From Oscillatoria sp. CS-180 (GTDB lineage Bacteria; Cyanobacteriota; Cyanobacteriia; Phormidesmidales; Phormidesmidaceae), in the NCBI RefSeq assembly GCF_028330965.1, contig NZ_JAQMUB010000062.1:1-59975 (forward strand): a DNA stretch of 59,975 nucleotides, written 5' to 3'. Shown in pieces: positions 1-59,975 of this stretch. The position numbers and the translations under genes are program-made. The notes under the pieces were generated by a model that was not told where the DNA came from, made no database searches, and saw only the letters and a program-made list of their open reading frames with translations. The number at the start of each line of letters is the position of its first letter. Position 1 is the stretch's first letter.

Positions 1-52
1 ACGATACAGTAGAGGAGTCTCCATGTAGATGCTGGTAAGTTGGGGAACTTGA

Positions 53-1465
53 GCATCTCATGGAGCGCCCACTTTACCCAACCCATCTCATCTGAGACTC
101 ACCAATTTTCAGTGCTTTCAGGACTTTTCTGCACCACTAAGCCTTCCAACCTTTCTAAATTCTCTGTCTTCGGAATCCAAACAAGATGCACGTTACCTAT
201 CAAAGTTTATAGGGGCTTCAGCAATTGGCTTATTTGATGCCGCGTTAAATTATGTTTGGAATGAAGTTGTTCTTAATTTGAGAAAGAAAGCTAGCATTTA
301 TGGGGTTGATTTATTTTTCGATTCAGCAGTTGGAGGAAGAAATAGAGAGAATTTTAATGATGAAACAGATCTCCCAGCACTAAAGGACAGTACTCTTCTC
401 CATACCTGTCGCAAGTTAGAACTAATATCTGATGTCGTATATCGGAAACTCGATTTTATTTTGATAATGCGCAACGAGGTTGCTGCATCCCATCCAAATG
501 TAGAAAGCATTGGCGGTTATGAATTGTTAGGCTGGCTTCAGACTTGTATAAAGGATGTACTGCAGGATCAACTATCAGAATCAGCTATTAGAATCAAATC
601 GCTTGTAGATAACTTGAAATCTGCCAACGAAGTAATCGATGAGAACACTTTCTCAAGAATTGATGCTGAATTGAAAAATTTGTCGCTGACGCATGTCAAC
701 AATCTTCTGGTAAACATATTCGGCATGTTTGTGGCATCTGATTCTGAACAAGTGCTTAGAAAAAATATTTCCGAGATAGCACCTTTAGTATGGGTGTATT
801 CTTCTGATCAAGTAAAATATAAAATTGGCACTCTCATTGATGGTTATAGAACAAATCTTCATCAAACAAAGCTTGAAAGAGGTATTGAGTTCCTCAAGCT
901 TGTTGATGGATTAATGTATGAGAGTTTGCCCGCAAAAATAATTGCACTAGAGCATCTCTCAGATCAGCTTAAAGAAACTCATGAAGGCTGGGATAATTTT
1001 CATTATGAGCCTGCAGTCATGAGAGAAATTCTGCAATATTGCAAGTCCTCTACAGACATACCCAAAGAAGTGCTGCCAAAGCTTACAAAGATTGTTCTCC
1101 GTTGTCGAATTGGAAATGGTGTCAATTACAAAAGAGGCGTTAGTCCAGGAGGCGTGCCTCTGTATGATCAATTTCTTTGTTTGCTTGACGATGAAGGAGC
1201 TGCATGCTGTATTAATGCATTATTTCAACCCGAAATAAACAGCAAAATACGAAACAAAATTTGTCAAGTTCATTTAAGGAATGTCTTGGAAAGCTTAAAA
1301 CTTATTGTCATATCTGATCGGTTGAAAGATGGCATCGACTTGTTGCTAGATGACCTGCCAAGAGCCTATCTTGCTGGTGCTAGAAGAGATTTTCAAGAAT
1401 TAACTTCTCCATTCATTGAATGGCCTCGCCAGCAGGCTAGTAGATCGGCGCGTAGGGGAAGCTAA
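53..1465 (+). pseudogene. Hypothetical protein of genomic-island type, 5' end damaged or cut off
   Basis: The frame is open from 53 (just after a TGA at 50-52) to the stop at 1465. The first usable start in frame is a TTG at 278, which would give 395 residues. However, the translation upstream of 278 reads like genuine protein (SKFIGASAIGLFDAALNY, followed by VWNEVVLNL), and no ATG, GTG or TTG lies between 53 and 278. The N-terminus was therefore probably encoded in another frame or has been lost. The product looks soluble and largely helical, with no signal peptide or membrane segment. I recall similar proteins of unknown function in bacterial genomic islands, but that is memory only. Base composition is AT-richer than the core genes further right. 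No function is assigned. Confidence 0.55.
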
Positions 1466-1542
1466 AGATTAGCTCAAACATCAATACATTGAATTAAGAA
1501 TTAGATAATTTAATCTACAAAACAAGTGTTGGGAGAAAAATC

Positions 1543-1887
1543 TTGGCTGTTTTTAATGACATGGAGCTTTTTTGTCGAAAGCGTTACTGCATTGTAGTTA
1601 TTGCTCATCGACTTGAAAAGAGTGGACGTTTTTACCCAGTGTTTTATCGAAATAGCAGTAAATCTCCACATGGTAACTGGAAAATCTTTGAGCGAACTTC
1701 AGATGAGACTAAAGGGCGCTACCTCGCTGAATTGACAGTGACGTCTGAAGATAAAAAGGTGAGAGTTGATTGCCAAGTTGCTTGGCGGCATTTGCCTCCT
1801 TCAGACCCTGTAGCTTTAGAACTTGAGGCTATGATCAAAGAAGGAATTGAAGAAACGCGTTGGATAATGGAGCAGCGCGAGAAATAA
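1543..1887 (+). CDS. Small hypothetical protein, 114 residues
   Basis: I do not recognise this protein. The TTG start at 1543 is favoured because GGGAG lies at 1531-1535, seven bases upstream; an internal ATG at 1561 is the alternative. The product is soluble, rich in charged residues, and ends in a Glu/Arg-rich helix. It has no signal peptide, zinc motif or obvious catalytic motif. It sits 77 bp after the damaged gene ending at 1465, on the same strand, and may belong to the same accessory block. Composition is like its left neighbour and unlike the core genome to the right. Confidence 0.5.
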   Translation: MAVFNDMELFCRKRYCIVVIAHRLEKSGRFYPVFYRNSSKSPHGNWKIFERTSDETKGRYLAELTVTSEDKKVRVDCQVAWRHLPPSDPVALELEAMIKEGIEETRWIMEQREK

Positions 1888-1987
1888 TTCCAGTCTTGCC
1901 CTGCAACCAAACAAATTTGAGGAGTGATTGCATTGCAATGTGCGATCATTTTCTATCTTTCTAGGCTTGAGATCTTCCAGAGACAGC

Positions 1988-2224
1988 TTATAAATCTGAT
2001 ATTTCCTCGCCCAAGTACCTTTCTACAAAAGCTTTTGCCGCTTCCGGTTGTAGCGTTTTTAACGCTCTCACAAGATCCAAAATCGTCTCCGCTGATGGGT
2101 CACTCTTCTCATTTACCCATCGATAAACGCTATTGCGCTCGATATTGAGAGCCGCCGCAAGGCTGTATTGGCTCACTTCATACTCGTCAAGCACCTGCTT
2201 GAGTACTTTCCCCGCTTTTCCCAT
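1988..2224 (-). CDS. XRE-type helix-turn-helix regulator
   Basis: This is a 78-residue protein made almost entirely of one Cro/C1-type DNA-binding domain. Residues ~16-50 carry the pattern SQYSLAAALNIERNSVYRWV, followed by a Pro-containing turn and helix 5 (ETILDLVRAL). Such single-domain regulators usually repress their own promoter or act as antitoxins. The ~105 bp between it and the divergent gene at 2339 carries direct and inverted repeats that are likely its operator. The ATG at 2224 is preceded by AAGGG. The neighbours are remnants of DNA-modification and toxin-antitoxin genes, so it may be the surviving controller of a lost defence module (inference). Confidence 0.8.
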   Translation of the reverse strand: MGKAGKVLKQVLDEYEVSQYSLAAALNIERNSVYRWVNEKSDPSAETILDLVRALKTLQPEAAKAFVERYLGEEISDL

Positions 2225-2266
2225 GCCCTTATGGTGTCAGAGGAGTTTGCTTGCGTAAATATCAAG

Positions 2267-2309
2267 TCTGTTGACGTCATCGATTCTGTTGACTATGATG
2301 ACTGTCATC
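2267..2309. promoter_or_regulatory. Operator-like repeats in the divergent control region
   Basis: The direct repeat TCTGTTGAC occurs at 2267-2275 and 2285-2293, an 18-bp period. TGACGTCA (2272-2279) is a perfect 8-bp palindrome. GATGAC-T-GTCATC (2297-2309) is a perfect 13-bp interrupted palindrome. They lie between the XRE regulator (start 2224, minus) and the plus-strand gene at 2339, so autoregulation by the XRE protein is the simplest reading. Assigning the sites to that protein is inference. Confidence 0.5.
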
Positions 2310-2338
2310 AAATTCGACGACGCCTGTGAGTGTTCACC

Positions 2339-2629
2339 ATGCAAACTCAAGATTTCCTTTCTACTGCTTCTCAATCCTCTGACACTGTCGGTATCGAACT
2401 CTCTCTGAAGCTTCACGCCTATCCCAAATCCGATCGCGAACCCGTCAAGTTGCTGGTTATTGGTTCTAGGGAAGCGGTTAATGCAATCGTTCATAGCCTG
2501 CATCAACACCGCTTTGCTGAGGTCTTCGAGTGGACTGACTTTCTCCCTGCTCCTAGCGAGACGAATCCTCTGCAAACTCGTCCCGGTGAGGTCATGAAAG
2601 CCTTGGTCAAGTATTTGCCCAAAGGATGA
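2339..2629 (+). CDS. Small cyanobacterial hypothetical protein upstream of dndC remnant
   Basis: This is a 96-residue soluble protein from the ATG at 2339; an in-frame GTG at 2330 would add three residues. The middle (KLLVIGSREAVNAIVHSLH, then FAEVFEWTDFLP) resembles small proteins I recall as common in cyanobacteria, without known function. Its stop overlaps the next start in an ATGA at 2626-2629, which implies translational coupling to the dndC-like fragment and an originally shared operon. It has no signal peptide or membrane helix. Confidence 0.6.
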   Translation: MQTQDFLSTASQSSDTVGIELSLKLHAYPKSDREPVKLLVIGSREAVNAIVHSLHQHRFAEVFEWTDFLPAPSETNPLQTRPGEVMKALVKYLPKG

Positions 2630-2931
2630 GCCTGCTCGGTTTCGGCAGTGGCGAGTCTCCCAGGGAGAGGCTGCGCCAACGCCCTCAACGATCCGTTCCT
2701 GAACTGATTGCCGACATCCAGGAACTCACCGCCGAAATTCAGCAACTCTACCGCCAAGACGCTCTGCCCTGGATCATTGGCTACTCTGGGGGCAAAGATT
2801 CCACGGTGGTTTTGCAATTGGTCTGGAACGCGATCACCCAGCTTCATCCCCAAACTCAAAGCCTCATCGGTATTCTCACAGTCACGCTATTGATGGTACG
2901 AGGAAGGTATGATTTTAGGCCATACCGTTGA
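2626..2931 (+). pseudogene. dndC: N-terminal remnant of DndC-like DNA phosphorothioation protein
   Basis: DndC is a PAPS-reductase-like sulfurtransferase that helps replace a non-bridging DNA backbone oxygen with sulfur. Full-length proteins have roughly 450-500 residues. Here only about 80 family-like residues remain: a helical region (ELIADIQELTAEIQQLY), then DALPWIIGYSGGKDSTVV, which holds the SGGKDS pyrophosphate-binding loop, then LQLVWNAI. Homology appears to end near 2875, after which the frame reads unrelated sequence to a stop at 2931. No later part of DndC and no dndB, dndD or dndE is seen, so the system is dead here. The junction leads straight into a toxin-antitoxin fragment, which suggests a deletion or insertion. 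Confidence 0.75.
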
Positions 2932-3002
2932 TTTGGCAGATCTTACAACCATCAATAATCCATATTCTTTAGAGGCAATCGCTTCAAGCCTTTTGAAGAT
3001 CT

Positions 3003-3013
<11 letters not shown>
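2909..3013 (+). pseudogene. C-terminal tail of a small protein, possibly a MNT-type nucleotidyltransferase
   Basis: The frame starting at ATG 2909 gives a 34-residue tail with VDLADLTTINNPYSLEAIAS and ending LLKIYGT. It overlaps the next start by eleven bases (ATG at 3003, stop TAA 3011-3013). In MNT-HepT modules the nucleotidyltransferase gene precedes and often overlaps hepT, and its C-terminus commonly has a VDLxDL-like strand and an xxIYG-type end. That makes this a plausible remnant of the partner gene. The identification is weak because the catalytic part is missing. Confidence 0.35.
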
Positions 3014-3213
<200 letters not shown>

Positions 3214-3301
3214 CCGCACGGGCTTTTAATCATAACAGACGGGAGCACGATCGCAACCCAATAATCTGTGTAAAATTTTCTTGGTCTCACCCCGTCGCCT
3301 T

Positions 3302-3844
3302 ATGCCCTCAGGAAAAACCCACGATCGCATCACCTGGTGGTGTACGCCTTGGGTAGGGCTGGGGACGATGATCGCAACTCGACACTGGGGCTATACGCTG
3401 CTGGTGCTGTGGGGCTTTATTTTTGCAGGACTAATGTTTGGTCCTGATTTAGATATCTGGTCCGTTCAGAGTAAGCGGTGGGGCTGGCTAGCGTGGATTT
3501 GGCGACCCTATCGCAAAAGCCTACGGCATCGGTCTTGGCTGTCCCATGGCTTTCTGTCGGGGACGGTTGTGCGGCTGCTGTACCTGAGTGTATTGGGATT
3601 CTTAGGATTGCTGATTGTGCTGGAGATCAGTAATGGTTCTGGGCGCACCAGCGTGACTTGGAATGATCTTGGGCGGTCTGCTGCTCAACTGTTCTTGAGG
3701 TATTGGCGAGAGTGGGCCGCGATCGCGATCGGCATCGAATTGGGAGCGATGAGTCACTCGGTGAGCGATTGGCTCGTATCGGCCTGGCAGCGAGAGGGGC
3801 GACGACAGCAGAAGGGCAGACATCGCAACAGCAGGAAAAAATAG
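3302..3844 (+). CDS. DUF2227-type putative metal-binding membrane protein
   Basis: This is a 180-residue protein from ATG 3302 (MPSGKTHDRITWW); a TTG at 3281 would add seven residues. The opening SGKTHDRIT, the central GPDLDIWS and the HRSWLSHG block are typical of a cyanobacterial family annotated as putative metal-binding, with conserved His/Asp residues that could chelate a metal. There are about three hydrophobic segments: residues ~16-50, ~90-115 and near the C-terminus. The tail is strongly basic (Arg/Lys-rich). The true function is unknown. It is the first gene of the core run right of tRNA-Val. Confidence 0.7.
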   Translation: MPSGKTHDRITWWCTPWVGLGTMIATRHWGYTLLVLWGFIFAGLMFGPDLDIWSVQSKRWGWLAWIWRPYRKSLRHRSWLSHGFLSGTVVRLLYLSVLGFLGLLIVLEISNGSGRTSVTWNDLGRSAAQLFLRYWREWAAIAIGIELGAMSHSVSDWLVSAWQREGRRQQKGRHRNSRKK

Positions 3845-3912
3845 GCGAGTGAAAACAGATTCAGGAAAACGCACCCCACCCTAAACTTGTGAGAGCATAG
3901 ACGAATGGAGGA

Positions 3913-4323
3913 ATGGCTCATTCCTTTTCGGTTGTCTACACAGTTTACGAAGGCATGACTCGCTCCCATCGCATCAATATCCATGATCGTCAGCACGATG
4001 CTCACTACACAGCTGAAGTATCCGAAGATCGCTACATCCTACAAACCGCAGAGAACCAGGGAGCTAAACTCCCCTTTGCCTGTCGCAACGGTGCTTGCAC
4101 AACCTGCGCCGTTCGCGTGCTCTCTGGCGAAGTCCACCAGCCTGAAGCTATGGGACTGTCCCCTGATCTGAGGGAACGGGGCTATGCCCTGCTATGCGTC
4201 AGCTATCCTCGCACCGATCTAGAAGTTGAGACCCAGGACGAGGACGAGGTTTATGAACTCCAGTTTGGCCGCTACTTTGGCAAGGGCAAAGTTCGCTTTG
4301 GACTGCCCATAGAGGATGACTAA
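3913..4323 (+). CDS. Plant-type [2Fe-2S] ferredoxin
   Basis: This is a 136-residue electron carrier. The cluster ligands are visible as C57-x4-C62-x2-C65-x29-C95, within CRNGACTTC and LLCVSYP. It is longer than photosynthetic PetF (~97 residues), with an N-terminal extension of about 25 residues and an acidic C-terminal tail. It is therefore more likely one of the extra low-potential ferredoxins found in cyanobacteria than the main photosystem I partner. The ATG at 3913 follows GGAGGA at 3906-3911. It stands alone, 56 bp before a nuclease-like gene on the same strand. Confidence 0.92.
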   Translation: MAHSFSVVYTVYEGMTRSHRINIHDRQHDAHYTAEVSEDRYILQTAENQGAKLPFACRNGACTTCAVRVLSGEVHQPEAMGLSPDLRERGYALLCVSYPRTDLEVETQDEDEVYELQFGRYFGKGKVRFGLPIEDD

Positions 4324-4379
4324 CCGCAGCTTCGGCGAGGGAATTTTGAGAACGACATAACAGTCGGAAGCAAATACCT

Positions 4380-4934
4380 ATGGGCGGCCTACAGGGAATC
4401 AAGTATCGCTGGCTAACGTGGAGTGCGATCGCGCTACTCATTCTTGCCGTCATGATTACTGGTGCTCGCAGCGAAACGACGACCGTCACTGCAACGGTAG
4501 ACTATGCCAAAAGCGGCAACACCTTGGAACTGCTCTGGCCGCTCACACCCGAAAGTCCAGTGACAACTCTCCGTCTGGAGGGAATTCAAGCGCCGGATGC
4601 TGAACAAACACCTTGGGGAAACACAGCCCGCAACTGCCTGAAAGAGGTGAGAGAGCAAATTGTCCGAGTCGAGTCAGACGACTGGACACCTGATGCTCAT
4701 AACCGTCTCTGGGCCTATGTTTGGAACGGCAAGACGCTCCTCAATGTTCAACTGCTAGAGCAAGGCTGTGCCTACATTGCTGGCGATCGCCTCCCCTATG
4801 GACACCACACCGCAGCCCTGATCTATGCCCAAGAAAAAGCACGACTGCTGGGCCTAGGAATTTGGAATCCTGAAACGCCCCTCAGAGAGACCGCCAAAGC
4901 CTTTCGCAGGCAATCTGATGCTCAGTCCCCTTAG
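4380..4934 (+). CDS. Staphylococcal-nuclease-like exported or membrane-anchored protein
   Basis: This 184-residue protein has a hydrophobic N-terminal segment (~11-28, signal peptide or anchor) followed by an SNase/thermonuclease-like beta-barrel domain. Recognisable blocks are RLEGIQAPD (active-site strand region), then WTPDAHNRLWAYVW, then LLNVQLLEQGCAYI, then YAQEKARLLGLGIW. Classical Ca-dependent nucleases use Arg-Glu-Arg. Here the RLEGIQAPD arginine and a RLWAYV arginine are present, but I cannot confirm the glutamate, so activity is uncertain. It is probably periplasmic. Confidence 0.75.
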   Translation: MGGLQGIKYRWLTWSAIALLILAVMITGARSETTTVTATVDYAKSGNTLELLWPLTPESPVTTLRLEGIQAPDAEQTPWGNTARNCLKEVREQIVRVESDDWTPDAHNRLWAYVWNGKTLLNVQLLEQGCAYIAGDRLPYGHHTAALIYAQEKARLLGLGIWNPETPLRETAKAFRRQSDAQSP

Positions 4935-4972
4935 CCCCTAAACTGAAGGATGTCCAGCATTGACGAGACACT

Positions 4973-5821
4973 ATGACAGCGGTCAGCGAACAGGACTTGC
5001 AACGTTATCTCGAAATCGCAACCGAGGCAGCCCTGGCTGGCGGTGGCGTCTTGCAGTCCTACTGGGGAAAGTTAGAAAACATTGAGCAGAAGGGGCGTCC
5101 AGGTGATCTTGTTACCGAGGCAGACAAAGCTGCCGAAGCCGCTGTGTTGGACGTCATTAGACGTCATCTCAGCGATCATCCCATTTTGGCCGAGGAATCG
5201 GGAGCTATTGGAGAACTAGCCAACAGTCCATTTTTATGGGCGATCGATCCCCTAGATGGCACCACCAACTACACCCATCAATATCCGTTTTCAGCCGTTT
5301 CTGTGGGTTTGCTGATTGATGGCTATCCCAGAGTCGGTGCCATCTTCGATCCGTTTCATGAAGACCTATTCCGGGCCGCGCAAGGTCAGGGCGCAACCTT
5401 AAATCGCCAGTTTATTCAAGTTTCAAAAACCAGTAAGCTAGCAGACAGTCTATTAGTAACAGGATTTGCTTACGATCGCCGCGAACAGGTGGACAATAAC
5501 TATGCAGAGTTTTGTCATTTAACTCATCTGACCCAAGGCGTGCGACGAGGTGGAGCCGCATCTCTCGATTTAGCCTATGTTGCCTGCGGTCGCCTAGACG
5601 GTTATTGGGAACGGGGGCTATCGCCTTGGGATTTAGCTGCCGGGGTCGTCCTTGTAGAAGAAGCTGGTGGACAGGTTACCGCTTACGACGAAACGTCTTT
5701 TGACATTCAATCTGGGAGGATTTTGGCAACGAATGGTCGGATTCACACTATCCTTAGCCAAGTGCTACAACAAATAGAACCGCTGGCAAATTTCCAGCCG
5801 ATCGCGATCGCAGAGTCATAG
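4973..5821 (+). CDS. Inositol monophosphatase family phosphatase
   Basis: This 282-residue Mg2+-dependent phosphatase carries the family's three metal-binding blocks. These are the glutamate pair in ILAEES (residues 71-76), WAIDPLDGTTNYTH (residues 89-102), and the C-terminal SPWDLAAGVVLVEEAGG near residue 220. The usual substrate is inositol-1-phosphate or a related sugar phosphate; in cyanobacteria some members dephosphorylate histidinol phosphate or fructose-1,6-bisphosphate. A histidine role is tempting because hisZ is 1.1 kb downstream, but that is inference. Length is normal, with no signal peptide. Confidence 0.88.
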   Translation: MTAVSEQDLQRYLEIATEAALAGGGVLQSYWGKLENIEQKGRPGDLVTEADKAAEAAVLDVIRRHLSDHPILAEESGAIGELANSPFLWAIDPLDGTTNYTHQYPFSAVSVGLLIDGYPRVGAIFDPFHEDLFRAAQGQGATLNRQFIQVSKTSKLADSLLVTGFAYDRREQVDNNYAEFCHLTHLTQGVRRGGAASLDLAYVACGRLDGYWERGLSPWDLAAGVVLVEEAGGQVTAYDETSFDIQSGRILATNGRIHTILSQVLQQIEPLANFQPIAIAES

Positions 5822-5965
5822 TCTGAGATTCTGTTAATTAGGAGGCTGCTCCTGGAAACGTCGGAGCACGCAAAGCGAGTCTACTTAGATTGCTGAAAAC
5901 TGAAAGACAAAATTGCATCTAGGAATCAGGATAATGCTGTGTAGGGCGAGAGAGAACCAGCCGCT

Positions 5966-6901
5966 ATGAATATTGAACGAGGTCTATTTCAGTTTGATTT
6001 GACCGATTATCACGCCATCTTAGGGGTTTCCCTAGACGCCGATGCTAAACAAATTCGCAAGCGTTATCTAAAAATTGCCCGCAAACTCCATCCCGACAGT
6101 CTGCGATCAAGCACTGATGAAGAGAAGCAGCAGGCTAACGAACTGCTCTCAAAGCTCGTCAATCCTGCCTATGAAAAACTCACGCAGGAAAAGACTATGA
6201 CGGAACATATGGTTGTCCTGCGCCTTAGAGGGCAACAGTTAGGACGGCAGTCTTCGACGTTAGAACTTCAAGATGAAACCGCTAAAAGTCTAATCGGTAA
6301 CAACAATCCGATCACAGCTTATACCAGTAGCCTACAAAAGCTAGCTGAAGAACAGTATCAGTCCCTGGGAAACGTGCTTGACATCACTGGACAAATTAGC
6401 GAATTAAATCTGGCTTACCTCGTTAATACAACAGATACAGCGGCATCCACAGCAGCACCTACCAATGGCAGTAAATCTGCTGCTGCACCCTCTACAGCCA
6501 GCGCATCACCTCCCGCCCCAAAACCCAAAGCTCCTCCGTCCCCGCGACAGCAGCGTGAAGCCATTATTGACAGCTATCTCAATCGTGCCCGCCAATTTGC
6601 CCTTAAGCGAGACTACTCACGAGCCATTCTGGAAATGCGCGAGGTGGTTAAAGCACATCCAACAAATGCCCAATGCCATAGTCAGTTAGCGGAATACTAC
6701 TTGCAGGCGGGGCAGCCCACGATGGCCCGAATTCACCTCGAACGTTCGACTGCAATAGACCCTGACAACGCACTCGCAAAAGAATTAAATGCGAAGGTCA
6801 GTAAGGCTACTCAGGCAAAAGCTGCTCAAAGTAATTCCAAAAGCTCTCAGTCAAAATCGAGAGGCGGATTGTTTGGCTTATTTGGAGGAAATCAAAAGTA
6901 G
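5966..6901 (+). CDS. DnaJ-domain protein with C-terminal TPR repeats
   Basis: This 311-residue protein has an N-terminal J domain (residues ~14-75) with the essential HPD at 42-44, so it should stimulate a DnaK ATPase. A low-complexity Ala/Pro/Ser linker (~155-195) follows, then TPR-like helices (~200-290, including YYLQAGQPTMARIHLERSTA), then a Ser/Lys/Gly-rich tail. It lacks the Gly/Phe and zinc-finger regions of DnaJ, so it is a class C J-protein recruiting Hsp70 to a specific client. Its TAG stop directly abuts the ATG of hisZ with no gap, implying co-transcription. Confidence 0.88.
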   Translation: MNIERGLFQFDLTDYHAILGVSLDADAKQIRKRYLKIARKLHPDSLRSSTDEEKQQANELLSKLVNPAYEKLTQEKTMTEHMVVLRLRGQQLGRQSSTLELQDETAKSLIGNNNPITAYTSSLQKLAEEQYQSLGNVLDITGQISELNLAYLVNTTDTAASTAAPTNGSKSAAAPSTASASPPAPKPKAPPSPRQQREAIIDSYLNRARQFALKRDYSRAILEMREVVKAHPTNAQCHSQLAEYYLQAGQPTMARIHLERSTAIDPDNALAKELNAKVSKATQAKAAQSNSKSSQSKSRGGLFGLFGGNQK

Positions 6902-8122
6902 ATGGTCTACCAACCCCCATCAGGCACTAGGGACTTACTGCCGCTGGATGTCGCTCAGAAATACTGGATCGAGGAACGACTAGAGGAGACGTTTCAACGG
7001 TGGGGCTATCATCGCATTGTGACGTCTACGGTAGAAAGTCTAGATACCTTGATGGCGGGGGGAGCGATCGCTCAATCCTCTGTGGTACAACTCCAGGGAG
7101 ACGGACAAGAGCGCCTTGGTCTCCGACCAGAACTGACAGCCTCCATTGCCAGAACAGCCGTCACGCGCATGGCCCGAGTGACCTATCCCCAACGGCTTTA
7201 CTATACTGCCAACGTCTTTAGCCGCTCCACTAAGGGAACGACCCCAGCCAGCCAGCAGGAGTACTATCAAGCCGGTGTAGAACTGTTGGGCAGCCGTGGC
7301 GTTTTAACTGACGCTGAAATTCTTGTGCTGTTGCTCAGTTGTGTCAGCACCCTACAGCTCACAGACTGGCAATTAATTCTTGGCAATGCTGGGCTGACGC
7401 GATCGCTCTTGGATGTTTTTCCCGCTGAGTCCCGTAAGCCAGTCCGCCATGCGATCGCCAATCTAGATCGCGTTACCCTCGAAACTCTAGATCTGCCTGA
7501 TGATCTGCGACAGCGGGCCTTACAAATGCTTGACCTGCGAGGTCGCCCACGAGATGTTATCCAGGCCGTCAGTCAACTGGGACTAACCGCTGACCAGCAA
7601 GACATCCTCAACGACCTCAAATCCCTGATTGACCTCCTAGAAAATTCCGAAAAGAATTACCCCATCATCCTGGACCTGAGCCTAATTCAGTCCTTCGATT
7701 ACTACACGGGCATCATCTTCGAAGTCGTTGCTAATACTGCTCAAGGGCGACAAAACGTCAGCAAAGGGGGACGTTACGATAATCTACTGGGCGTCTTTGA
7801 TCCCAAAGGCCGTAGCTATCCTGGCATTGGCTTTATGTTTAGTATTGAAAGTCTGCATCAAGCCCTGATTGGCACCGGTCATCTGCCAGACACGACTCCT
7901 GCCAGCGACTGGCTCATTGTGCCACAAACGCCTCAGGCTGCAACGGCTGCTTTTCAATACGCTCAGACCATTCGCGATGGTAATGCCATGGTCAGAGTCG
8001 AGCTATACCTGGAACCCGAAGATGATATTGCTGTAATCCGCAATCGTGCCCGCGATCGCGACATCAGTCGCATTGCCTGGGTCACCGAAGATGGAACTCC
8101 TGAGATTGAAACAGTCCATTAG
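6902..8122 (+). CDS. hisZ: ATP phosphoribosyltransferase regulatory subunit HisZ
   Basis: This 406-residue protein is a HisRS-like paralogue without tRNA-charging function. It partners short-form HisG to form the first enzyme of histidine synthesis and confers histidine feedback sensitivity. Visible marks are the opening PPSGTRDLLP, the class II motif-2-like RLGLRPELTASIARTA, YYQAGVELLG, and the late motif GGRYDNLLGVF. Length matches the family. The start codon immediately follows the stop of the J-protein gene. The hisG subunit is not in the window; hisH lies 16 kb downstream. Confidence 0.93.
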   Translation: MVYQPPSGTRDLLPLDVAQKYWIEERLEETFQRWGYHRIVTSTVESLDTLMAGGAIAQSSVVQLQGDGQERLGLRPELTASIARTAVTRMARVTYPQRLYYTANVFSRSTKGTTPASQQEYYQAGVELLGSRGVLTDAEILVLLLSCVSTLQLTDWQLILGNAGLTRSLLDVFPAESRKPVRHAIANLDRVTLETLDLPDDLRQRALQMLDLRGRPRDVIQAVSQLGLTADQQDILNDLKSLIDLLENSEKNYPIILDLSLIQSFDYYTGIIFEVVANTAQGRQNVSKGGRYDNLLGVFDPKGRSYPGIGFMFSIESLHQALIGTGHLPDTTPASDWLIVPQTPQAATAAFQYAQTIRDGNAMVRVELYLEPEDDIAVIRNRARDRDISRIAWVTEDGTPEIETVH

Positions 8123-8199
8123 CAACTCTTGTAATTCTCTGGACAGAATTTATTCATCAGAGCTAGGGTGAGGGTAGAGACGCAAGCAAGAGGAGAACC

Positions 8200-8427
8200 A
8201 TGTCCCATACAATCGTGACCAATGTATGCGAAGGCGTCGCTGACTGCGTAGATGCCTGTCCCGTAGCCTGCATTCACGAAGGTCCTGACAAAAACGTAAA
8301 AGGCACCGACTGGTACTGGATCGATTTTTCTACCTGTATTGACTGCGGCATCTGTTTGCAGGTCTGCCCAGTCGAAGGAGCCATCCTCCCCGAAGAAAAA
8401 CCTGAATTGCAAAAGACGCCTACCTAA
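8200..8427 (+). CDS. Bacterial-type ferredoxin with two Fe-S clusters
   Basis: This 75-residue ferredoxin has cysteines at 10, 16, 20, 24 and at 46, 49, 52, 56. The second set (CIDCGICLQVCP) is a classic 4Fe-4S motif. The first set, with wider spacing (CEGVADCVDACP), resembles the 7Fe or 2[4Fe-4S] ferredoxins related to Azotobacter FdI. An insertion between the motifs carries YWIDFSTC, as in known cyanobacterial homologues. It is a soluble cytoplasmic low-potential electron carrier. The ATG is preceded by GAGGAG. Confidence 0.93.
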   Translation: MSHTIVTNVCEGVADCVDACPVACIHEGPDKNVKGTDWYWIDFSTCIDCGICLQVCPVEGAILPEEKPELQKTPT

Positions 8428-8481
8428 CAACTGATAGGTGAGGACTGCACTTGGGTAGGGACGTGATATGTCGCGTCCCCG

Positions 8482-9360
8482 CTATCGATCCACCATAATT
8501 CGATATCGTGGTTTTTCGGGCAGGGCAATCTCAGGGGGCTTCTCTCGCAGCAGAATCACAACATCCTTACCAATTACAGGGTTTCGAGCAATCAGAGCAC
8601 CTTCTGGACTTCGAAACTCAACCGCGTCAAAAGCCAGTCCTTTGGATTGAGCCAACAGCTGATTGGCCAACGTTATCTGTTCGTAGTCAGAAAGGCGGAA
8701 CCAGTCCCCATTTAGAACAAGCGTCAGACGATTCGTCGCAAAATCAGCTTGTACTGAATCGATCACCCGACTAGCATTAGGGATTGACGGCTCCGTTAGC
8801 TGCGTTTGCACCTCAAAAATGCGATCGCCGGCCAAACTGTCGGCATCCTTACTCTCTTCCTCAGACGGCACAACAGTCGAAACAGGTTCACGAACAACTG
8901 GCACAGGCTGAGGTGCCGGCGACGTTTCGGTAGGCTGAGCAGCAGGCGTCGCATCGGATGCTACAGAGGGCTGTCGCACGCTGTTGAGCAAAACCAGCAA
9001 AACCCCCAAGATGCCGATCAGAATGCCACTGATTACCCTGTCCGATAAGTTGGCCGCAGCGGGAATTCGGCGGCGTAACCCCGCAATGATTCGTTGCCAA
9101 GACGATCGGAATCGCTGCCACGTTGGCAGAACCCAAGCCAATGCCTCTTTCGTTGTCGTTGGCGTTGGTTGAGGAGTTGCAGTATCTACATAGTCCTCCT
9201 CCCAATCTAGAGAAGCAGCCTCCCACTCATCCTCAGGCAGTTCCTCTACCGTGGATTCCTCCGAGAGAGTTGTTTCTGGTAGCTCAAAATCGCTGTCATC
9301 TGTCCACTCAGGCTCGGAAGATTGAGCTGAGTCAGTGGGAGAAACGGGTTCCTCCGGCAT
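8482..9360 (-). CDS. Conserved cyanobacterial single-span membrane protein of unknown function
   Basis: This 292-residue protein has three parts. Residues 1-60 are an acidic, Glu/Asp/Ser-rich cytoplasmic region. A transmembrane helix spans ~109-127. A Pro-rich linker (~135-160) leads to a compact C-terminal domain (~180-290) that would be periplasmic or lumenal. The C-terminal domain has regular alternating strands but no catalytic motif I can recognise. It is transcribed toward the ferredoxin gene, convergent with it. Function unknown. Confidence 0.65.
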   Translation of the reverse strand: MPEEPVSPTDSAQSSEPEWTDDSDFELPETTLSEESTVEELPEDEWEAASLDWEEDYVDTATPQPTPTTTKEALAWVLPTWQRFRSSWQRIIAGLRRRIPAAANLSDRVISGILIGILGVLLVLLNSVRQPSVASDATPAAQPTETSPAPQPVPVVREPVSTVVPSEEESKDADSLAGDRIFEVQTQLTEPSIPNASRVIDSVQADFATNRLTLVLNGDWFRLSDYEQITLANQLLAQSKGLAFDAVEFRSPEGALIARNPVIGKDVVILLREKPPEIALPEKPRYRIMVDR

Positions 9361-9527
9361 AGTTGTGATGCTCCTTAGCCCAAACTACTTTTATTGTCTC
9401 TCAAGTTGTAGCGAGGAAAAGGGAATAAGAGCAGGGAATGGAAAAGCAGGGGAGGGTAAGATTGCTGCCTTAAAAGCCCCAAAACTTGAGATGATTTGCC
9501 TAACGATACGATAGCAACGACGAGCCA

Positions 9528-9743
9528 ATGAATACTCAAACTTGCCCTGTTTGTGGCGTCAAAATTATGGTCGGCATTGTGGGGGGCGATCGCGTCTTGT
9601 TCTCCTCAGGGGCACCCGGCACCCGAGCACGGCTATGGGCCAGAGTCTGTCGATACGTTGACAAACCAGGGTGTATCAACCCTGATGGAGGCAGTCAAGC
9701 CCCCGGCAAGGATGATTTCTACAAACCGGACGTGCCGCAATAA
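9528..9743 (+). CDS. Small cysteine-containing hypothetical protein
   Basis: This 71-residue protein has one CPVC near the N-terminus and later a single C before YVDKPGC. Together these could form a four-Cys zinc ribbon (C6, C9, C41, C48 approximately). The Gly-rich middle and the KPGCINPDG block look conserved in style with small cyanobacterial proteins of unknown function. It has no signal peptide or membrane helix. It stands alone between a minus-strand gene and a secreted protein gene. Confidence 0.55.
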   Translation: MNTQTCPVCGVKIMVGIVGGDRVLFSSGAPGTRARLWARVCRYVDKPGCINPDGGSQAPGKDDFYKPDVPQ

Positions 9744-9839
9744 CGAAGTATAAATGTGATATTCCTCAGGTTTTATTGCTGTCAATGTTGAAACCTGAGC
9801 CATAATGTCACACGGAATCTTCAACTCATCAAAACCTCT

Positions 9840-10292
9840 ATGAAGCTGTTCTGCTCCGTCCGTTCATCTGCATGGCTGCTTACTGCCTTGGCTTCCTGCA
9901 CGCTGGCCCTATCGACAAAAGCTCAAGCTCAAAGCTCGGTTTATTCTCCCATTCCCATGCCTGACAGCCAAGAAATAACGGATACTCTTTCAGAAGAAGA
10001 CATCCCGACAGGGATAGGAGGATTTGCCCGCGACTATACAGTCTTTTTCGAAGACGGCGACCAAGTTGCGATCGATCTCATTTCAGAGGAATTTGATACG
10101 ATCATTACGCTACTAGGACCAGACGGCACCACAGTGGGCGAAAACGATGATGGTCCTGACGGAACGACCAACTCACTGCTGTTTGCTCGAATTACTGAGT
10201 CAGGGACTTATACTGTCAGGGTGCGATCGTACGCAGGGCAAGGCACAGGCGCATTTTCACTCAAAGTCGCCCGACTGCGCCCAGTTCAGTAA
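9840..10292 (+). CDS. Secreted PPC-domain (pre-peptidase C-terminal) protein
   Basis: This 150-residue protein begins with a clear signal peptide (basic start, hydrophobic core, cleavage after AQAQ near residue 31). It is followed by a single PPC-type beta-sandwich: YTVFFEDGDQVAIDLIS, DTIITLLGPDGTTV, ENDDGPDGTTNSLL and SGTYTVRVRSY are the usual blocks. PPC domains normally occur as C-terminal appendages of secreted peptidases. Here the domain is free-standing, as is common in cyanobacteria. Substrate or partner is unknown; the product is periplasmic or extracellular. Confidence 0.85.
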   Translation: MKLFCSVRSSAWLLTALASCTLALSTKAQAQSSVYSPIPMPDSQEITDTLSEEDIPTGIGGFARDYTVFFEDGDQVAIDLISEEFDTIITLLGPDGTTVGENDDGPDGTTNSLLFARITESGTYTVRVRSYAGQGTGAFSLKVARLRPVQ

Positions 10293-10378
10293 GTCTTTCT
10301 CAGGAACTTTTGCAGAAACACTTGCCGTGTATTCAAGCAGTCTGTTATCTTAGTCAAGCGCTCAAATGCAGCGCTTAA

Positions 10379-10451
10379 GCCGGGATAGCTCAGCCGGTAG
10401 AGCAGAGGACTGAAAATCCTCGTGTCGGCGGTTCAAGTCCGCCTCCTGGCA
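10379..10451 (+). tRNA. tRNA-Phe(GAA)
   Basis: The acceptor stem GCCGGGA pairs with TCCTGGC with one G-U pair. The D-arm contains AGCTCAGCCGG. The anticodon arm is GAGGA-CTGAAAA-TCCTC, giving GAA. The T-arm has GGTTCAAGTCC. Discriminator A is at 10451 and CCA is not encoded. A stem-loop follows within 20 bp. Confidence 0.97.
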
Positions 10452-10468
10452 TTCAAGCAAATCAAGCG

Positions 10469-10508
10469 AAAAGCCCAGAAGCCTTTGGCTTTAGGGCTTT
10501 CTCTTTTC
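10469..10508 (+). terminator. Intrinsic terminator after tRNA-Phe
   Basis: AAAAGCCC at 10469-10476 pairs with GGGCTTT at 10494-10500 across a 17-base loop that can itself pair partly (AAGCC with GGCTT). It is followed by CTCTTTTC. It sits 18 bp after the tRNA, where a terminator is expected. Confidence 0.75.
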
Positions 10509-10666
10509 AAGGTCTGACTGAGGTCCGCTCACGTTTTGGGTGTCTTTAGAACAGAGTTGTTATTGTTATAGGTCCACCGCGAAGTTAGGGTGATTTTGCG
10601 TCTTGATCACCAGACGCTTCAATACTCACTGGATAAGTACAAGCGTTCTCTCTGGTGGATTTGGCT

Positions 10667-11563
10667 CTACATCACTAGGGTTTGATCACCTTCGTCGGCA
10701 TCGGTCAATTTTGATTGCTGACGCTGGATCCAAAGGCTAACCAATAATCCCTCAGTTGGACTGAACAAGAAAGCCAAACAGAAAAAGCAGAAAGATACAA
10801 GGACAATGGAAGCTCCGGACGGCGCATCTAAGTAGTAGCTCAGGTACATCCCAATCACGCTGGACAGGGCACCAATAATCGAACCTACCCACATCATTTG
10901 ATGGAGTTCTTTAACCAGTAGATAGGCAGTGGCGGCTGGGGCAACTAGCAATGCCACCACCAAAAGTGCCCCCACCGTGGGTAAACAAACGACGATGGTG
11001 ACAGTCATCGCCGTAATTAGTGAAGCGTTGTACCAATGCACCAACATCCCGCTGGCTTGAGCCCCTTTCGGGTCAAAGGTGTAGAACAACAGCTCTTTGA
11101 AGAACAATCGCACCAAGATGATCCCGACCACGGTGACGGCTAAGCTCCACCACACCTCTGTCATGGTGACTCCCAAAATGTTGCCAAACAGGATATGAAC
11201 TAAGTCAATGCGGTTTGCCCCCGGAAGGATACTGACTAACACGACGCCAATAGCAACAAATGAGGTCAAAATCAGGGCCATCGCAGCATCCGTTTTCACT
11301 CGCGATTTCGACTCAATTAAATAGAGCACCAGAGCGCTGATCACGCCAGCAACTAAGGCTCCAAACGAGAGGGCAACGCCTACTACGTAGGCGATCGGTA
11401 GACCCGCCATCACCGAGTGAGAAATGGCATGGGCTAACATCCCCATCTGTTGCACAATCATGTAGCTGCCCACAATGGCACAGAGAATGCCGAGCAAAAT
11501 ACCCAGCATGAGGGCACGTTGCATAAACGACAATGACAATGGCTCGATAATCCAATCCAGCAT
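10667..11563 (-). CDS. Mn2+/Zn2+ ABC transporter permease
   Basis: This 298-residue inner-membrane protein has 8-9 hydrophobic spans. The N-terminal PLSLSFMQRALMLGILLGIL and the GLPIAYVVG region are hallmarks of the ABC-3 (ZnuB/MntB/SitD) metal permease family. The C-terminus is a short polar tail. It lies downstream of the ATPase gene on the same strand, with 135 bp between. It completes a transporter with the solute-binding lipoprotein encoded divergently at 12921. Manganese is the likelier substrate, since the binding protein has no His-rich loop, but zinc is not excluded. Confidence 0.92.
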   Translation of the reverse strand: MLDWIIEPLSLSFMQRALMLGILLGILCAIVGSYMIVQQMGMLAHAISHSVMAGLPIAYVVGVALSFGALVAGVISALVLYLIESKSRVKTDAAMALILTSFVAIGVVLVSILPGANRIDLVHILFGNILGVTMTEVWWSLAVTVVGIILVRLFFKELLFYTFDPKGAQASGMLVHWYNASLITAMTVTIVVCLPTVGALLVVALLVAPAATAYLLVKELHQMMWVGSIIGALSSVIGMYLSYYLDAPSGASIVLVSFCFFCLAFLFSPTEGLLVSLWIQRQQSKLTDADEGDQTLVM

Positions 11564-11698
11564 AGAAGGGTTCCGTATCTTTTAAGGTTGGCGGGTTGAA
11601 AGTGATTCACCTAAAGGATGCTCAAGGAGTACAACGTGTCTGCTTCAAATTTCTGGTCATCCATAGAGGCAGCAAAGCAAGGTCCATGCAGATGCCGC

Positions 11699-12424
11699 TT
11701 AAGCGAAAACTCGGGCGAGGCCTCGACCGTAGGCCCGTTCTAAATTGTCGGAGGTAACAACCTCTTGACGGGTTCCATGGGCAATCAGATGTTTATTGAT
11801 TAGCAACAGCTGGTCATAAATGGCTAGCGAATCACCCAAATCGTGATTGATGACGAGTAGAGTTTTGCCCTCCGACCGCAATTCCTGAAAAATATCAAAA
11901 ATGATGTCTTCAGTCTTGCGATCAACTGCTGTAAAAGGCTCATCGAAAATTAACAACTCCGCTTCTTTGGCCAGGGCGCGGGCAAGAAATACTCGCTGCT
12001 GCTGCCCTCCCGATAACTCGCCAATGGGGCGATCGCGCAACTCATACATATTTACCCGTTCCAAGGCTACCCGAGCCAACTCTCGGGCCTGACGGCTAAA
12101 TCCCTTAAAGAGTCCAGTCTGCACAGTTTGGGCCATCATCACCACATTCCAGACGGTGACAGGGTAATCCCAATCAATGCGAGAGCGCTGGGGGACGTAG
12201 GCGGTTTGAGTGAGCTGTCGCTTCAGAGGCAGGCCCTTGAACCGAACCACTCCCTGGGTGACGGGCACTAAATTCAAAATGGCCTCAACCAGCGTACTCT
12301 TGCCAGCACCATTTGGGCCAATGATACCGACTAGCTGACCCGCAGGCACTAAGAAGCTGACATTGCGAAGTACGCAAGCACCTCGATAGTCGACCGACAA
12401 GTTCTGAATTTCTAGCATCGGCAT
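11699..12424 (-). CDS. Mn2+/Zn2+ ABC transporter ATP-binding protein
   Basis: This is an ABC ATPase of about 240 residues. It has Walker A GPNGAGKST, signature LSGGQQQR, Walker B LLIFDEP and the H-loop VINHDLGD. The frame opens upstream at 12445 (7 more residues), but the ATG codons at 12424 and 12418 (MPMLEIQNLSV) fit the family start better. It drives the permease encoded just downstream and is divergent from the binding-protein gene across a 480-bp control region. Confidence 0.93.
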   Translation of the reverse strand: MPMLEIQNLSVDYRGACVLRNVSFLVPAGQLVGIIGPNGAGKSTLVEAILNLVPVTQGVVRFKGLPLKRQLTQTAYVPQRSRIDWDYPVTVWNVVMMAQTVQTGLFKGFSRQARELARVALERVNMYELRDRPIGELSGGQQQRVFLARALAKEAELLIFDEPFTAVDRKTEDIIFDIFQELRSEGKTLLVINHDLGDSLAIYDQLLLINKHLIAHGTRQEVVTSDNLERAYGRGLARVFA

Positions 12425-12594
12425 CAGCCTATGACGGAAGGACAATACGCTATCTCAATTGTCTTCATTGAGGCAACAAACTCGGTAGAGAGGACATCAA
12501 CCGCGAGAACCCTGTAATCAGCAGTTAAATGGCAGGCAACGGCCCGTATCAAGATTGGACTGACTTACTGAGGCCACTTAACTTAATGACAATA

Positions 12595-12638
12595 CCTATT
12601 GATAAGTCAATCAAAGCGATAGTGCCTATTAATAGGCA
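12595..12638. promoter_or_regulatory. Tandem operator-like sites, candidate metalloregulator box
   Basis: TGCCTATTAATAGGCA at 12623-12638 is a perfect 16-bp palindrome. A degenerate copy, ACCTATTGATAAGT, sits exactly 30 bp upstream (CCTATT at 12595 and 12625), about three helical turns away. Both are followed by a TCAATCAAA- or CAAATCAAA-like stretch. They lie just upstream of a consensus-like promoter for the metal-binding protein, which fits repressor or activator control of metal uptake. The regulator's identity (MntR-, Zur- or two-component-type) is not shown by the sequence. Confidence 0.6.
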
Positions 12639-12648
12639 AATCAAAAGG

Positions 12649-12676
12649 TTGACACCAGTGTATGAGTTAGTAATAT
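12649..12676 (+). promoter_or_regulatory. Sigma-70-type promoter for the metal-binding protein gene
   Basis: TTGACA at 12649-12654 and TAATAT at 12671-12676 are separated by 16 bp. Expected transcription start is near 12683, leaving an unusually long leader of ~238 nt before the ATG at 12921. The -35 box begins 11 bp after the 16-bp palindrome, so a protein bound there would touch RNA polymerase. Confidence 0.55.
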
Positions 12677-12920
12677 AAATGTCTACGTCGATAGTGTATC
12701 GTCCGTCTTTACCCCGATAATGCAGATCGTGCGTAGGTCAATAGCAGTAGTTTCAGCGTATGTGAGCGCACAGAAAAGGATAGTCGTGATCAAAGTCCGC
12801 CACACTTTTCTGGGTTTAACAATCGTTGGGCTAACTCGCACGGTCGTAAGCAGTCGGTGGCTGTCCAGGCCCCATTGTTGACGATAGTTCTTTATAAGAT
12901 TAGGCATAGAGGAACCGTCA

Positions 12921-13934
12921 ATGCAACGATTTTTTGCCCCCCATCAAGGGACGCTAGGAGTTGCGATCGCACTCCTGATTGGTCTTGCGGGTTGTGCCGG
13001 CTCAACCCCCAGCGATTCAGACAGTACAACCGAATCTGACACAGCCGCCGAATCTGACACGACTGCTAGTGATGTAACCGACGAGTCTCCGATTGAGGTC
13101 GTCGCGTCCTATAGCGTCATTTGTGATTTAGCTGGGAAAATTGCGGCAGATGCCGTACAACTGACTTGTTTAATCCCACCCGATCAAGACCCCCATACCT
13201 ATGAGGCCACACCCTCTGATCGGGAGGCAGTCGATACGGCTGACTTGGTCTTTTATGCGGGACTCAACTTTGAACCTGCGATTATCGATATGGCCACCGC
13301 ATCCGACTCCGAGGCCCCCAAAATTGCTCTACACGATGAATCGGTGCAGGAATTGATTGAAGTGGAAGAAGAGGGTGAATTAGAGCCCGATCCTCATGTC
13401 TGGCATGACGTTGAGAATGGCCTAGAAATGGTTGCCTTGATTCGAGATAACCTTGTCGCCGTTGATCCGGATAATGCCGATGTGTATACCGAAAATGCTG
13501 AACAACTCACGGCTGAGTTGGAAGCCCTAGATGCCTGGATTCCCGAGCAAATTGCCACCATTCCGGAAGAGCAGCGCCGCTTGATTACGACTCATGATGC
13601 GATGTCGTATTATGCTCAAGCCTATGGGTTAACGGTTGAAGGCACATTGCTGGGCGTTTCGACTGAAGATGAACCAACCGCTGCCAAGATTAACGAGTTA
13701 GCCACATCAATTCGTGACAAAGATATCCCTATCATTTTTGCTGAACTCACTGCTGATGATCGAGTCTTAAAAACTGTGGCGGACGAAGCTGAGGTCTCCA
13801 TTTCTGAGCAAGTCTTGCTGGCGGACGGTTTGGGTGCAGAAGGCACGCCTGGGGAGAGCTATACCGGCATGTTGATTTACAACACCTGTGCCATTGTGGA
13901 TGGCCTAGGCGGGGAATGTGCTTCTGCTCCTTAG
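12921..13934 (+). CDS. Mn2+/Zn2+-binding lipoprotein of ABC transporter
   Basis: This 337-residue cluster A-I (ZnuA/MntC-like) solute-binding protein has a lipobox GLAGC with the acylated Cys at 25. It is followed by an acidic Ser/Thr/Asp linker (~28-55), so it is anchored to the periplasmic face of the membrane. Metal-ligand histidines are visible in DPHTYE (H92) and DPHVWHD (H159), and an aspartate in VLLADGLG. The His-rich loop typical of zinc binders is missing, and the two cysteines (ICDL, LTCLIPP) recall cyanobacterial MntC. It is divergent from its ATPase and permease genes. Confidence 0.92.
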   Translation: MQRFFAPHQGTLGVAIALLIGLAGCAGSTPSDSDSTTESDTAAESDTTASDVTDESPIEVVASYSVICDLAGKIAADAVQLTCLIPPDQDPHTYEATPSDREAVDTADLVFYAGLNFEPAIIDMATASDSEAPKIALHDESVQELIEVEEEGELEPDPHVWHDVENGLEMVALIRDNLVAVDPDNADVYTENAEQLTAELEALDAWIPEQIATIPEEQRRLITTHDAMSYYAQAYGLTVEGTLLGVSTEDEPTAAKINELATSIRDKDIPIIFAELTADDRVLKTVADEAEVSISEQVLLADGLGAEGTPGESYTGMLIYNTCAIVDGLGGECASAP

Positions 13935-13937
13935 TAC

Positions 13938-14333
13938 GTGCCAGCTCTAAGTTTTACAAGGTTTTCAAAGGATCGGAACATCATCAACCCCTATTTCAGG
14001 AATCGAGAGACCTGGGTTGATGCGGTGACTCAACAGATTGCGATACGTATGACTTCACACATGGAAGCACTGGTCAATCTAGGCCAGTCAGCAGGCGTGA
14101 TTGAACTCGTGAAAGCGTTCCATGGTCCAAAGGACATGGAGCGAACGAACTCTTCTGGACGAAGATTTTGACTTATGCAACGAGATCTGGGACTGTTCGC
14201 AATCGCCTTCGAGAAAGCTACGACAAGATGTTTTGGGCTGTAGGCAAGACTTTGCATGAGTATCCGAATGAACCCCCAAAAACAGTTGGAGATGGCAGTC
14301 TATATCATTGCCACTCCGCTTGGCTAATCGCCT
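13938..14333 (+). pseudogene. Possible decayed gene with a frameshift
   Basis: Two adjacent frames look coding. The first, from GTG 13938, reads RETWVDAVTQQIAIRMT and ALVNLGQSAGVIELVKAF and stops at 14171. The second, open from about 14145, reads ANELFWTKILTYATRSGTV, RNRLRESYDKMFWAVGKTL, and stops near 14333. A one-base shift near 14140-14150 would join them into a protein of about 130 residues. I do not recognise the family. The opposite-strand frames in the same region look less protein-like. It may equally be non-coding. Confidence 0.3.
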
Positions 14334-14633
14334 GGATTTGAGTAGATCGACATTAAGGGTTCTTCAATTCAGCCTGCCAAGGCAGCGATCGCAAACGTAC
14401 TAGAAAGCCTGAAATGATGCAGCGTTAGGCATAAATAAGCTGACGCATTTTCGCAATGGAATCAGACAATTGCTCCCATAAGCGTTATGGGATAAGACGT
14501 TCAGCTCTTATGACTAAACCAGGGCAGCTGACCGAAGGCAATTTCAGCGATAAAACATCAACTACTTCCACCAAAAACGGAGATGGATACTGCTCCACCT
14601 CCGTTTCTATGGTTAATTCAACCTAGATTTAAA

Positions 14634-14819
14634 TCACCGATGTGCTGCTACCAAGCCGGGTGCGTAAGCTTCAACAACGTTACCCGTGTTGCTGCAGGTG
14701 ATCATCAAGTAGTCACAATGAGGACACTGAGTACGGACAAGCGCCTCTTTATCCAAGTAGTGGCGGGATGCATGACCACCGCAATTGGGACAGTGAACGA
14801 TTTGGGATGCGTAATTCAT
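14634..14819 (-). CDS. Small zinc-ribbon protein, often misannotated as PriA
   Basis: From the ATG at 14819 the protein has 61 residues (an upstream ATG at 14840 adds seven). It has CPNC and CPHC pairs separated by 20-odd residues (HCPNCGG, then RTQCPHCDYLMITC), then VVEAYAPG. This matches a tiny cyanobacterial zinc-ribbon family that databases often label replication restart helicase PriA. At this size it cannot be a helicase. Its real role is unknown, but the four cysteines clearly suggest zinc binding. Confidence 0.75.
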   Translation of the reverse strand: MNYASQIVHCPNCGGHASRHYLDKEALVRTQCPHCDYLMITCSNTGNVVEAYAPGLVAAHR

Positions 14820-14840
14820 GACTTTCAAGTTTGATATCAA

Positions 14841-15377
14841 TGCGTGGATGGGAAGTCTATTAGAGCCGTTTGTAAAAATGCTTATCGAAGTGAACTTCGT
14901 TGTCGCATCATTGCGGGATCACAACAGAGTTAACAGTTATAAACAACTGTTGGTATATCAAAATGTTATTTCAAATATTAGGTAAGTTGCAACTAAAAAG
15001 CGAAAAACTTTTCGAAAGATATAGTTAAGCTTGATCCCAATGGGTTTAAAGTCAAAACAAAAGCACCCTAATTCATAACAGGCAAAAGTAAGGGTTGATA
15101 CCAATTAGATTAAGGAAATCTAAAGATCTCTTCTTGGCGGTAGACTCAGTAAATATATGTTTCAACCTAAGGGTAGATGATTAGGATTTACGAGTATCCG
15201 AAAGCCGTTATAGTCGGACATCTCATCGCCAGTTTCACGGCGTTTAATCAGAATTTAATTCGCTTTTTAAGAAAGACTTAAGATTTGACTGGAAACTTTG
15301 TCAGCTAAATTTCTACTTCTATTGGATGACTAAAATCTGGTTTGTCTCAGTAACTTTACCGAGGCCTGTAATGACAA
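14841..15377. other. Intergenic region, no gene seen
   Basis: This 537-bp AT-rich stretch lies between the start of the minus-strand zinc-ribbon gene and the stop of the HD-domain gene. I find no convincing frame, tRNA or strong hairpin. The left third presumably holds the zinc-ribbon gene's promoter. Confidence 0.5.
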
Positions 15378-16235
15378 TTATGAAGGCGGAAAAGGCTCGG
15401 GATGAGACTCATGTTCAACCTCAAAAACATGACCGTAAAGACTTGAGAGAATTTCCTTACCTTCCTGGGTGAGCTTGAGATAAGCGATCGCATCTTTGAT
15501 GTAGGGATAGACGCTCTTCCAGTAGAAGCGGGGATAGTTGACTCGTAGATCCTCGGGATTGCGGTAGCCTAGCTGCTCATTGACGCCCGTTTCCTCAAAC
15601 TCGTAGAACAGGGCAGGAATTTTGTGGAGATAGCGAGGATCGGACAGCTGACCAATGAGGTCTGCAGCCCGCACCAATCCTGGAAAGTTCGTGGTGTCTT
15701 GATGGTCTGTGTCGAGTGGCACAGGAAATCGGGTCAGTTCGATATTACGTTTAATGATCTCGGCATTAATCAGCCCATGACCACCAAACCTTTCCTGGAC
15801 AAATAGCTTGCCACGGTCTACGTGATAGGGTGTCAAACTTGCGTCTGTGTAACCTTCCTTCAACTGGACTGTTTGATCCTCTTCACCGGTCGCATATATG
15901 CGCAGAGGGATAACATCGTGACGGCAAATACCTTTGACATAACCGATATCGTGACAAACTAGCGAAATAGTGAAGTGCAACCAGTCTTCACAAGAAACCC
16001 CACCTTCGCGAATATGCTTTCCTCGTAAGATTTGTTGCCCAACCAGGGTCACAAAAACAGTGTGCTCAACGTCGTGATAGAGAGCATTGCTATTAGCAAT
16101 TGTTTCGACTCCCATGTTGCCGACCCAAGCAATGATGTCTGCATAATTTTGCTTCAAACCGCCATAGGTTTGGGCGTAATTAGTCCTAAGTTCTAGGACA
16201 AAGGCGTTACACAAAATTTTGTTAGGATTCAGCAT
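15378..16235 (-). CDS. HD-domain metal-dependent phosphohydrolase
   Basis: This 285-residue soluble protein has the HD-superfamily ligands. ALYHDVEHT supplies the first His, and LVCHDIGYVKG is the diagnostic HD pair. A distal Asp is probably in LVRAADLIGQL near residue 190. HD enzymes hydrolyse phosphate mono- or diesters, including cyclic nucleotides; the substrate cannot be read from sequence. It lacks the GYP extension of c-di-GMP HD-GYP enzymes. Homologues of this length stand alone in many cyanobacteria. Confidence 0.82.
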   Translation of the reverse strand: MLNPNKILCNAFVLELRTNYAQTYGGLKQNYADIIAWVGNMGVETIANSNALYHDVEHTVFVTLVGQQILRGKHIREGGVSCEDWLHFTISLVCHDIGYVKGICRHDVIPLRIYATGEEDQTVQLKEGYTDASLTPYHVDRGKLFVQERFGGHGLINAEIIKRNIELTRFPVPLDTDHQDTTNFPGLVRAADLIGQLSDPRYLHKIPALFYEFEETGVNEQLGYRNPEDLRVNYPRFYWKSVYPYIKDAIAYLKLTQEGKEILSSLYGHVFEVEHESHPEPFPPS

Positions 16236-16616
16236 TGATGATTTTGAGGGCTGATTGTTCTCGTGGTCAGGCGCGGTTCCAAGGACGTTTTATCCCATTT
16301 AATAGGGGAAGGACTGTACGATCAGGACAGTTTGTTGAACCATTAAAATGGTGCCTTTGCTCAAAATTTTTTGAAAGGATCTTTAGCTTAAATTCCGGGG
16401 ACAAGTGCGATCGCCCATCTTCGTATAAGCTTTCTTAGAATGTTTGTTCCAGAAACTGCTACCCTTTTGATAGGTGAGGATGGATGTATAGCCCCTTTGT
16501 ATCTCTCATTTTTAGGAGGTTGAATCCGGCTCTCCCCTATTTAGGATTTAAGGGGACAAGTCAGATTCAGCTGCATCAGTCCTGTAAGTAAACGCTCAGC
16601 AAAACGCAGGGATTGA
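16236..16616. other. Divergent intergenic region, no gene seen
   Basis: This 381-bp spacer lies between the HD-domain gene (minus) and the TetR gene (plus). It must contain both promoters, but no clear -35/-10 pair stands out. A short frame at 16235-16438 has no protein-like character. Confidence 0.5.
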
Positions 16617-17198
16617 ATGGCTCGTTCCAAAACATTTGATCGCAAATTGGTTTTAGATAAAGCCATGCAAGTCTTTTGGGAGAAAGGCTATGAAGCCGCA
16701 TCGATGCAAATGTTGGTCGATGCAATGGGCATTAATCGTGGTAGTCTATACGATACTTTTCAGGATAAGCGGACTCTCTTTTTGCAGGCGATCGCCCACT
16801 ACAATGCAACGGTTGTCCAACCTGCGATCGCACCTCTGCTGGCCCCTGGAGCTTCGCGCCCGGAGATTGAACAGCATTTTCTGACGTTGGTGGAGCGCAT
16901 TACCACTGATCAGAATCGGCGCGGTTGTTTAGCCACGAATACCGTCACAGCGTTAGCCGCTAAAGATCCTGACATCACGATCTCTTTGCAAAACAGTTTG
17001 AGACAAGTTGAAGACGCTTTCTATCGTGCCCTTGTCAGAGCACAAGATAAAGGTGAAATCAGCACGGATAAAGATATTCGTGCTGTTGCTCACTATCTGA
17101 CAAGCAACATCCAGGGATTACGAGTAATGTCCAAAGTCAACTCAGATTCCGCTGTACTCCAGCAGACAGTTGGTCTGATTCTGCAAATCTTGGATTAA
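16617..17198 (+). CDS. TetR/AcrR-family transcriptional regulator
   Basis: This 193-residue repressor-type protein has an N-terminal helix-turn-helix (residues ~9-50: VLDKAMQVFWEKGYEAASMQ, then MGINRGSLYDTF, then KRTLF). It has a ligand-binding C-terminal domain with CLATNT near residue 100, a Cys position shared by many redox- or electrophile-sensing members of this subgroup. It lies 110 bp upstream of a peroxiredoxin-like gene on the same strand, so it may control that gene in response to oxidants (inference). Confidence 0.9.
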   Translation: MARSKTFDRKLVLDKAMQVFWEKGYEAASMQMLVDAMGINRGSLYDTFQDKRTLFLQAIAHYNATVVQPAIAPLLAPGASRPEIEQHFLTLVERITTDQNRRGCLATNTVTALAAKDPDITISLQNSLRQVEDAFYRALVRAQDKGEISTDKDIRAVAHYLTSNIQGLRVMSKVNSDSAVLQQTVGLILQILD

Positions 17199-17308
17199 CG
17201 CTGTCTGAAAAATCACCGTCCTCTTTCTAATACATCTCTTAGGTGAGTTTAATTTCTTTTTAGACCAATCGTTCCAAAATAAAGTTGAACCCCAGGAGAT
17301 TAATCGTT

Positions 17309-17965
17309 ATGAGCCTGACTCACGACCTCGCCCAACTTGCTGGACACATTCGAGCAAAACTTCCCGAAGACACGAAAGCCACGATGGCAAAAGCAGGAGA
17401 CGATATCACAAAGCTTGGCATTGAAGACCGCAGCCTGAAGACTGGCGACACGATTCCGACAGTCACGTTGCCGAATGCTCTTGGCGAGACAGTTGCCGTT
17501 CAAACGTTGTTGCAAGACGGTCCCGTTGTCATTGCGTTCTATCGGGGCGGTTGGTGCCCTTACTGCAACATGGAACTGCGAGCGCTACAGCAAGCTCTAC
17601 CAAAAATTGAGGCGCAGGGCGCCAGGTTGGTTGCGATCTCACCCGAAACCCCAGACCATTCTCTATCGACTAAGGAGAAAAACGACCTCACGTTTGAAGT
17701 CCTCAGCGACGTTGGGAACTTGGTTGCTCAGGACTTTGGCCTTGTCTTTGCCATTCCTGAATATCTGCGTCCGGTCTACAAGTCCTTTGGGATTGACGTG
17801 GCTGCCCACAACGGCGACGAAAAATTTGAACTTCCCGTTCCCGCAACCTATGTCGTAGACACCAGCGGCAAGATCGCTCACGCTTTCGTGAATCTGGACT
17901 ACACCCAGCGCGAGGATCCTGAAAACATCGTCACAGCGCTTAAGTCCCTTCAGGTGACCGTTTAA
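17309..17965 (+). CDS. AhpC/TSA-type peroxiredoxin-like protein
   Basis: This 218-residue thioredoxin-fold protein has the ATG at 17309, chosen because AGGAG lies at 17294-17298; a TTG at 17285 would bypass that site. The active-site block FYRGGWCPYCNMELRAL carries a CPYC pair rather than the single Cys of classical peroxiredoxins. This is typical of the cyanobacterial peroxiredoxin-like family that detoxifies peroxides or reduces disulfides. An N-terminal helical extension of ~45 residues precedes the fold. It has no signal peptide and follows a TetR regulator gene. Confidence 0.88.
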   Translation: MSLTHDLAQLAGHIRAKLPEDTKATMAKAGDDITKLGIEDRSLKTGDTIPTVTLPNALGETVAVQTLLQDGPVVIAFYRGGWCPYCNMELRALQQALPKIEAQGARLVAISPETPDHSLSTKEKNDLTFEVLSDVGNLVAQDFGLVFAIPEYLRPVYKSFGIDVAAHNGDEKFELPVPATYVVDTSGKIAHAFVNLDYTQREDPENIVTALKSLQVTV

Positions 17966-18070
17966 CCATTTACCCCAACGGCTCCAAAAAGGAAACTTTG
18001 AGTATAAAGACAACTCAGCAGCGTCTTGAATTGGAGCCGTCAGCTTTTGTCACCGACAGACCACACCTAG

Positions 18071-18171
18071 GACATTACGGCAGAAATATGCTCACCATTC
18101 AGAATGCTGGGAAAGCCCATCTGCCTTTTTTGGGTTCTGAATTTTGAATTTTGAATGCTGCATAGCGGTAC
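18071..18171 (+). repeat. Dispersed intergenic repeat, family B copy 1
   Basis: This copy runs from TTACGGCAGAAATATGCTCA through CTGGGAAAGC and tandem GAATTTTGAATTTTGAAT to the end motif ATAGCGGTACTA. It matches three units near 57-58 kb (TACGGCAGAAATAGGCTCAC, CTGGGAAAGC, TTTTGAATTC, GTAGCGGTAC). It directly abuts a family A element. Confidence 0.75.
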
Positions 18172-18268
18172 TATAGCGCCATGCACTTGCACCAAGCACA
18201 CCCCATTCCCTATTCCCTGCTCCCTTAAGCTACTGAGATGTACTTGACCAAGCTACACAGGGCTATAG
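18171..18268 (+). repeat. Dispersed intergenic repeat, family A copy 1, with terminal inverted repeats
   Basis: This 98-bp unit is bounded by CTATAGC (18171-18177) and its exact inverse GCTATAG (18262-18268). The interior shares CACCCCATTCCCT, CTGAGATGTACTTGACCAAG and ACACAGGG-type blocks with the copy at 43824-43914. It looks like a small non-autonomous mobile element or extragenic repeat. It does not code for protein. Confidence 0.8.
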
Positions 18269-18321
18269 TTCGATTCCGCCACATTCGGTCGAGCAAGGCT
18301 CTGAGCATCTTGGCTTATCAA

Positions 18322-20334
18322 TCACCAGGTGTATCGCAGTCGCTGTTCGACTAGGTAATTCTGCAAATCACCAATTTGATCAGTCACGACAATCTGTGAC
18401 GGTGTCAGATTTGGGGAGCGGGTGTCTTGCAGTAGCCAGCCAGCTGTCGTGCCTGCTGCCGCGCCTACGCTCCATTCGCCATGGTGGACTCGCGTCATCG
18501 CGTTGACGATGTGGGACCCGGCGATGCTTTTGCCACCAATGAGTAAATTGTCTACGCCGACTGGAACCAAGGCCTCTAATGGGATTGGGAGAGGTTGTGC
18601 TAGCCGTTCATTAACGCTGGCACGAGTTGCTTCGTAGGATGGCTGCCAGTTGCGGTAGCGACAGCCGTGAATGTCGATGTCGTAATGTGAGATCCCGATC
18701 GCCGTTCGCGAAAAATCTCGTCCCCCACCCATATCCACGCGCACATCAGCTTCCTTCATCATGAACTGTTCTTGGCCGTAGGCTGGACGTCCAATGATGC
18801 GTCGTCCCTCTCGAATATAGGGCGTCATGCTGAGGCCAGAATGCGTATACATGGGGCCGCTTGGACCATACAAAAACGTCAGCGGCATATCAGGGGCAGC
18901 CTGGTTGGCCATCAGCCACTCAGCAAACAGCAAAGCATGATTTTCGGCGTTCCTAAGAGCCTGGATAGCGAGTCCTCCCATCCAGTTTTGGTACTGTCCG
19001 GTTTGCTGCAATGAACTCTCCGTCATGATCAACGGCTCATCCATGATGTTCCAGTCATTGCCTCGGTTCCAGTTGACTAGGGTCATCTCACCGGCAGTGG
19101 AATACCCCACGGCGTCTCGGCCTGAATAGCGACTGACAATGCGGCGATAGTTGAATAGGCCACGCCCATGGAACATGGGAAATCCTTCCATATCGAAGGC
19201 ACGGCGATGTTCATCTTTGGGCAATCCGGTTTCGACACGGGCCAACATGTCTCGGCTCTGCCCCTTGTCGTTGGCGATCGCCATCACAAAGGGAAACGTG
19301 AATGCCTGAGTGCAAGCCGGATTTGATCGAGTTGGTGCACTCGCTTCACCCAGAACATCCCGACTATCGGAACCGACTCGGAAAGGAACCTTCGCCCAAG
19401 CAATCAGCTCTCCGGTATCGGTGGCATCAATCACAATCATTCGTTTGCCGGGAGGAGCCTGTAAGCGAATAGGCACCTTTTCATACTGCTCTGTACCCGA
19501 CCAGGCGTACCAGTCGTGTAGCTCCTGAGATAGGCGACCTTGGGGAATATAGTCGGGATCCTTAGGGGTTCGCTTGACAGCATAAACTGCTGTAATGTTG
19601 CGGCCTGATGCATCGAACGCTGCTCCCTTGAACGCTGTTGAGGTGGACCAACGGCTATTAGGAGAGGCCGTTAACGCATTCTGCAACAGTTCTTCCGAGG
19701 CATCTGCCCCAGCTTTGGGGAGAAAACATAAGTCACCCACCCAACAGCTATTAATTTGATAGATTCGCTGGCGATCACCCATGCCTGTCCAACCCGGTAG
19801 ACTTACAGGCTGATTGCGAATCCGTCGCTTTAACTCCTGCCAACTTTCCGCAAAGTTTTGCTGCCGCCGCATTGCGCGTGACTCATCAATGGCAGACACC
19901 CCTTGGGAACTAATCTGCCCTCCTAACCAGGGAGTCAGCTCGATCAAGCAGGTTTGTGCGCCGGTTCGCATCGCGTGAGCTGCCGCTCCTACCCCGCCCA
20001 AAGAGCCACCCACAACGACAACTTCACAGTCCCATACCTCTTGTGAGCGAGGGAGTGGAGAAATTTGAGGGCGACCGTTGGCAGCCCGTAGTTCACGCAG
20101 TCCTGTTAGTGCAGCACTGTTCGTCAACGTTTGCCCAACCGTAACAGTGCTGATAGTTGCAGGGATTTCCAAATATCCAGACGCCATGTGGAATGCTTCT
20201 AGCAGCAGCGTACCGCTGATCAGCCCAACCATAGCAGCTACCGACAGTAGCGTGATACGACGACGTTTTTTTTGCCTACGAGCACGGGCTAATCTTCGAT
20301 ACAAGCGGCGCGTTACCATTGCGGAGTTCTTCAA
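18322..20334 (-). CDS. FAD-dependent oxidoreductase with N-terminal membrane anchor
   Basis: This 670-residue protein starts with a very basic segment (RRLYRRLARARRQKKRRR), then a hydrophobic span (~28-47), indicating a signal anchor. The FAD-binding Rossmann motif is VVVVGGSLGGVGAAAHA (near residues 105-122), followed by a distant glutamate in LIELTPWLGG. Later blocks such as IVIDATDTGELIAWA and the C-terminal GVDNLLIGGKSIAGSH belong to the FAD-dependent oxidoreductase family PF12831. The substrate is unknown. An alternative ATG at 20319 would remove five residues. It is monocistronic. Confidence 0.85.
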   Translation of the reverse strand: MKNSAMVTRRLYRRLARARRQKKRRRITLLSVAAMVGLISGTLLLEAFHMASGYLEIPATISTVTVGQTLTNSAALTGLRELRAANGRPQISPLPRSQEVWDCEVVVVGGSLGGVGAAAHAMRTGAQTCLIELTPWLGGQISSQGVSAIDESRAMRRQQNFAESWQELKRRIRNQPVSLPGWTGMGDRQRIYQINSCWVGDLCFLPKAGADASEELLQNALTASPNSRWSTSTAFKGAAFDASGRNITAVYAVKRTPKDPDYIPQGRLSQELHDWYAWSGTEQYEKVPIRLQAPPGKRMIVIDATDTGELIAWAKVPFRVGSDSRDVLGEASAPTRSNPACTQAFTFPFVMAIANDKGQSRDMLARVETGLPKDEHRRAFDMEGFPMFHGRGLFNYRRIVSRYSGRDAVGYSTAGEMTLVNWNRGNDWNIMDEPLIMTESSLQQTGQYQNWMGGLAIQALRNAENHALLFAEWLMANQAAPDMPLTFLYGPSGPMYTHSGLSMTPYIREGRRIIGRPAYGQEQFMMKEADVRVDMGGGRDFSRTAIGISHYDIDIHGCRYRNWQPSYEATRASVNERLAQPLPIPLEALVPVGVDNLLIGGKSIAGSHIVNAMTRVHHGEWSVGAAAGTTAGWLLQDTRSPNLTPSQIVVTDQIGDLQNYLVEQRLRYTW

Positions 20335-20398
20335 GACGTTCGAACGTCTCAGAGTTTAGCAATAGAAATCGTTAGGAGCGCACATTCGGCAAATTTAT

Positions 20399-20520
20399 AT
20401 AGCGATTTCGAAATGGGTAGACGTATTAAGGCCCGTAGGGAAATGCCGATGACCGTATCAAACAGGTGTCTGACATCGAACATGCGGACATAACCTTACG
20501 GGCACAATCCCGATCGCTAT
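20399..20520. repeat. Long imperfect inverted-repeat element
   Basis: The outer arms ATAGCGAT (20399-20406) and ATCGCTAT (20513-20520) pair perfectly. The inner arms GCCCGTAGG (20431-20439) and CCTTACGGGC (20494-20503) pair with one bulge. The unit is 122 bp, lies between two minus-strand genes, and is followed at once by family C repeat. It could fold as a cruciform or RNA hairpin. A MITE-like origin is inference. Confidence 0.5.
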
Positions 20521-20534
20521 CCTTGGGAGATTTT

Positions 20535-20611
20535 CGAAAATAAAAATACTCGGCTGTGGGCATTGCCCTGCGCTAATGACACCCTGCCAACGGTAAATTC
20601 TTTTCTGGGGA
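20535..20611 (+). repeat. Dispersed intergenic repeat, family C copy 1
   Basis: This copy shares GAAAATAAAAA, CGGCTGTGG, GACACCCTRCCARCGGTAAA and TTTCTGG-type blocks, in the same order, with 57105-57180. It is non-coding and found in both places close to other repeats. Confidence 0.7.
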
Positions 20612-20618
20612 TCCCCCC

Positions 20619-21593
20619 TCAAACCCTATCGACCTGTTTTTGGAAAACGGTTGAGCTATGCTCACGCTCAAAACCAACCGATTCATAGAGCTTTAAGGCT
20701 CCTAGAGGATTCTGAGCATCGACGCCAATCGTAGCCAGCTCCATGCCAACTAGCTGCAACCGCCTCAGGCTTTCAACCAACATGGTCCGTGCCAGTCCCC
20801 GACGACGGAAGCCCCGTCGAGTTCCCAGCAAACAGACATAGCCTTCTTGAATGCCCAAACGATTGTTTCGCTCTGGATCAATCTCGCTGTAACAAAAGGC
20901 GGCCATTTGCCCATCAGGTGTTTCTACCACCAAGTCAAGATTGGCATCATAGTCGGATCGCGTCATCTCGTGAAGAAATTCCTTCACAGTGGTGGGGTGA
21001 TGGTTCCAGTGATCCACAAAGGTCTCGTTGAACATATCAACCCAAGCTTGAGCGTCATTGGCCGTGACGGGTCGTATCTGCCATCCATCCGGCAGAGTGG
21101 TTTTTGGCAGAGACGTTTCTAGCGATCGCTTCAACTTCAAAAAGTAACGCTCTGGCTGAAACCCTAGTTCCAGCAGCAGCGATCGCTGGACTTCAACGGA
21201 GTCTCGACAGCTGGAATGGAGGACCAGGGGTAGCCCAGAAGCCCCTCCCACTTCCACAAGCCGTTTCTCGGCCCAATCTAAGATGGCTTGAGCTAAGTCA
21301 CCATCACGAGCTTGCGGATGGATATCAAAACTCAAGATGCAGACGAACTCCTGCTCTGGAATGAGTCGCCAAAACTCAGCCACAGCAATCAGCTCACCGT
21401 CTTCCCTGCGCCAGAGACGCAAGTCCTGATTGATATCAAAGGTCGGATCAGAGAAATCTTCGCGCAGTTTTTCAACCGATGTTCGGGTTTCTAAGTTATC
21501 AGCAATTCGACACGTGTTGATGAGCTGAGCGATCGCGGCCAAGTCAGCTTCACCCACGTTGGTACACACAGTAGGAATCAAATTAGCAGTCAT
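20619..21593 (-). CDS. GNAT-family N-acetyltransferase with two GNAT-like halves
   Basis: This protein of about 324 residues starts at the ATG at 21593 (MTANLIPTV); an upstream frame extends to 21617. It looks like a tandem GNAT protein. The C-terminal half carries the acetyl-CoA loop GTRRGFRRRGLARTMLVESL and the end block NPLGALKLYESVGF. The N-terminal half has a weaker fold signature (VAEFWRLIP, DIHPQARDGDLAQAIL). The architecture resembles MshD-like or aminoglycoside-type double GNATs. The substrate is not identifiable. Confidence 0.85.
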   Translation of the reverse strand: MTANLIPTVCTNVGEADLAAIAQLINTCRIADNLETRTSVEKLREDFSDPTFDINQDLRLWRREDGELIAVAEFWRLIPEQEFVCILSFDIHPQARDGDLAQAILDWAEKRLVEVGGASGLPLVLHSSCRDSVEVQRSLLLELGFQPERYFLKLKRSLETSLPKTTLPDGWQIRPVTANDAQAWVDMFNETFVDHWNHHPTTVKEFLHEMTRSDYDANLDLVVETPDGQMAAFCYSEIDPERNNRLGIQEGYVCLLGTRRGFRRRGLARTMLVESLRRLQLVGMELATIGVDAQNPLGALKLYESVGFEREHSSTVFQKQVDRV

Positions 21594-21617
21594 AGCAACT
21601 CCCAGACCAATTCGCAA

Positions 21618-21926
21618 TTTTGAATTTTTGGATTCGAGAAGGGTTGAGCTACAACGTTTGCAGCCTCAAGCTCCGTCAGTTGTAGATCAAGAGAAAAACA
21701 GGATTGTTCATGTCTTGTAATACGCTCAGGGGTTATCAGGCAGTTGTCTCACGGTCTATTACAGCCAGTCCTTTGCCTATTTCGGAAAGAATACTCAGAA
21801 TATACTACATATACTACAAGTCTGTCATCCCTCATGCCGCTCCTCACCACTTCTTTATCCCCGCAAGGTGCTATTACAGAAGGTGATGTAAGTCGAAACT
21901 AGGTCACTCGCCCCATTTCATCGCCT
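21618..21926. other. Intergenic region, no gene seen
   Basis: This 309-bp divergent spacer lies between the GNAT gene (minus) and the debranching-enzyme gene (plus). CTACAAC (21649-21655) and GTTGTAG (21679-21685) could form a weak hairpin. No other signal is clear. Confidence 0.4.
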
Positions 21927-24125
21927 ATGATGCTTCAATTTGGACGAGACATTTGTGGTCACCTCGCAATGGCTGAAGAGCGGGAGTGGCTAGTGACAAA
22001 CGGTATTGGTGGATATGCCTGCGGCACCGTGGCAGGGCTGCTCACTCGTCACTATCATGGGTTGCTGGTCGCCGCGCTTAATCCCCCTTTAGATCGCACG
22101 CTTTTACTGACTAAGTTGGATGAAACGGTCACCTACTGGAGCGACCGTCCTAAAGATGTCAGTTGGGCTGGGGCTGAGGACTCCGGCAAGGCTGTTACCG
22201 AGGCTAGAATTCACTCCGCTGAACATCAGTCGATACAGGGTACTCTGTCAGCTGGATCAACTAACTATGGTGGACACGCTTACCGACTGTATTGCGATCG
22301 CTGGGCAGACGGCACGGTAACGCCTTCCGGCTACCTGCAGATTGAACGGTTTGCTCTTGAGGGGACCGTCCCTACCTGGTTTTATGTCTTCGACGATGCC
22401 TTGCTAGTAAAACGGATCTGGATGGAGCAGGGATCGAATACAACCTACATCCGCTACTGTTTGGAACGGGCGAGTGGTCCGGTGACACTTTCGATGAAGG
22501 CGTTGCTGAATCATCGCAATCATCATCACAGTACTCGCGGGCAAGATTGGGTAATGAACATTGCTTCTGTCCCAACGCGATCGCCTGCTGATCCACAGGG
22601 AATTACCGTGTCGGCTTTTGCCTCGGCAACGCCGTTTTATGTGCTGAGCGATCGCGGCACCTGCACTCTACATCATCAGTGGTATCAAAATTATGATCTT
22701 GCGATTGAACGCTATCGCGGCATTGATTCCAACGATGATCACCTGCATGGCGCAACCTTCGAGATTGATCTCTCTGTCGGAGAATCCGTCACTATTGTGG
22801 CGACGACCGAGGCCCCTGACTCCCTTCAGCTGACAGGCGCATTTGAACGACAACAGGCCCATGAGCAGCAATTATTAAGCCTTTGGCACTCGACAATTTC
22901 GTCCACATCCCAAACCCCTCAATGGATTAAGCAGCTCGTGCTGGCTGCCGATCAGTTTGTTGTGTCACGCTCTGTTGAAGGGAACAACGACGGTAAAACG
23001 GTCATCGCGGGCTATCCCTGGTTTGGTGATTGGGGCAGAGATACGATGATTGCCTTACCGGGATTGGCGATCGCAACCGGACGACTTGATATCGCCCGAC
23101 CAATTCTTCGCACCTTTGCTCAATACGTTGATCGAGGGATGCTTCCCAATGTTTTTCCGGAGGCCGGGACCCTGCCTCACTACAATACTGTTGATGCAAC
23201 GCTCTGGTATTTCGAAGCTATCCGCGCTTATCACGCTGCTAGCCAAGACGATCGCTTGCTTGAAGAACTCTTCCCTGTATTAGCTGATATCATCCATTGG
23301 CACCTGAAAGGCACACGTTACAACATTCATCTAGATACTGATGGCCTCATCTATGCGGGTGAACCCGGCGTGCAGCTAACTTGGATGGATGCCAAAGTTG
23401 GGGATTGGGTGGTGACTCCCCGGATCGGTAAACCGGTTGAAATTAATGCGCTCTGGTACAACGCTCTGCTGATCATGGCGCAATTTGCAGACCGGTTAGG
23501 ACTAAGCGGAGCAAACTATCGCGATTTGGCCGACCTGACGCATGAGGGGTTTCAACGCTTCTGGTCCAATGAACTAGGGTACTGCTACGACCTACTGGAT
23601 GGTCCAACGGGAAATGACGAGAGCCTTCGTCCGAATCAGATATTGGCCGTGGCGTTTCCTTCACAACCGCTCAGCAGGTTAGAGAAGGGTGAGTCACACT
23701 CTGCTAATCGGCAGTTGCTAGAAGCGTCCCAACAGACCGCTGTTGTCGAGACGATCGCCCGCCAATTACTTACGTCCCACGGGCTACGATCGCTCGATCC
23801 TCGGCATCCTGATTATTGCGATCGCTATGGTGGTGATCCGGTTCAGAGAGATGGTGCCTATCATCAAGGGACCGTTTGGGGATGGCTCATAGGTCCATTT
23901 GTGCAGGCTCATTTGCGGGTTTATCAAGATCTTGGCGCCGCCAGCAGCTTTTTGGAGCCGTTCGCTGATCACCTCCGCAGCGGCTGCATTGGGACACTCA
24001 GCGAAATCTTTGACGGAGAGACACCCTTTACTCCCAGAGGTGCTTATGCGCAAGCCTGGACCGTTTCAGAAGTGCTCCGGGCATGGTCGCAGCTTCAAAC
24101 CCTATCTCCTTCTAACCGTGATTGA
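21927..24125 (+). CDS. Glycogen debranching enzyme-like amylo-alpha-1,6-glucosidase
   Basis: This 732-residue cytoplasmic enzyme has two parts. The N-terminal domain (residues ~5-300) opens with EREWLVTNGIGGYACGTVAG, the start signature of archaeal-type debranching enzymes (GDE_N). The C-terminal (alpha/alpha)6 barrel contains YPWFGDWGRDTMIALPGL near residue 365, then the VQLTWMDAKVGDW region, GKPVEINALWYNALL and DGAYHQGTVWGWLIGP. These barrels hydrolyse the alpha-1,6 branch stub in glycogen-like polymers. In cyanobacteria this type coexists with isoamylase-type GlgX. The gene is monocistronic, with no signal peptide. Confidence 0.88.
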   Translation: MMLQFGRDICGHLAMAEEREWLVTNGIGGYACGTVAGLLTRHYHGLLVAALNPPLDRTLLLTKLDETVTYWSDRPKDVSWAGAEDSGKAVTEARIHSAEHQSIQGTLSAGSTNYGGHAYRLYCDRWADGTVTPSGYLQIERFALEGTVPTWFYVFDDALLVKRIWMEQGSNTTYIRYCLERASGPVTLSMKALLNHRNHHHSTRGQDWVMNIASVPTRSPADPQGITVSAFASATPFYVLSDRGTCTLHHQWYQNYDLAIERYRGIDSNDDHLHGATFEIDLSVGESVTIVATTEAPDSLQLTGAFERQQAHEQQLLSLWHSTISSTSQTPQWIKQLVLAADQFVVSRSVEGNNDGKTVIAGYPWFGDWGRDTMIALPGLAIATGRLDIARPILRTFAQYVDRGMLPNVFPEAGTLPHYNTVDATLWYFEAIRAYHAASQDDRLLEELFPVLADIIHWHLKGTRYNIHLDTDGLIYAGEPGVQLTWMDAKVGDWVVTPRIGKPVEINALWYNALLIMAQFADRLGLSGANYRDLADLTHEGFQRFWSNELGYCYDLLDGPTGNDESLRPNQILAVAFPSQPLSRLEKGESHSANRQLLEASQQTAVVETIARQLLTSHGLRSLDPRHPDYCDRYGGDPVQRDGAYHQGTVWGWLIGPFVQAHLRVYQDLGAASSFLEPFADHLRSGCIGTLSEIFDGETPFTPRGAYAQAWTVSEVLRAWSQLQTLSPSNRD

Positions 24126-24265
24126 CCTGATCGGCTCTTCCCCAATGAACAACGTCAGCAGGTTGCGATACGGATAAAACGGATAAATGTGTCGATTTTA
24201 CGGTACACCACGATAAACCCCATGTAGGATGAGGGGGTATTGGTCTGATCAAAACGGGGGTAACC

Positions 24266-24910
24266 ATGACTCGCATTGCCGTCATTGACTATGACATGGG
24301 CAACCTTCATTCCGCCTGTAAAGGGTTAGAAAAAGCGGGTGGAGTGCCTGTTGTGACGGATCGTGTGGAAGATTTGCGGTCAGCCGATGGGGTTGTTCTA
24401 CCCGGAGTAGGTGCGTTCGATCCGGCAATGCGACATCTCCGCGATCGCGATTTGGTCACCCCCATTCAAGACATCGTTGCTAGCGGCAAACCATTTTTGG
24501 GTATTTGTGTTGGCCTTCAGGTCCTATTTGAGGGCAGTGAAGAAGGGCAAGAGCCAGGATTAGGCATTATTCCGGGTAGGGTTCGTGAGTTCAAACCAGA
24601 GCCTGGCATTACGATTCCGCACATGGGTTGGAACCAGCTCAAATTGACTCAACCTGATTCCCCTCTATGGAATCAGGTCAAAACCGGAGATTGGGTTTAT
24701 TTTGTTCATTCTTACTATCCCGAACCTACTAACCCTGACGCGGTTGCTGCCACTATTACCCACGGCAGCCAAACCGTAGCCGCTGCGGTCGTCCAGGATA
24801 ATGTGATGGCGGTTCAGTTTCACCCCGAAAAATCCTCGACAATTGGCATGCAGATTCTGTCGAACTTTGTGGTAGCTATTCAACAAAAATCCCCCGTCTT
24901 GAGTCGATAA
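24266..24910 (+). CDS. hisH: Imidazole glycerol phosphate synthase subunit HisH
   Basis: This 214-residue class I glutamine amidotransferase supplies ammonia to HisF in histidine synthesis. The nucleophile Cys is in FLGICVGLQVLFEGSEEG and the catalytic His-Glu pair is in AVQFHPEKSS. The start VIDYDMGNLHS and the Gly-rich VVLPGVGAFDPAM are typical. Its TAA stop (24908-24910) overlaps the ATG of rsmD by one base. An upstream leader of 140 bp contains a purine-rich AACGGGGGTAACC before the ATG. Confidence 0.96.
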   Translation: MTRIAVIDYDMGNLHSACKGLEKAGGVPVVTDRVEDLRSADGVVLPGVGAFDPAMRHLRDRDLVTPIQDIVASGKPFLGICVGLQVLFEGSEEGQEPGLGIIPGRVREFKPEPGITIPHMGWNQLKLTQPDSPLWNQVKTGDWVYFVHSYYPEPTNPDAVAATITHGSQTVAAAVVQDNVMAVQFHPEKSSTIGMQILSNFVVAIQQKSPVLSR

Positions 24911-25488
24911 TGTCCTTGAGGATTTACGGCAACCGTCAGCTTAAGACTGTGCCTGGACAAGCAACCCGACCCACAACAGGACGAGTCCGCGAAGCCCTTT
25001 TCAATATTTGGCAGGGGTCAATTCAGGGCTGTATTTGGTTAGACCTATGTGCTGGCAACGGCGTGATGGGCGCTGAGGCCCTTTGCCGAGGAGCTGTTTC
25101 AGTCATTGGCATTGAGAAAGCGGGCCTTGCTTGCCGCACGATTCAACAAAACTGGCAGCGCATTGCCAGTGCAGACCAAACCTACCAGGTCATTCGTGGC
25201 GATGTCTTGGTAGGGCTATCGAAGTTGGCTGGACAGCAGTTCCATCACATCTATTTTGATCCGCCTTACCACAGCGACTTGTATCAGCCCGTGTTGAGAG
25301 CGATCGCCCGCCACCAACTCTTAACGCCTGATGGTGAGCTAGCAGTAGAACATGAGGAAACCGCTTGGGAGGCGATCGCGATCGCGGGCCTGATGTTGCG
25401 AACCCAAAAGCGCTATGGCCGCACGACCCTCTCGTTCTATCGCTCTGCTGTTGATGCTGACGTTGTTTCCAACCCTTTGGACTACTGA
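24910..25488 (+). CDS. rsmD: 16S rRNA (guanine966-N2)-methyltransferase RsmD
   Basis: This 192-residue SAM-dependent methyltransferase acts on the small ribosomal subunit. The SAM-binding motif is WLDLCAGNGVMGAEAL and the catalytic N6/N2-methyltransferase tetrad is in YFDPPYHS. The N-terminal RIYGNRQLKT and TRPTTGRVREALFNIW are the usual RsmD opening. It is translationally coupled to hisH through a one-base overlap (TAATG), and six bases separate it from the sulfurtransferase gene. The three genes form an operon of unrelated functions. Confidence 0.94.
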   Translation: MSLRIYGNRQLKTVPGQATRPTTGRVREALFNIWQGSIQGCIWLDLCAGNGVMGAEALCRGAVSVIGIEKAGLACRTIQQNWQRIASADQTYQVIRGDVLVGLSKLAGQQFHHIYFDPPYHSDLYQPVLRAIARHQLLTPDGELAVEHEETAWEAIAIAGLMLRTQKRYGRTTLSFYRSAVDADVVSNPLDY

Positions 25489-25494
25489 CCAACC

Positions 25495-26355
25495 ATGTCC
25501 CATTCTGATCCTGCACTACCGACGCCCCTCGTCGAGGTTGATTGGCTAAAAAATCACTTGGATGATCCTCAAGTCGTGATCATCGACTGTCGTTTTGCCC
25601 TCAGCGATTCTCACCAGGGACGACGGGATTATCAGGAAAGTCACCTGCCGGGAGCGTTTTATCTCGATCTTGACGATGATTTATCGGGTCCAGTGCAAGG
25701 GCCGCCGACCTATGGCGGGCGGCATCCGCTGCCCGATCTGAATCAATTGGTCGCGACTTTCGAAGCGTTAGGCATCTCCTCCGATCCGGTAGGGCCAACT
25801 CAGGTCGTGGCCTACGACGCCAGCAAAGGAGCCTTTGCCGCTCGGGTCTGGTGGCTGCTGCGATATCTGGGCCACGAGTCCGTTGCTGTGCTAGACGGAG
25901 GATTCCCGGCTTGGCAGGCAGTGGAGTATCCCCTGTCACAAGCGGTTCCTGATCGCCCTCTAGCGGGACAATTCACGCCTCGTATTCAAGAGGACTGGCT
26001 GGTTGATCGAGTCTATGTGTTGGAGCACAAGGACGAGCCTGGAACAGTGGTAGTAGATGCGCGATCGCCCGAACGCTATCAAGGAGAACAAGAACCTATT
26101 GATCCAATTGCCGGGTCTGTTCCGGGGGCAGTCAACCTGTTCTGGCAACTCAATTTGAATGAGACTGGTCATTTTCGTTCTGCTAGGGAACTAGAAACTC
26201 AATGGAGCGTTGTCCCCTCGGCTGAAACTCCAATCTACTACTGCGGCTCTGGCGTTACAGCCTGCGTCAATATTCTGGCCCAAGCCTTGATGCAGCGTCC
26301 TCTGCCCAAACTGTATCTAGGCGGTTGGAGCGATTGGTGTTCTTACAACCCGTGA
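25495..26355 (+). CDS. Two-domain sulfurtransferase (thiosulfate or 3-mercaptopyruvate type)
   Basis: This 286-residue protein has two rhodanese domains. The N-terminal domain is inactive (residues ~8-140, no loop Cys). The C-terminal domain has the active-site loop YYCGSGVTACVN. The CGSGVTA loop is characteristic of the SseA-type 3-mercaptopyruvate sulfurtransferases more than of classical rhodanese (CRKGVT). It transfers sulfane sulfur to cyanide, thiols or protein acceptors in the cytoplasm. It is the last gene of the hisH-rsmD operon. Confidence 0.92.
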   Translation: MSHSDPALPTPLVEVDWLKNHLDDPQVVIIDCRFALSDSHQGRRDYQESHLPGAFYLDLDDDLSGPVQGPPTYGGRHPLPDLNQLVATFEALGISSDPVGPTQVVAYDASKGAFAARVWWLLRYLGHESVAVLDGGFPAWQAVEYPLSQAVPDRPLAGQFTPRIQEDWLVDRVYVLEHKDEPGTVVVDARSPERYQGEQEPIDPIAGSVPGAVNLFWQLNLNETGHFRSARELETQWSVVPSAETPIYYCGSGVTACVNILAQALMQRPLPKLYLGGWSDWCSYNP

Positions 26356-26535
26356 ATCCATTGTTGTGTATCAGCCTTCTGTTACTGACTGGTTGCTAAA
26401 CGAATCCGTTGCTATAGTTGTATAGCTCAAGGCGGAAGGTGAAAGGCAGAAGGATGAATCAAATCCTTTCATAGCAAGCAATCTAACGTTTGCCATTGTC
26501 TTAAACTGGATAGCCACGGCTATAAACTCAATTGA

Positions 26536-27435
26536 ATGACGACCGGGGGAGGCCCGATTTTGACCTTTTCGACAGAAGACTTTGCCCGCGCCCTAGCGGA
26601 TCACGACTACACCTTCAAAACAGGAAATACCGTTCGAGGCAAGGTAATTGGTCACGGTTCAGAAGGCGCGATGGTTGAGATTGGTGGTAAGTCGGACGCA
26701 TTTTTGCCTTTGAAGGAAGCCTCTCTAGAACGAATCGAGAATCTTGAAGAGGTGCTTCCCCTTGGCGAAGAATTTGAATTTCTCATCATCCGCGACCAAG
26801 ATATGGAAGGTCGGGTTGTTCTCTCTCTGCGTCGTCTGATGGTACAGCGTGTTTGGGAGCGGCTGATTGACAAGGAAGCCAACAAAGACATTATGGATGT
26901 CACGGTAACGGGCACCAATAAAGGTGGGGTTATTGTTGATGTCGAAGGTCTACGAGGCTTCGTACCGCGATCACACCTCGTCCAATCCCAAGATTTAGAC
27001 GCTCATGTGGGGAACACTCTCTCGGTGGGTTTTCTAGAAGTCAATCAGGACGACAACAAATTGGTCTTGTCTGAACGGATAGCAGCGCGATCGCAAGCTA
27101 TGTCCACGCTTGAAGTGGGCCAATTAGTCACAGGCACCGTCGCTAGCCTCAAACCCTACGGCGCTTTCGTTAGTTTTGAAGGGGTCACCGGTCTTCTTCA
27201 TATCAACCAAATCAGTAAAAATTACGTAGACTCCCTTCAGAACCTCCTTCGAGTCGGGCAAGATATCAAAGCCATCATTGTCAATATAGAAGAACAGAGA
27301 GGTCGTATTTCCCTCTCCACCAAAGTTCTGGAGAAGTATCCTGGAGAGGTTTTAAAGGACTTCGACACGGTCATAGCAGATGCTGAGAATCGCCTGCAAA
27401 ACGTAGGTCAGCTGCTAGCCGAAACCGACCTCTAG
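26536..27435 (+). CDS. Short cyanobacterial ribosomal protein S1 homologue
   Basis: This 299-residue RNA-binding protein has three S1 OB-fold repeats: residues ~30-100 (GNTVRGKVIGHGSEGAMVEI), ~115-185 and ~195-265 (VGQLVTGTVASLKPYGAFVSF). Cyanobacteria carry two short S1 paralogues, one of about 330 residues and one of about 300 (nbp1/rps1B). Length and the TTGGGPILTFS start match the smaller one. It helps mRNA binding at initiation on the 30S subunit. The opening codons follow a 180-bp leader. Confidence 0.88.
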   Translation: MTTGGGPILTFSTEDFARALADHDYTFKTGNTVRGKVIGHGSEGAMVEIGGKSDAFLPLKEASLERIENLEEVLPLGEEFEFLIIRDQDMEGRVVLSLRRLMVQRVWERLIDKEANKDIMDVTVTGTNKGGVIVDVEGLRGFVPRSHLVQSQDLDAHVGNTLSVGFLEVNQDDNKLVLSERIAARSQAMSTLEVGQLVTGTVASLKPYGAFVSFEGVTGLLHINQISKNYVDSLQNLLRVGQDIKAIIVNIEEQRGRISLSTKVLEKYPGEVLKDFDTVIADAENRLQNVGQLLAETDL

Positions 27436-27681
27436 ACCCTGTTTTCTTTGCCGCCTCCAACCTTGCCGCAACCGCAAACACTGATACCGGTGGGATGGCT
27501 GAGGCAAAAGTTTTCGTTCTCCCAAAATATCCCAACTTCCTGGTGCCTAGACGAAAATGGCAAGGTTGACCGTTGACTGTTGGTCGTCGGGAAGTTGACT
27601 ATGTACTGATTGTCATATCGGTCCTTCGTACATCGAAACCTACGATAAGGTGAAGAGTGCAACCGTCAAGATTTCAGACCC

Positions 27682-28884
27682 ATGTTGTTTGCTGATCGCC
27701 TTGTTCCCCTACAAGTCAATGTTTTTGCCGATATGGATCGGGCCAAGGCCAATGCCCGTAAGTCTGGTCAAACCATTATTGACCTATCTTTGGGGTCTTC
27801 TGATTTGCCGACCGCGCCTCACGTATTGGACACCATTTCTGAAGCGCTGTACGACACAAGCACCCATGGCTACTCTCTGTTTCAAAGCACGCTACCATTT
27901 CGTCGAACTGCTGCTGATTGGTACACTCGCAAATTCGGAGTTTCCGTTGATCCTGAAACGGAAGTGCTTCTGCTGATCGGTTCTCAGGAAGGAACGGCTC
28001 ATTTGCCCCTGGCTATCCTGAACCCGGGTGATTTTGCCCTGCTGACCGATCCGGGATATCCTTCCCACGCAGGTGGCGTTCATCTGGCGAGTGGGCAGTA
28101 CTATACGATGCCTTTGCTAGCGGAGAATGGGTTTTTGCCTCAGTTTCAGGATGTTCCGCCGGAGGTGTTAGCCCAATCTAAGATGATGGTATTGAGCTAT
28201 CCTCACAATCCCACTACAGGATATGCATCGCTGGCGTTTTGGGAAGAGGCCGTCGAGTTTTGCCAGTCTCATAATCTCGTTTTAGTCCACGATTTTCCCT
28301 ACGGCGATGTCACTTACACCGGAGAACCTGCACCCTCTGTTCTACAGGCTGATCGCAACAAAGCGACCTCGATTGAGTTTTACTCTATGTCTAAGTCTTA
28401 CAACATGGGGGGCTTCCGGGTAGGATACGCGATCGGCAATGCGGAATTAATTACAGCGCTACGACAAATCAAAGCCACTGTTGACTTCAACCAGTATCCC
28501 GGAATTGTGCGAGGGGCGATCGCGGCCCTGTCTGGTGCCCAAGAGGGTGTTCAAAAAACCGTAGACACTTTCCGGCAGCGACGAGACACGTTCGTTGAAG
28601 CTGCAACTCATATCGGCTGGCACATTTCCAAGCCCAACGCAACGCAATACCTTTGGGCCAAACTTCCAGACCCTTGGGTACAAGATTCGATTGACTTTTG
28701 TGTTCAACTGGTCGAGGCAACGGGTGTAGCTCTGGCACCCGGTCGCGGTTTTGGTAAATATGGCGAAGGCTATGTGCGAATCGCTCTCGTCCAGTCGCCA
28801 GACGTTTTGGAAGCTGCTGTACAAAAGATTGATGGCTTTCTTGAGCGATCGGGTCACCAAACGCAATCTGTTTCACCGCTCTAA
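27682..28884 (+). CDS. Class I/II PLP-dependent aminotransferase, LL-DAP-aminotransferase-like
   Basis: This 400-residue fold-type I aminotransferase has the PLP lysine in YSMSKSYNMGGFRVGYAIGN, the substrate-binding PHNPTTGY motif, an aspartate in LVHDFPYGD, and a late arginine in GYVRIALV. It is close in style to LL-diaminopimelate aminotransferase and alanine/aspartate transaminases of cyanobacteria. Lysine/peptidoglycan synthesis is a possible role but not provable here. It is monocistronic and ends in a strong hairpin at 28924-28949. Confidence 0.88.
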   Translation: MLFADRLVPLQVNVFADMDRAKANARKSGQTIIDLSLGSSDLPTAPHVLDTISEALYDTSTHGYSLFQSTLPFRRTAADWYTRKFGVSVDPETEVLLLIGSQEGTAHLPLAILNPGDFALLTDPGYPSHAGGVHLASGQYYTMPLLAENGFLPQFQDVPPEVLAQSKMMVLSYPHNPTTGYASLAFWEEAVEFCQSHNLVLVHDFPYGDVTYTGEPAPSVLQADRNKATSIEFYSMSKSYNMGGFRVGYAIGNAELITALRQIKATVDFNQYPGIVRGAIAALSGAQEGVQKTVDTFRQRRDTFVEAATHIGWHISKPNATQYLWAKLPDPWVQDSIDFCVQLVEATGVALAPGRGFGKYGEGYVRIALVQSPDVLEAAVQKIDGFLERSGHQTQSVSPL

Positions 28885-28923
28885 GAAGCCTAAAAGTCTT
28901 CTGTGGAAACATAGAGAACGAAG

Positions 28924-28949
28924 AAAGGGATTGCTTAGGCAATCCCTTT
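28924..28949 (+). terminator. Intrinsic terminator of the aminotransferase gene
   Basis: AAAGGGATTGC and GCAATCCCTTT form a perfect 11-bp stem around the loop TTAG, 40 bp after the stop codon. The 3' arm ends in TTT and continues CCATCTC, so the U-tract is short but usable. Confidence 0.8.
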
Positions 28950-28980
28950 CCATCTCAATAACCGACTGAATTTATACTGA

Positions 28981-29078
28981 TAGCTTTAGCCCTCTAGGCT
29001 TGTGCACCCGGTTGTTATTAGGTGCACAAGCTCATGACCCAATGGCTCGCCGTCTTGTTTAACGGAACTGGTGACAGC
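28981..29078 (+). repeat. Exosortase-locus 97-bp two-hairpin element, copy 1
   Basis: It opens with TAGCTTTAGCC. Hairpin 1 is a perfect 11-bp stem, GCTTGTGCACC (28998-29008) with GGTGCACAAGC (29021-29031). Hairpin 2 is GCCGTC (29049-29054) with GACAGC (29073-29078), enclosing TAACGGAACTGGT. It lies between the aminotransferase terminator and the stop of the large SdrD-repeat gene. The other copies are at 33496, 34501 and 35504, all on this strand. Confidence 0.8.
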
Positions 29079-29121
29079 TATACAGCGGCACAGGTGCTCC
29101 ATGATGCCGCTGTTGCTATCT

Positions 29122-32100
29122 CTAGATCAAAGCATCCGTGACAACACCAGCACTGATTAAGTCAGGAGCGTGGCCGTTGACATAGCTGAATAGATCTGTG
29201 TCCTCAAGGGCAGGCATATGAGAGCCACCATTGGAACCACCGCTATTAGCATCGCTAGTGCCGACAACTTTAACGTAGTCAAAACGAGCAAACTCTCTGT
29301 GATTCTTCCAGCCAGAGAGCTTAATTTGCTCACCTGCATCAATCTGAACATCCTCGATGACAAACTCGCGGAAGTTCTTTTGGGAAACCCAACCAGAGCC
29401 TAGATGCTCATCAAAGGTCCAATTGCCAACGGTGTTGCCACCAACTTTGACTTTACCCATCGACCGTCCGTCGTTCTCATCGAAGTAGCCAACGAGAATG
29501 TCATAGGTGCCACTAGGCCCATCAAAGTTGATGGAGGCATGACCATCATGCCTTCTGAGTTTAATTACCTCACCACCAGAAGCGCGATGATTACCAACGT
29601 GTTCTACCCGATAACCGTTCAGGTGCATATCCTCAGCTTCGTAATGGAAGACTTCGGGGGCAGCAACCTCGGTAAACTTAACCGAGTCAAATCGAGCAAA
29701 CTCGTTGTGCTCTCTCCAGCCGGAAAGCTTGATCTGTTCGCCGTGCTCAATGTACACGGACTCGCTTACAGTGCGTACAACACGGTTGTTAGCGGACACA
29801 AGACTCGAGCCTAAGCGCTGATCAAAGGTCCAATTATCGATGGTTTCACCACCGATCTTGACTTTACCCATTGACTTGCCATCGTTTTCGTCAAAGTAGG
29901 CAACGTCAACTTGGTAGTAGCCACTCTCCCCTGTGAAATGGGTCGATGCATATCCATCCCAGCGACTGAGTTTGATGACTTCACCACCGGAAGCAACGTT
30001 GCTGCCGACATGCTCAATGCGGTAGTTGCATAGATGCATGTCTTCAGCTTCGATGAGGATATGCTCAGGTGAAGGAGGTTCAGGCGTTTCACCATTTTTG
30101 TAGAAGCCCATATCTGTGTCAGAAACGCCGTCTGCCATAACAGTTCCAACGTTTTTGTACAGTCCATCTCCGAATTCGACACCTGTAATTGCGCCGCTGC
30201 CCTTCAGGAAGACTTCTAGTTTGGAAACGTTGTCGTCATTGATATCGACAGTCGCTTGACCCCCATCACCCATGATAGGAATTGCCTGAGAGTCAATCAG
30301 ACTGCCATTAGCATCAAAGGATTTGATAGTGCCGCCTCGCTCTTCAATATCTAAGAAGCTCATGCTGTTGATATCAACCGCATTGGCAAAATCAAAGGTA
30401 ATCGTTCCCCCACGAGCGTTGTCGTCGGGATCAGAAGAATCTCCATCTTCGGAAATAATAAGAACCTTGCTCTGATTATTAGTCCGTAGGTCGTTATCAC
30501 CCCCTGTAGGATTAAAGGTGTCGAAGATCATCGCTTCGCCAGCCCCACCTGTTGCAGAGATAGTGACACCTTGTGCTGCATATTCGTTATCAACAACGGT
30601 ACCTGCCGCAAACCCCTCAAAGTCAATGACCGTCGATAGGTTTTGTGCTGCTTCGCTCTTGGAATAGAGCCAGGTCTCACCAATATCTAGCAAGTTGTTG
30701 TTGTTGAGGTCACCTCCCACAAAGGCGGGGTTGAAGTCATCACTAATGTCACTAGCAGTGCCGTTGTCGTCTGTGACAACCACGTCGTTGGCAGCGAACG
30801 CGACTTCTCCGGTATTTTTGACGGCATAGGTGAAGGTAACTTCCTTGCCAGCTGCGATTTCGACAGCTGTGGCAGCAGTTTCGGCATCTGCACCATTAAC
30901 AAATTTTTTGATGCTGATGTCAGGAGTCAATGTCTCCACGATACCTGCATCCAAAGTGGGATTGAATTCACCAGGAGCCAAAGTGACGACTTGAGTCATG
31001 CCGTTGCTAGGGTCAGCATCGGAGTCAGCCGCATCATCGTTCCCTACATTGGCTTGCGTGAATTCAAAACCAGTAGGCAAGTTGGAGAAGATAACCTTGT
31101 ATTCTTCACCAGGGTTGAGGCCATCAAAGCGATACTCACCATTGGCGTCAGTTGCCGTAGCGGCGATTGTGTCGTCGGAAGTACCGATAACACCATCTAC
31201 GCCGCCACCGATTAGCTCAACCGTGACGCCTTCGACGCCTGCTTCGCCTGCATCTTGAATACCGTCGCGGTCAGTATCGAAGAAAACGGTGTCGCCCAAG
31301 CCAGCTAGCTGTTGAACGATACCTGCATCCAAAGTGGGGTTGAACTCACCAGGAGCTAGAGTAACGACTTGAGTCATGCCGTTGCTAGGGTCGGCATCGG
31401 AGTCAGCCGCATCATCGTTCCCTACATTGGCTTGCGTGAATTCAAAACCAGTAGGCAAGTTGGAGAAGGTAACCTTGTACTCTTCACCAGGGTTGAGATT
31501 GTCGAAGCGATACTCACCGTTGACATCTGTTGTTGTCGTCGCAGTGGTATCGTCCGCAGTTCCAATAACACCATCTGCGCCGCCACCTGACAAAGTTACC
31601 GTGACGCCTTCAACGCCTGCTTCGTCTGCGTCTTGAATGCCGTCGCGGTCAGTATCGAAGAAAACGGTGTCGCCCAAGCCGGCAAGCTGCTGCACCAGAC
31701 CTGCATCGAGTGTGCCGTCAAACTCACCTGAGGTAAGTGTTACGGTCTGAGTCTTACCCGTAATGGGGTCAACATCGGAGTCAACCGTATCATCATTACC
31801 TGCATCAGTAGTTGTGAACTCTAGACCAGCAGGTGCAGTAAACATAACCTGATAATCACCAGGGGGCAGGCCTGTGAAGGAGTAACCGCCTTGAGCATCA
31901 GTTGTAGTAGTTGCAACAACATTGCCATTACCATCAATGAGGTCAACCTGAACGCCTTCGACACCAGCCTCGCCAGCGTCTTGGACACCATCACGGTCAG
32001 CATCTAGAAAGACAAAGTCGCCCAATCCAGCCTTCTTGAAGAAGCCGGAATCAATTGTGGGATCAACGTCACCGGGATCCAAAGAGATGACATCGGAGAT

Positions 32101-33105
32101 CGGTCCATCTGAATCAATGGCATCATCACCACCGACATTCGCTGGGCTTGCCATGTCGAAGCCATCGGGCGTCTCGAACTGAACTTTGTAGTCGCCAGGA
32201 AGGACAGTGAACTCGTAGTTGCCGTTAGCGTCAGTTGTCGTTGTATCTACAACTTCGTTCGCTTCAATTTCGCCATCACCATTAATGTCAGCGAGCAGGT
32301 TAACCGTTGCATCAGCAATGCCTGTTTCGCCAGCATCTTGAATTCCGTCAGCATCGGCATCTTCAAAAACGGTGTCGCCTAACTTGGACAGCTCAACTGC
32401 GACAATCGTGATTTGACCATCAATCTCGCCACCAACTGGAGTACCGTTATTGCCGTCGGGAACTAAGATAATGGCAACCTTTTCACCGGCTTGAGGAACG
32501 AAATCATTGTTACTCAGAGCAGCTGCTACAACCGCATCAACATTGCTTTGATTAATGCTGCCAAACAGATCTGTGAAGAAATCGATGTCCGACTGAGACA
32601 GGGTAGAGTCGTCATCTAGCAGCTCCCAGAAGGCAAGCTGAATGTCAGTGACAGTAAAACCTTGATCAAGGAAAGTGTCTTGATTATTGAGTAACCAGTT
32701 GGCTGCACCCAAGTTTTCAGGTTTCTCAATTTGTCCACCAAGACCGTCACTTAGAACCGCTGGATCATAGCTGGAATATACAGTCGCTGTGAAATCAATC
32801 GGATCTAATTCCCTGTTTAGTCCTAGGTTTGGCAAAGATACGCGGTTATCGCTAGTATCTCCATCGCCGTTAAAGTCAATTCCTTCGAAGTTTAAAAAAC
32901 GGTCAAAATCGATGCAGTAGCTATCAAAAGAACCCGTTAAGATACCACTTGAATCGTTAATGTTCATATCAAAGTAGCTGGGGTTGCCCAAAGGGATATC
33001 CAGGTTCTGACCCTGGGGACTACCGTTGGTCAAGTTTCTCTGAATAGCAGTCACAGTGACCTGCTGCGGCAAAATGCCGCTCAGGCTTTGAAGATTTCCG
33101 CTCAT
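29122..33105 (-). CDS. Large SdrD-repeat surface protein with two carbohydrate-binding-like domains
   Basis: This 1327-residue extracellular-type protein has domains in the following order. Residues 1-240 are an unrecognised globular region with GDGDTSD-type Asp/Gly runs. About 242-713 are four SdrD B-like repeats (LGDTVFFDTDRDGIQDAGEA, Ca-binding Asp-rich). About 716-810 is a DUF11/conserved-repeat-like segment. About 820-960 is a beta-sandwich domain (VIDFEGFAAGTVVDNEY). About 1000-1135 and 1140-1275 are two CBM6/35-like repeats starting with EAEDMHL. No signal peptide and no PEP-CTERM tail are visible, so type I export is possible. The start ATG at 33105 follows AAAGGT. SdrD repeats 3 and 4 are almost identical at DNA level (378-bp period). 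It is flanked by 97-bp elements. Confidence 0.88.
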   Translation of the reverse strand: MSGNLQSLSGILPQQVTVTAIQRNLTNGSPQGQNLDIPLGNPSYFDMNINDSSGILTGSFDSYCIDFDRFLNFEGIDFNGDGDTSDNRVSLPNLGLNRELDPIDFTATVYSSYDPAVLSDGLGGQIEKPENLGAANWLLNNQDTFLDQGFTVTDIQLAFWELLDDDSTLSQSDIDFFTDLFGSINQSNVDAVVAAALSNNDFVPQAGEKVAIILVPDGNNGTPVGGEIDGQITIVAVELSKLGDTVFEDADADGIQDAGETGIADATVNLLADINGDGEIEANEVVDTTTTDANGNYEFTVLPGDYKVQFETPDGFDMASPANVGGDDAIDSDGPISDVISLDPGDVDPTIDSGFFKKAGLGDFVFLDADRDGVQDAGEAGVEGVQVDLIDGNGNVVATTTTDAQGGYSFTGLPPGDYQVMFTAPAGLEFTTTDAGNDDTVDSDVDPITGKTQTVTLTSGEFDGTLDAGLVQQLAGLGDTVFFDTDRDGIQDADEAGVEGVTVTLSGGGADGVIGTADDTTATTTTDVNGEYRFDNLNPGEEYKVTFSNLPTGFEFTQANVGNDDAADSDADPSNGMTQVVTLAPGEFNPTLDAGIVQQLAGLGDTVFFDTDRDGIQDAGEAGVEGVTVELIGGGVDGVIGTSDDTIAATATDANGEYRFDGLNPGEEYKVIFSNLPTGFEFTQANVGNDDAADSDADPSNGMTQVVTLAPGEFNPTLDAGIVETLTPDISIKKFVNGADAETAATAVEIAAGKEVTFTYAVKNTGEVAFAANDVVVTDDNGTASDISDDFNPAFVGGDLNNNNLLDIGETWLYSKSEAAQNLSTVIDFEGFAAGTVVDNEYAAQGVTISATGGAGEAMIFDTFNPTGGDNDLRTNNQSKVLIISEDGDSSDPDDNARGGTITFDFANAVDINSMSFLDIEERGGTIKSFDANGSLIDSQAIPIMGDGGQATVDINDDNVSKLEVFLKGSGAITGVEFGDGLYKNVGTVMADGVSDTDMGFYKNGETPEPPSPEHILIEAEDMHLCNYRIEHVGSNVASGGEVIKLSRWDGYASTHFTGESGYYQVDVAYFDENDGKSMGKVKIGGETIDNWTFDQRLGSSLVSANNRVVRTVSESVYIEHGEQIKLSGWREHNEFARFDSVKFTEVAAPEVFHYEAEDMHLNGYRVEHVGNHRASGGEVIKLRRHDGHASINFDGPSGTYDILVGYFDENDGRSMGKVKVGGNTVGNWTFDEHLGSGWVSQKNFREFVIEDVQIDAGEQIKLSGWKNHREFARFDYVKVVGTSDANSGGSNGGSHMPALEDTDLFSYVNGHAPDLISAGVVTDALI
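30938..31693 (-). repeat. Near-identical 378-bp tandem repeat inside the surface-protein gene
   Basis: The SdrD modules 3 and 4 repeat with a 378-bp (126-codon) period; for example ACGATACCTGCATCCAAAGT occurs at 30938 and 31316. Long blocks are identical, which shows recent duplication or gene conversion. Divergence is concentrated in the segment coding VELIGGGVDGVIGTSDD in one copy and VTLSGGGADGVIGTADD in the other. Confidence 0.85.
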
Positions 33106-33495
33106 GGAATTTTACCTTTGAAAAAGTGAAAATTGGGTACAGGGATGAGTCAGCGCGTGGCGAAAGGTGGAGCTTTCGCCACTTCTGTGAGATTTATCCC
33201 TGTTTTTTATGGTTATAGGGATTCCTGAATAGCACTCATGCTCAGACCATAGGGTCGCTGAGGAACCTTTTGTCTTGGACTCAATGCACTAAAGATTCCA
33301 GGATGTTAAAGTTGACCGCGAGTCAAGATTTTTGATGAGGGCTTTAGCTGTCTGCTGAGATCTTTATAGGATGAACGCTCGCAGACAAATCAAGACTCGT
33401 CGAGAAAACAATTTCGCTTGGCCTCTATCACAGTCTCTTCCTGTCCGCACTTGCTGGAAGAAGGCCGAGGCGTGAAAGCGATCGCTACAGAGTTG

Positions 33496-33592
33496 TAGCT
33501 TTAGCTATCTAGGTTTGTGTACCTAATAGTATCCGGGCGCCTAGTGCTTACCAGACGGCTTGTCGTTTTGTCCTAACGGAACTAGCGACGGC
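33496..33592 (+). repeat. Exosortase-locus 97-bp two-hairpin element, copy 2
   Basis: It begins TAGCTTTAGCTATCTAGG. CTAGG (33509-33513) can pair with CCTAG (33540-33544) around AGTATCCGGGCG. GTCGTT (33562-33567) pairs with GACGGC (33587-33592), with wobbles, around CCTAACGGAACTAGC. It lies between the large surface-protein gene and the PEP-CTERM gene, 390 bp upstream of the former. Confidence 0.8.
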
Positions 33593-33670
33593 CATATCAG
33601 GTAATGCACCTGTCCGAATAGACCGGCTTATCTGCTTACATCCTGAATAAATTAAACGAATTGGGGGCTT

Positions 33671-33713
33671 TTGTCTGTGGGAAGACTTCTTGAGCAAGCC
33701 TTCCCACAGACAA
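33671..33713 (-). terminator. Strong hairpin, probable terminator of the PEP-CTERM gene
   Basis: TTGTCTGTGGGAAG (33671-33684) and CTTCCCACAGACAA (33700-33713) form a perfect 14-bp stem. CTT and AAG extend the pairing inside the loop. It lies 55 bp after the stop of the minus-strand PEP-CTERM gene. On that strand the stem is followed by AAGCCCCC, not a T-run, so it may instead protect the 3' end from decay. Confidence 0.6.
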
Positions 33714-33767
33714 TACTTGAGATATCGCAGAACGTATAGCAAGAGTTGCGGAACTCCATGCCTAGGG

Positions 33768-33971
33768 TTACTTTTGCTCTTCTTGACGAGAATCTTTGAA
33801 CTTCTTAGCCAGTAGACCGCCGCCAACGGCAATGCTGCCGAGAATAGTCATCGGCTCAGGTACAGGTTCAGCAGACGTGTCACGACCACCACCACGGGCA
33901 GAAGCCGGCATGGAGATAGCAGAAGCTAGAGCGATCGCTGCGCCAGCAGTTAGAAAAGTCTTTCTCAACAT
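33768..33971 (-). CDS. Minimal PEP-CTERM sorting protein, 67 residues
   Basis: From the ATG at 33971 (MLRKTFLTAG), residues 1-25 form a signal peptide ending MPASA. Residues 26-37 are a 12-residue Gly/Arg/Asp-rich spacer. PEP is at 38-40, a hydrophobic span follows at 42-54, then a basic tail with KKFKDSR. This is the complete PEP-CTERM sorting signal with almost no cargo. After signal-peptide and exosortase cleavage only a short peptide would remain. An upstream in-frame extension to 34061 lacks signal-peptide logic. It is the only PEP-CTERM protein in the window and lies 680 bp from the exosortase gene, so it is the obvious local substrate. Confidence 0.85.
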   Translation of the reverse strand: MLRKTFLTAGAAIALASAISMPASARGGGRDTSAEPVPEPMTILGSIAVGGGLLAKKFKDSRQEEQK

Positions 33972-34266
33972 ATTAAAAAAACTCCGATATACAGTTCTGG
34001 GAGCCATCCGTGCTCGCTCTATCGGAACACTTAGGCTCGCCAGTACTATTTGTAACATCACGTAGGGAATATCACATAAATTTCGTTTGAAGATAGAAAT
34101 CTACTTTTGAAGAAAAATTGAACTTACTTCTCGAAGTCGATCGCAATTGGATTCTGAAAGCCTTTTTGGGAGAGGATTTCAGGCCTTTTCTATTTGTCTA
34201 TACAATTAAGCAGGATTGGCGCGATCACAAAACTTGATGGGATGACCGCAAGCAACCTCGTACCTG

Positions 34267-34282
34267 ACGAGCTTAAGCTCGT
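34267..34282. promoter_or_regulatory. Perfect 16-bp palindrome, possible operator
   Basis: ACGAGCTTAAGCTCGT is fully self-complementary. It lies between the divergent PEP-CTERM and exosortase genes, 296 bp and 369 bp from their starts. A dimeric regulator could bind it. No T-run follows on either strand, which argues against a terminator. Confidence 0.4.
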
Positions 34283-34500
34283 GTAATCTCATAAAGTTTT
34301 TGTCGCTTTTAGGTATGGCCTCCGTGAAAGTGCATGGACTCTATAAAGATCTGCCATGATTCTTGTTGTGAGTGTTGATTTCCGGAGTCAAGTCACATTA
34401 TTGTCTCAGGAATCAGGGGAATCACTTAGAGCGGGGATTCATGATTTATGGATGTTTAGACGCTTTCCCAGGGTCTGACGATAGGTTGCCTAGCTTTGCA

Positions 34501-34597
34501 TCGCTTTAGCCATTTGCTAGGGCACCGAGTAGCATCCGGTTGCTTAGCGTGCCTAGTCAGATGACTTGCTGTCTGCCCTAGTGGAACTGGCGACGGC
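34501..34597 (+). repeat. Exosortase-locus 97-bp two-hairpin element, copy 3
   Basis: It begins TCGCTTTAGCCATT. CTAGGGCAC (34517-34525) faces GTGCCTAG (34549-34556). GCTGTC (34568-34573) pairs with GACGGC (34592-34597), and inside it GCC pairs with GGC around CTAGTGGAACT. Compared with copy 1, the C-to-T change in the 5' arm keeps pairing through a G-U. It ends 53 bp before the exosortase ATG, inside its likely leader. Confidence 0.8.
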
Positions 34598-34650
34598 AAC
34601 ATCTCAGCTTGGGATACCCAGCAAAGTAAACTTTCTTTAGAAAAAATCTT

Positions 34651-35496
34651 ATGAAACTGAACACAATCAGCACCAGCCATTTATCCAAGACGCAAATACC
34701 TTTCTTTGTCCTTGCGGTTATGGGTGCAGCAAGTGCTGCAATTCACGTTGGCCTCGTAGCTCAAAGTAACGATGACAGTCTATTGCCGTTGAGTCTCTTA
34801 TTTTGGTTATCGGCTGGGTCTTTGATTTGGCAGAAGCGCCACCAATTAACGCTGCATACCAATGCTTTGTCAATGCTTGCTGGAGGTGTTTTGATAGCAA
34901 TTTTTCTCGCTTGGGGCATCAAAGCACCCACTGATAACTACTTGGCTGCGGGACCTTTCATTGCAACGGTGGGCCTAGCTGTTTTCTGTTCTAGTTGGCG
35001 AAACCTGACACAGTACCGAGCAGAATTCATTTTGATGTTTATGTTTGGTATTCCCAAGGTTTTGCTTTGGTCGGTTATTGACTTGAGAGGAATAACAGCG
35101 CGACTGTCTACAGCTATGCTTCAGGCTGCTAGCTTTGATGTGCTACGCGATGGCAGAATCATCAGCTTACCGACAGGTAGTGTCGAAGTGATTCACGATT
35201 GTTCTGGACTAAATGGCATCCTGTATTTGCTGTCGATGTCAGCTTTGCTGCTGATTATGGCCCCTATTCAAGGCACTAAACGATATCTTGTGCCACTGAT
35301 GGGAGTTGCGATCGCTTTTCTATTCAACGGTGTGAGAGTAGCTTTCCTGGCTATTATGGCCGCCGACACTGATCCACAACGCTTTCAACATTGGCACGGT
35401 ACCTCAATCTTTTCGCTCGGCGCTTTAGGGTTTTTCTGTGCAATTTACTGCTTAATACTTTGGCGAGAGAAGCGCGAGGCAATCTCATCTCTGTAA
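34651..35496 (+). CDS. Cyanoexosortase (PEP-CTERM transpeptidase)
   Basis: This 281-residue polytopic membrane protein has about eight hydrophobic spans. The exosortase catalytic triad is visible: Cys184 in HDCSGLNGILYLL, Arg229 in FNGVRVAFLA and His249 in HWHGTSIFS. Exosortases cut PEP-CTERM proteins at the sorting motif in the cytoplasmic membrane and may pass them to a surface carrier. Length and motifs match cyanobacterial exosortase type A. The usual companion gene immediately downstream is absent; instead a 97-bp element follows 7 bp after the stop, then lgt on the opposite strand. Confidence 0.92.
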   Translation: MKLNTISTSHLSKTQIPFFVLAVMGAASAAIHVGLVAQSNDDSLLPLSLLFWLSAGSLIWQKRHQLTLHTNALSMLAGGVLIAIFLAWGIKAPTDNYLAAGPFIATVGLAVFCSSWRNLTQYRAEFILMFMFGIPKVLLWSVIDLRGITARLSTAMLQAASFDVLRDGRIISLPTGSVEVIHDCSGLNGILYLLSMSALLLIMAPIQGTKRYLVPLMGVAIAFLFNGVRVAFLAIMAADTDPQRFQHWHGTSIFSLGALGFFCAIYCLILWREKREAISSL

Positions 35497-35503
35497 ACTT
35501 CCC

Positions 35504-35599
35504 AGTCTTTAACCCGGCTCAGGGCGCGTCATCCATTAGTCTAAAAGCCTTGTGGTACAAGCATTGCTGCGCCTGCCCTAACGAAGCTGTTAGTACGAC
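35504..35599 (+). repeat. Exosortase-locus two-hairpin element, copy 4 (most diverged)
   Basis: It opens AGTCTTTAACC where the others have TAGCTTTAGCC, and ends with GCCTGCCCTAACGAAGCTG before TTAGTACGAC, aligned with TGCCCTAACGGAACTGGCGAC of the others. The total length (96 bp) is conserved. CTTGTGGTACAAG forms a short hairpin. It fills the gap between the exosortase and lgt genes completely. Confidence 0.6.
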
Positions 35600-35628
35600 A
35601 CCTATACGCTCTGTTCGTTAGGTGTCGT
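35595..35628. terminator. Hairpin at the convergent ends of exosortase and lgt genes
   Basis: ACGACACCTA (35595-35604) and TAGGTGTCGT (35619-35628) form a perfect 10-bp stem with a 14-base loop. The left arm includes the lgt stop codon (35602-35604). It may terminate either convergent gene, though no clear T-run follows. Confidence 0.55.
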
Positions 35629-36447
35629 GGGATGACGATGACGCAGGTAGAGGCCAATGATGCCCGTGACGACAGCGATCGCTGACAGAATGTGAACCAC
35701 ATTAAAAGGAGTGCCGGGAAAGAACCAAGAGTCAGTTCTTAAGAACTCAATGAAGAAGCGACCGAGAGGATACCAAACCAGATACATAAGGGCGACGTCG
35801 CCGTCTTTCAACTGAGTTCGAAAACGGCGAGTGATCGAAAAAATGATGACAAAGCCCAGAAAGTTCCAGAGGGATTCGTAAAGAAATAGAGGATGGAAGC
35901 GGGTACTGTCAGGATAGGTGCTGAGGTCATTGTAGGGCGCAATTCGGTGAGCACGGTCAATTCGAAGTCCCCAAGGTAAAGTCGTGGGTGGACCGTAGAG
36001 TTCCTGATTGATGAAGTTACCCCAACGACCGATCGCTTGCGCTAAGGGAAGACCTAGGGCGATCGCGTCTAGATAAGGGAGCGCATCAAGCTGCCGAACG
36101 CGAGTGAATATCCAAAGTGCGATCCCCCCAAAAATAAAGCCTCCAAAGATATGAATACCACCACCCCAAACTCTCAAGATCTCCATTGGGTTTTGTAAGT
36201 AGTACCCTATGCCCGTAGATCCACGCGGCGATTGAATAAAGACATAGTACAGTCGTGCCCCAATAAAACCTGGAATTAGAATCCAGAACAACATGTCCCA
36301 TAAATTTTCGGGATTCTCACCTTTGCGAGCAACTTCACGGCTGGCAATCTGAGTCGCAACCAAGATTGCTGCTAGCATCAGCAAACCGTACCAGCGCAGT
36401 GCTAAAGGACCGTATTGAAAAATGATGGGGTCGACTGGGGGGTACAT
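35602..36447 (-). CDS. lgt: Prolipoprotein diacylglyceryl transferase
   Basis: This 281-residue, seven-span membrane enzyme transfers diacylglycerol from phosphatidylglycerol to the lipobox Cys of prelipoproteins. The Lgt signature is visible as AIGRWGNFINQELYGPPT, with the preceding ARLYYVF and the later HPLFLYESLWN. The start at 36447 (MYPPVDPIIFQYG) matches the family; the frame extends to 36552 without family-like sequence. Substrates in this window would include the ModA and metal-binding lipoproteins. Confidence 0.95.
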   Translation of the reverse strand: MYPPVDPIIFQYGPLALRWYGLLMLAAILVATQIASREVARKGENPENLWDMLFWILIPGFIGARLYYVFIQSPRGSTGIGYYLQNPMEILRVWGGGIHIFGGFIFGGIALWIFTRVRQLDALPYLDAIALGLPLAQAIGRWGNFINQELYGPPTTLPWGLRIDRAHRIAPYNDLSTYPDSTRFHPLFLYESLWNFLGFVIIFSITRRFRTQLKDGDVALMYLVWYPLGRFFIEFLRTDSWFFPGTPFNVVHILSAIAVVTGIIGLYLRHRHPTTPNEQSV

Positions 36448-36577
36448 GGGTGACTCGTGCAGAAAGTGGAATTGTAGCCAGCATACCGACAATTTGGGGG
36501 CATTGTGGGGCCTAAATTCCTCGCACCACGAGTTATCAACGCTGGAACTCACCTTTCTCGTATTGACACAAGGCTTC

Positions 36578-38191
36578 CTATAGATTTAGCGTCTGCCTCA
36601 GGAGTGCTTGGTCAACAGCATTGACGCCGAATCGACCTTTCTCAACATCGCGAATCCAGCTTTGGCTTTTGCCTAAAAGATCGGCTAAGGCCCGTTGGGT
36701 TAGATTTTGACGTTGACGAGCCGCTTTGATCGTACTACCAGAGAGCCGTCCAGCTTGAGCCTCTGTTTGAGACAGTGACTTGCGACGGCGACGATTAGTC
36801 GAGCTTCGTTTTGCTTTCTGCTGCCACTCATCAGGAGCCTCGAAGCCGAGTAGACGGGCGTTCAGCAAACGCTGCCATTTATCCCGAGGCGCAGTGTCGG
36901 TCAGACTCAATGTCCGGTTAGCATCGTTGGCCCAAAATTCCAGTGCATCATCAGCATCCTCGGGAATATCAGCAACCCTAGCCCATAGCGGCTGGATTTC
37001 AAGCGGATAGGTTTCAGGGTCGAAGCGGGGCTTGAGACCGTAGTAGTACAAGGTCTCCAAATCACCTTCAAAGGTTTTCAAAAGACGCTTGTGGGCACCC
37101 CGAATAGTAATCGCTTCCGTCAGACGCTCCTCACCATAGGCGATCCGCAGTAGGGTTCGTACCGTCATCCGGTGGTCGCCGCCTAAGCGGAGTTTGAACA
37201 AGAGCCACAGAAGCAAGCGCATGGCCCCTTCATGTTGCTGCCAATTACTCATCACTTCTGAAAGCAGAGACTGTGGCAGAGAACCGTACTGATAAAAAGC
37301 CGTTTGCCGACGATAGTCTTGCTTATTGAGAAAATGCTTTGACCAGGTTCCGGCACGGACAGTAAAGCTCAACCCAATTAAATGTTGGTAGCCTTCGGCA
37401 TCGTCCTCAAAAAAGTACTGAGTATCTAGCAGTTGCCAAACGAGATGCTCACTCAAGGCAAAGGATTGAACTTTCCCCTGACGAGGCCAGTCCAGCGTCA
37501 TCAATATCTGACAACATTGATGAACTAAGTCTTTGATCAGCGTCAGCTTTTCCAGCTTGGTCAGATCTTTGCGTTTATCAAGCCCTAGATACTGCTCAAT
37601 ATGCTGGTCGTTCAGAACAAAAACATCCTCCCACGGGCGATCACAGTTGATGGCATAAGCCGCAAAAATGAGATGAACACAAGCTGCACGAATATCTGAG
37701 TTGGCAATTCTTGAGGCGGCCTCCTCGGCGACTAGAGGGTTGGGGGAGTTTGCTTCAGGGTCCGCTGCTATCCTAAAGCGAATTTCTCCCCGACCCCGAT
37801 GAACTGCGCGACAGTAACTGTAGTAGCCTTCTGCATCCGTCTGCCAAGGCAAACTGTGGCGCTGCGATAGAAGAGTGCAGGTTTCCCACATCGCCATTGA
37901 AGAAGCGAAGGGCGTATTCTTGCCATTGAGAAAAATATCGGAGATAGCTGCTGGCAAGAGCGTACTTTTGAGACGTCCTTTCTTTGCTTGCAGGGGCGTC
38001 AGTGAGCCAATGTCACAGGCTTCTACACACTGGGGAACCTCCAAATCTCGACAGCCATTGCAGAGGGTTGGGTCGATCCAGTAACTATTTTCCTCATCTT
38101 TATCGTTGTCGTTAGCTTTGATCGCTCCGTTGGGACACAGCGGGCGACAACTATCACAGGCAATACAACCATCTTTGATCGTGTAGGGCAT
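36578..38191 (-). CDS. cnfR: CnfR/PatB-like nif transcription activator
   Basis: This protein has 537 residues from ATG 38191 (an ATG at 38197 adds two). The N-terminus is a ferredoxin-like domain with two cysteine sets: CIACDSCRPLC at about 9-19 and CNGCRDLEVPQCVEAC at about 44-59. A long helical middle follows. The C-terminus (~485-537) is an XRE-like HTH (NLTQRALADLLGKSQSWI). This Fe-S plus HTH architecture is that of CnfR/PatB. CnfR activates nif genes at low oxygen in Leptolyngbya boryana, and PatB acts in Anabaena heterocysts. The clusters probably sense oxygen. The gene is divergent from an operon carrying a nitrogenase-associated protein, which supports the call. Confidence 0.85.
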   Translation of the reverse strand: MPYTIKDGCIACDSCRPLCPNGAIKANDNDKDEENSYWIDPTLCNGCRDLEVPQCVEACDIGSLTPLQAKKGRLKSTLLPAAISDIFLNGKNTPFASSMAMWETCTLLSQRHSLPWQTDAEGYYSYCRAVHRGRGEIRFRIAADPEANSPNPLVAEEAASRIANSDIRAACVHLIFAAYAINCDRPWEDVFVLNDQHIEQYLGLDKRKDLTKLEKLTLIKDLVHQCCQILMTLDWPRQGKVQSFALSEHLVWQLLDTQYFFEDDAEGYQHLIGLSFTVRAGTWSKHFLNKQDYRRQTAFYQYGSLPQSLLSEVMSNWQQHEGAMRLLLWLLFKLRLGGDHRMTVRTLLRIAYGEERLTEAITIRGAHKRLLKTFEGDLETLYYYGLKPRFDPETYPLEIQPLWARVADIPEDADDALEFWANDANRTLSLTDTAPRDKWQRLLNARLLGFEAPDEWQQKAKRSSTNRRRRKSLSQTEAQAGRLSGSTIKAARQRQNLTQRALADLLGKSQSWIRDVEKGRFGVNAVDQALLRQTLNL

Positions 38192-38747
38192 ATGCAAAAG
38201 GCTTCTATTTAAAAGAGCGTTTCAGGTCATGGAAAAGAATGCTTTGATAAATGTGCGAAGACGATTTTCATGGAGCGATCGCTAGTCATTGATATTCTCT
38301 ATGGATCGCCTAGAAACATTACAAGCTAACGGGATTGAGTGATTTAGGGATAACAACCCAAAGCCGGCAATTTTATATAGAACGACACACTTTCATGCTT
38401 TCTTTAGGGTTCAATTCCAAAAATGTTTACTGCGGACTTTTTGAATTAGGGATGTGTTCCTGAGTTTACGGTTCGAGATTTTTTAAGTGATCGACTCCTG
38501 ACAGTATTGCAAAACCATGAAACTAGCAGAAAACGATTTTCTTTGAAGATTTATTGTTGTTTTGCTATGAACTGTTTCAGGCGATTACATTGAATTTCCT
38601 AAGGTTCTTCGCGCTTGATTTCTGGTACGGTATGTCATAGAGAGTGTGCAAGATTTAGATTGAATTTGTGTAAAATGATGCTTCAAAAAAATGGAGCGTT
38701 TTGCACTTTCAGTTTTCAGGTATTGTGTAAAATATCCAATCTTTGTC
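38192..38747. other. Divergent control region between cnfR and a nif-associated operon
   Basis: This ~550-bp AT-rich region should contain sites for nitrogen and oxygen control. TTGTGTAAAAT occurs twice, near 38666 and 38723, each with a -10-like TAAAAT. I searched by eye for an NtcA box (GTA-N8-TAC) and saw none that is convincing. No gene is present. Confidence 0.5.
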
Positions 38748-39233
38748 ATGCCTCAAACCATTTCACAGAAGGCATTTCCATCTTGTGATTTGCCCGTCTC
38801 CACGTGGGATCTATTGCTGGCCGCGGTCCAGCATTGGGAAGACTCGCAAGCATCGGATCATTACATTCAACAGGCGATCGCTAAAAACGCTGAGGTTGAT
38901 GTTTTTGTTAGTGCTTATCGCTACTACTTCTATAAAAGTAATGCTCCAATGGCATTAAAAATGGCGACTGCTGTAGCCGATGCTGTTCGTGAACGTGAGC
39001 AGTGGCCAACGGATTGGCAAACGCTAAAACCTATCTTGTTGACACGATTAGATGATAGTTGTGTGCGCCTTTATATCAGTGCGTATGCTGCTTCTGGTTT
39101 GCTACAAGCTCGTCTAGGTGACTTTGAAATAGCGCAAAACATCGCTGAACAAGTCCAACAGCTTCATGCTAAGGAATTTGGCGCTGACATTCTTCTGAAT
39201 ATTCTGAGTGCACCTTCTGATGAGGAGGAGTGA
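38748..39233 (+). CDS. Nif-region hypothetical protein
   Basis: This 161-residue soluble, helical protein starts at ATG 38748 (MPQTISQKAF). An ATG at 38691 would add 19 residues but would place a promoter-like TGTAAAAT inside the gene. It has alternating helices and TPR-like spacing (ASGLLQARLGDFEIAQNIAE), ends in an acidic tail DEEE, and has no cysteine cluster. I recall similar proteins near nif genes of non-heterocystous cyanobacteria, but give no function. The next gene starts three bases after its stop. Confidence 0.6.
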   Translation: MPQTISQKAFPSCDLPVSTWDLLLAAVQHWEDSQASDHYIQQAIAKNAEVDVFVSAYRYYFYKSNAPMALKMATAVADAVREREQWPTDWQTLKPILLTRLDDSCVRLYISAYAASGLLQARLGDFEIAQNIAEQVQQLHAKEFGADILLNILSAPSDEEE

Positions 39234-39236
39234 AGA

Positions 39237-39650
39237 ATGGCAACAGTTGACTTCTACGAGAAGCCCGGCTGCATTGGCAACGCTAAACAAAAAAGGCTTC
39301 TACAAATAGCCGGGCATACTGTGCGGGTTCATAATCTTTTGACAGAACCGTGGACTGCTGATCGCCTAAGGTTGTTCTTTGGCGATCGCCCCTTGACTGA
39401 TTGGTTTAATCCAACGGCCCCAGCCATCAAACAGGGCAATCTCCAGCCGGAAAAACTGACAGCAGGTGAAGCACTGAGTTTGATGATTCAACACCCTATC
39501 TTGATCCGTCGTCCTTTATTGCAGGTCGGCGATCGCTATGCCGCAGGGTTTGATCTAGCAGACATCGATGCTTGGATTAGCCTTGCTCCCGAGACTAACT
39601 TATCTGAGGACGTACAGACCTGCCCCCAACAAAGCACGGTGATGGATTGA
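39237..39650 (+). CDS. ArsC-like nitrogenase-associated protein
   Basis: This 137-residue thioredoxin-fold protein is of the ArsC/Spx family, in the subgroup annotated as nitrogenase-associated protein. The start VDFYEKPGCIGNAKQKRLL has a single Cys at 12 where ArsC has its catalytic Cys. Later LTDWFNPTAPAIK and HPILIRRPLLQVGDRYAAGFD replace the arsenate-binding positions. It is tightly linked (3-bp gap) to the preceding gene and divergent from the cnfR-like activator. A role in nitrogenase assembly or protection is inferred from family naming and context only. Confidence 0.85.
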   Translation: MATVDFYEKPGCIGNAKQKRLLQIAGHTVRVHNLLTEPWTADRLRLFFGDRPLTDWFNPTAPAIKQGNLQPEKLTAGEALSLMIQHPILIRRPLLQVGDRYAAGFDLADIDAWISLAPETNLSEDVQTCPQQSTVMD

Positions 39651-39818
39651 CTGTCTTAAGAACGTTGGCTGAATTGATGCTGGGAACTCACTCAAATTTT
39701 CTCAATGAAGGGTTTACTTCGTTCAATCTCAGTCTACACAAATTACTACCTTAGATGAGTCAGTTGACCGAAAAACAGCACCACAACTGTAGAAAATTGA
39801 GTAGGAGTATTGATAACC

Positions 39819-40133
39819 ATGATTCTGCAAGCAACTGATGCAAAAGTACTAGCGATGGAATTTCTGATGATGGATTTAGAGATTCCGGAGGACGATCAAG
39901 AATTTTTTGCAGTGCTCTCTGCTCATCGATCCGGTAGTGAGTGGCATGTGGTCGAAGTGGGGGTAGAAGGATTGCCCGACAAATGGGTCCTTCAGGTTTT
40001 TGATACCGGTATTTGTGATCCCTGCTACACCTTCACGACACCTGCACCCGCTGGCGATGATGCTGATCTGCAAGTATTTCCAGAGGCGATCGCGATAGTC
40101 GTTGCAGCCGAACGCAACGGCGGCAGGATCTGA
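39819..40133 (+). CDS. Hypothetical protein in nif-control neighbourhood
   Basis: This 104-residue acidic protein starts from ATG 39819 (MILQATDAKV; another ATG at 39810 adds three residues). It is soluble. The motif VLQVFDTGICDPCYTFTTPA contains a CDPC pair that might bind a metal or form a disulfide. I do not recognise the family. It has its own leader of 160 bp and is followed 28 bp later by another small gene on the same strand. Confidence 0.5.
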   Translation: MILQATDAKVLAMEFLMMDLEIPEDDQEFFAVLSAHRSGSEWHVVEVGVEGLPDKWVLQVFDTGICDPCYTFTTPAPAGDDADLQVFPEAIAIVVAAERNGGRI

Positions 40134-40160
40134 CAATTCGTTTTTCCGAGGCTTAATCCG

Positions 40161-40529
40161 ATGACTTTTGCTCTCCCTCCAGACGATCAACCCCCTGCAT
40201 CGACGACAGATTTAGATGCCACACTGCGGCGTCGGCTGGAATTGTCCATGCGAAAACATTTCTTTGAAGCTTGCGACGGTTCCATGCAGTCCTTACTGAT
40301 GGAGTGCAGTTGGACAATCAATATCGCTGAAGTGCTGATGCTCGTCATCCACTGTCCCGATGCTACAACCAATTGGCGCGTTCTGAACGGCATGGCCCAG
40401 ATCGCCGAATTTCTGGCACAAACTAGCCCCCTGGCTAAAATTCGCGTCTATCCGCCAATGGGGATGGGAGGACCATTCGACATGCGGGTCAACGAGCGCT
40501 CAGAATACCGTGTCTCTGTCAACGAGTGA
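40161..40529 (+). CDS. Small hypothetical protein
   Basis: This 122-residue soluble protein has a hydrophobic helix-rich middle (SMQSLLMECSWTINIAEVLM) and a Gly/Pro-rich end (PPMGMGGPFD). No catalytic motif is recognised. It lies 28 bp downstream of the CDPC-containing gene, probably the same transcript. The block from 38748 to 40529 reads as one set of small genes divergent from the cnfR-like activator. Whether it is controlled by that activator is inference. Confidence 0.5.
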   Translation: MTFALPPDDQPPASTTDLDATLRRRLELSMRKHFFEACDGSMQSLLMECSWTINIAEVLMLVIHCPDATTNWRVLNGMAQIAEFLAQTSPLAKIRVYPPMGMGGPFDMRVNERSEYRVSVNE

Positions 40530-40639
40530 GCAATAACTGGATTTCCAGTAGCTTAGATAGTGGGGTTATGTGGGGTTATTACCTAGAGTAGGGGAACTTT
40601 AGAAGCGATCGCTTCGCAGTCCCTATTGGCAGAAAAGAC

Positions 40640-41599
40640 ATGATTAAGGCGTTGCTCAAAAAGGTGTTGCCCAACGCCCTCATAGAAGAGCGCTCCATTC
40701 GGCGTTGGTATGAGGTCAAACAAACAGACATTCCAACCCTCGATACAGCCATCGCACAAATTGAATCGCGCTGGAACTTTCGTCCGCCCAATATTCCCGA
40801 TAGCCCTGTTTTTATCTTTTCGACAGAATGGCGATCCGGCTCAACGCTTCTACAGCGATTAGTCAATTCAGATACACGGATTTTAGTGTGGGGGGAACCT
40901 TATAATCAAGGAAATTTTATTCAATGCTTAAGTGATTCACTACGTTCTTTCACATTGGATAATCCGCCAGATTCATACTTTATCAATTCCTCTAACTTTA
41001 AAAATAGTGAAGGAGTATTAGCCCGAAGATGGACGGCCAATCTATATCCGGATCTGCCGTCTTTAGTGAACGCTCATCAAAATTTTTATAAAACGCTCTA
41101 TGAAAAACCCGCTCTTGAAAGAGGGTTTGAGAGATGGGGCATCAAAGAAGTCAGACTCACTATTGAACATGCTTACTATCTCAAATGGCTCTTTCCCAAT
41201 GCCAAATTCCTCTTTTTATATCGAAATCCCTATGATGCCTATCAGTCCTGTCACAATTGGCGAGGCTTATATATGCGCTGGCCTGATAGTCCAGTTCTGA
41301 ATCCAGAGATATTCGGCACTTATTGGAAGCAGATGTTGGAAGGATTTCAGGAAGGTGTTGATCGGGTAAACGGTTTTCTGATTAAGTACGAAGATTTTTT
41401 AATGGGTGAACCTTCTATCGATAAACTTTCTAGTTATCTTGATCTTGATTTGAATGCCGCTGTGATGGATATAAAAATTGGTTCGCAATCTAAGAAGGTA
41501 CCGCTTACGACAAAGCAGCTGCGACGGCTTAAAAAAGTTGTTGATCCCCTAGCAACTCAACTAGGATATGTTGGCTTAAACTCTCAGCGATCGCGCTAA
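40640..41599 (+). CDS. Sulfotransferase-family protein
   Basis: This 319-residue protein has a PAPS-binding P-loop-like FIFSTEWRSGSTLLQRLV near residue 55 and a 3'-phosphate-binding segment around FLFLYRNPYDAYQSCHNW near residue 195. Such enzymes move sulfate from PAPS to sugars, lipids or small molecules. An extracellular-polysaccharide or glycolipid substrate is possible, but the sequence does not say. The region is AT-richer than its neighbours at 40900-41500. There is no signal peptide, so it acts in the cytoplasm. Confidence 0.8.
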   Translation: MIKALLKKVLPNALIEERSIRRWYEVKQTDIPTLDTAIAQIESRWNFRPPNIPDSPVFIFSTEWRSGSTLLQRLVNSDTRILVWGEPYNQGNFIQCLSDSLRSFTLDNPPDSYFINSSNFKNSEGVLARRWTANLYPDLPSLVNAHQNFYKTLYEKPALERGFERWGIKEVRLTIEHAYYLKWLFPNAKFLFLYRNPYDAYQSCHNWRGLYMRWPDSPVLNPEIFGTYWKQMLEGFQEGVDRVNGFLIKYEDFLMGEPSIDKLSSYLDLDLNAAVMDIKIGSQSKKVPLTTKQLRRLKKVVDPLATQLGYVGLNSQRSR

Positions 41600-41730
41600 T
41601 CGCAAATCTATCAAAACAGACTGCTCGATTCAGTAAGACCTCAATCCCACTCTTTAAAGGAAAAATTCTTGTCTGAACATGTCTCGTAGGCGATGCTATT
41701 GAAACACCCCGATGCCGAACAACGCTTTTC

Positions 41731-42459
41731 ATGCCGAACCGTTCTGTAACACCCCAAGAGCGTCTTATTGTGCCACTAGATGTGGCTAGTTTCAGAGAAG
41801 CCCGCACTCTAGTCGATAAAATTCCGCAGGTTACCTTTTGGAAAGTGGGATTGGAGCTTTTCGTTAGCAGTGGTCCTGATATCCTGTCCTATCTCAAAGA
41901 CAACGATAAAAGAATCTTCTTGGACCTTAAATTTCACGACATTCCCAATACAATGGCAGGCGCTTGTCGGGCTGCTGGACGATACGGCGTTGATCTGATT
42001 ACTGTTCATGCGACAGCGGGGGCCGATGCGTTACAAGCTGTCTGTGAAGCCGCTCAAGAGGGTGCAGTTGCCGCTAGTCAAACACTGCCCCAACTCATTG
42101 CTGTGACTGTACTCACCAGCATTAGCCCTCGATCGCTGGCTTTAGATCTCAAAATCCCGCTGGAACTCTCCGACTACGCCCTACAGATGGCTCTACTTTC
42201 CCAACAGGCAGGACTTGCCGGGAGCGTTTGCTCACCACAAGAGGCCGAACTCCTGCGGCGCTGCTGTGGCAACGACTGGCTTCTTGTTTGTCCTGGGGTG
42301 CGTCCTACTTGGGCACAAAAAGGTGATCAACAGCGAACTATGACGCCCAAACATGCGATCGCAGCAGGTGCAGACTATCTCGTCATTGGCAGACCTATTA
42401 CTCAAGCTCAAGACCCAGCTGAAGCTTTCCGGCGCATATGCGATGAACTCATTGAATGA
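41731..42459 (+). CDS. pyrF: Orotidine 5'-phosphate decarboxylase
   Basis: This 242-residue TIM-barrel enzyme makes UMP from OMP. The catalytic Asp/Lys array is in [16 protein letters not shown] near residue 70. The phosphate-binding end has [11 protein letters not shown] and [15 protein letters not shown]. The start at 41731 ([17 protein letters not shown]) is normal. It is convergent with the antiporter gene, leaving only 20 bp between the two stops. Confidence 0.95.
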
Positions 42460-42479
42460 GAATCGATTGCTGTTGCGCC

Positions 42480-43751
42480 TCATATGCTCTCGATGTGACG
42501 CTCGTGCCATTCAACTAAAGGGGTTGCTGTGACACCGTGGATAATGATCGATACTAGTACCGTCAGATAAACGATCCAGCGGAGTTGAGGTAATACTTCG
42601 GGCGGGATACCATCACTGATGGCATAGGACAGATAATAGATGGAGCCAATACCGCGAATGCCAAACCAGCCGAATAGTAGTCGGGTCGCTGAGCGAAAGT
42701 TGCTGCCAATCGTACTTAGCCAAGCGATAATGGGCCGAACCACAAACAGCAAAGCCCCTGCCACAAGGAGTGCTTGAGGGCCAAACTCAAGAATCTCTTC
42801 CACCCGCAATAGTGAACCCAGCAATAAAATTGCACCGACTTCCAAGAGTTTCTCAATCTGCGTGGTGAACTCCAGCTGAGACTGCTGCTGCTCAGGGTAG
42901 TAACCGTATTTTCTGACCACATATCCAGCTACGAAAACAGCTAAAAATCCATAACCGTTGACCACTTCCGTCAGCGCATAAGTCAGCAAGATGACTCCAA
43001 CAGCGACTAGATCCGCCATCACTTCATCGACGCCCCTAGCTTTTTGAATATGGTGGTTGATAAAGATGCCACCTCTAGCGACTATGAATCCCACCACGAT
43101 CGCGGCCCCAATTGCCCACACCAAATCAATCCCAACCCACTGAGGAAACCAGTTGTCCCAATTGGGATCGTTGAGCCAGTGCAAGCCGAAATACACGAAG
43201 GGAAACGCCAGTGCATCGTTGAGTCCTCCTTCGGAGGTGAGACCAAACCGCAATTCGTTTGGATCGTCAGGATGATCCAACTGGACCTCTGAGGCCAGCA
43301 CTGGATCCGTTGGTGCCAATACAGCTCCTAAAAGTACTGCTGCTGGCCAAGATAGCTGTACCAACCAGTGACCGACTGCGGCGATCGCTAAAATGGACAG
43401 CGGCATTAAAAGGCCGATCAGTCGAATCGTTGAGTTCCAGGTGGAAACTCTGAGGGGACGACTAATCTTGAGGCCACAGCTATAGAGAGAAACAATAACA
43501 ACGAACTCGGTAAAGCGTTCAATGAATTGGGTATCTGGCTGTAGCCGAATTAAGCCAATACCGTAGGGTCCTAAAATAATTCCAGCAACAAGATAAAGAA
43601 TGGCGTAGGAGAGGGGCAGGCGGGCAATCCATTCAGAGCCCCACCCTACTGTCAGCAATAGCAAGCCAATCAGCAGCATTCCTAGGATATAAGCGCTTAC
43701 CAAGTCAATTATCTCCTTGCGGCACTTAATCACAGAGTTTAGGACGTGCAA
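42480..43751 (-). CDS. CPA1-type Na+(K+)/H+ antiporter
   Basis: This 423-residue protein has 11-12 hydrophobic spans. The CPA1 signature is visible: APTDPVLASEVQ in one span and EGGLNDALAFPFVYF, with the ND pair, in the next. A late RGIGSIYYL segment is also typical of NhaP-like antiporters. It lacks the long cytoplasmic tail of larger NhaS types. It exchanges Na+ or K+ for H+ across the cytoplasmic or thylakoid membrane. It has no linked regulator. Confidence 0.9.
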   Translation of the reverse strand: MHVLNSVIKCRKEIIDLVSAYILGMLLIGLLLLTVGWGSEWIARLPLSYAILYLVAGIILGPYGIGLIRLQPDTQFIERFTEFVVIVSLYSCGLKISRPLRVSTWNSTIRLIGLLMPLSILAIAAVGHWLVQLSWPAAVLLGAVLAPTDPVLASEVQLDHPDDPNELRFGLTSEGGLNDALAFPFVYFGLHWLNDPNWDNWFPQWVGIDLVWAIGAAIVVGFIVARGGIFINHHIQKARGVDEVMADLVAVGVILLTYALTEVVNGYGFLAVFVAGYVVRKYGYYPEQQQSQLEFTTQIEKLLEVGAILLLGSLLRVEEILEFGPQALLVAGALLFVVRPIIAWLSTIGSNFRSATRLLFGWFGIRGIGSIYYLSYAISDGIPPEVLPQLRWIVYLTVLVSIIIHGVTATPLVEWHERHIESI

Positions 43752-43823
43752 TACACCAGAAAATCTTCACAAGTGCAGATTTGTGACTCTGAAACCGGAT
43801 CTTTGAAAACTTTCAAGACTACT

Positions 43824-43914
43824 TATAGCGGCATGCATTTAAATCAAGCGCACCCCATTCCCTGTTCCCTTAAAACACTGAGATGTACTTGACCAAGCTG
43901 CACAGGGATATATC
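43824..43914 (+). repeat. Dispersed intergenic repeat, family A copy 2
   Basis: This copy begins TTATAGCGGCATGCAT and carries CACCCCATTCCCTGTTCCC and CTGAGATGTACTTGACCAAG, then GCACAGGGATAT. It aligns along its whole length with 18171-18268, with one ~6-bp gap. The terminal inverted repeat is decayed. It ends at the modBC stop codon (43914-43916). Confidence 0.8.
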
Positions 43915-45962
43915 TACTGCTTCAGTGTGATGAGACTATTGGGATCAAGCCAGATCGGCCAGGGAAAGGGCAGTTTTTGTAACGACGCCCATTTTTCCCG
44001 ATGAATTTCAGCCTGAAGATGATAGTCCTGCGGTGAGGTAGGTTCGCTGTGGAGTTTGATATAGAGTGTGACTCGGTGCTGAGTTTCACTGACCATCGCC
44101 AACCAACCTGGAAAAGTATTTCCCCTACAAGGTTCTAGCAAGTACTTAACATGGTGGGCACGGAGTCCAATGTATCCCGTTTCTGAAGGCATTGGCATTT
44201 TGACTTGCAAACGGCAACCCCAGTCCAGCGCTTCGACGTGGTAATCATCTAGGCGGCGGGCACGGGAGAAGTTCTTGCACTCGGTAACCTTAGCAACCTC
44301 AAAGGTTGGGGGTCGTTCGAAAATCTCTTCTTTGGTACCTTCTGCCTGTACTTCTCCGTTTGACAGAACCAGTAGGTTGCTACAAACCCGATAGGCTTCT
44401 TCAAGCTTGTGTGTAATAAATAAGGTAATGCCTTGATATCGGGACAGGACTTCGACCAGTAGTTTTTCGATGTGGCTGCGGAGGTAGGTATCAAGAGCGG
44501 ATAATGGCTCGTCGAGCAATAGGATATCAGGCTGAATCGCTAGCGCCCGAGCCAAGGCTACTCGCTGCTGCTGTCCACCGGAAAGCTGATGAGGATAGCG
44601 ATCACCCAGCCCCGTCAAGCCAATCTGGTCCAAGTATCGCATCACTTCCGTCGCCCGTTGTGGTTTGGGCATGTTCGCTAAACCGAAAGCGATGTTTTGT
44701 GCCACGGTGAGGTGCGGAAACAGTGCGTAGTTTTGGAAGACTAAGCCTACTTTGCGATCGCGACTGGGTACATTGATTCGCTTGTGCGAGTCGAACAACA
44801 CCCGCCCGTTCAGCACAATACGACCTTGGGAAGGGGTTTCTAGGCCGGCAATGCATCGTAGAGTCATGCTTTTACCCGATCCAGAGGCTCCCAGTAGACC
44901 CAGAGGCGCATGATTGGTGACAAAATTCACCTTGAGATGAAACCCTGGCACCTGTTTCTCGATCTTTACGACCAGTTCAGCATTGACTTGGGATACCTCT
45001 GGGACCGGATTGGGTGCTGGATGAGAGAGAACCGTTGCTGTTGAGTGAGTCACGAACAGCGGTTCGGCTGCTGACTTATTCTCTGATTTTTCCCGAGCGG
45101 TTCTTCCCGCTAGGGCAACCGTTTTACGATGCTGGGTGCCCGAAACGGTTCGATAGTTTTCGGAACTAATCTCAGAGTCTACCGCAGCATTCTTCTGCCA
45201 AGGCCTCTTGGCTGCAGAGAGACTAAAGAGATCTCGTTGCAGCGATCGAAACAAGACCCAGTTGAATCCTCGCTTTACCCACTCGTTAACAGCCGTTTTC
45301 TTGTGAGACTTACCGCGATTCCCATAGTTGATTCCTGCAATAACCGCTAAGGAAGCGGCAATCATTAGCAGGACCCAAGCCAGAGCTACCCCCATCCGTC
45401 CTGCTTCAGCAGCAAAGAAAATCGCGATTGGGATGGTTTGGGTTACGCCGGGAATACTCCCTCCCACCATCAGTGTCGCCCCAAATTCTCCTAGGGCACG
45501 GGCAAAGGCCAGCACCATTCCTGCTAGTACTCCAGGCCAGGCTAGAGGCAACAAAATCTGCCAAAAAATTCGCCATTCCGATGCGCCTAAAGTCCGGGCA
45601 GAGTTGATCAAAGTTAGGTCAACCTGCTCAAACGCACTCAGCACCGTCTTATACATCAGTGGAAACGTCACCACTGTTGCTGCGATGACTGCCGCCGCCC
45701 AAGTGAAAATGACTGAGATACCGACTTGATTGAGCAACTGCCCAACAGGACTGTTCTTGCCCAATAGCAGTAGCAGCAAAAAACCGATTACGGTTGGCGG
45801 CAACACCAGAGGCAGTGTCAGAATGCCGTCAATCAATCCTCTTGCCTTGCCGCGATAGCTTAGCATCCAGCGAGCAACTACAATACCAAAGCCGGTCGCC
45901 AGAACGGTCGCAGCGATCGCGGTCTTTAGCGAAATCCAGAGAGGAGTCAAGTCTTCAGGCAT
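43914..45962 (-). CDS. modBC: Molybdate ABC transporter permease-ATPase fusion (ModB-ModC)
   Basis: This 682-residue protein joins two usually separate subunits. Residues 1-~225 are the permease with five spans and the cytoplasmic EAA loop ARTLGASEWRIFWQILLPLA. Residues ~226-330 form a hydrophilic, Lys/Ser/Ala-rich linker. From ~335 the ATPase follows with Walker A GASGSGKSMT, signature LSGGQQQRVALARAL and Walker B ILLLDEPLSAL. The C-terminal ~100 residues are a MOP/TOBE-like regulatory tail (YIGLRAHHVKYLL). Such fusions are known in cyanobacteria. ModA is encoded 21 bp upstream. Molybdate feeds nitrogenase and nitrate reductase. Confidence 0.92.
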   Translation of the reverse strand: MPEDLTPLWISLKTAIAATVLATGFGIVVARWMLSYRGKARGLIDGILTLPLVLPPTVIGFLLLLLLGKNSPVGQLLNQVGISVIFTWAAAVIAATVVTFPLMYKTVLSAFEQVDLTLINSARTLGASEWRIFWQILLPLAWPGVLAGMVLAFARALGEFGATLMVGGSIPGVTQTIPIAIFFAAEAGRMGVALAWVLLMIAASLAVIAGINYGNRGKSHKKTAVNEWVKRGFNWVLFRSLQRDLFSLSAAKRPWQKNAAVDSEISSENYRTVSGTQHRKTVALAGRTAREKSENKSAAEPLFVTHSTATVLSHPAPNPVPEVSQVNAELVVKIEKQVPGFHLKVNFVTNHAPLGLLGASGSGKSMTLRCIAGLETPSQGRIVLNGRVLFDSHKRINVPSRDRKVGLVFQNYALFPHLTVAQNIAFGLANMPKPQRATEVMRYLDQIGLTGLGDRYPHQLSGGQQQRVALARALAIQPDILLLDEPLSALDTYLRSHIEKLLVEVLSRYQGITLFITHKLEEAYRVCSNLLVLSNGEVQAEGTKEEIFERPPTFEVAKVTECKNFSRARRLDDYHVEALDWGCRLQVKMPMPSETGYIGLRAHHVKYLLEPCRGNTFPGWLAMVSETQHRVTLYIKLHSEPTSPQDYHLQAEIHREKWASLQKLPFPWPIWLDPNSLITLKQ

Positions 45963-45983
45963 GAAATTCGCTACTCACCCTTG

Positions 45984-46802
45984 CTATTCGGCCATAGCAA
46001 AACCGTACTCCTCAAAAATGGCAGTCGCGGTGTCACTCGATAAAAAATCGACAAAGTCTTGGGCCGCTTCACTATTCTCGCGATCCGCGATCAGCGCGAT
46101 CGGGTAAACGATAGGCGAATGGCTTTCAGCAGGGATTGTTGCCACTCTCTGCACCCGTTCCGAAACGTTGGCATCCGTGGCATAGACCAGACCTGCATCC
46201 ACATTACCCGTTTCAACGTAAGAGAGGACTTGCCGCACATCCTTACCAAAAACCATTTTGGGTTGCAAAGCGTCAAACAATCCTAAAGAGGCTAATGCTT
46301 CTTTGGAATAGCGGCCTGCTGGTACGCTTTCGGGTTCACCAATCGACACTCTGTTGACTTTGTCAGGGGTAAGGTCGCTTAAGTCGGTCAACTTGGTGGT
46401 CTCCAGCGGCACAATCAAGACCAGAGCATTGAGTAGCAAATTATGACGTGAATCTTCCTCGATCAGGCCCTTAGCCTCCACATCATCCATCCACTTTTGA
46501 GATGCGGAGAGGAAAATATCTGTGGGTGCTCCCTGAATAATCTGTTGAGCCAGAGAGCCAGAGGACCCAAAGTTATAGGTAATCGAAATCGTAGGTGCTT
46601 CGACCTGATAAGCCGCCTGCACTGCTTGCATAACGTCTTGGACACTGGCAGCTACGGAAACAGTGAGTTCAGTGGTGGTGGCCTCCGGCATCGTGTCAGG
46701 AGCGGTAGGCACGTTGGTTTGGGCACAGCTCATGACCGTTAGACTGGTCGATAGTATTAGACCGACCAGAGCAGCAAAACGTCGTTGACCCACCTTTGTC
46801 AT
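45984..46802 (-). CDS. modA: Molybdate-binding lipoprotein ModA
   Basis: This protein has 272 residues from ATG 46802 (an ATG at 46826 adds eight). A lipoprotein signal ends with SLTVMSC (acylated Cys near 26). The ModA family pattern follows: LTVSVAASVQDVMQAVQ, YNFGSSGSLAQQI, GAPTDIFLSASQKWMD, and the later DAGLVYATDANV and YPIALIADR. Oxyanion-binding serines are in the FGSSG and SAS segments. It is exported and anchored in the periplasm. It forms a two-gene operon with the ModB-ModC fusion. Confidence 0.94.
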   Translation of the reverse strand: MTKVGQRRFAALVGLILSTSLTVMSCAQTNVPTAPDTMPEATTTELTVSVAASVQDVMQAVQAAYQVEAPTISITYNFGSSGSLAQQIIQGAPTDIFLSASQKWMDDVEAKGLIEEDSRHNLLLNALVLIVPLETTKLTDLSDLTPDKVNRVSIGEPESVPAGRYSKEALASLGLFDALQPKMVFGKDVRQVLSYVETGNVDAGLVYATDANVSERVQRVATIPAESHSPIVYPIALIADRENSEAAQDFVDFLSSDTATAIFEEYGFAMAE

Positions 46803-47011
46803 AGAATCCTCTGCGGCCAAGTGCAACTGTTTCTACTATTCGTTAACCTTACCTGTGCCAAACGGTGAAACTGTGTCAGCTAACACTGGAAAGATTAAGT
46901 CTATTAGGAGTTATGTATAGAAAATATTCGGCGTTCAAGGCCAGCGTAGCGCGGGCGTTGTTTGATGTAGCTTGAGCCTTCAGTTTTGCTCCACTGACCT
47001 GACCGCTCATC

Positions 47012-47479
47012 TCAACTCAGTTTTGCAGTACATTCTAGAATCAGACGTTCATTAAGTGTCGAGTAGGGCTGAACCTCCAGTGCCCGACGAAAAAATTGAA
47101 TGGCGGCGACGTGATTGCCCAGACCTGCATGGCAAAGCCCCATACCGTGTAAAGCCCCGAAATGATAGGGCACGAGTGCTAAAACCTGCTCGCAATCAGA
47201 AATAGCCTGCCAGTAGCGCTGCTGTAAATAGTAGAGAACAGCGCGACGATTCCAGGCTTCAGCAAAGTCCGGCATGCCCTTAATCGTCTTACTCAGCAAA
47301 GCCTCAGCTTCTTCAACCTGGCCCTCGTCTAACATTGTTTGACTCTGCACTAAAATTTGCGCTCCATAGGCTCCCTTCTGGGTGTACCAGCGTCGCCATA
47401 GGGATTCAGTAGCCACTTGGCGAACGTTACTATCGGGATCCTTTAAATCGTTTAAGAGAGCTTCAGGGTCGGCAGACAT
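47012..47479 (-). CDS. HEAT/TPR-repeat protein
   Basis: This 155-residue all-helical protein begins with one HEAT-like turn (ALLNDLKDPDSNVRQVATES), followed by three TPR motifs. The clearest are AEAWNRRAVLYYLQQRYWQA and GLCHAGLGNHVAAIQFFRRA. TPR proteins of this size serve as protein-protein adaptors. No signal peptide is present and the partner is unknown. It is monocistronic, lying between modA and the isochorismate synthase gene. Confidence 0.8.
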   Translation of the reverse strand: MSADPEALLNDLKDPDSNVRQVATESLWRRWYTQKGAYGAQILVQSQTMLDEGQVEEAEALLSKTIKGMPDFAEAWNRRAVLYYLQQRYWQAISDCEQVLALVPYHFGALHGMGLCHAGLGNHVAAIQFFRRALEVQPYSTLNERLILECTAKLS

Positions 47480-47678
47480 AAAGTATTAGGCGTCAAAGGG
47501 GCTGACAACAGCATGAGTAAGCCTGTGCTAACTAATGTACTGCAAAATAATGCGTTAGCGAGGAAAAGCTTCGTTCAGGTCATAATGCCTTCAAATAGTT
47601 AACCCTTGTGTCGTCGATCGACCTTCTTGAGTGTTCTCAGCGTGTCACCCAGCAGATCAGTACCCGCTGTCATACTGG

Positions 47679-49100
47679 TCATCCAAGGGCATCGGCTAAT
47701 GCTTGAAGCTTAAGCTGAATCTCAGCTAGCTCTGTCTTGGGATCAGACCCTGAAACAATGCCAGCCCCAGCATAAAGACGAGCCTGATTACCTTGGATCA
47801 AAGCTGATCGAATACCCACGATAAATTCACTATTGCCATAGGAATCGACCCATCCAAAAGGAGCTGCGTAAAGACCGCGATCGCAAGATTCCGTTTGAAG
47901 AATAGAGGCGCAGGCCGCCGCAGTCGGTACCCCAGCAACGGCAGGGGTCGGATGCAGCGCTTCCACTAACGTCAAAGGCGAGATTTGGTCAGAAATATCG
48001 CTGCAAATGGGGGTATGCAAGTGCTGAATATTTGACAAGCGCAACAGCCCTGGCGGTGTACTGTAGCGGGGAGAGAGACCCTTATTCTTAAGCTGTTCAA
48101 CAATGAACTCTAGAACCAACTGATGTTCTCGCTGTTCCTTTTGTGTATTTAAGAGGCGCTGACCGATCGCACTATCTTCCGCAGAAGTCTGACCCCGTGG
48201 AGCAGATCCGGCAAGGGCATCTGTCACCAGGCGACCCTGACGAATGCTCAATAGCCGCTCGGGACTCGCTCCAATAAAATGACTGCCACGCTTTCCAGAG
48301 AAGGAAAAGATATAGCAGTCGGGATAGTGTGCCCTGAGCCGAGGCAGCGCGACTAATCTCTCGAAGCTGTTTTGACGGCTAACATCCAAAGTATGAGCAG
48401 CTACTTGTTTTTGCAGCTGATTTGAGCGGATCGCCTCCAAAATTCGGTTCACTTTTTGCTGAAACGCACGCCCCTCTTGAGGGGTCAATTGGGGACTGGA
48501 ATACGCCCTGCTCCAGGCTTGTGAACTCAACAAGTGTTTGGCGGGCAGCATCGCCTGTAGCTGACTCACTTGCCTTGCCGTTTCTCTTGCGAGGGGAGTT
48601 GCCATCGTCCAAGGGGTAACCAGCAGATTGATAACCAGAAAACATCGCTGTCTTTGACGAACAACCTGCCACCGGGTTAGTAATACCGTTGCTGGAGCAA
48701 AGCCTGCTGATGTTGCGCTTAAGGTATCAAAGAACGAAAAGCTGCAAAAAAAATAGGGACCCTCTTTGAGATCTGAAAAGGACTTTACCCGACTCTGCCA
48801 AACACTCAGAGATTCACGAGCAGCCCTAAAACGCTCCTGCCCACTGAAATGCTCACTAATCAATTCACCCCAGGCTGCGATCGCCTGATTGCGGGAAGGC
48901 GATTCAAAATAGCACTGCCGCTGTTCTTCGTTAGGGACCGATAAAAGGATTGCGAGAGGGTCAATTTGAGGGAGTGGAAACGACAAACTAGCAATTTGCT
49001 TGGAGTTTGTTTGGCGGGCCGTCCGAAGACTGACCTTTAAGGCACGCAGGATTGCTGAGTAATGGGGAAGGGTATTCGACCGTGAGGGTGCGACTGTCAT
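47679..49100 (-). CDS. menF: Isochorismate synthase
   Basis: This 473-residue chorismate-binding enzyme converts chorismate to isochorismate, the first step of phylloquinone (vitamin K1) synthesis needed by photosystem I. The C-terminal catalytic domain has FIGASPERLLSIRQGRLVTD, LAGSAPRGQTSAED, HLHTPICSDI and PAVAGVPTAAA, as in MenF/EntC. The N-terminal ~200 residues are divergent, as in other family members. It is divergent from ndk across a 316-bp gap in which no gene is seen. Confidence 0.93.
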   Translation of the reverse strand: MTVAPSRSNTLPHYSAILRALKVSLRTARQTNSKQIASLSFPLPQIDPLAILLSVPNEEQRQCYFESPSRNQAIAAWGELISEHFSGQERFRAARESLSVWQSRVKSFSDLKEGPYFFCSFSFFDTLSATSAGFAPATVLLTRWQVVRQRQRCFLVINLLVTPWTMATPLARETARQVSQLQAMLPAKHLLSSQAWSRAYSSPQLTPQEGRAFQQKVNRILEAIRSNQLQKQVAAHTLDVSRQNSFERLVALPRLRAHYPDCYIFSFSGKRGSHFIGASPERLLSIRQGRLVTDALAGSAPRGQTSAEDSAIGQRLLNTQKEQREHQLVLEFIVEQLKNKGLSPRYSTPPGLLRLSNIQHLHTPICSDISDQISPLTLVEALHPTPAVAGVPTAAACASILQTESCDRGLYAAPFGWVDSYGNSEFIVGIRSALIQGNQARLYAGAGIVSGSDPKTELAEIQLKLQALADALG

Positions 49101-49416
49101 GGAGATGGATAACGACCGATATCAAAACAGGATTTATGAAAAGAAATTCGTAAGCCAGAGCTTAAATCGTGCACAGCAGAGCGCTGCACAGACGCATTTC
49201 TAATGGTCGCATCAATTTTGGAGCAACGCCTGTGTAACCAGTGAAGAAGCATTAAGCTGGAGCATCGTGAGGCGATCGCTCGGACGATGATCGCCAGCAA
49301 ACCCTCTCTCTTCAAGTCTGCTCACATAAGTATGATTATTTGCCCTGGAGTCTTTACAAACGGACTCTTGTTACACAGCATAGAAAAGGTTATCCGCATG
49401 TTAGGAGCTGATATCT
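49101..49416. other. Divergent intergenic region, no gene seen
   Basis: This 316-bp spacer lies between isochorismate synthase (minus) and ndk (plus). A short frame crosses it, but its translation has no protein-like features. The ribosome site of ndk is at 49403-49407. Confidence 0.5.
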
Positions 49417-49866
49417 GTGGAACGCACGTTTATTATGATCAAGCCCGATGGAGTTCAACGAGGGCTTGTTGGCGAAATTGTGGGCCGGTTTGAACAGAAA
49501 GGATTTACGCTAGTTGGCATGAAGTTGATGGCAGTTTCTCGTGAACTAGCAGAGAAGCATTACGCTGTTCACAAGGACAAGCCCTTTTTTGCAGGTCTGG
49601 TTGAGTTTATTACGTCTAGCCCTGTAGTTGCAATGGTATGGGAAGGCGACAACGTGGTTACGTCTGCCCGAACAATCATTGGTGCTACCAATCCAATTTC
49701 TTCAGCTCCTGGCACAATTCGGGGTGATTTTGGTATTACGATTGGCCGCAACCTCATTCACGGTTCTGACGCTATTGAAACAGCTCAGAGTGAAATTGCT
49801 CTCTGGTTCCAGGAGGCAGAACTTGCTAGCTGGGATCCTGCTGTCAAAGGTTGGCTATACGAATAG
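49417..49866 (+). CDS. ndk: Nucleoside diphosphate kinase
   Basis: This 149-residue enzyme equalises nucleoside triphosphate pools by phosphotransfer through a histidine. The active site is [20 protein letters not shown], and the nucleotide-binding opening is [18 protein letters not shown]. The start is a GTG at 49417, chosen because AGGAG lies at 49403-49407 and the family begins MERTF. Length is standard. Confidence 0.97.
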
Positions 49867-50039
49867 CTTACGCAGAAGCTTGGGAAAGGACGACGAAGCA
49901 AGTCTTGCGTAGCGACAAGGCGTTGTTGATTTTCAGCCCTATGGACATGGAAATTGGCAGCGTCTTTGTCTTACCCTAAAATACTGACTGCGCGGCTTTG
50001 CAGCGCTTTAAAGTCGTCGCACTTCAGAATTGAAAGTCT

Positions 50040-51131
50040 TCAGAGACAGCTCCGTCCCTCAGAGAAACCGACATTAATATAGTGCTGAGTTGCCGCGCCA
50101 AGATCATTTCCAAAGGCAGCTTGCAAATCACCATACTTGTTCAAATAACTGATCGGATCAAAGGATGCTGTGGAACGGTTTTCAGTCATTCCATGCTGAA
50201 TGTAGTGTTGAGTGACAGCCTCAAGCGCATAGCCAAAATACGCAATCAAGTCACTGTTAGACGCAAGGTACAAGGCTTCATCAAAACTGTCCTTGGTGCG
50301 ACCTTCGAAGTGTCCCCACTGAATGAAGTGCTGGGTAGCAGCTTCTAGGTCATAGCCAAAATTTTCTATCAGGTCGTCATAGGACGCGAGGTATTGAGAC
50401 TCCTGAAAGTGATCCGTTGAGCGCCCTTCAAAAAAACCGTGTTGAGTGTAGTGTTCTACCCCAGCCTGCAAGTCAAAACCCACAACGTCGAGTAAATCGG
50501 TATTAGAAGCCAAATATCCAGCAACGTCGAAACGATCAAAGTGGCGACCTTCTGCTTCTCCAAAAGTTTTGTAGTGCTGCCTCCAAGCAGCAGGGTCAAA
50601 TCCGTATACCTGCAAGATATCTGGATTAGATGCAGCGTATTGATATGGATCAAATGAGTCTATTGAAGCTCCTCCAGAAGCTCCTCCAGAAGCCAATTCA
50701 TTGGCTGTCGTTTCAATTTCTCCTTTTCCAAAAACCTGCGCCCAGTAAGTTTTATAGTTGACCTCACCGGTATCATCCTCTAGATAAAAGTAACCCACTC
50801 CAATTTCATTGAAATGTTCGTTGAGTAGGTTGGCACGATGACCATCGCTTTTAATCCAGGCATCGACAACAGACTGGGGTGAAACATACCCAGCAGCAAT
50901 ATTTTCTCCCACCATGCCAGTTTCATATCCTGCTGCTCTGGCTCGATCCCAAGATCTCGTATTGTCCTTACCTTTATGACTAAAGAAATCTTGCTCAGCC
51001 ATATTCTCAGAATGAGTCTGAGCCGCTTCTGCTAGGTCATCATCAAAAGAAAGTGCCCAAAGCCCATTGTCAGCTCTATATTCATTGGTCAACCTAACAA
51101 CTTCCTGAATGAATTCAGTCGTATTGTTCAT
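50040..51131 (-). CDS. CAP/SCP-domain protein with five C-terminal repeats
   Basis: This 363-residue protein has a CAP domain at residues 1-~135 with HSENMAEQDFFSHKGKDN, VGENIAAGYVSPQSVVDAWI and GHRANLLNEHFNEIGVGY, the usual His/Glu cleft residues. A short Gly/Ala/Ser linker (~145-155) follows, then five ~42-residue repeats of the type FDxxxYLASNxDLI, FGYDLEAATQHYI, GFFEGRS. The repeats resemble cyanobacterial exoprotein modules I cannot name. There is no signal peptide, so export by a type I system or a cytoplasmic role is possible. Cyanobacterial CAP proteins are poorly characterised. Confidence 0.85.
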   Translation of the reverse strand: MNNTTEFIQEVVRLTNEYRADNGLWALSFDDDLAEAAQTHSENMAEQDFFSHKGKDNTRSWDRARAAGYETGMVGENIAAGYVSPQSVVDAWIKSDGHRANLLNEHFNEIGVGYFYLEDDTGEVNYKTYWAQVFGKGEIETTANELASGGASGGASIDSFDPYQYAASNPDILQVYGFDPAAWRQHYKTFGEAEGRHFDRFDVAGYLASNTDLLDVVGFDLQAGVEHYTQHGFFEGRSTDHFQESQYLASYDDLIENFGYDLEAATQHFIQWGHFEGRTKDSFDEALYLASNSDLIAYFGYALEAVTQHYIQHGMTENRSTASFDPISYLNKYGDLQAAFGNDLGAATQHYINVGFSEGRSCL

Positions 51132-52109
51132 GGTCTATTACTCCAAAAATCTGTTTTTGCGATCGTTAAAGTAGATGCAATAGACAATCAATCTGCACCA
51201 AATTAAAGTTGAAATTATTTTCCAAAACAGGAAAATTAGGCAGCATCAGCTGTTAAGCATAATGCCTATTGCTCAAAATTTAAAATTGTTCAAATTGCTG
51301 TCAGTCTTGCTTTCTGTTTTTTAAATTCGAAAAATCTAAAACTGAGATTTAAAAGTCTGAAAGGTAAGCCAGGAAGACTTTTGATGGATGTATTAAAGGT
51401 TCAAAAAGTTACGTTTGGCGAAACAGTTATGTATTTTAGGTATCTCGATTTTGCATTAAAGACAATTTTTAATTGCATTTGACTTTGATTGAGATAACAA
51501 ATTCAACCTTTAAGGTACCTTCTAGAAGAATTTCCAAAAACCTTTTTTTGATTTCAAAGACGAACAAGATTGCTTGCAAACATTGCCTCAGCAGGCTCAG
51601 CTTTTTATTCGATAGCGATAAAATACTGCTTTCGAATGGACTTGATTAAAGGGTGCCTGAAAGCGTGATATCAAAACCTTTGCTCTCTACCAATAGAATC
51701 TCAGATTCCATATGAGGAAACCTCCGAGGATCTATCCAATCTTGTATTTAAGAAAAACTTGGAACAATAGCAAAAGTATGACGTCATCTAGACTTGTAAT
51801 TTTTACTAGGGTCTATCTGGTAAAGTCTTGTTCAGAAAGGATTTTCGGCTTTTGGAAGTGAACAATACTACATTTTTACTGTAATTTCAGGGATTCTTTC
51901 TTGTGTGAAATCTCTTTAGAGAAAATCATGAAGACGCCTTTTCTGGACCTAAAAATTCAGTAATTACTATCAATATCGGTTAAAAGTGCTGAACTTTGAC
52001 GGATGTTATTGAAAGCCTGAACGCGAGAATTTTCAGGGATTCAATAAATACAAGGACATGAATTCACGGATGTATTCAATCTCTTCTAGAGCTTTCCTAT
52101 GGCTTTTGC
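51132..52109. other. Long AT-rich intergenic region, no gene seen
   Basis: This 978-bp region lies between the start of the CAP-protein gene and the stop of the serine hydrolase gene. It is markedly AT-rich, with many A/T runs. I see no frame, RNA gene or known repeat in it. The left ~150 bp should contain the CAP gene's promoter. Its length is unusual for this compact genome. Confidence 0.5.
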
Positions 52110-52125
52110 TTACGAATTCGTAAGC
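52108..52125. terminator. 18-bp palindrome over the serine hydrolase stop codon
   Basis: GCTTACGAATTCGTAAGC is a perfect palindrome that includes the last codons and the TAA stop (52110-52112) of the minus-strand gene. As RNA it could form a short hairpin at the end of the message. On the minus strand the bases after it are AAAAGCC, so it is not a canonical terminator. Confidence 0.35.
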
Positions 52126-53303
52126 GCTTTTACCAGTGTGTTAGGAATCACGGAGTCGTCCCAGGTTGGTGGATGTTCACCTGCGCGGACAATGACCAAA
52201 GATTGAGACGGAACGATAAAAACTCGCTGGAGGTCGCGACCATCCAAATAAAAGGTGTCACCTGCTAAATAAGGCACCGTTGCAGCTTGCTCTACGTTGG
52301 CTAAGCCGGGAATGCGGGCCTTGACCCAAATATGTTTGCCAAAGGTGTCTTCGAGTGGAGACGGAATTAACATGTCCTGAATCCACTCGGCGGGGACAAT
52401 TTGAATATCGTTAAATCGGCCTTGAGACAGAAGCATTTGTCCTACTCTGGCCCAGTCGCGTACTGTTGCAAACAGACAGCAAAAGGTTTTGGCAGAGCCA
52501 TTGGGTCGGTCAAGCCATACTCCGGCATTACCTGCTCTCAGTGGCTGCCAGAGCCGCGACGACAAATAGTCGGCATAGGACATACCCGTCGCTCTTTGCA
52601 AAACAATCGCGAGCACCTGACTGTTGACGTTGTTATAGCTAAAAGCTTCTCCAGGCGCATTGACCAGCGGAATGTTCAGCGCGGTTTTTTCAATGTCAGA
52701 ACCCATGTAGAGCTGTACCAGATCAGAGGTCACGCTGGTTGTGCTGCGCTCGTTACGAAGCCCTGATTGCATATCAATCAGATCTCGCAGCGTCATTGTG
52801 GCGCGATCGTCCTGCCGCCATTCAGGCAGATATTGAGCAGCCGGGTCGTCTAAGGATGTGATGAATCCCTCTGCGATCGCCTGACCGATCAGCACCCCCA
52901 CAATGCTTTTCGACATTGACATGGCGTTGAAAGCAGACGTTTCGTCATATCCCTGCCAGTATTGCTCCAGCACAATTTTGCCCCGATGCATCACCAGCAA
53001 CCCGGTTGAATTTCGCTCAGCGGCATAGCGAGAAATCTGCTGTAGCGCTTCCTCGAACTGGGGCGACTGAGACGATTCGCTGATTGGCAAGGGATCTAGC
53101 GGTTGCCCAGCGACTAGGGCTTGAGGTTGGTACCAGTCCACCGCCATGATGGGTTGGTCAGGATAAGTGACGGCACGGACGATAAATCGCCAATCCACCA
53201 GAATGATGACGAGCGCACAGGCGATCGCGATTATGAACAGCCAGAGACGTTTGGGGCGACTGTAGAAGGGCATCGGGATAACAGATCCAGATAAGAGTGG
53301 CAT
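52110..53303 (-). CDS. Serine hydrolase of the beta-lactamase/class C family
   Basis: This 397-residue protein has an N-terminal membrane anchor (~20-38). The penicillin-binding fold's nucleophile motif SxxK is in MSMSKSIVG near residue 132, and the YxN motif is in FSYNNVNS. The third box is not an obvious KTG (possibly HIW near residue 320). Such proteins act as D-aminopeptidases, esterases or beta-lactamase-like hydrolases in the periplasm. The long spacing and lack of KTG argue against true beta-lactamase. An ATG at 53273 (MPFYSRPKR) may be the real start. It is monocistronic. Confidence 0.85.
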   Translation of the reverse strand: MPLLSGSVIPMPFYSRPKRLWLFIIAIACALVIILVDWRFIVRAVTYPDQPIMAVDWYQPQALVAGQPLDPLPISESSQSPQFEEALQQISRYAAERNSTGLLVMHRGKIVLEQYWQGYDETSAFNAMSMSKSIVGVLIGQAIAEGFITSLDDPAAQYLPEWRQDDRATMTLRDLIDMQSGLRNERSTTSVTSDLVQLYMGSDIEKTALNIPLVNAPGEAFSYNNVNSQVLAIVLQRATGMSYADYLSSRLWQPLRAGNAGVWLDRPNGSAKTFCCLFATVRDWARVGQMLLSQGRFNDIQIVPAEWIQDMLIPSPLEDTFGKHIWVKARIPGLANVEQAATVPYLAGDTFYLDGRDLQRVFIVPSQSLVIVRAGEHPPTWDDSVIPNTLVKALTNS

Positions 53304-53471
53304 TCTCGCAACAACCTATCGAGTTGTTCGGAAATATTCAAATCAGACCGATACGCTGTATCCCTATGTAATTCGGTGGATTATTAGCGATTCAAACCCT
53401 ATCGATTGATCCCAATCTAATTTCCTTCACAATAGACTAAGGACAGTTCTTATCGGCTTTATGGTCAGACC

Positions 53472-54671
53472 ATGACTCAAACATCTGAACTCCAAGAACA
53501 AAGCTGGATTACTCGCTGGTGGCAGTCGTTGGGAGCGTTTGCACGGACGCTGATGTTGCTGTTGGCGGCCCCATTGCTGATATTGAATGTCTGGGCGATC
53601 GCTCAGATTTTTGATTATTTTCACGAAATTTTGGTGTCAGTTATTGTGGCATCACTACTGGCGTTCCTGCTGAGTTACCCCACTGGGTGGCTGAAGCGTC
53701 TGGGAGTCAAGCAAGGCGTTTCCTCAATTTTGGTCTTGCTGAGCGCAGTCGTCATATTGATAACTTTAGGGATCACGATTCTGCCGCTGGTGGTCGAGCA
53801 AGCCGAGCAACTGGTCACAAAGCTTCCCGAATGGTTCGATTCAGGTAAAGGGCAGCTTTTGACGCTAGACGGTCGGTTTGAGAACTGGGGGCTACCGTTT
53901 AACCTGGATGGCTTAATTGCTCAGGTTAATGATCGCTTGAAGGTACGGTTTGAGCAGATAGCCGGGGAGGCACTAAACCTAACTTTTGGCGTTGCTATCT
54001 TCACGGCAAACAAGCTACTGGATGTGGTTCTGACCGTTGTTTTGACCTTCTATCTACTGCAGCATGGTGATGAAGTCTGGGATGGCATTGTCGGCTGGCT
54101 GCCTGATCGAATTCAACAGCTTTTCTCTGAAACCCTACGATTGAGCTTTCGTAACTACTTCTTAGGGCAATTCATCGTAGCCTCTTTGATGGGCATTATT
54201 CTGACGGTTGTTTATCTGTTTCTACAGGTTCCCTTTGGGCTTTTATTCGGCAGCACCGTAGGTTTAGCAGCCTTGATTCCCTTTGGGGGTACGGTCAGTA
54301 TTGTCATCGTCACGCTTCTGGTAGCACTGCGAGACATCAGCGTAGCGGTCAAGATGCTGATTGCGTCTGTCCTGGTGCAGCAGCTTGTCGAGAATGTGAT
54401 TGCTCCCAGAGTTTTGGGAAGTTTCACTGGGTTGAATCCATTTTGGGTCTTTATCGCTTTACTTTCTGGTGCTCGTGTGGGAGGGCTGCTGGGAATTATC
54501 GTGGCGGTTCCTGTAGCTGTGGTTGTTAAAGAAGCGCTGGAAGCCATTAGGGTTGCTCGTCATGCAAATGCGGAAGACGTGTTATCTGCGATGGCAGACG
54601 AATCCGACGACGATCGCAACCTATTTGGAATTAAAACTCCCTCGCTAGCGGCTGCCATAAAAGAAGAATAG
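53472..54671 (+). CDS. AI-2E/PerM-family permease
   Basis: This 399-residue membrane protein has seven to eight spans in the family's pattern: two N-terminal spans (~28-70), a further span (~85-105), a large loop (~110-190), and a C-terminal bundle with GTVGLAALIPFGGTVSIVIV and GLLGIIVAVPVAVVVKEAL. AI-2E family (UPF0118) proteins have been linked to signal export or Na+/H+ exchange, so the transported substrate is uncertain. It lies 75 bp upstream of an ABC-F gene on the same strand, possibly co-transcribed. Confidence 0.9.
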   Translation: MTQTSELQEQSWITRWWQSLGAFARTLMLLLAAPLLILNVWAIAQIFDYFHEILVSVIVASLLAFLLSYPTGWLKRLGVKQGVSSILVLLSAVVILITLGITILPLVVEQAEQLVTKLPEWFDSGKGQLLTLDGRFENWGLPFNLDGLIAQVNDRLKVRFEQIAGEALNLTFGVAIFTANKLLDVVLTVVLTFYLLQHGDEVWDGIVGWLPDRIQQLFSETLRLSFRNYFLGQFIVASLMGIILTVVYLFLQVPFGLLFGSTVGLAALIPFGGTVSIVIVTLLVALRDISVAVKMLIASVLVQQLVENVIAPRVLGSFTGLNPFWVFIALLSGARVGGLLGIIVAVPVAVVVKEALEAIRVARHANAEDVLSAMADESDDDRNLFGIKTPSLAAAIKEE

Positions 54672-54746
54672 CGGCTTTGCAGAGGATGTCACTCTCTCCA
54701 AGAATTCCAGCGCTAAACTAGGGGACTGGACACCTATAGGCAGGTT

Positions 54747-56684
54747 ATGACCCTTTTAACGTTAAAGTCTGTCAAAAAAGATTTCGGCATCAAAGAGATT
54801 TTGCGTGATGCCAGCTTTAGCTTGGACGAAGGGGACAAAGTCGGTTTGATTGGAACAAACGGCTCTGGTAAATCCACGCTGCTGAAAATGATTGCAGGAC
54901 TAGAGCCTATTGATGAAGGGGATATCTGGCGCAACTCGGGTGCGAAGATTGTCTACCTGCCTCAACAGCCTGACATTGAGGGCGATCGCACCGTTTTAGA
55001 ACAAGTTTTTGCCGATGCGGGTGAACAGATGGCGCTCATCCGCGAGTACGAAGATATTTCTCACCAGATGGAACAGGGACAGGGAGACATGGATGCCTTG
55101 ATGTCTCAGCTTTCACGGGTGACAGAACAAATCGAAGCGTTAGGGGCTTGGGATCTTGAAACTAGCGCTAAGGTGATTCTCAGCAAGCTAGGCATCAAAG
55201 ATTTCGATGCTCGTGTAGGCGATTTGTCAGGCGGTTACCGAAAGCGGATTGCCATTGCGGCGGCTTTGCTCTCCAGTCCAGACGCGCTGTTGATGGACGA
55301 GCCGACGAACCACTTGGATGCCGAATCGGTGGAATGGCTCCAGAGTTATTTGAATGGGTTTCGGGGTGCCCTATTGCTGATTACCCACGATCGCTACTTT
55401 TTGGATCAGGTGACCAATCGTATTCTGGAAGTGGATCGGGGCGATTTGTATGGCTATTCCGGCAACTACAGCTACTACTTGGAGAAAAAGGCTGAGGCTG
55501 AAACCTCTGAAGTGAGCACGCGGAAAAAGCACGCAGGGGTTTTGCGACGAGAGTTGGAATGGCTCAAGCGAGGTCCCAAAGCCCGCAGCACGAAACAGAA
55601 AGCTCGGATTCAGCGCATTGATGAGATGCAGAACCGAGACTTCAAGGAGTCCTTGGGCAAAGTTGATATTTCCACTGCTGGACGACGCATTGGGAAAAAA
55701 GTTATTGAGATTGAGGACGTCACGAAGGGATACGGCGATCGCACCCTAATTCAGGATTTCACTTATACGTTTGATCCCACTGATCGGGTTGGCATTATCG
55801 GCCCAAACGGTGTCGGCAAATCTACCCTGATGAACCTCATCACCGGACGGGAACAGCCAGACACCGGCAAAATTGATATCGGCGATACCATTCACTTCGG
55901 GTATTTCGACCAGCATTCTGAGGACGTCATCAAGAATCCGAACCAGCGGGTCATTGATTACCTCAAAGAAACGGCAGAACTCGTCAAGACTGCTGATGGC
56001 AGCGTCATCACAGCATCTCAGATGTTGGAGCGATTTCTCTTTCCGCCCAATCAGCAATATGCCCCAATTCAAAAGCTGTCTGGGGGAGAACGGCGACGGC
56101 TCTTTCTGCTGCAGGTATTGATGCAGGCTCCCAATGTTTTGATCTTGGACGAACCGACCAATGATCTAGACGTGCAGACCCTGGCGATTTTGGAGGAGTA
56201 CCTGGAAGAGTTCAATGGTTGTGTGATTGTGGTGTCTCACGATCGCTACTTTTTGGACCGAACCATTGATCGAGTGTTTGCCTTCGAAGGAGCCGGACAC
56301 ATTCGTCAATATCCCGGCAATTATTCGGTCTATGCAGATTATCGCCAAGAGCGGGAAGCTGAACAGAAGTTGGAGGACCGTAATCCAAAGTCGGAGAGTC
56401 GCGATCGTCCAGCAGACAAGGCCGATGAAGAACACCCTTCTCCCTCTGCAACAAAACCATCCTTTAAAAAGCTGTCTTATAAAGAGAAGCGGGAGTATGA
56501 GCGGCTTGAATCGGAGATTCCCGAGCTAGAAGCTGAAAAAGAAGACCTAGAGAAGACGCTTTATCAGGATGCTCCCAATGATTACAGTGAAATGCAAAAG
56601 CTATCGGAGCGGTTGGCAGAACTGACAGGGGCGATCGATCAGGCCACAGAACGCTGGATGGAATTAGCAGAACGAGCCGAGTAG
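54747..56684 (+). CDS. ABC-F family ATPase (Uup-like)
   Basis: This 645-residue soluble protein has two ABC cassettes joined by a charged linker and no membrane span. Cassette 1 has GTNGSGKSTLLK, signature LSGGYRKR and LLMDEPTNHLDAES. Cassette 2 has GPNGVGKSTLMN, signature LSGGERRR and LILDEPTNDLDVQ. The C-terminal ~80 residues form a coiled coil (LEAEKEDLEKTL), as in Uup. ABC-F proteins act on ribosomes or nucleic acids rather than in transport. The stop is followed within one base by the A-rich side of a minus-strand terminator. Confidence 0.93.
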   Translation: MTLLTLKSVKKDFGIKEILRDASFSLDEGDKVGLIGTNGSGKSTLLKMIAGLEPIDEGDIWRNSGAKIVYLPQQPDIEGDRTVLEQVFADAGEQMALIREYEDISHQMEQGQGDMDALMSQLSRVTEQIEALGAWDLETSAKVILSKLGIKDFDARVGDLSGGYRKRIAIAAALLSSPDALLMDEPTNHLDAESVEWLQSYLNGFRGALLLITHDRYFLDQVTNRILEVDRGDLYGYSGNYSYYLEKKAEAETSEVSTRKKHAGVLRRELEWLKRGPKARSTKQKARIQRIDEMQNRDFKESLGKVDISTAGRRIGKKVIEIEDVTKGYGDRTLIQDFTYTFDPTDRVGIIGPNGVGKSTLMNLITGREQPDTGKIDIGDTIHFGYFDQHSEDVIKNPNQRVIDYLKETAELVKTADGSVITASQMLERFLFPPNQQYAPIQKLSGGERRRLFLLQVLMQAPNVLILDEPTNDLDVQTLAILEEYLEEFNGCVIVVSHDRYFLDRTIDRVFAFEGAGHIRQYPGNYSVYADYRQEREAEQKLEDRNPKSESRDRPADKADEEHPSPSATKPSFKKLSYKEKREYERLESEIPELEAEKEDLEKTLYQDAPNDYSEMQKLSERLAELTGAIDQATERWMELAERAE

Positions 56685-56870
56685 CAAAAAAATCCCGCAG
56701 CCAAGGCTACGGGATTTGGAATCAGGGTGCATCTACCATTCCAATAACCAGGCGATCGTCCCCTATACCCGGAAAAGAGGGGTGAGTTCATCGATATTTC
56801 ATACCCAAAAAGGAAGTCAATGGGCTGGAACCGTTGAGAACGCCAGAATGCCCACTGTGCAGAGAGTGGA
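56685..56870 (-). ncRNA. Candidate small RNA unit D1 (first of two tandem copies)
   Basis: A ~180-bp unit is repeated at 57215-57392 with about 75% identity. Read on the minus strand, each unit ends with hairpin TTGGAAT...ATTCCAA and then a terminator. The terminator here is ATCCCGTAGCC with GGCTGCGGGAT, followed by seven T (56717 down to 56686). The strongest shared blocks are GGGTATAGGG, TGGTAGATGCACCCTGATTC and CATTCTGGC. No protein frame is conserved between copies. Conserved body plus conserved terminator indicates a short transcript. I do not recognise the RNA. A TATTAA-type -10 lies near 56875. Confidence 0.6.
56686..56717 (-). terminator. Intrinsic terminator of candidate RNA D1
   Basis: On the minus strand, AAATCCCGTAGCC pairs with GGCTGCGGGATTT across TT, followed by a T-run. 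It abuts the ABC-F stop (56684), so it may also serve that convergent gene weakly. Confidence 0.85.
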
Positions 56871-56906
56871 TTTAATACACTCTGCTTTCATCTTTTTATG
56901 AGGTAT

Positions 56907-56975
56907 GCAGTCGCCAGTCCTGTTGAGATAAGACGGCGAGTCAGCTGGCAACGCGCTAAGCACCTAGTACACGAC
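56907..56975 (-). repeat. 97-bp two-hairpin element, copy 5 (3' part, far from the exosortase locus)
   Basis: Read on the minus strand it carries TAGGTGCTTAGCGCGTTGCC, GACTCGCCGTCTTATC and CAGGACTGGCGACTGC. These align with the 3' two-thirds of the copies at 28981-35599, including the GCCGTC/GAC.GC hairpin arms. The expected 5' part (GCTTTAGCCATT) is not adjacent but appears at 57188-57201 on the same strand, with repeats B and C between. Confidence 0.6.
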
Positions 56976-57080
56976 GGCTTCAAAACTCTGGGAAAGTGTA
57001 TCCGCCTTAGTTGTGTAGAGCTTTGCTCTTCTCGCAGAGTATTCTGAATTTTGCATTTTGAATTCCGCGCAGCAATACTA
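56971..57080 (+). repeat. Dispersed intergenic repeat, family B copy 4
   Basis: It contains ACGGCTTCAAAACTCTGGGA, GAGCTTTGCTCTTCTCG, TTTTGCATTTTGAATTCCGC and AGCAATACTA, in the order shared with copies at 57686 and 57960. It is partly fused with copy 5 of the two-hairpin element. Confidence 0.65.
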
Positions 57081-57104
57081 GATGCTATTGGGTGAGCTAG
57101 GTTC

Positions 57105-57180
57105 TGAAAATAAAAAACGGCTGTGGTGCATTACGCCGTGCTAGTGACACCCTACCAGCGGTAAATGCTTTCCTGGAAAT
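57105..57180 (+). repeat. Dispersed intergenic repeat, family C copy 2
   Basis: It contains GAAAATAAAAAACGGCTGTG and GACACCCTACCAGCGGTAAA, then TTTCCTGG, parallel to 20535-20611. Confidence 0.7.
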
Positions 57181-57214
57181 CTCCTAAATGGCTAAAGCCA
57201 TAAATCAGTTTTGA

Positions 57215-57248
57215 TAAAAAAAATCCCGTAGCCGGGGCCACGGGATTT
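57215..57248 (-). terminator. Intrinsic terminator of candidate RNA D2
   Basis: A GC-rich stem of about 12 bp with a short CCCC-type loop is followed by eight T residues on the minus strand. It is one of the clearest intrinsic terminators in the window, yet no protein gene ends in front of it. Confidence 0.88.
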
Positions 57249-57392
57249 GGAATCAGGGTGCATCTACCATTCCAATAACCAGACGGTGATGCCCTATACC
57301 CGGAAAAGAGGGACGAGTTTATCGATATTTCATACCGAATGCCTTGGAGTCAATGGCGTGGACCTATCGAGAATGCCAGAATTCCACTCAGC
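57215..57392 (-). ncRNA. Candidate small RNA unit D2 (second tandem copy)
   Basis: This is homologous to D1 over its full length, 530 bp further right. The minus-strand terminator is a 13-bp stem, AAATCCCGTGGCC with GGCTACGGGATTT, followed by T8 (57248 down to 57215). Arm differences from D1 are compensated (GTAGCC/GGCTGC in D1, GTGGCC/GGCTAC in D2), so the fold is kept. The shared interior hairpin TTGGAATGG...CTGATTCCAA precedes the terminator. It lies in a gene-free stretch. Confidence 0.6.
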
Positions 57393-57685
57393 AGATCAAT
57401 AACATTGATGGAAGAACAGCTGAAACACTTGATAGTGCTGTGGCAATGTCAAGCAGCAATGGGTAAGCTCTCCGGCTCCAGTAAATTCCAGAAATCTCGA
57501 AAATGAACCTTTCTGGGAACATGAGGGTTATTTTTTCTTCATAGGAGAAGGGTGTTTGCCACTCGCTACCTACAGGTCTTGTCCCCAACATTAAAAATTA
57601 TCGAGACAGTCAAATCACTCAGGACTAACAAATCATTCTGGGTTGCTCAATCATTTATTGACCAACGCTGAAGCAATCTAGCGCG

Positions 57686-57832
57686 CTACGGCAGCAATAG
57701 GCTCACCCTTCAAAACCCTGAGGAAGCTTATCCCCCTTAGTTTTGAATTTTGTAGAGCTTCGCTCTTCTCGTTTGCCTTTGGCGTTCTCGAAGAGAAGAG
57801 TATTTTGCATTTTGAATTCCACGTAGCGGTAC
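57686..57832 (+). repeat. Dispersed intergenic repeat, family B copy 2
   Basis: It runs from CTACGGCAGCAATAGGCTCA to ACGTAGCGGTAC, with an internal expansion made of GAGCTTCGCTCTTCTCG and its partial inverse CGAAGAGAAGAG, absent from copy 3. Non-coding. Confidence 0.7.
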
Positions 57833-57959
57833 GGGTCTTTAGAAACTCAATTTTAGGCGGTTGATTGAATCCCCCCGTTGTCGCCGTCGCCCTTGAAAAG
57901 GGGCTGTTTATCACCTGGTTTAGACTGTCCCGTTTTGCCAGAGGCCTGAAGCTATTACT

Positions 57960-58060
57960 CTACGGCAGAAATAGGCTCACCCTTCAAAATACTGGGAAAG
58001 CTTATCTGCCTTAATTTTGAATTCTAAATTTTGCATTTTGAATTCCGCGTAGCGGTACTA
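57960..58060 (+). repeat. Dispersed intergenic repeat, family B copy 3
   Basis: It begins TACGGCAGAAATAGGCTCAC, continues CTGGGAAAGCTTATCTGCC and ends GCGTAGCGGTACTAG. It is the closest relative of the copy at 18071-18171, 40 kb away, and lies just upstream of the GH9 gene. Confidence 0.75.
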
Positions 58061-58129
58061 GCTAGCTGAAGCCTCACATCTTGGAATCTGGGCATCACTG
58101 GTAATGCAATATTCCGGAAAAAGATCTCT

Positions 58130-59938
58130 ATGTACACAGTTGACTTTGTCGTGAATAGCGACTGGGGAGTTGGGTTTACTGCCCAAATCATCATTACCAA
58201 CACGGGTACTGAATCCTTGGATTGGTCGCAGCTCTCTTTCGATGCACCTTTCACGATCGCGAATCTTTGGGGAGGGCGCATCCAGAGTGATGACGGCGAT
58301 CGCTACGTCATTGATAGCAAGTCATGGAATGATACTCTGGCTCCCGGCGGTCAAATTTCAGTCGGCTTCAGTGGCCACAAGGAACCGGGGACCATTCCCG
58401 AGGTGAACAATCTTAGGGTCGATGGCCTCGGGGCAGTTGACCCGCTACCAACGCCCCAACCTGATCCTGAGCCAACGCCTGATCCAATCCCCGACCCAGT
58501 GCCTGACCCCGACCCAATTCCAGAGCCAGAACCAACCCCTGATCCTGACATCAGCACTCCGTCTACGGGGCAATTCAACTATGCTGAAGCGCTGCAAAAA
58601 TCCTTTCTGTTCTACGAGGCGCAGCGATCGGGACCATTACCTGACGATAATCGCATCGAATGGCGAGGCGATTCGGCTGTTGATGACGGGGCAGACGTGG
58701 GCAGAGACCTGTCTGGTGGCTACTATGATGCAGGCGACCACGTGAAGTTTGGCTTCCCGATGGCCGCTTCGATGACAATGCTGAGCTGGGGCGTCGAGGA
58801 ATATGGCGACGCTTATCAGCAAATCGGGCAGCTCGATGAAGCCCTGAATGCCATCAAATGGGGCACGGACTATATGCTCAAGGCCCATGTCACTGATGGC
58901 AACGGCACCCAAGAATTCTGGGGACAGGTAGGCGACGGCCACGTTGACCACAGCTTCTGGGGCGCTCCTGAAGCAATGACCATGCAGCGTCCATCCTTCA
59001 AGATCGATCGCCAAAATCCGGGTACGGATCTTGCCGCAGAGACCGCTGCCTCGCTGGCCGCTGCGTCAATTGTCTTCCGCCCCTTTGACGAAGCTTATGC
59101 CGACGAGCTGTTGACAAACGCTGAGCAGCTATTCGACTTTGCCGATACCTATCGAGGCAAGTACTCCGACGCAATCCCCAACGCTCAGAGTTTCTACAAT
59201 TCCTGGAGCGGCTATCACGATGAGCTAGCCTGGGGAGCAGCTTGGCTTTATAAGGCAACGGGAGAAGCGTCTTACTTACAGCAAGCGGAATCGATTTACC
59301 AAAATCAAATCGGCGGCCTTACCAACGGCTGGACCCAAAACTGGGATAACAAGTCTTACGGGGTGGCAACACTACTAGCCCAGGAAACTGGTAATCAACG
59401 CTACCAACAGGATGTTGAAGGCTGGTTGAATGCATGGGTGAATGGTACTGATGGTGTGCAAATTACGGATGGAGGGCTGCGCTGGATCGACCAGTGGGGT
59501 TCCAATCGCCTTGCTGCTAATACAGCTTTTGTAGCCGGCGTTTATGCGGACACTGTTGGAGATCCGACAGGACAGTACGATGCTCTGGCCGAGACGACCA
59601 TTGACTATTTATTGGGTGATAATCCCCGCAATGCCAGCTACGTAGTGGGCTTCGGCGAAAACCCGCCTCAGCAGCCTCACCATCGCGCGGCAGGCAGCGA
59701 TCTCAATAGCTCCAATCCTAACGAGCACATTTTGTATGGGGCCTTGGTGGGTGGCCCGGACCAGCCCAACGACTTCGCCTATGACGATAGTCGCGACAAC
59801 TACATCACCAATGAAGTCGCCCTCGACTATAATGCGGGCTTCACCGGAGCTTTGGCTCGTAGGGTGGACGACTTTAGCGGTGATCCTCTAAGTAACGAGG
59901 AGATAAACGCGCTGCCGGGTATTGTGGTGGCTGAATAG
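58130..59938 (+). CDS. Glycoside hydrolase family 9 cellulase with N-terminal CBM2-like module
   Basis: This 602-residue protein has three parts. Residues 1-101 are a CBM2-like cellulose-binding beta-sandwich (WGVGFTAQIIITNTGTESLD, then LAPGGQISVGFSG). Residues ~103-142 are a Pro/Asp/Glu linker. From ~145 a GH9 (alpha/alpha)6 barrel carries GGYYDAGDHVKFGFP (catalytic base Asp), PHHRAAGS, and NEVALDYNAGFTGAL (acid Glu). It should cut beta-1,4-glucan. No signal peptide is present: the ATG at 58130 opens directly inside the CBM, and upstream in frame there is no other start before a TGA near 58066. Export by another route, or an intact fold without its leader, must be considered. Confidence 0.92.
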   Translation: MYTVDFVVNSDWGVGFTAQIIITNTGTESLDWSQLSFDAPFTIANLWGGRIQSDDGDRYVIDSKSWNDTLAPGGQISVGFSGHKEPGTIPEVNNLRVDGLGAVDPLPTPQPDPEPTPDPIPDPVPDPDPIPEPEPTPDPDISTPSTGQFNYAEALQKSFLFYEAQRSGPLPDDNRIEWRGDSAVDDGADVGRDLSGGYYDAGDHVKFGFPMAASMTMLSWGVEEYGDAYQQIGQLDEALNAIKWGTDYMLKAHVTDGNGTQEFWGQVGDGHVDHSFWGAPEAMTMQRPSFKIDRQNPGTDLAAETAASLAAASIVFRPFDEAYADELLTNAEQLFDFADTYRGKYSDAIPNAQSFYNSWSGYHDELAWGAAWLYKATGEASYLQQAESIYQNQIGGLTNGWTQNWDNKSYGVATLLAQETGNQRYQQDVEGWLNAWVNGTDGVQITDGGLRWIDQWGSNRLAANTAFVAGVYADTVGDPTGQYDALAETTIDYLLGDNPRNASYVVGFGENPPQQPHHRAAGSDLNSSNPNEHILYGALVGGPDQPNDFAYDDSRDNYITNEVALDYNAGFTGALARRVDDFSGDPLSNEEINALPGIVVAE

Positions 59939-59955
59939 AAATCATAAAGGGGATC

Positions 59956-59975
59956 GGGCAATCCATGGATTGCCC
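59956..59975 (+). terminator. 20-bp palindrome after the GH9 gene, at the window edge
   Basis: GGGCAATCCATGGATTGCCC is a perfect palindrome starting 17 bp after the GH9 stop. It can form a GC-capped hairpin. Whether a T-run follows cannot be seen because the window ends there. Confidence 0.6.

Follow-up and report, generated by a model that had tools for sequence, protein, structure and literature searches.

What do two adjacent, homologous units of ~180 bp, D1 (56685-56870) and D2 (57215-57392), encode in the 59,975-nucleotide stretch of Oscillatoria sp. CS-180 DNA analysed here (the window), and what would their product do in this cyanobacterium? The original prediction, made from the sequence alone, proposed duplicated small RNAs that could not be matched to NsiR-type RNAs. 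Duplicated small RNAs they appear to be, with homologous units and both copies above Rfam's NsiR1 threshold, which also means that the failure to match them to NsiR-type RNAs was an error.

D1 and D2 match the NsiR1 family

Searched against Rfam 15, the whole window returned four matches at or above threshold, namely two tRNAs and two NsiR1 RNAs (RF02399). Against a threshold of 39 bits, D1 scored 57.3 bits (56686-56738) and D2 55.9 bits (57217-57269), both on the minus strand and both spanning positions 1-60 of the 60-position model. Since these matches exceed the curated RF02399 threshold, D1 and D2 are, judged by sequence, almost certainly NsiR1 small-RNA genes. An Rfam match had been named beforehand as the outcome that would speak against a new RNA, and a known one, NsiR1, was found: D1 and D2 are additional members of an already known RNA family, in an unusual setting.

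The traits by which NsiR1 is recognised are present as well. For a length of ~60 nt with a terminator hairpin, we predict 53 nt with a 12-bp stem and a T-run; for several copies per genome, six lie above threshold in the host genome (G000); and for an own DIF1 promoter, D1 and D2 both carry TCCGGG at -36 to -31, with one mismatch.

Anatomy of the duplicated units

The pair is a local duplication of the whole unit, including upstream DNA, DIF1-type promoter, RNA and terminator. Homology over nearly the full length, as originally described, was confirmed by 142 identical columns among 175 aligned (14 gap columns) and by a blastn search of D1 against the whole window, which recovered D2 at E = 7.5e-48; an ungapped block of 123 bases is 89% identical. 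The two RNA genes are 531 bp apart. Read on the minus strand, each unit leads from ~90-100 bp of common upstream DNA to TCCGGG, a -10 region ending in TTATTGGAAT, the RNA (UGGUAGAUGCACCCUGAUUCCAAAUCCCG...), a 12-bp stem and a run of 7 or 8 T. The features are listed below, with the first G of GGTAGATG taken as +1 for promoter positions.

56686-56738, minus strand: D1 NsiR1 RNA gene, predicted 53 nt, 5′ end at 56738 (full-length RF02399 match; also genome-wide search)
56686-56717, minus strand: D1 terminator, 12-bp hairpin and 7 T (sequence, fold)
56721-56735, minus strand: D1 conserved core TAGATGCACCCTGAT, proposed pairing region (seven exact copies in the genome)
56739-56773, minus strand: D1 promoter, DIF1-type TCCGGG at 56773-56768 (sequence; same place in 44/44 non-f7 copies, see below)
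56774-56870, minus strand: D1 upstream DNA common with D2 (alignment)
57217-57269, minus strand: D2 NsiR1 RNA gene, predicted 53 nt, 5′ end at 57269 (full-length RF02399 match)
57216-57248, minus strand: D2 terminator, 12-bp hairpin and 8 T (sequence, fold)
57252-57266, minus strand: D2 conserved core TAGATGCACCCTGAT (exact copies in the genome)
57270-57304, minus strand: D2 promoter, DIF1-type TCCGGG at 57304-57299 (sequence; 44/44 non-f7 copies)
57305-57395, minus strand: D2 upstream DNA common with D1 (alignment, blastn end)

The RNA is likely ~53 nt long, the remainder of the ~180-bp unit being promoter and upstream DNA, and it would be expected to begin at the U of UGGUAGAUG. The transcripts of 150-190 nt foreseen earlier thus find no support, the unit length having been mistaken for the transcript length. 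The minus-strand terminators are as described, a 12-bp hairpin followed by 7 T in D1 and 8 T in D2, and their arms do differ yet pair, the differences being kept as wobble pairs, one side at a time. In the other NsiR1 copies of the host genome, the stems diverge much more and pairing is still kept. The whole 53-mers fold at -20.0 (D1) and -19.7 kcal/mol (D2), and 1 and 3 of 200 shuffles, respectively, fold equally well. Upstream of either terminator, the minus strand holds no long reading frame, solely frames <90 aa, in agreement with the statement that no protein gene lies there. A second hairpin proposed ahead of each terminator stands in part: its arms, TTGGAAT and ATTCCAA, are present, but the 5′ arm lies upstream of the Rfam 5′ end, within the promoter. 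This arm pair is not retained in the other four host copies (contigs C87, C30, C57 and C85); the 60-mers that include it fold at -25.0 (D1) and -24.7 kcal/mol (D2), which would be strong if transcribed.

Three related non-coding repeats surround D2 (56945-57081, 57675-57835 and 57949-58061); they are built of 75-nt and 41-nt blocks, contain ATTTTGCATTTTGAATTCCGCG and have the appearance of dispersed repeats. They are adjoined by a gene for a cellulase-type GH9 glycosidase with a CBM2 domain (58130-59938).

NsiR1 copies and their promoters

In the host genome (6.5 Mb, 102 contigs), the six NsiR1 genes above threshold are D1, D2 and single copies on C87, C30, C85 and C57. The exact core TAGATGCACCCTGAT occurs in these six genes and at one place on C9 (24.6 bits), and a core with one mismatch on C21. 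Comparison of flanking proteins by eye identified counterparts of the C87, C30 and C57 copies in G170, a genome of the same genus, and of the C30 copy also in G215, of the same family, where it adjoins a D-Ala-D-Ala ligase gene. For D1/D2 and C85, the four above-threshold copies read per genome in G170 and G215 included no flank counterpart. D1, D2 and C85 have TCCGGGTA, TTGGTTATTG and GATTCCAAA in common and look like one subgroup. Short arrays were also seen in G360, a genome outside the GTDB family Nostocaceae (f7), which holds 45 NsiR1 matches at E up to 0.5, with several such arrays on different contigs.

DIF1 is described in PMC6133370 as TCCGGA near -35, one mismatch being tolerated in the promoter set published there. 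At Anabaena DIF1 promoters, HetR acts through HetZ according to published work; that DIF1 functions at the nsiR promoter is cited in the published DIF1 work. All 44 copies that we compared outside f7 carry a DIF1-like motif at a fixed place, 29 of them as exact TCCGGA; counted by window, -36 gives 42 and twelve other windows give 0 to 5. A larger set comprised 232 distinct core copies with at most two mismatches, mostly from f7, from which four without a T-run were dropped. A DIF1-like motif (at most one mismatch) starts at -37 to -34 in 212 of the remaining 228. The other 16, by reading, are six misfiled copies of the class B described below, three places in hetF regions that are not RNA genes, the C21 place, and six f7 copies in which the motif is missing or displaced. 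No perfect GGGGTNNNACCCC HetR site was found in the D1 and D2 promoters; the genome has just two perfect sites, neither on contig C2.

Within the host, TCCGGA is exact in the C87, C30 and C57 copies, whereas D1, D2 and C85 carry TCCGGG, one base off. This difference could mean that D1 and D2 are silent or decaying copies and that NsiR1 is made from the C87, C30 and C57 genes, and the flanks point the same way, with these three matched in G170 and the pair unmatched among the copies read. However, neither D1 nor D2 has lost the core, the promoter spacing or the pairing of the terminator, and TCCGGG is also present in copies from other genomes, so that we consider decay unlikely. Considerably less probable is a main role of the hairpins as terminators or as structural elements in neighbour genes, instead of as small-RNA ends. 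D1 does begin two bases past the stop of the convergent ABC-F gene (54747-56684), but only the minus strand has a T-run, there is no gene that D2 could serve, and many families show conservation of a promoter and core. The earlier statement that the units carry no conserved reading frame does not hold literally, as D1 and D2 share a plus-strand frame, LESGCIYHSNNQ..., which starts with TTG and runs for 61 and 51 aa, respectively. Its common part, however, is the conserved RNA and promoter read on the opposite strand, and the tails are different, leaving a small protein with next to no probability. Duplicated NsiR1 genes are therefore retained as the preferred reading.

NsiR1 and HetR occur together

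NsiR1 (matches above the RF02399 threshold) and HetR (PF03574) were surveyed in 386 genomes from the phylum. Each was found in 80 genomes and both in 78, an almost one-to-one co-occurrence whose exceptions are G229 and G308 (NsiR1 without HetR) and G058 and G083 (HetR without NsiR1). The 200 genomes from other classes of the phylum have neither; the host's own class, with 186 genomes, includes the 78 with both, the exceptions (2 and 2) and 104 with neither. Family f7, the GTDB family in which heterocyst formers are placed, accounts for 42 of the 78. Once f7 is removed, the class still has 36 genomes with both, 2 and 2 exceptions and 104 with neither. The Fisher p values for this association ignore kinship and so are not probabilities. 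Weaker NsiR1 matches alone were obtained in 15 further genomes, nine of which carry the class B pattern.

What makes the finding interesting is the link between HetR and NsiR1 beyond heterocyst formers. In the literature searched, we found no survey of NsiR1 and HetR outside heterocyst formers, although Ionescu 2010 and Elhai and Khudyakov 2018 may hold parts of one, and a figure in PMC4734099 that maps Nostoc RNAs over 89 genomes may show NsiR1 outside heterocystous strains. A literature search with the core letters TAGATGCACCC gave nothing relevant by title among the papers listed.

A second RNA class with the same core

The core copy on C9 (28040-28093; locus L083, core at 5043, plus strand) lies beside gatB, shares GTAGATGCACCCTGATG, ends in GGGAGAG...CTCTCC and is devoid of DIF1. 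With its score below the threshold of 39, it was not filed as NsiR1; from its sequence features, it apparently belongs to a second RNA class (class B) that is HetR-linked and has no Rfam family of its own. The best class B score against RF02399 was 33.6, below 39, and a search with five loci returned no match to any other Rfam family at E ≤ 1. A class B pattern was detected in 66 of the 386 genomes, with zero matches for the backward control. In G207 and G298 the matches are DIF1 copies, which leaves 64 class B genomes, 55 with HetR and 9 without. The inner stem pairs vary with pairing kept. A gatB match lies ~70-730 bases away in 48/74 class B loci, and several of the remaining loci have short flanks; gatB is absent beside Planktothrix-type loci and the HetR-less f6/g30 loci, where the flanks are full. 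No report of class B RNA was found in the literature searched.

According to PMC4192349, HetR binds GAGGGGTCTAACCCCTC in the hetP promoter, the core need being GGGnnnnnCCC. Upstream of class B, nearly always at -40, GGGGTNNNACCCC is present with 0 or 1 mismatch in 53 of the 66 distinct copies, none being expected from shuffles. The C9 copy, at which one of the two perfect GGGGTNNNACCCC places of the host genome is located, has GGGGTTTCACCCC at -40, a putative site that by sequence match contains the published core. The other perfect place (C85:134834) was rejected as a class B site: it sits in a longer palindrome and has no class B core. A comparison of the core covering 31 of the 64 class B genomes found GGGN5CCC exactly at -39 in 20/22 genomes with HetR, the other two, G101 and G382, differing by one base, and in 1/9 without HetR, the latter representing few independent cases since seven of the nine belong to one genus. 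The exception among the HetR-less genomes is G229, in which HetR may have been missed, because this genome keeps NsiR1 and a HetF relative.

Nitrogen fixation and heterocyst genes of the host

The host GatB shares 91.1% identity with its counterpart in Halomicronema sp. CCY15110 and 90.9% with the one in an uncultured Halomicronema, as against 70-75% for three f7 sequences. Its nifH scored 465 bits, above the cut-off. Like G170, the host has two HetR genes (C92:10457-10903 and C59:77251-77697), and it carries a HetF relative. Among five genomes, a HetP-family match was found in none of the three from the host's family (the host and two members) versus both from f7. PatD (NF037954) was rejected as a heterocyst marker, being above cut-off in 117/386 genomes of many families, including the control Synechococcus elongatus. 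A 25-base pattern from the C9 copy, which misfits the f7 variant and may omit the host and therefore adds little, returned 43 stretches in named genomes; to our knowledge, none of these stands under a heterocystous genus name. The host is thus probably a non-heterocystous nitrogen fixer, kinship being the basis for the non-heterocystous status and nifH that for fixation.

hetF linkage and candidate targets

Nostoc NsiR1 is described in PMC9045159 as HetR-dependent and as repressing hetF and alr3234; there, 12 tandem copies lie beside hetF and NsiR1.1 is antisense to the hetF 5′ UTR. With a HetF fragment from f7 as query, a relative was identified in all but one (G308) of 27 genomes. An antisense-oriented NsiR1 copy lies 0.2 to 1.5 kb upstream of the HetF match in nine of the 26, namely G382 (f7) and, outside f7, G360, G062, G027, G060, G008, G229, G135 and G033. 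As eight of these nine genomes are outside f7, the arrangement of putative NsiR1 genes upstream of hetF is not confined to the heterocyst family. The G135 copy is above threshold, though no T-run appears within the 60 bases printed; a tenth match, in G185, was weak, without DIF1 and without terminator, and was set aside. No NsiR1 copy was found within ~1.5 kb upstream of the host hetF (3.8-kb stretch L199) and, given that a HetP match was also not found, neither published target relation is seen in the host.

For a target scan, ATCAGGGTGC, a 10-mer complementary to the NsiR1 core, was used as the pattern and its reverse as the control. The pattern occurs at 28, 38 and 27 places in G000, G170 and G215, against 2, 1 and 0 for the control. 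By reading, 16 places (7, 5 and 4) are RNA genes themselves, leaving 77; 74 were read, with three omitted: a place at the end of a G170 contig, one on C39 of G215, and one member of a close pair on C5 of G170. The 74 comprise 51 that are antisense to a reading frame alone, 18 in or just before a sense frame and 5 that are neither. Because most places (51/74) lie antisense to frames, the excess looks like codon usage and was rejected as a target signal. In both G000 (C43:48385-48394) and G170 (C2:662870-662879), a cysteine-rich gene retains ATCAGGGTGC in its 5′ region, a weak lead and not target evidence.

A HetR-NsiR1 programme that may predate heterocysts

We place at roughly 70% the probability of the whole explanation, in which D1 and D2 are duplicated NsiR1 genes, switched by HetR/HetZ under nitrogen stress, whose ~53-nt RNA lowers target translation within a pre-heterocyst programme. 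By analogy with Anabaena, nitrogen stress would raise HetR, which through HetZ would switch on D1, D2 and the other copies, each from its own DIF1 promoter, and would act directly on class B. The GGUAGAUGCACCCUGAU region of the ~53-nt RNA would pair with target mRNAs near their start and lower their translation, and additional NsiR1 copies would raise the dose. Since NsiR1 and class B share one pairing region, they should share targets; as HetP-type targets were not found in the host, the targets would differ. In a host that probably fixes nitrogen without making heterocysts, the RNA would work within a HetR programme that arose before heterocysts did.

D1 and D2 resemble NsiR1 of Nostoc/Anabaena sp. 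PCC 7120 in their above-threshold model match, a DIF1-type promoter for each copy, the presence of several copies, some adjacent, and a Rho-independent terminator. Unlike the Nostoc array of 12, the host copies form one adjacent pair and four scattered genes, none was found beside hetF, and no HetP-family gene was found. RNA162 of Limnospira indica PCC 8005 is described in PMC8400943 as a 57-nt NsiR1-like RNA gene in a filament without heterocysts, with expression that changed after irradiation; unlike the probable nitrogen fixer considered here, Limnospira does not fix nitrogen. The PatX-HetR module is likewise HetR-linked, occurs in non-heterocystous filaments and was proposed to predate heterocysts (PMC12756182, PMC7761841), but PatX is a peptide inhibitor whereas the D1/D2 product would be an RNA. 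PMC11298460 calls it a mystery what hetR and patX do in filaments that lack heterocysts; deletions of both genes in Leptolyngbya BL0902 are published there, with RNA-seq counts confined to protein genes.

The evidence fits a HetR-NsiR1 circuit of ancestral origin that includes a second RNA with a HetR-type site, an idea absent from the literature searched. NsiR1 has been described in Nostoc from the cells that fix nitrogen; its presence in a host that is probably without heterocysts is a hint that both the RNA and its regulator arose before such cells. Going further, we lean, by a small measure, towards NsiR1 belonging to an ancestral, pre-heterocyst HetR programme of filamentous cyanobacteria, in which the DIF1 copies and class B, with its HetR-type site, would be two arms of one regulon with the same targets. 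In non-heterocystous filaments these would be targets other than HetP, perhaps concerned with filament breakage or cell fate under nitrogen stress, and heterocyst formers would later have taken both arms over. A HetR-tied small RNA in 36 non-Nostocaceae genomes would offer a direct readout of such a programme, as the ~53-nt RNA should drop in a Leptolyngbya hetR deletion; class B, if HetR binds its -40 site, would be both a direct HetR target and a marker for the circuit's time of origin.
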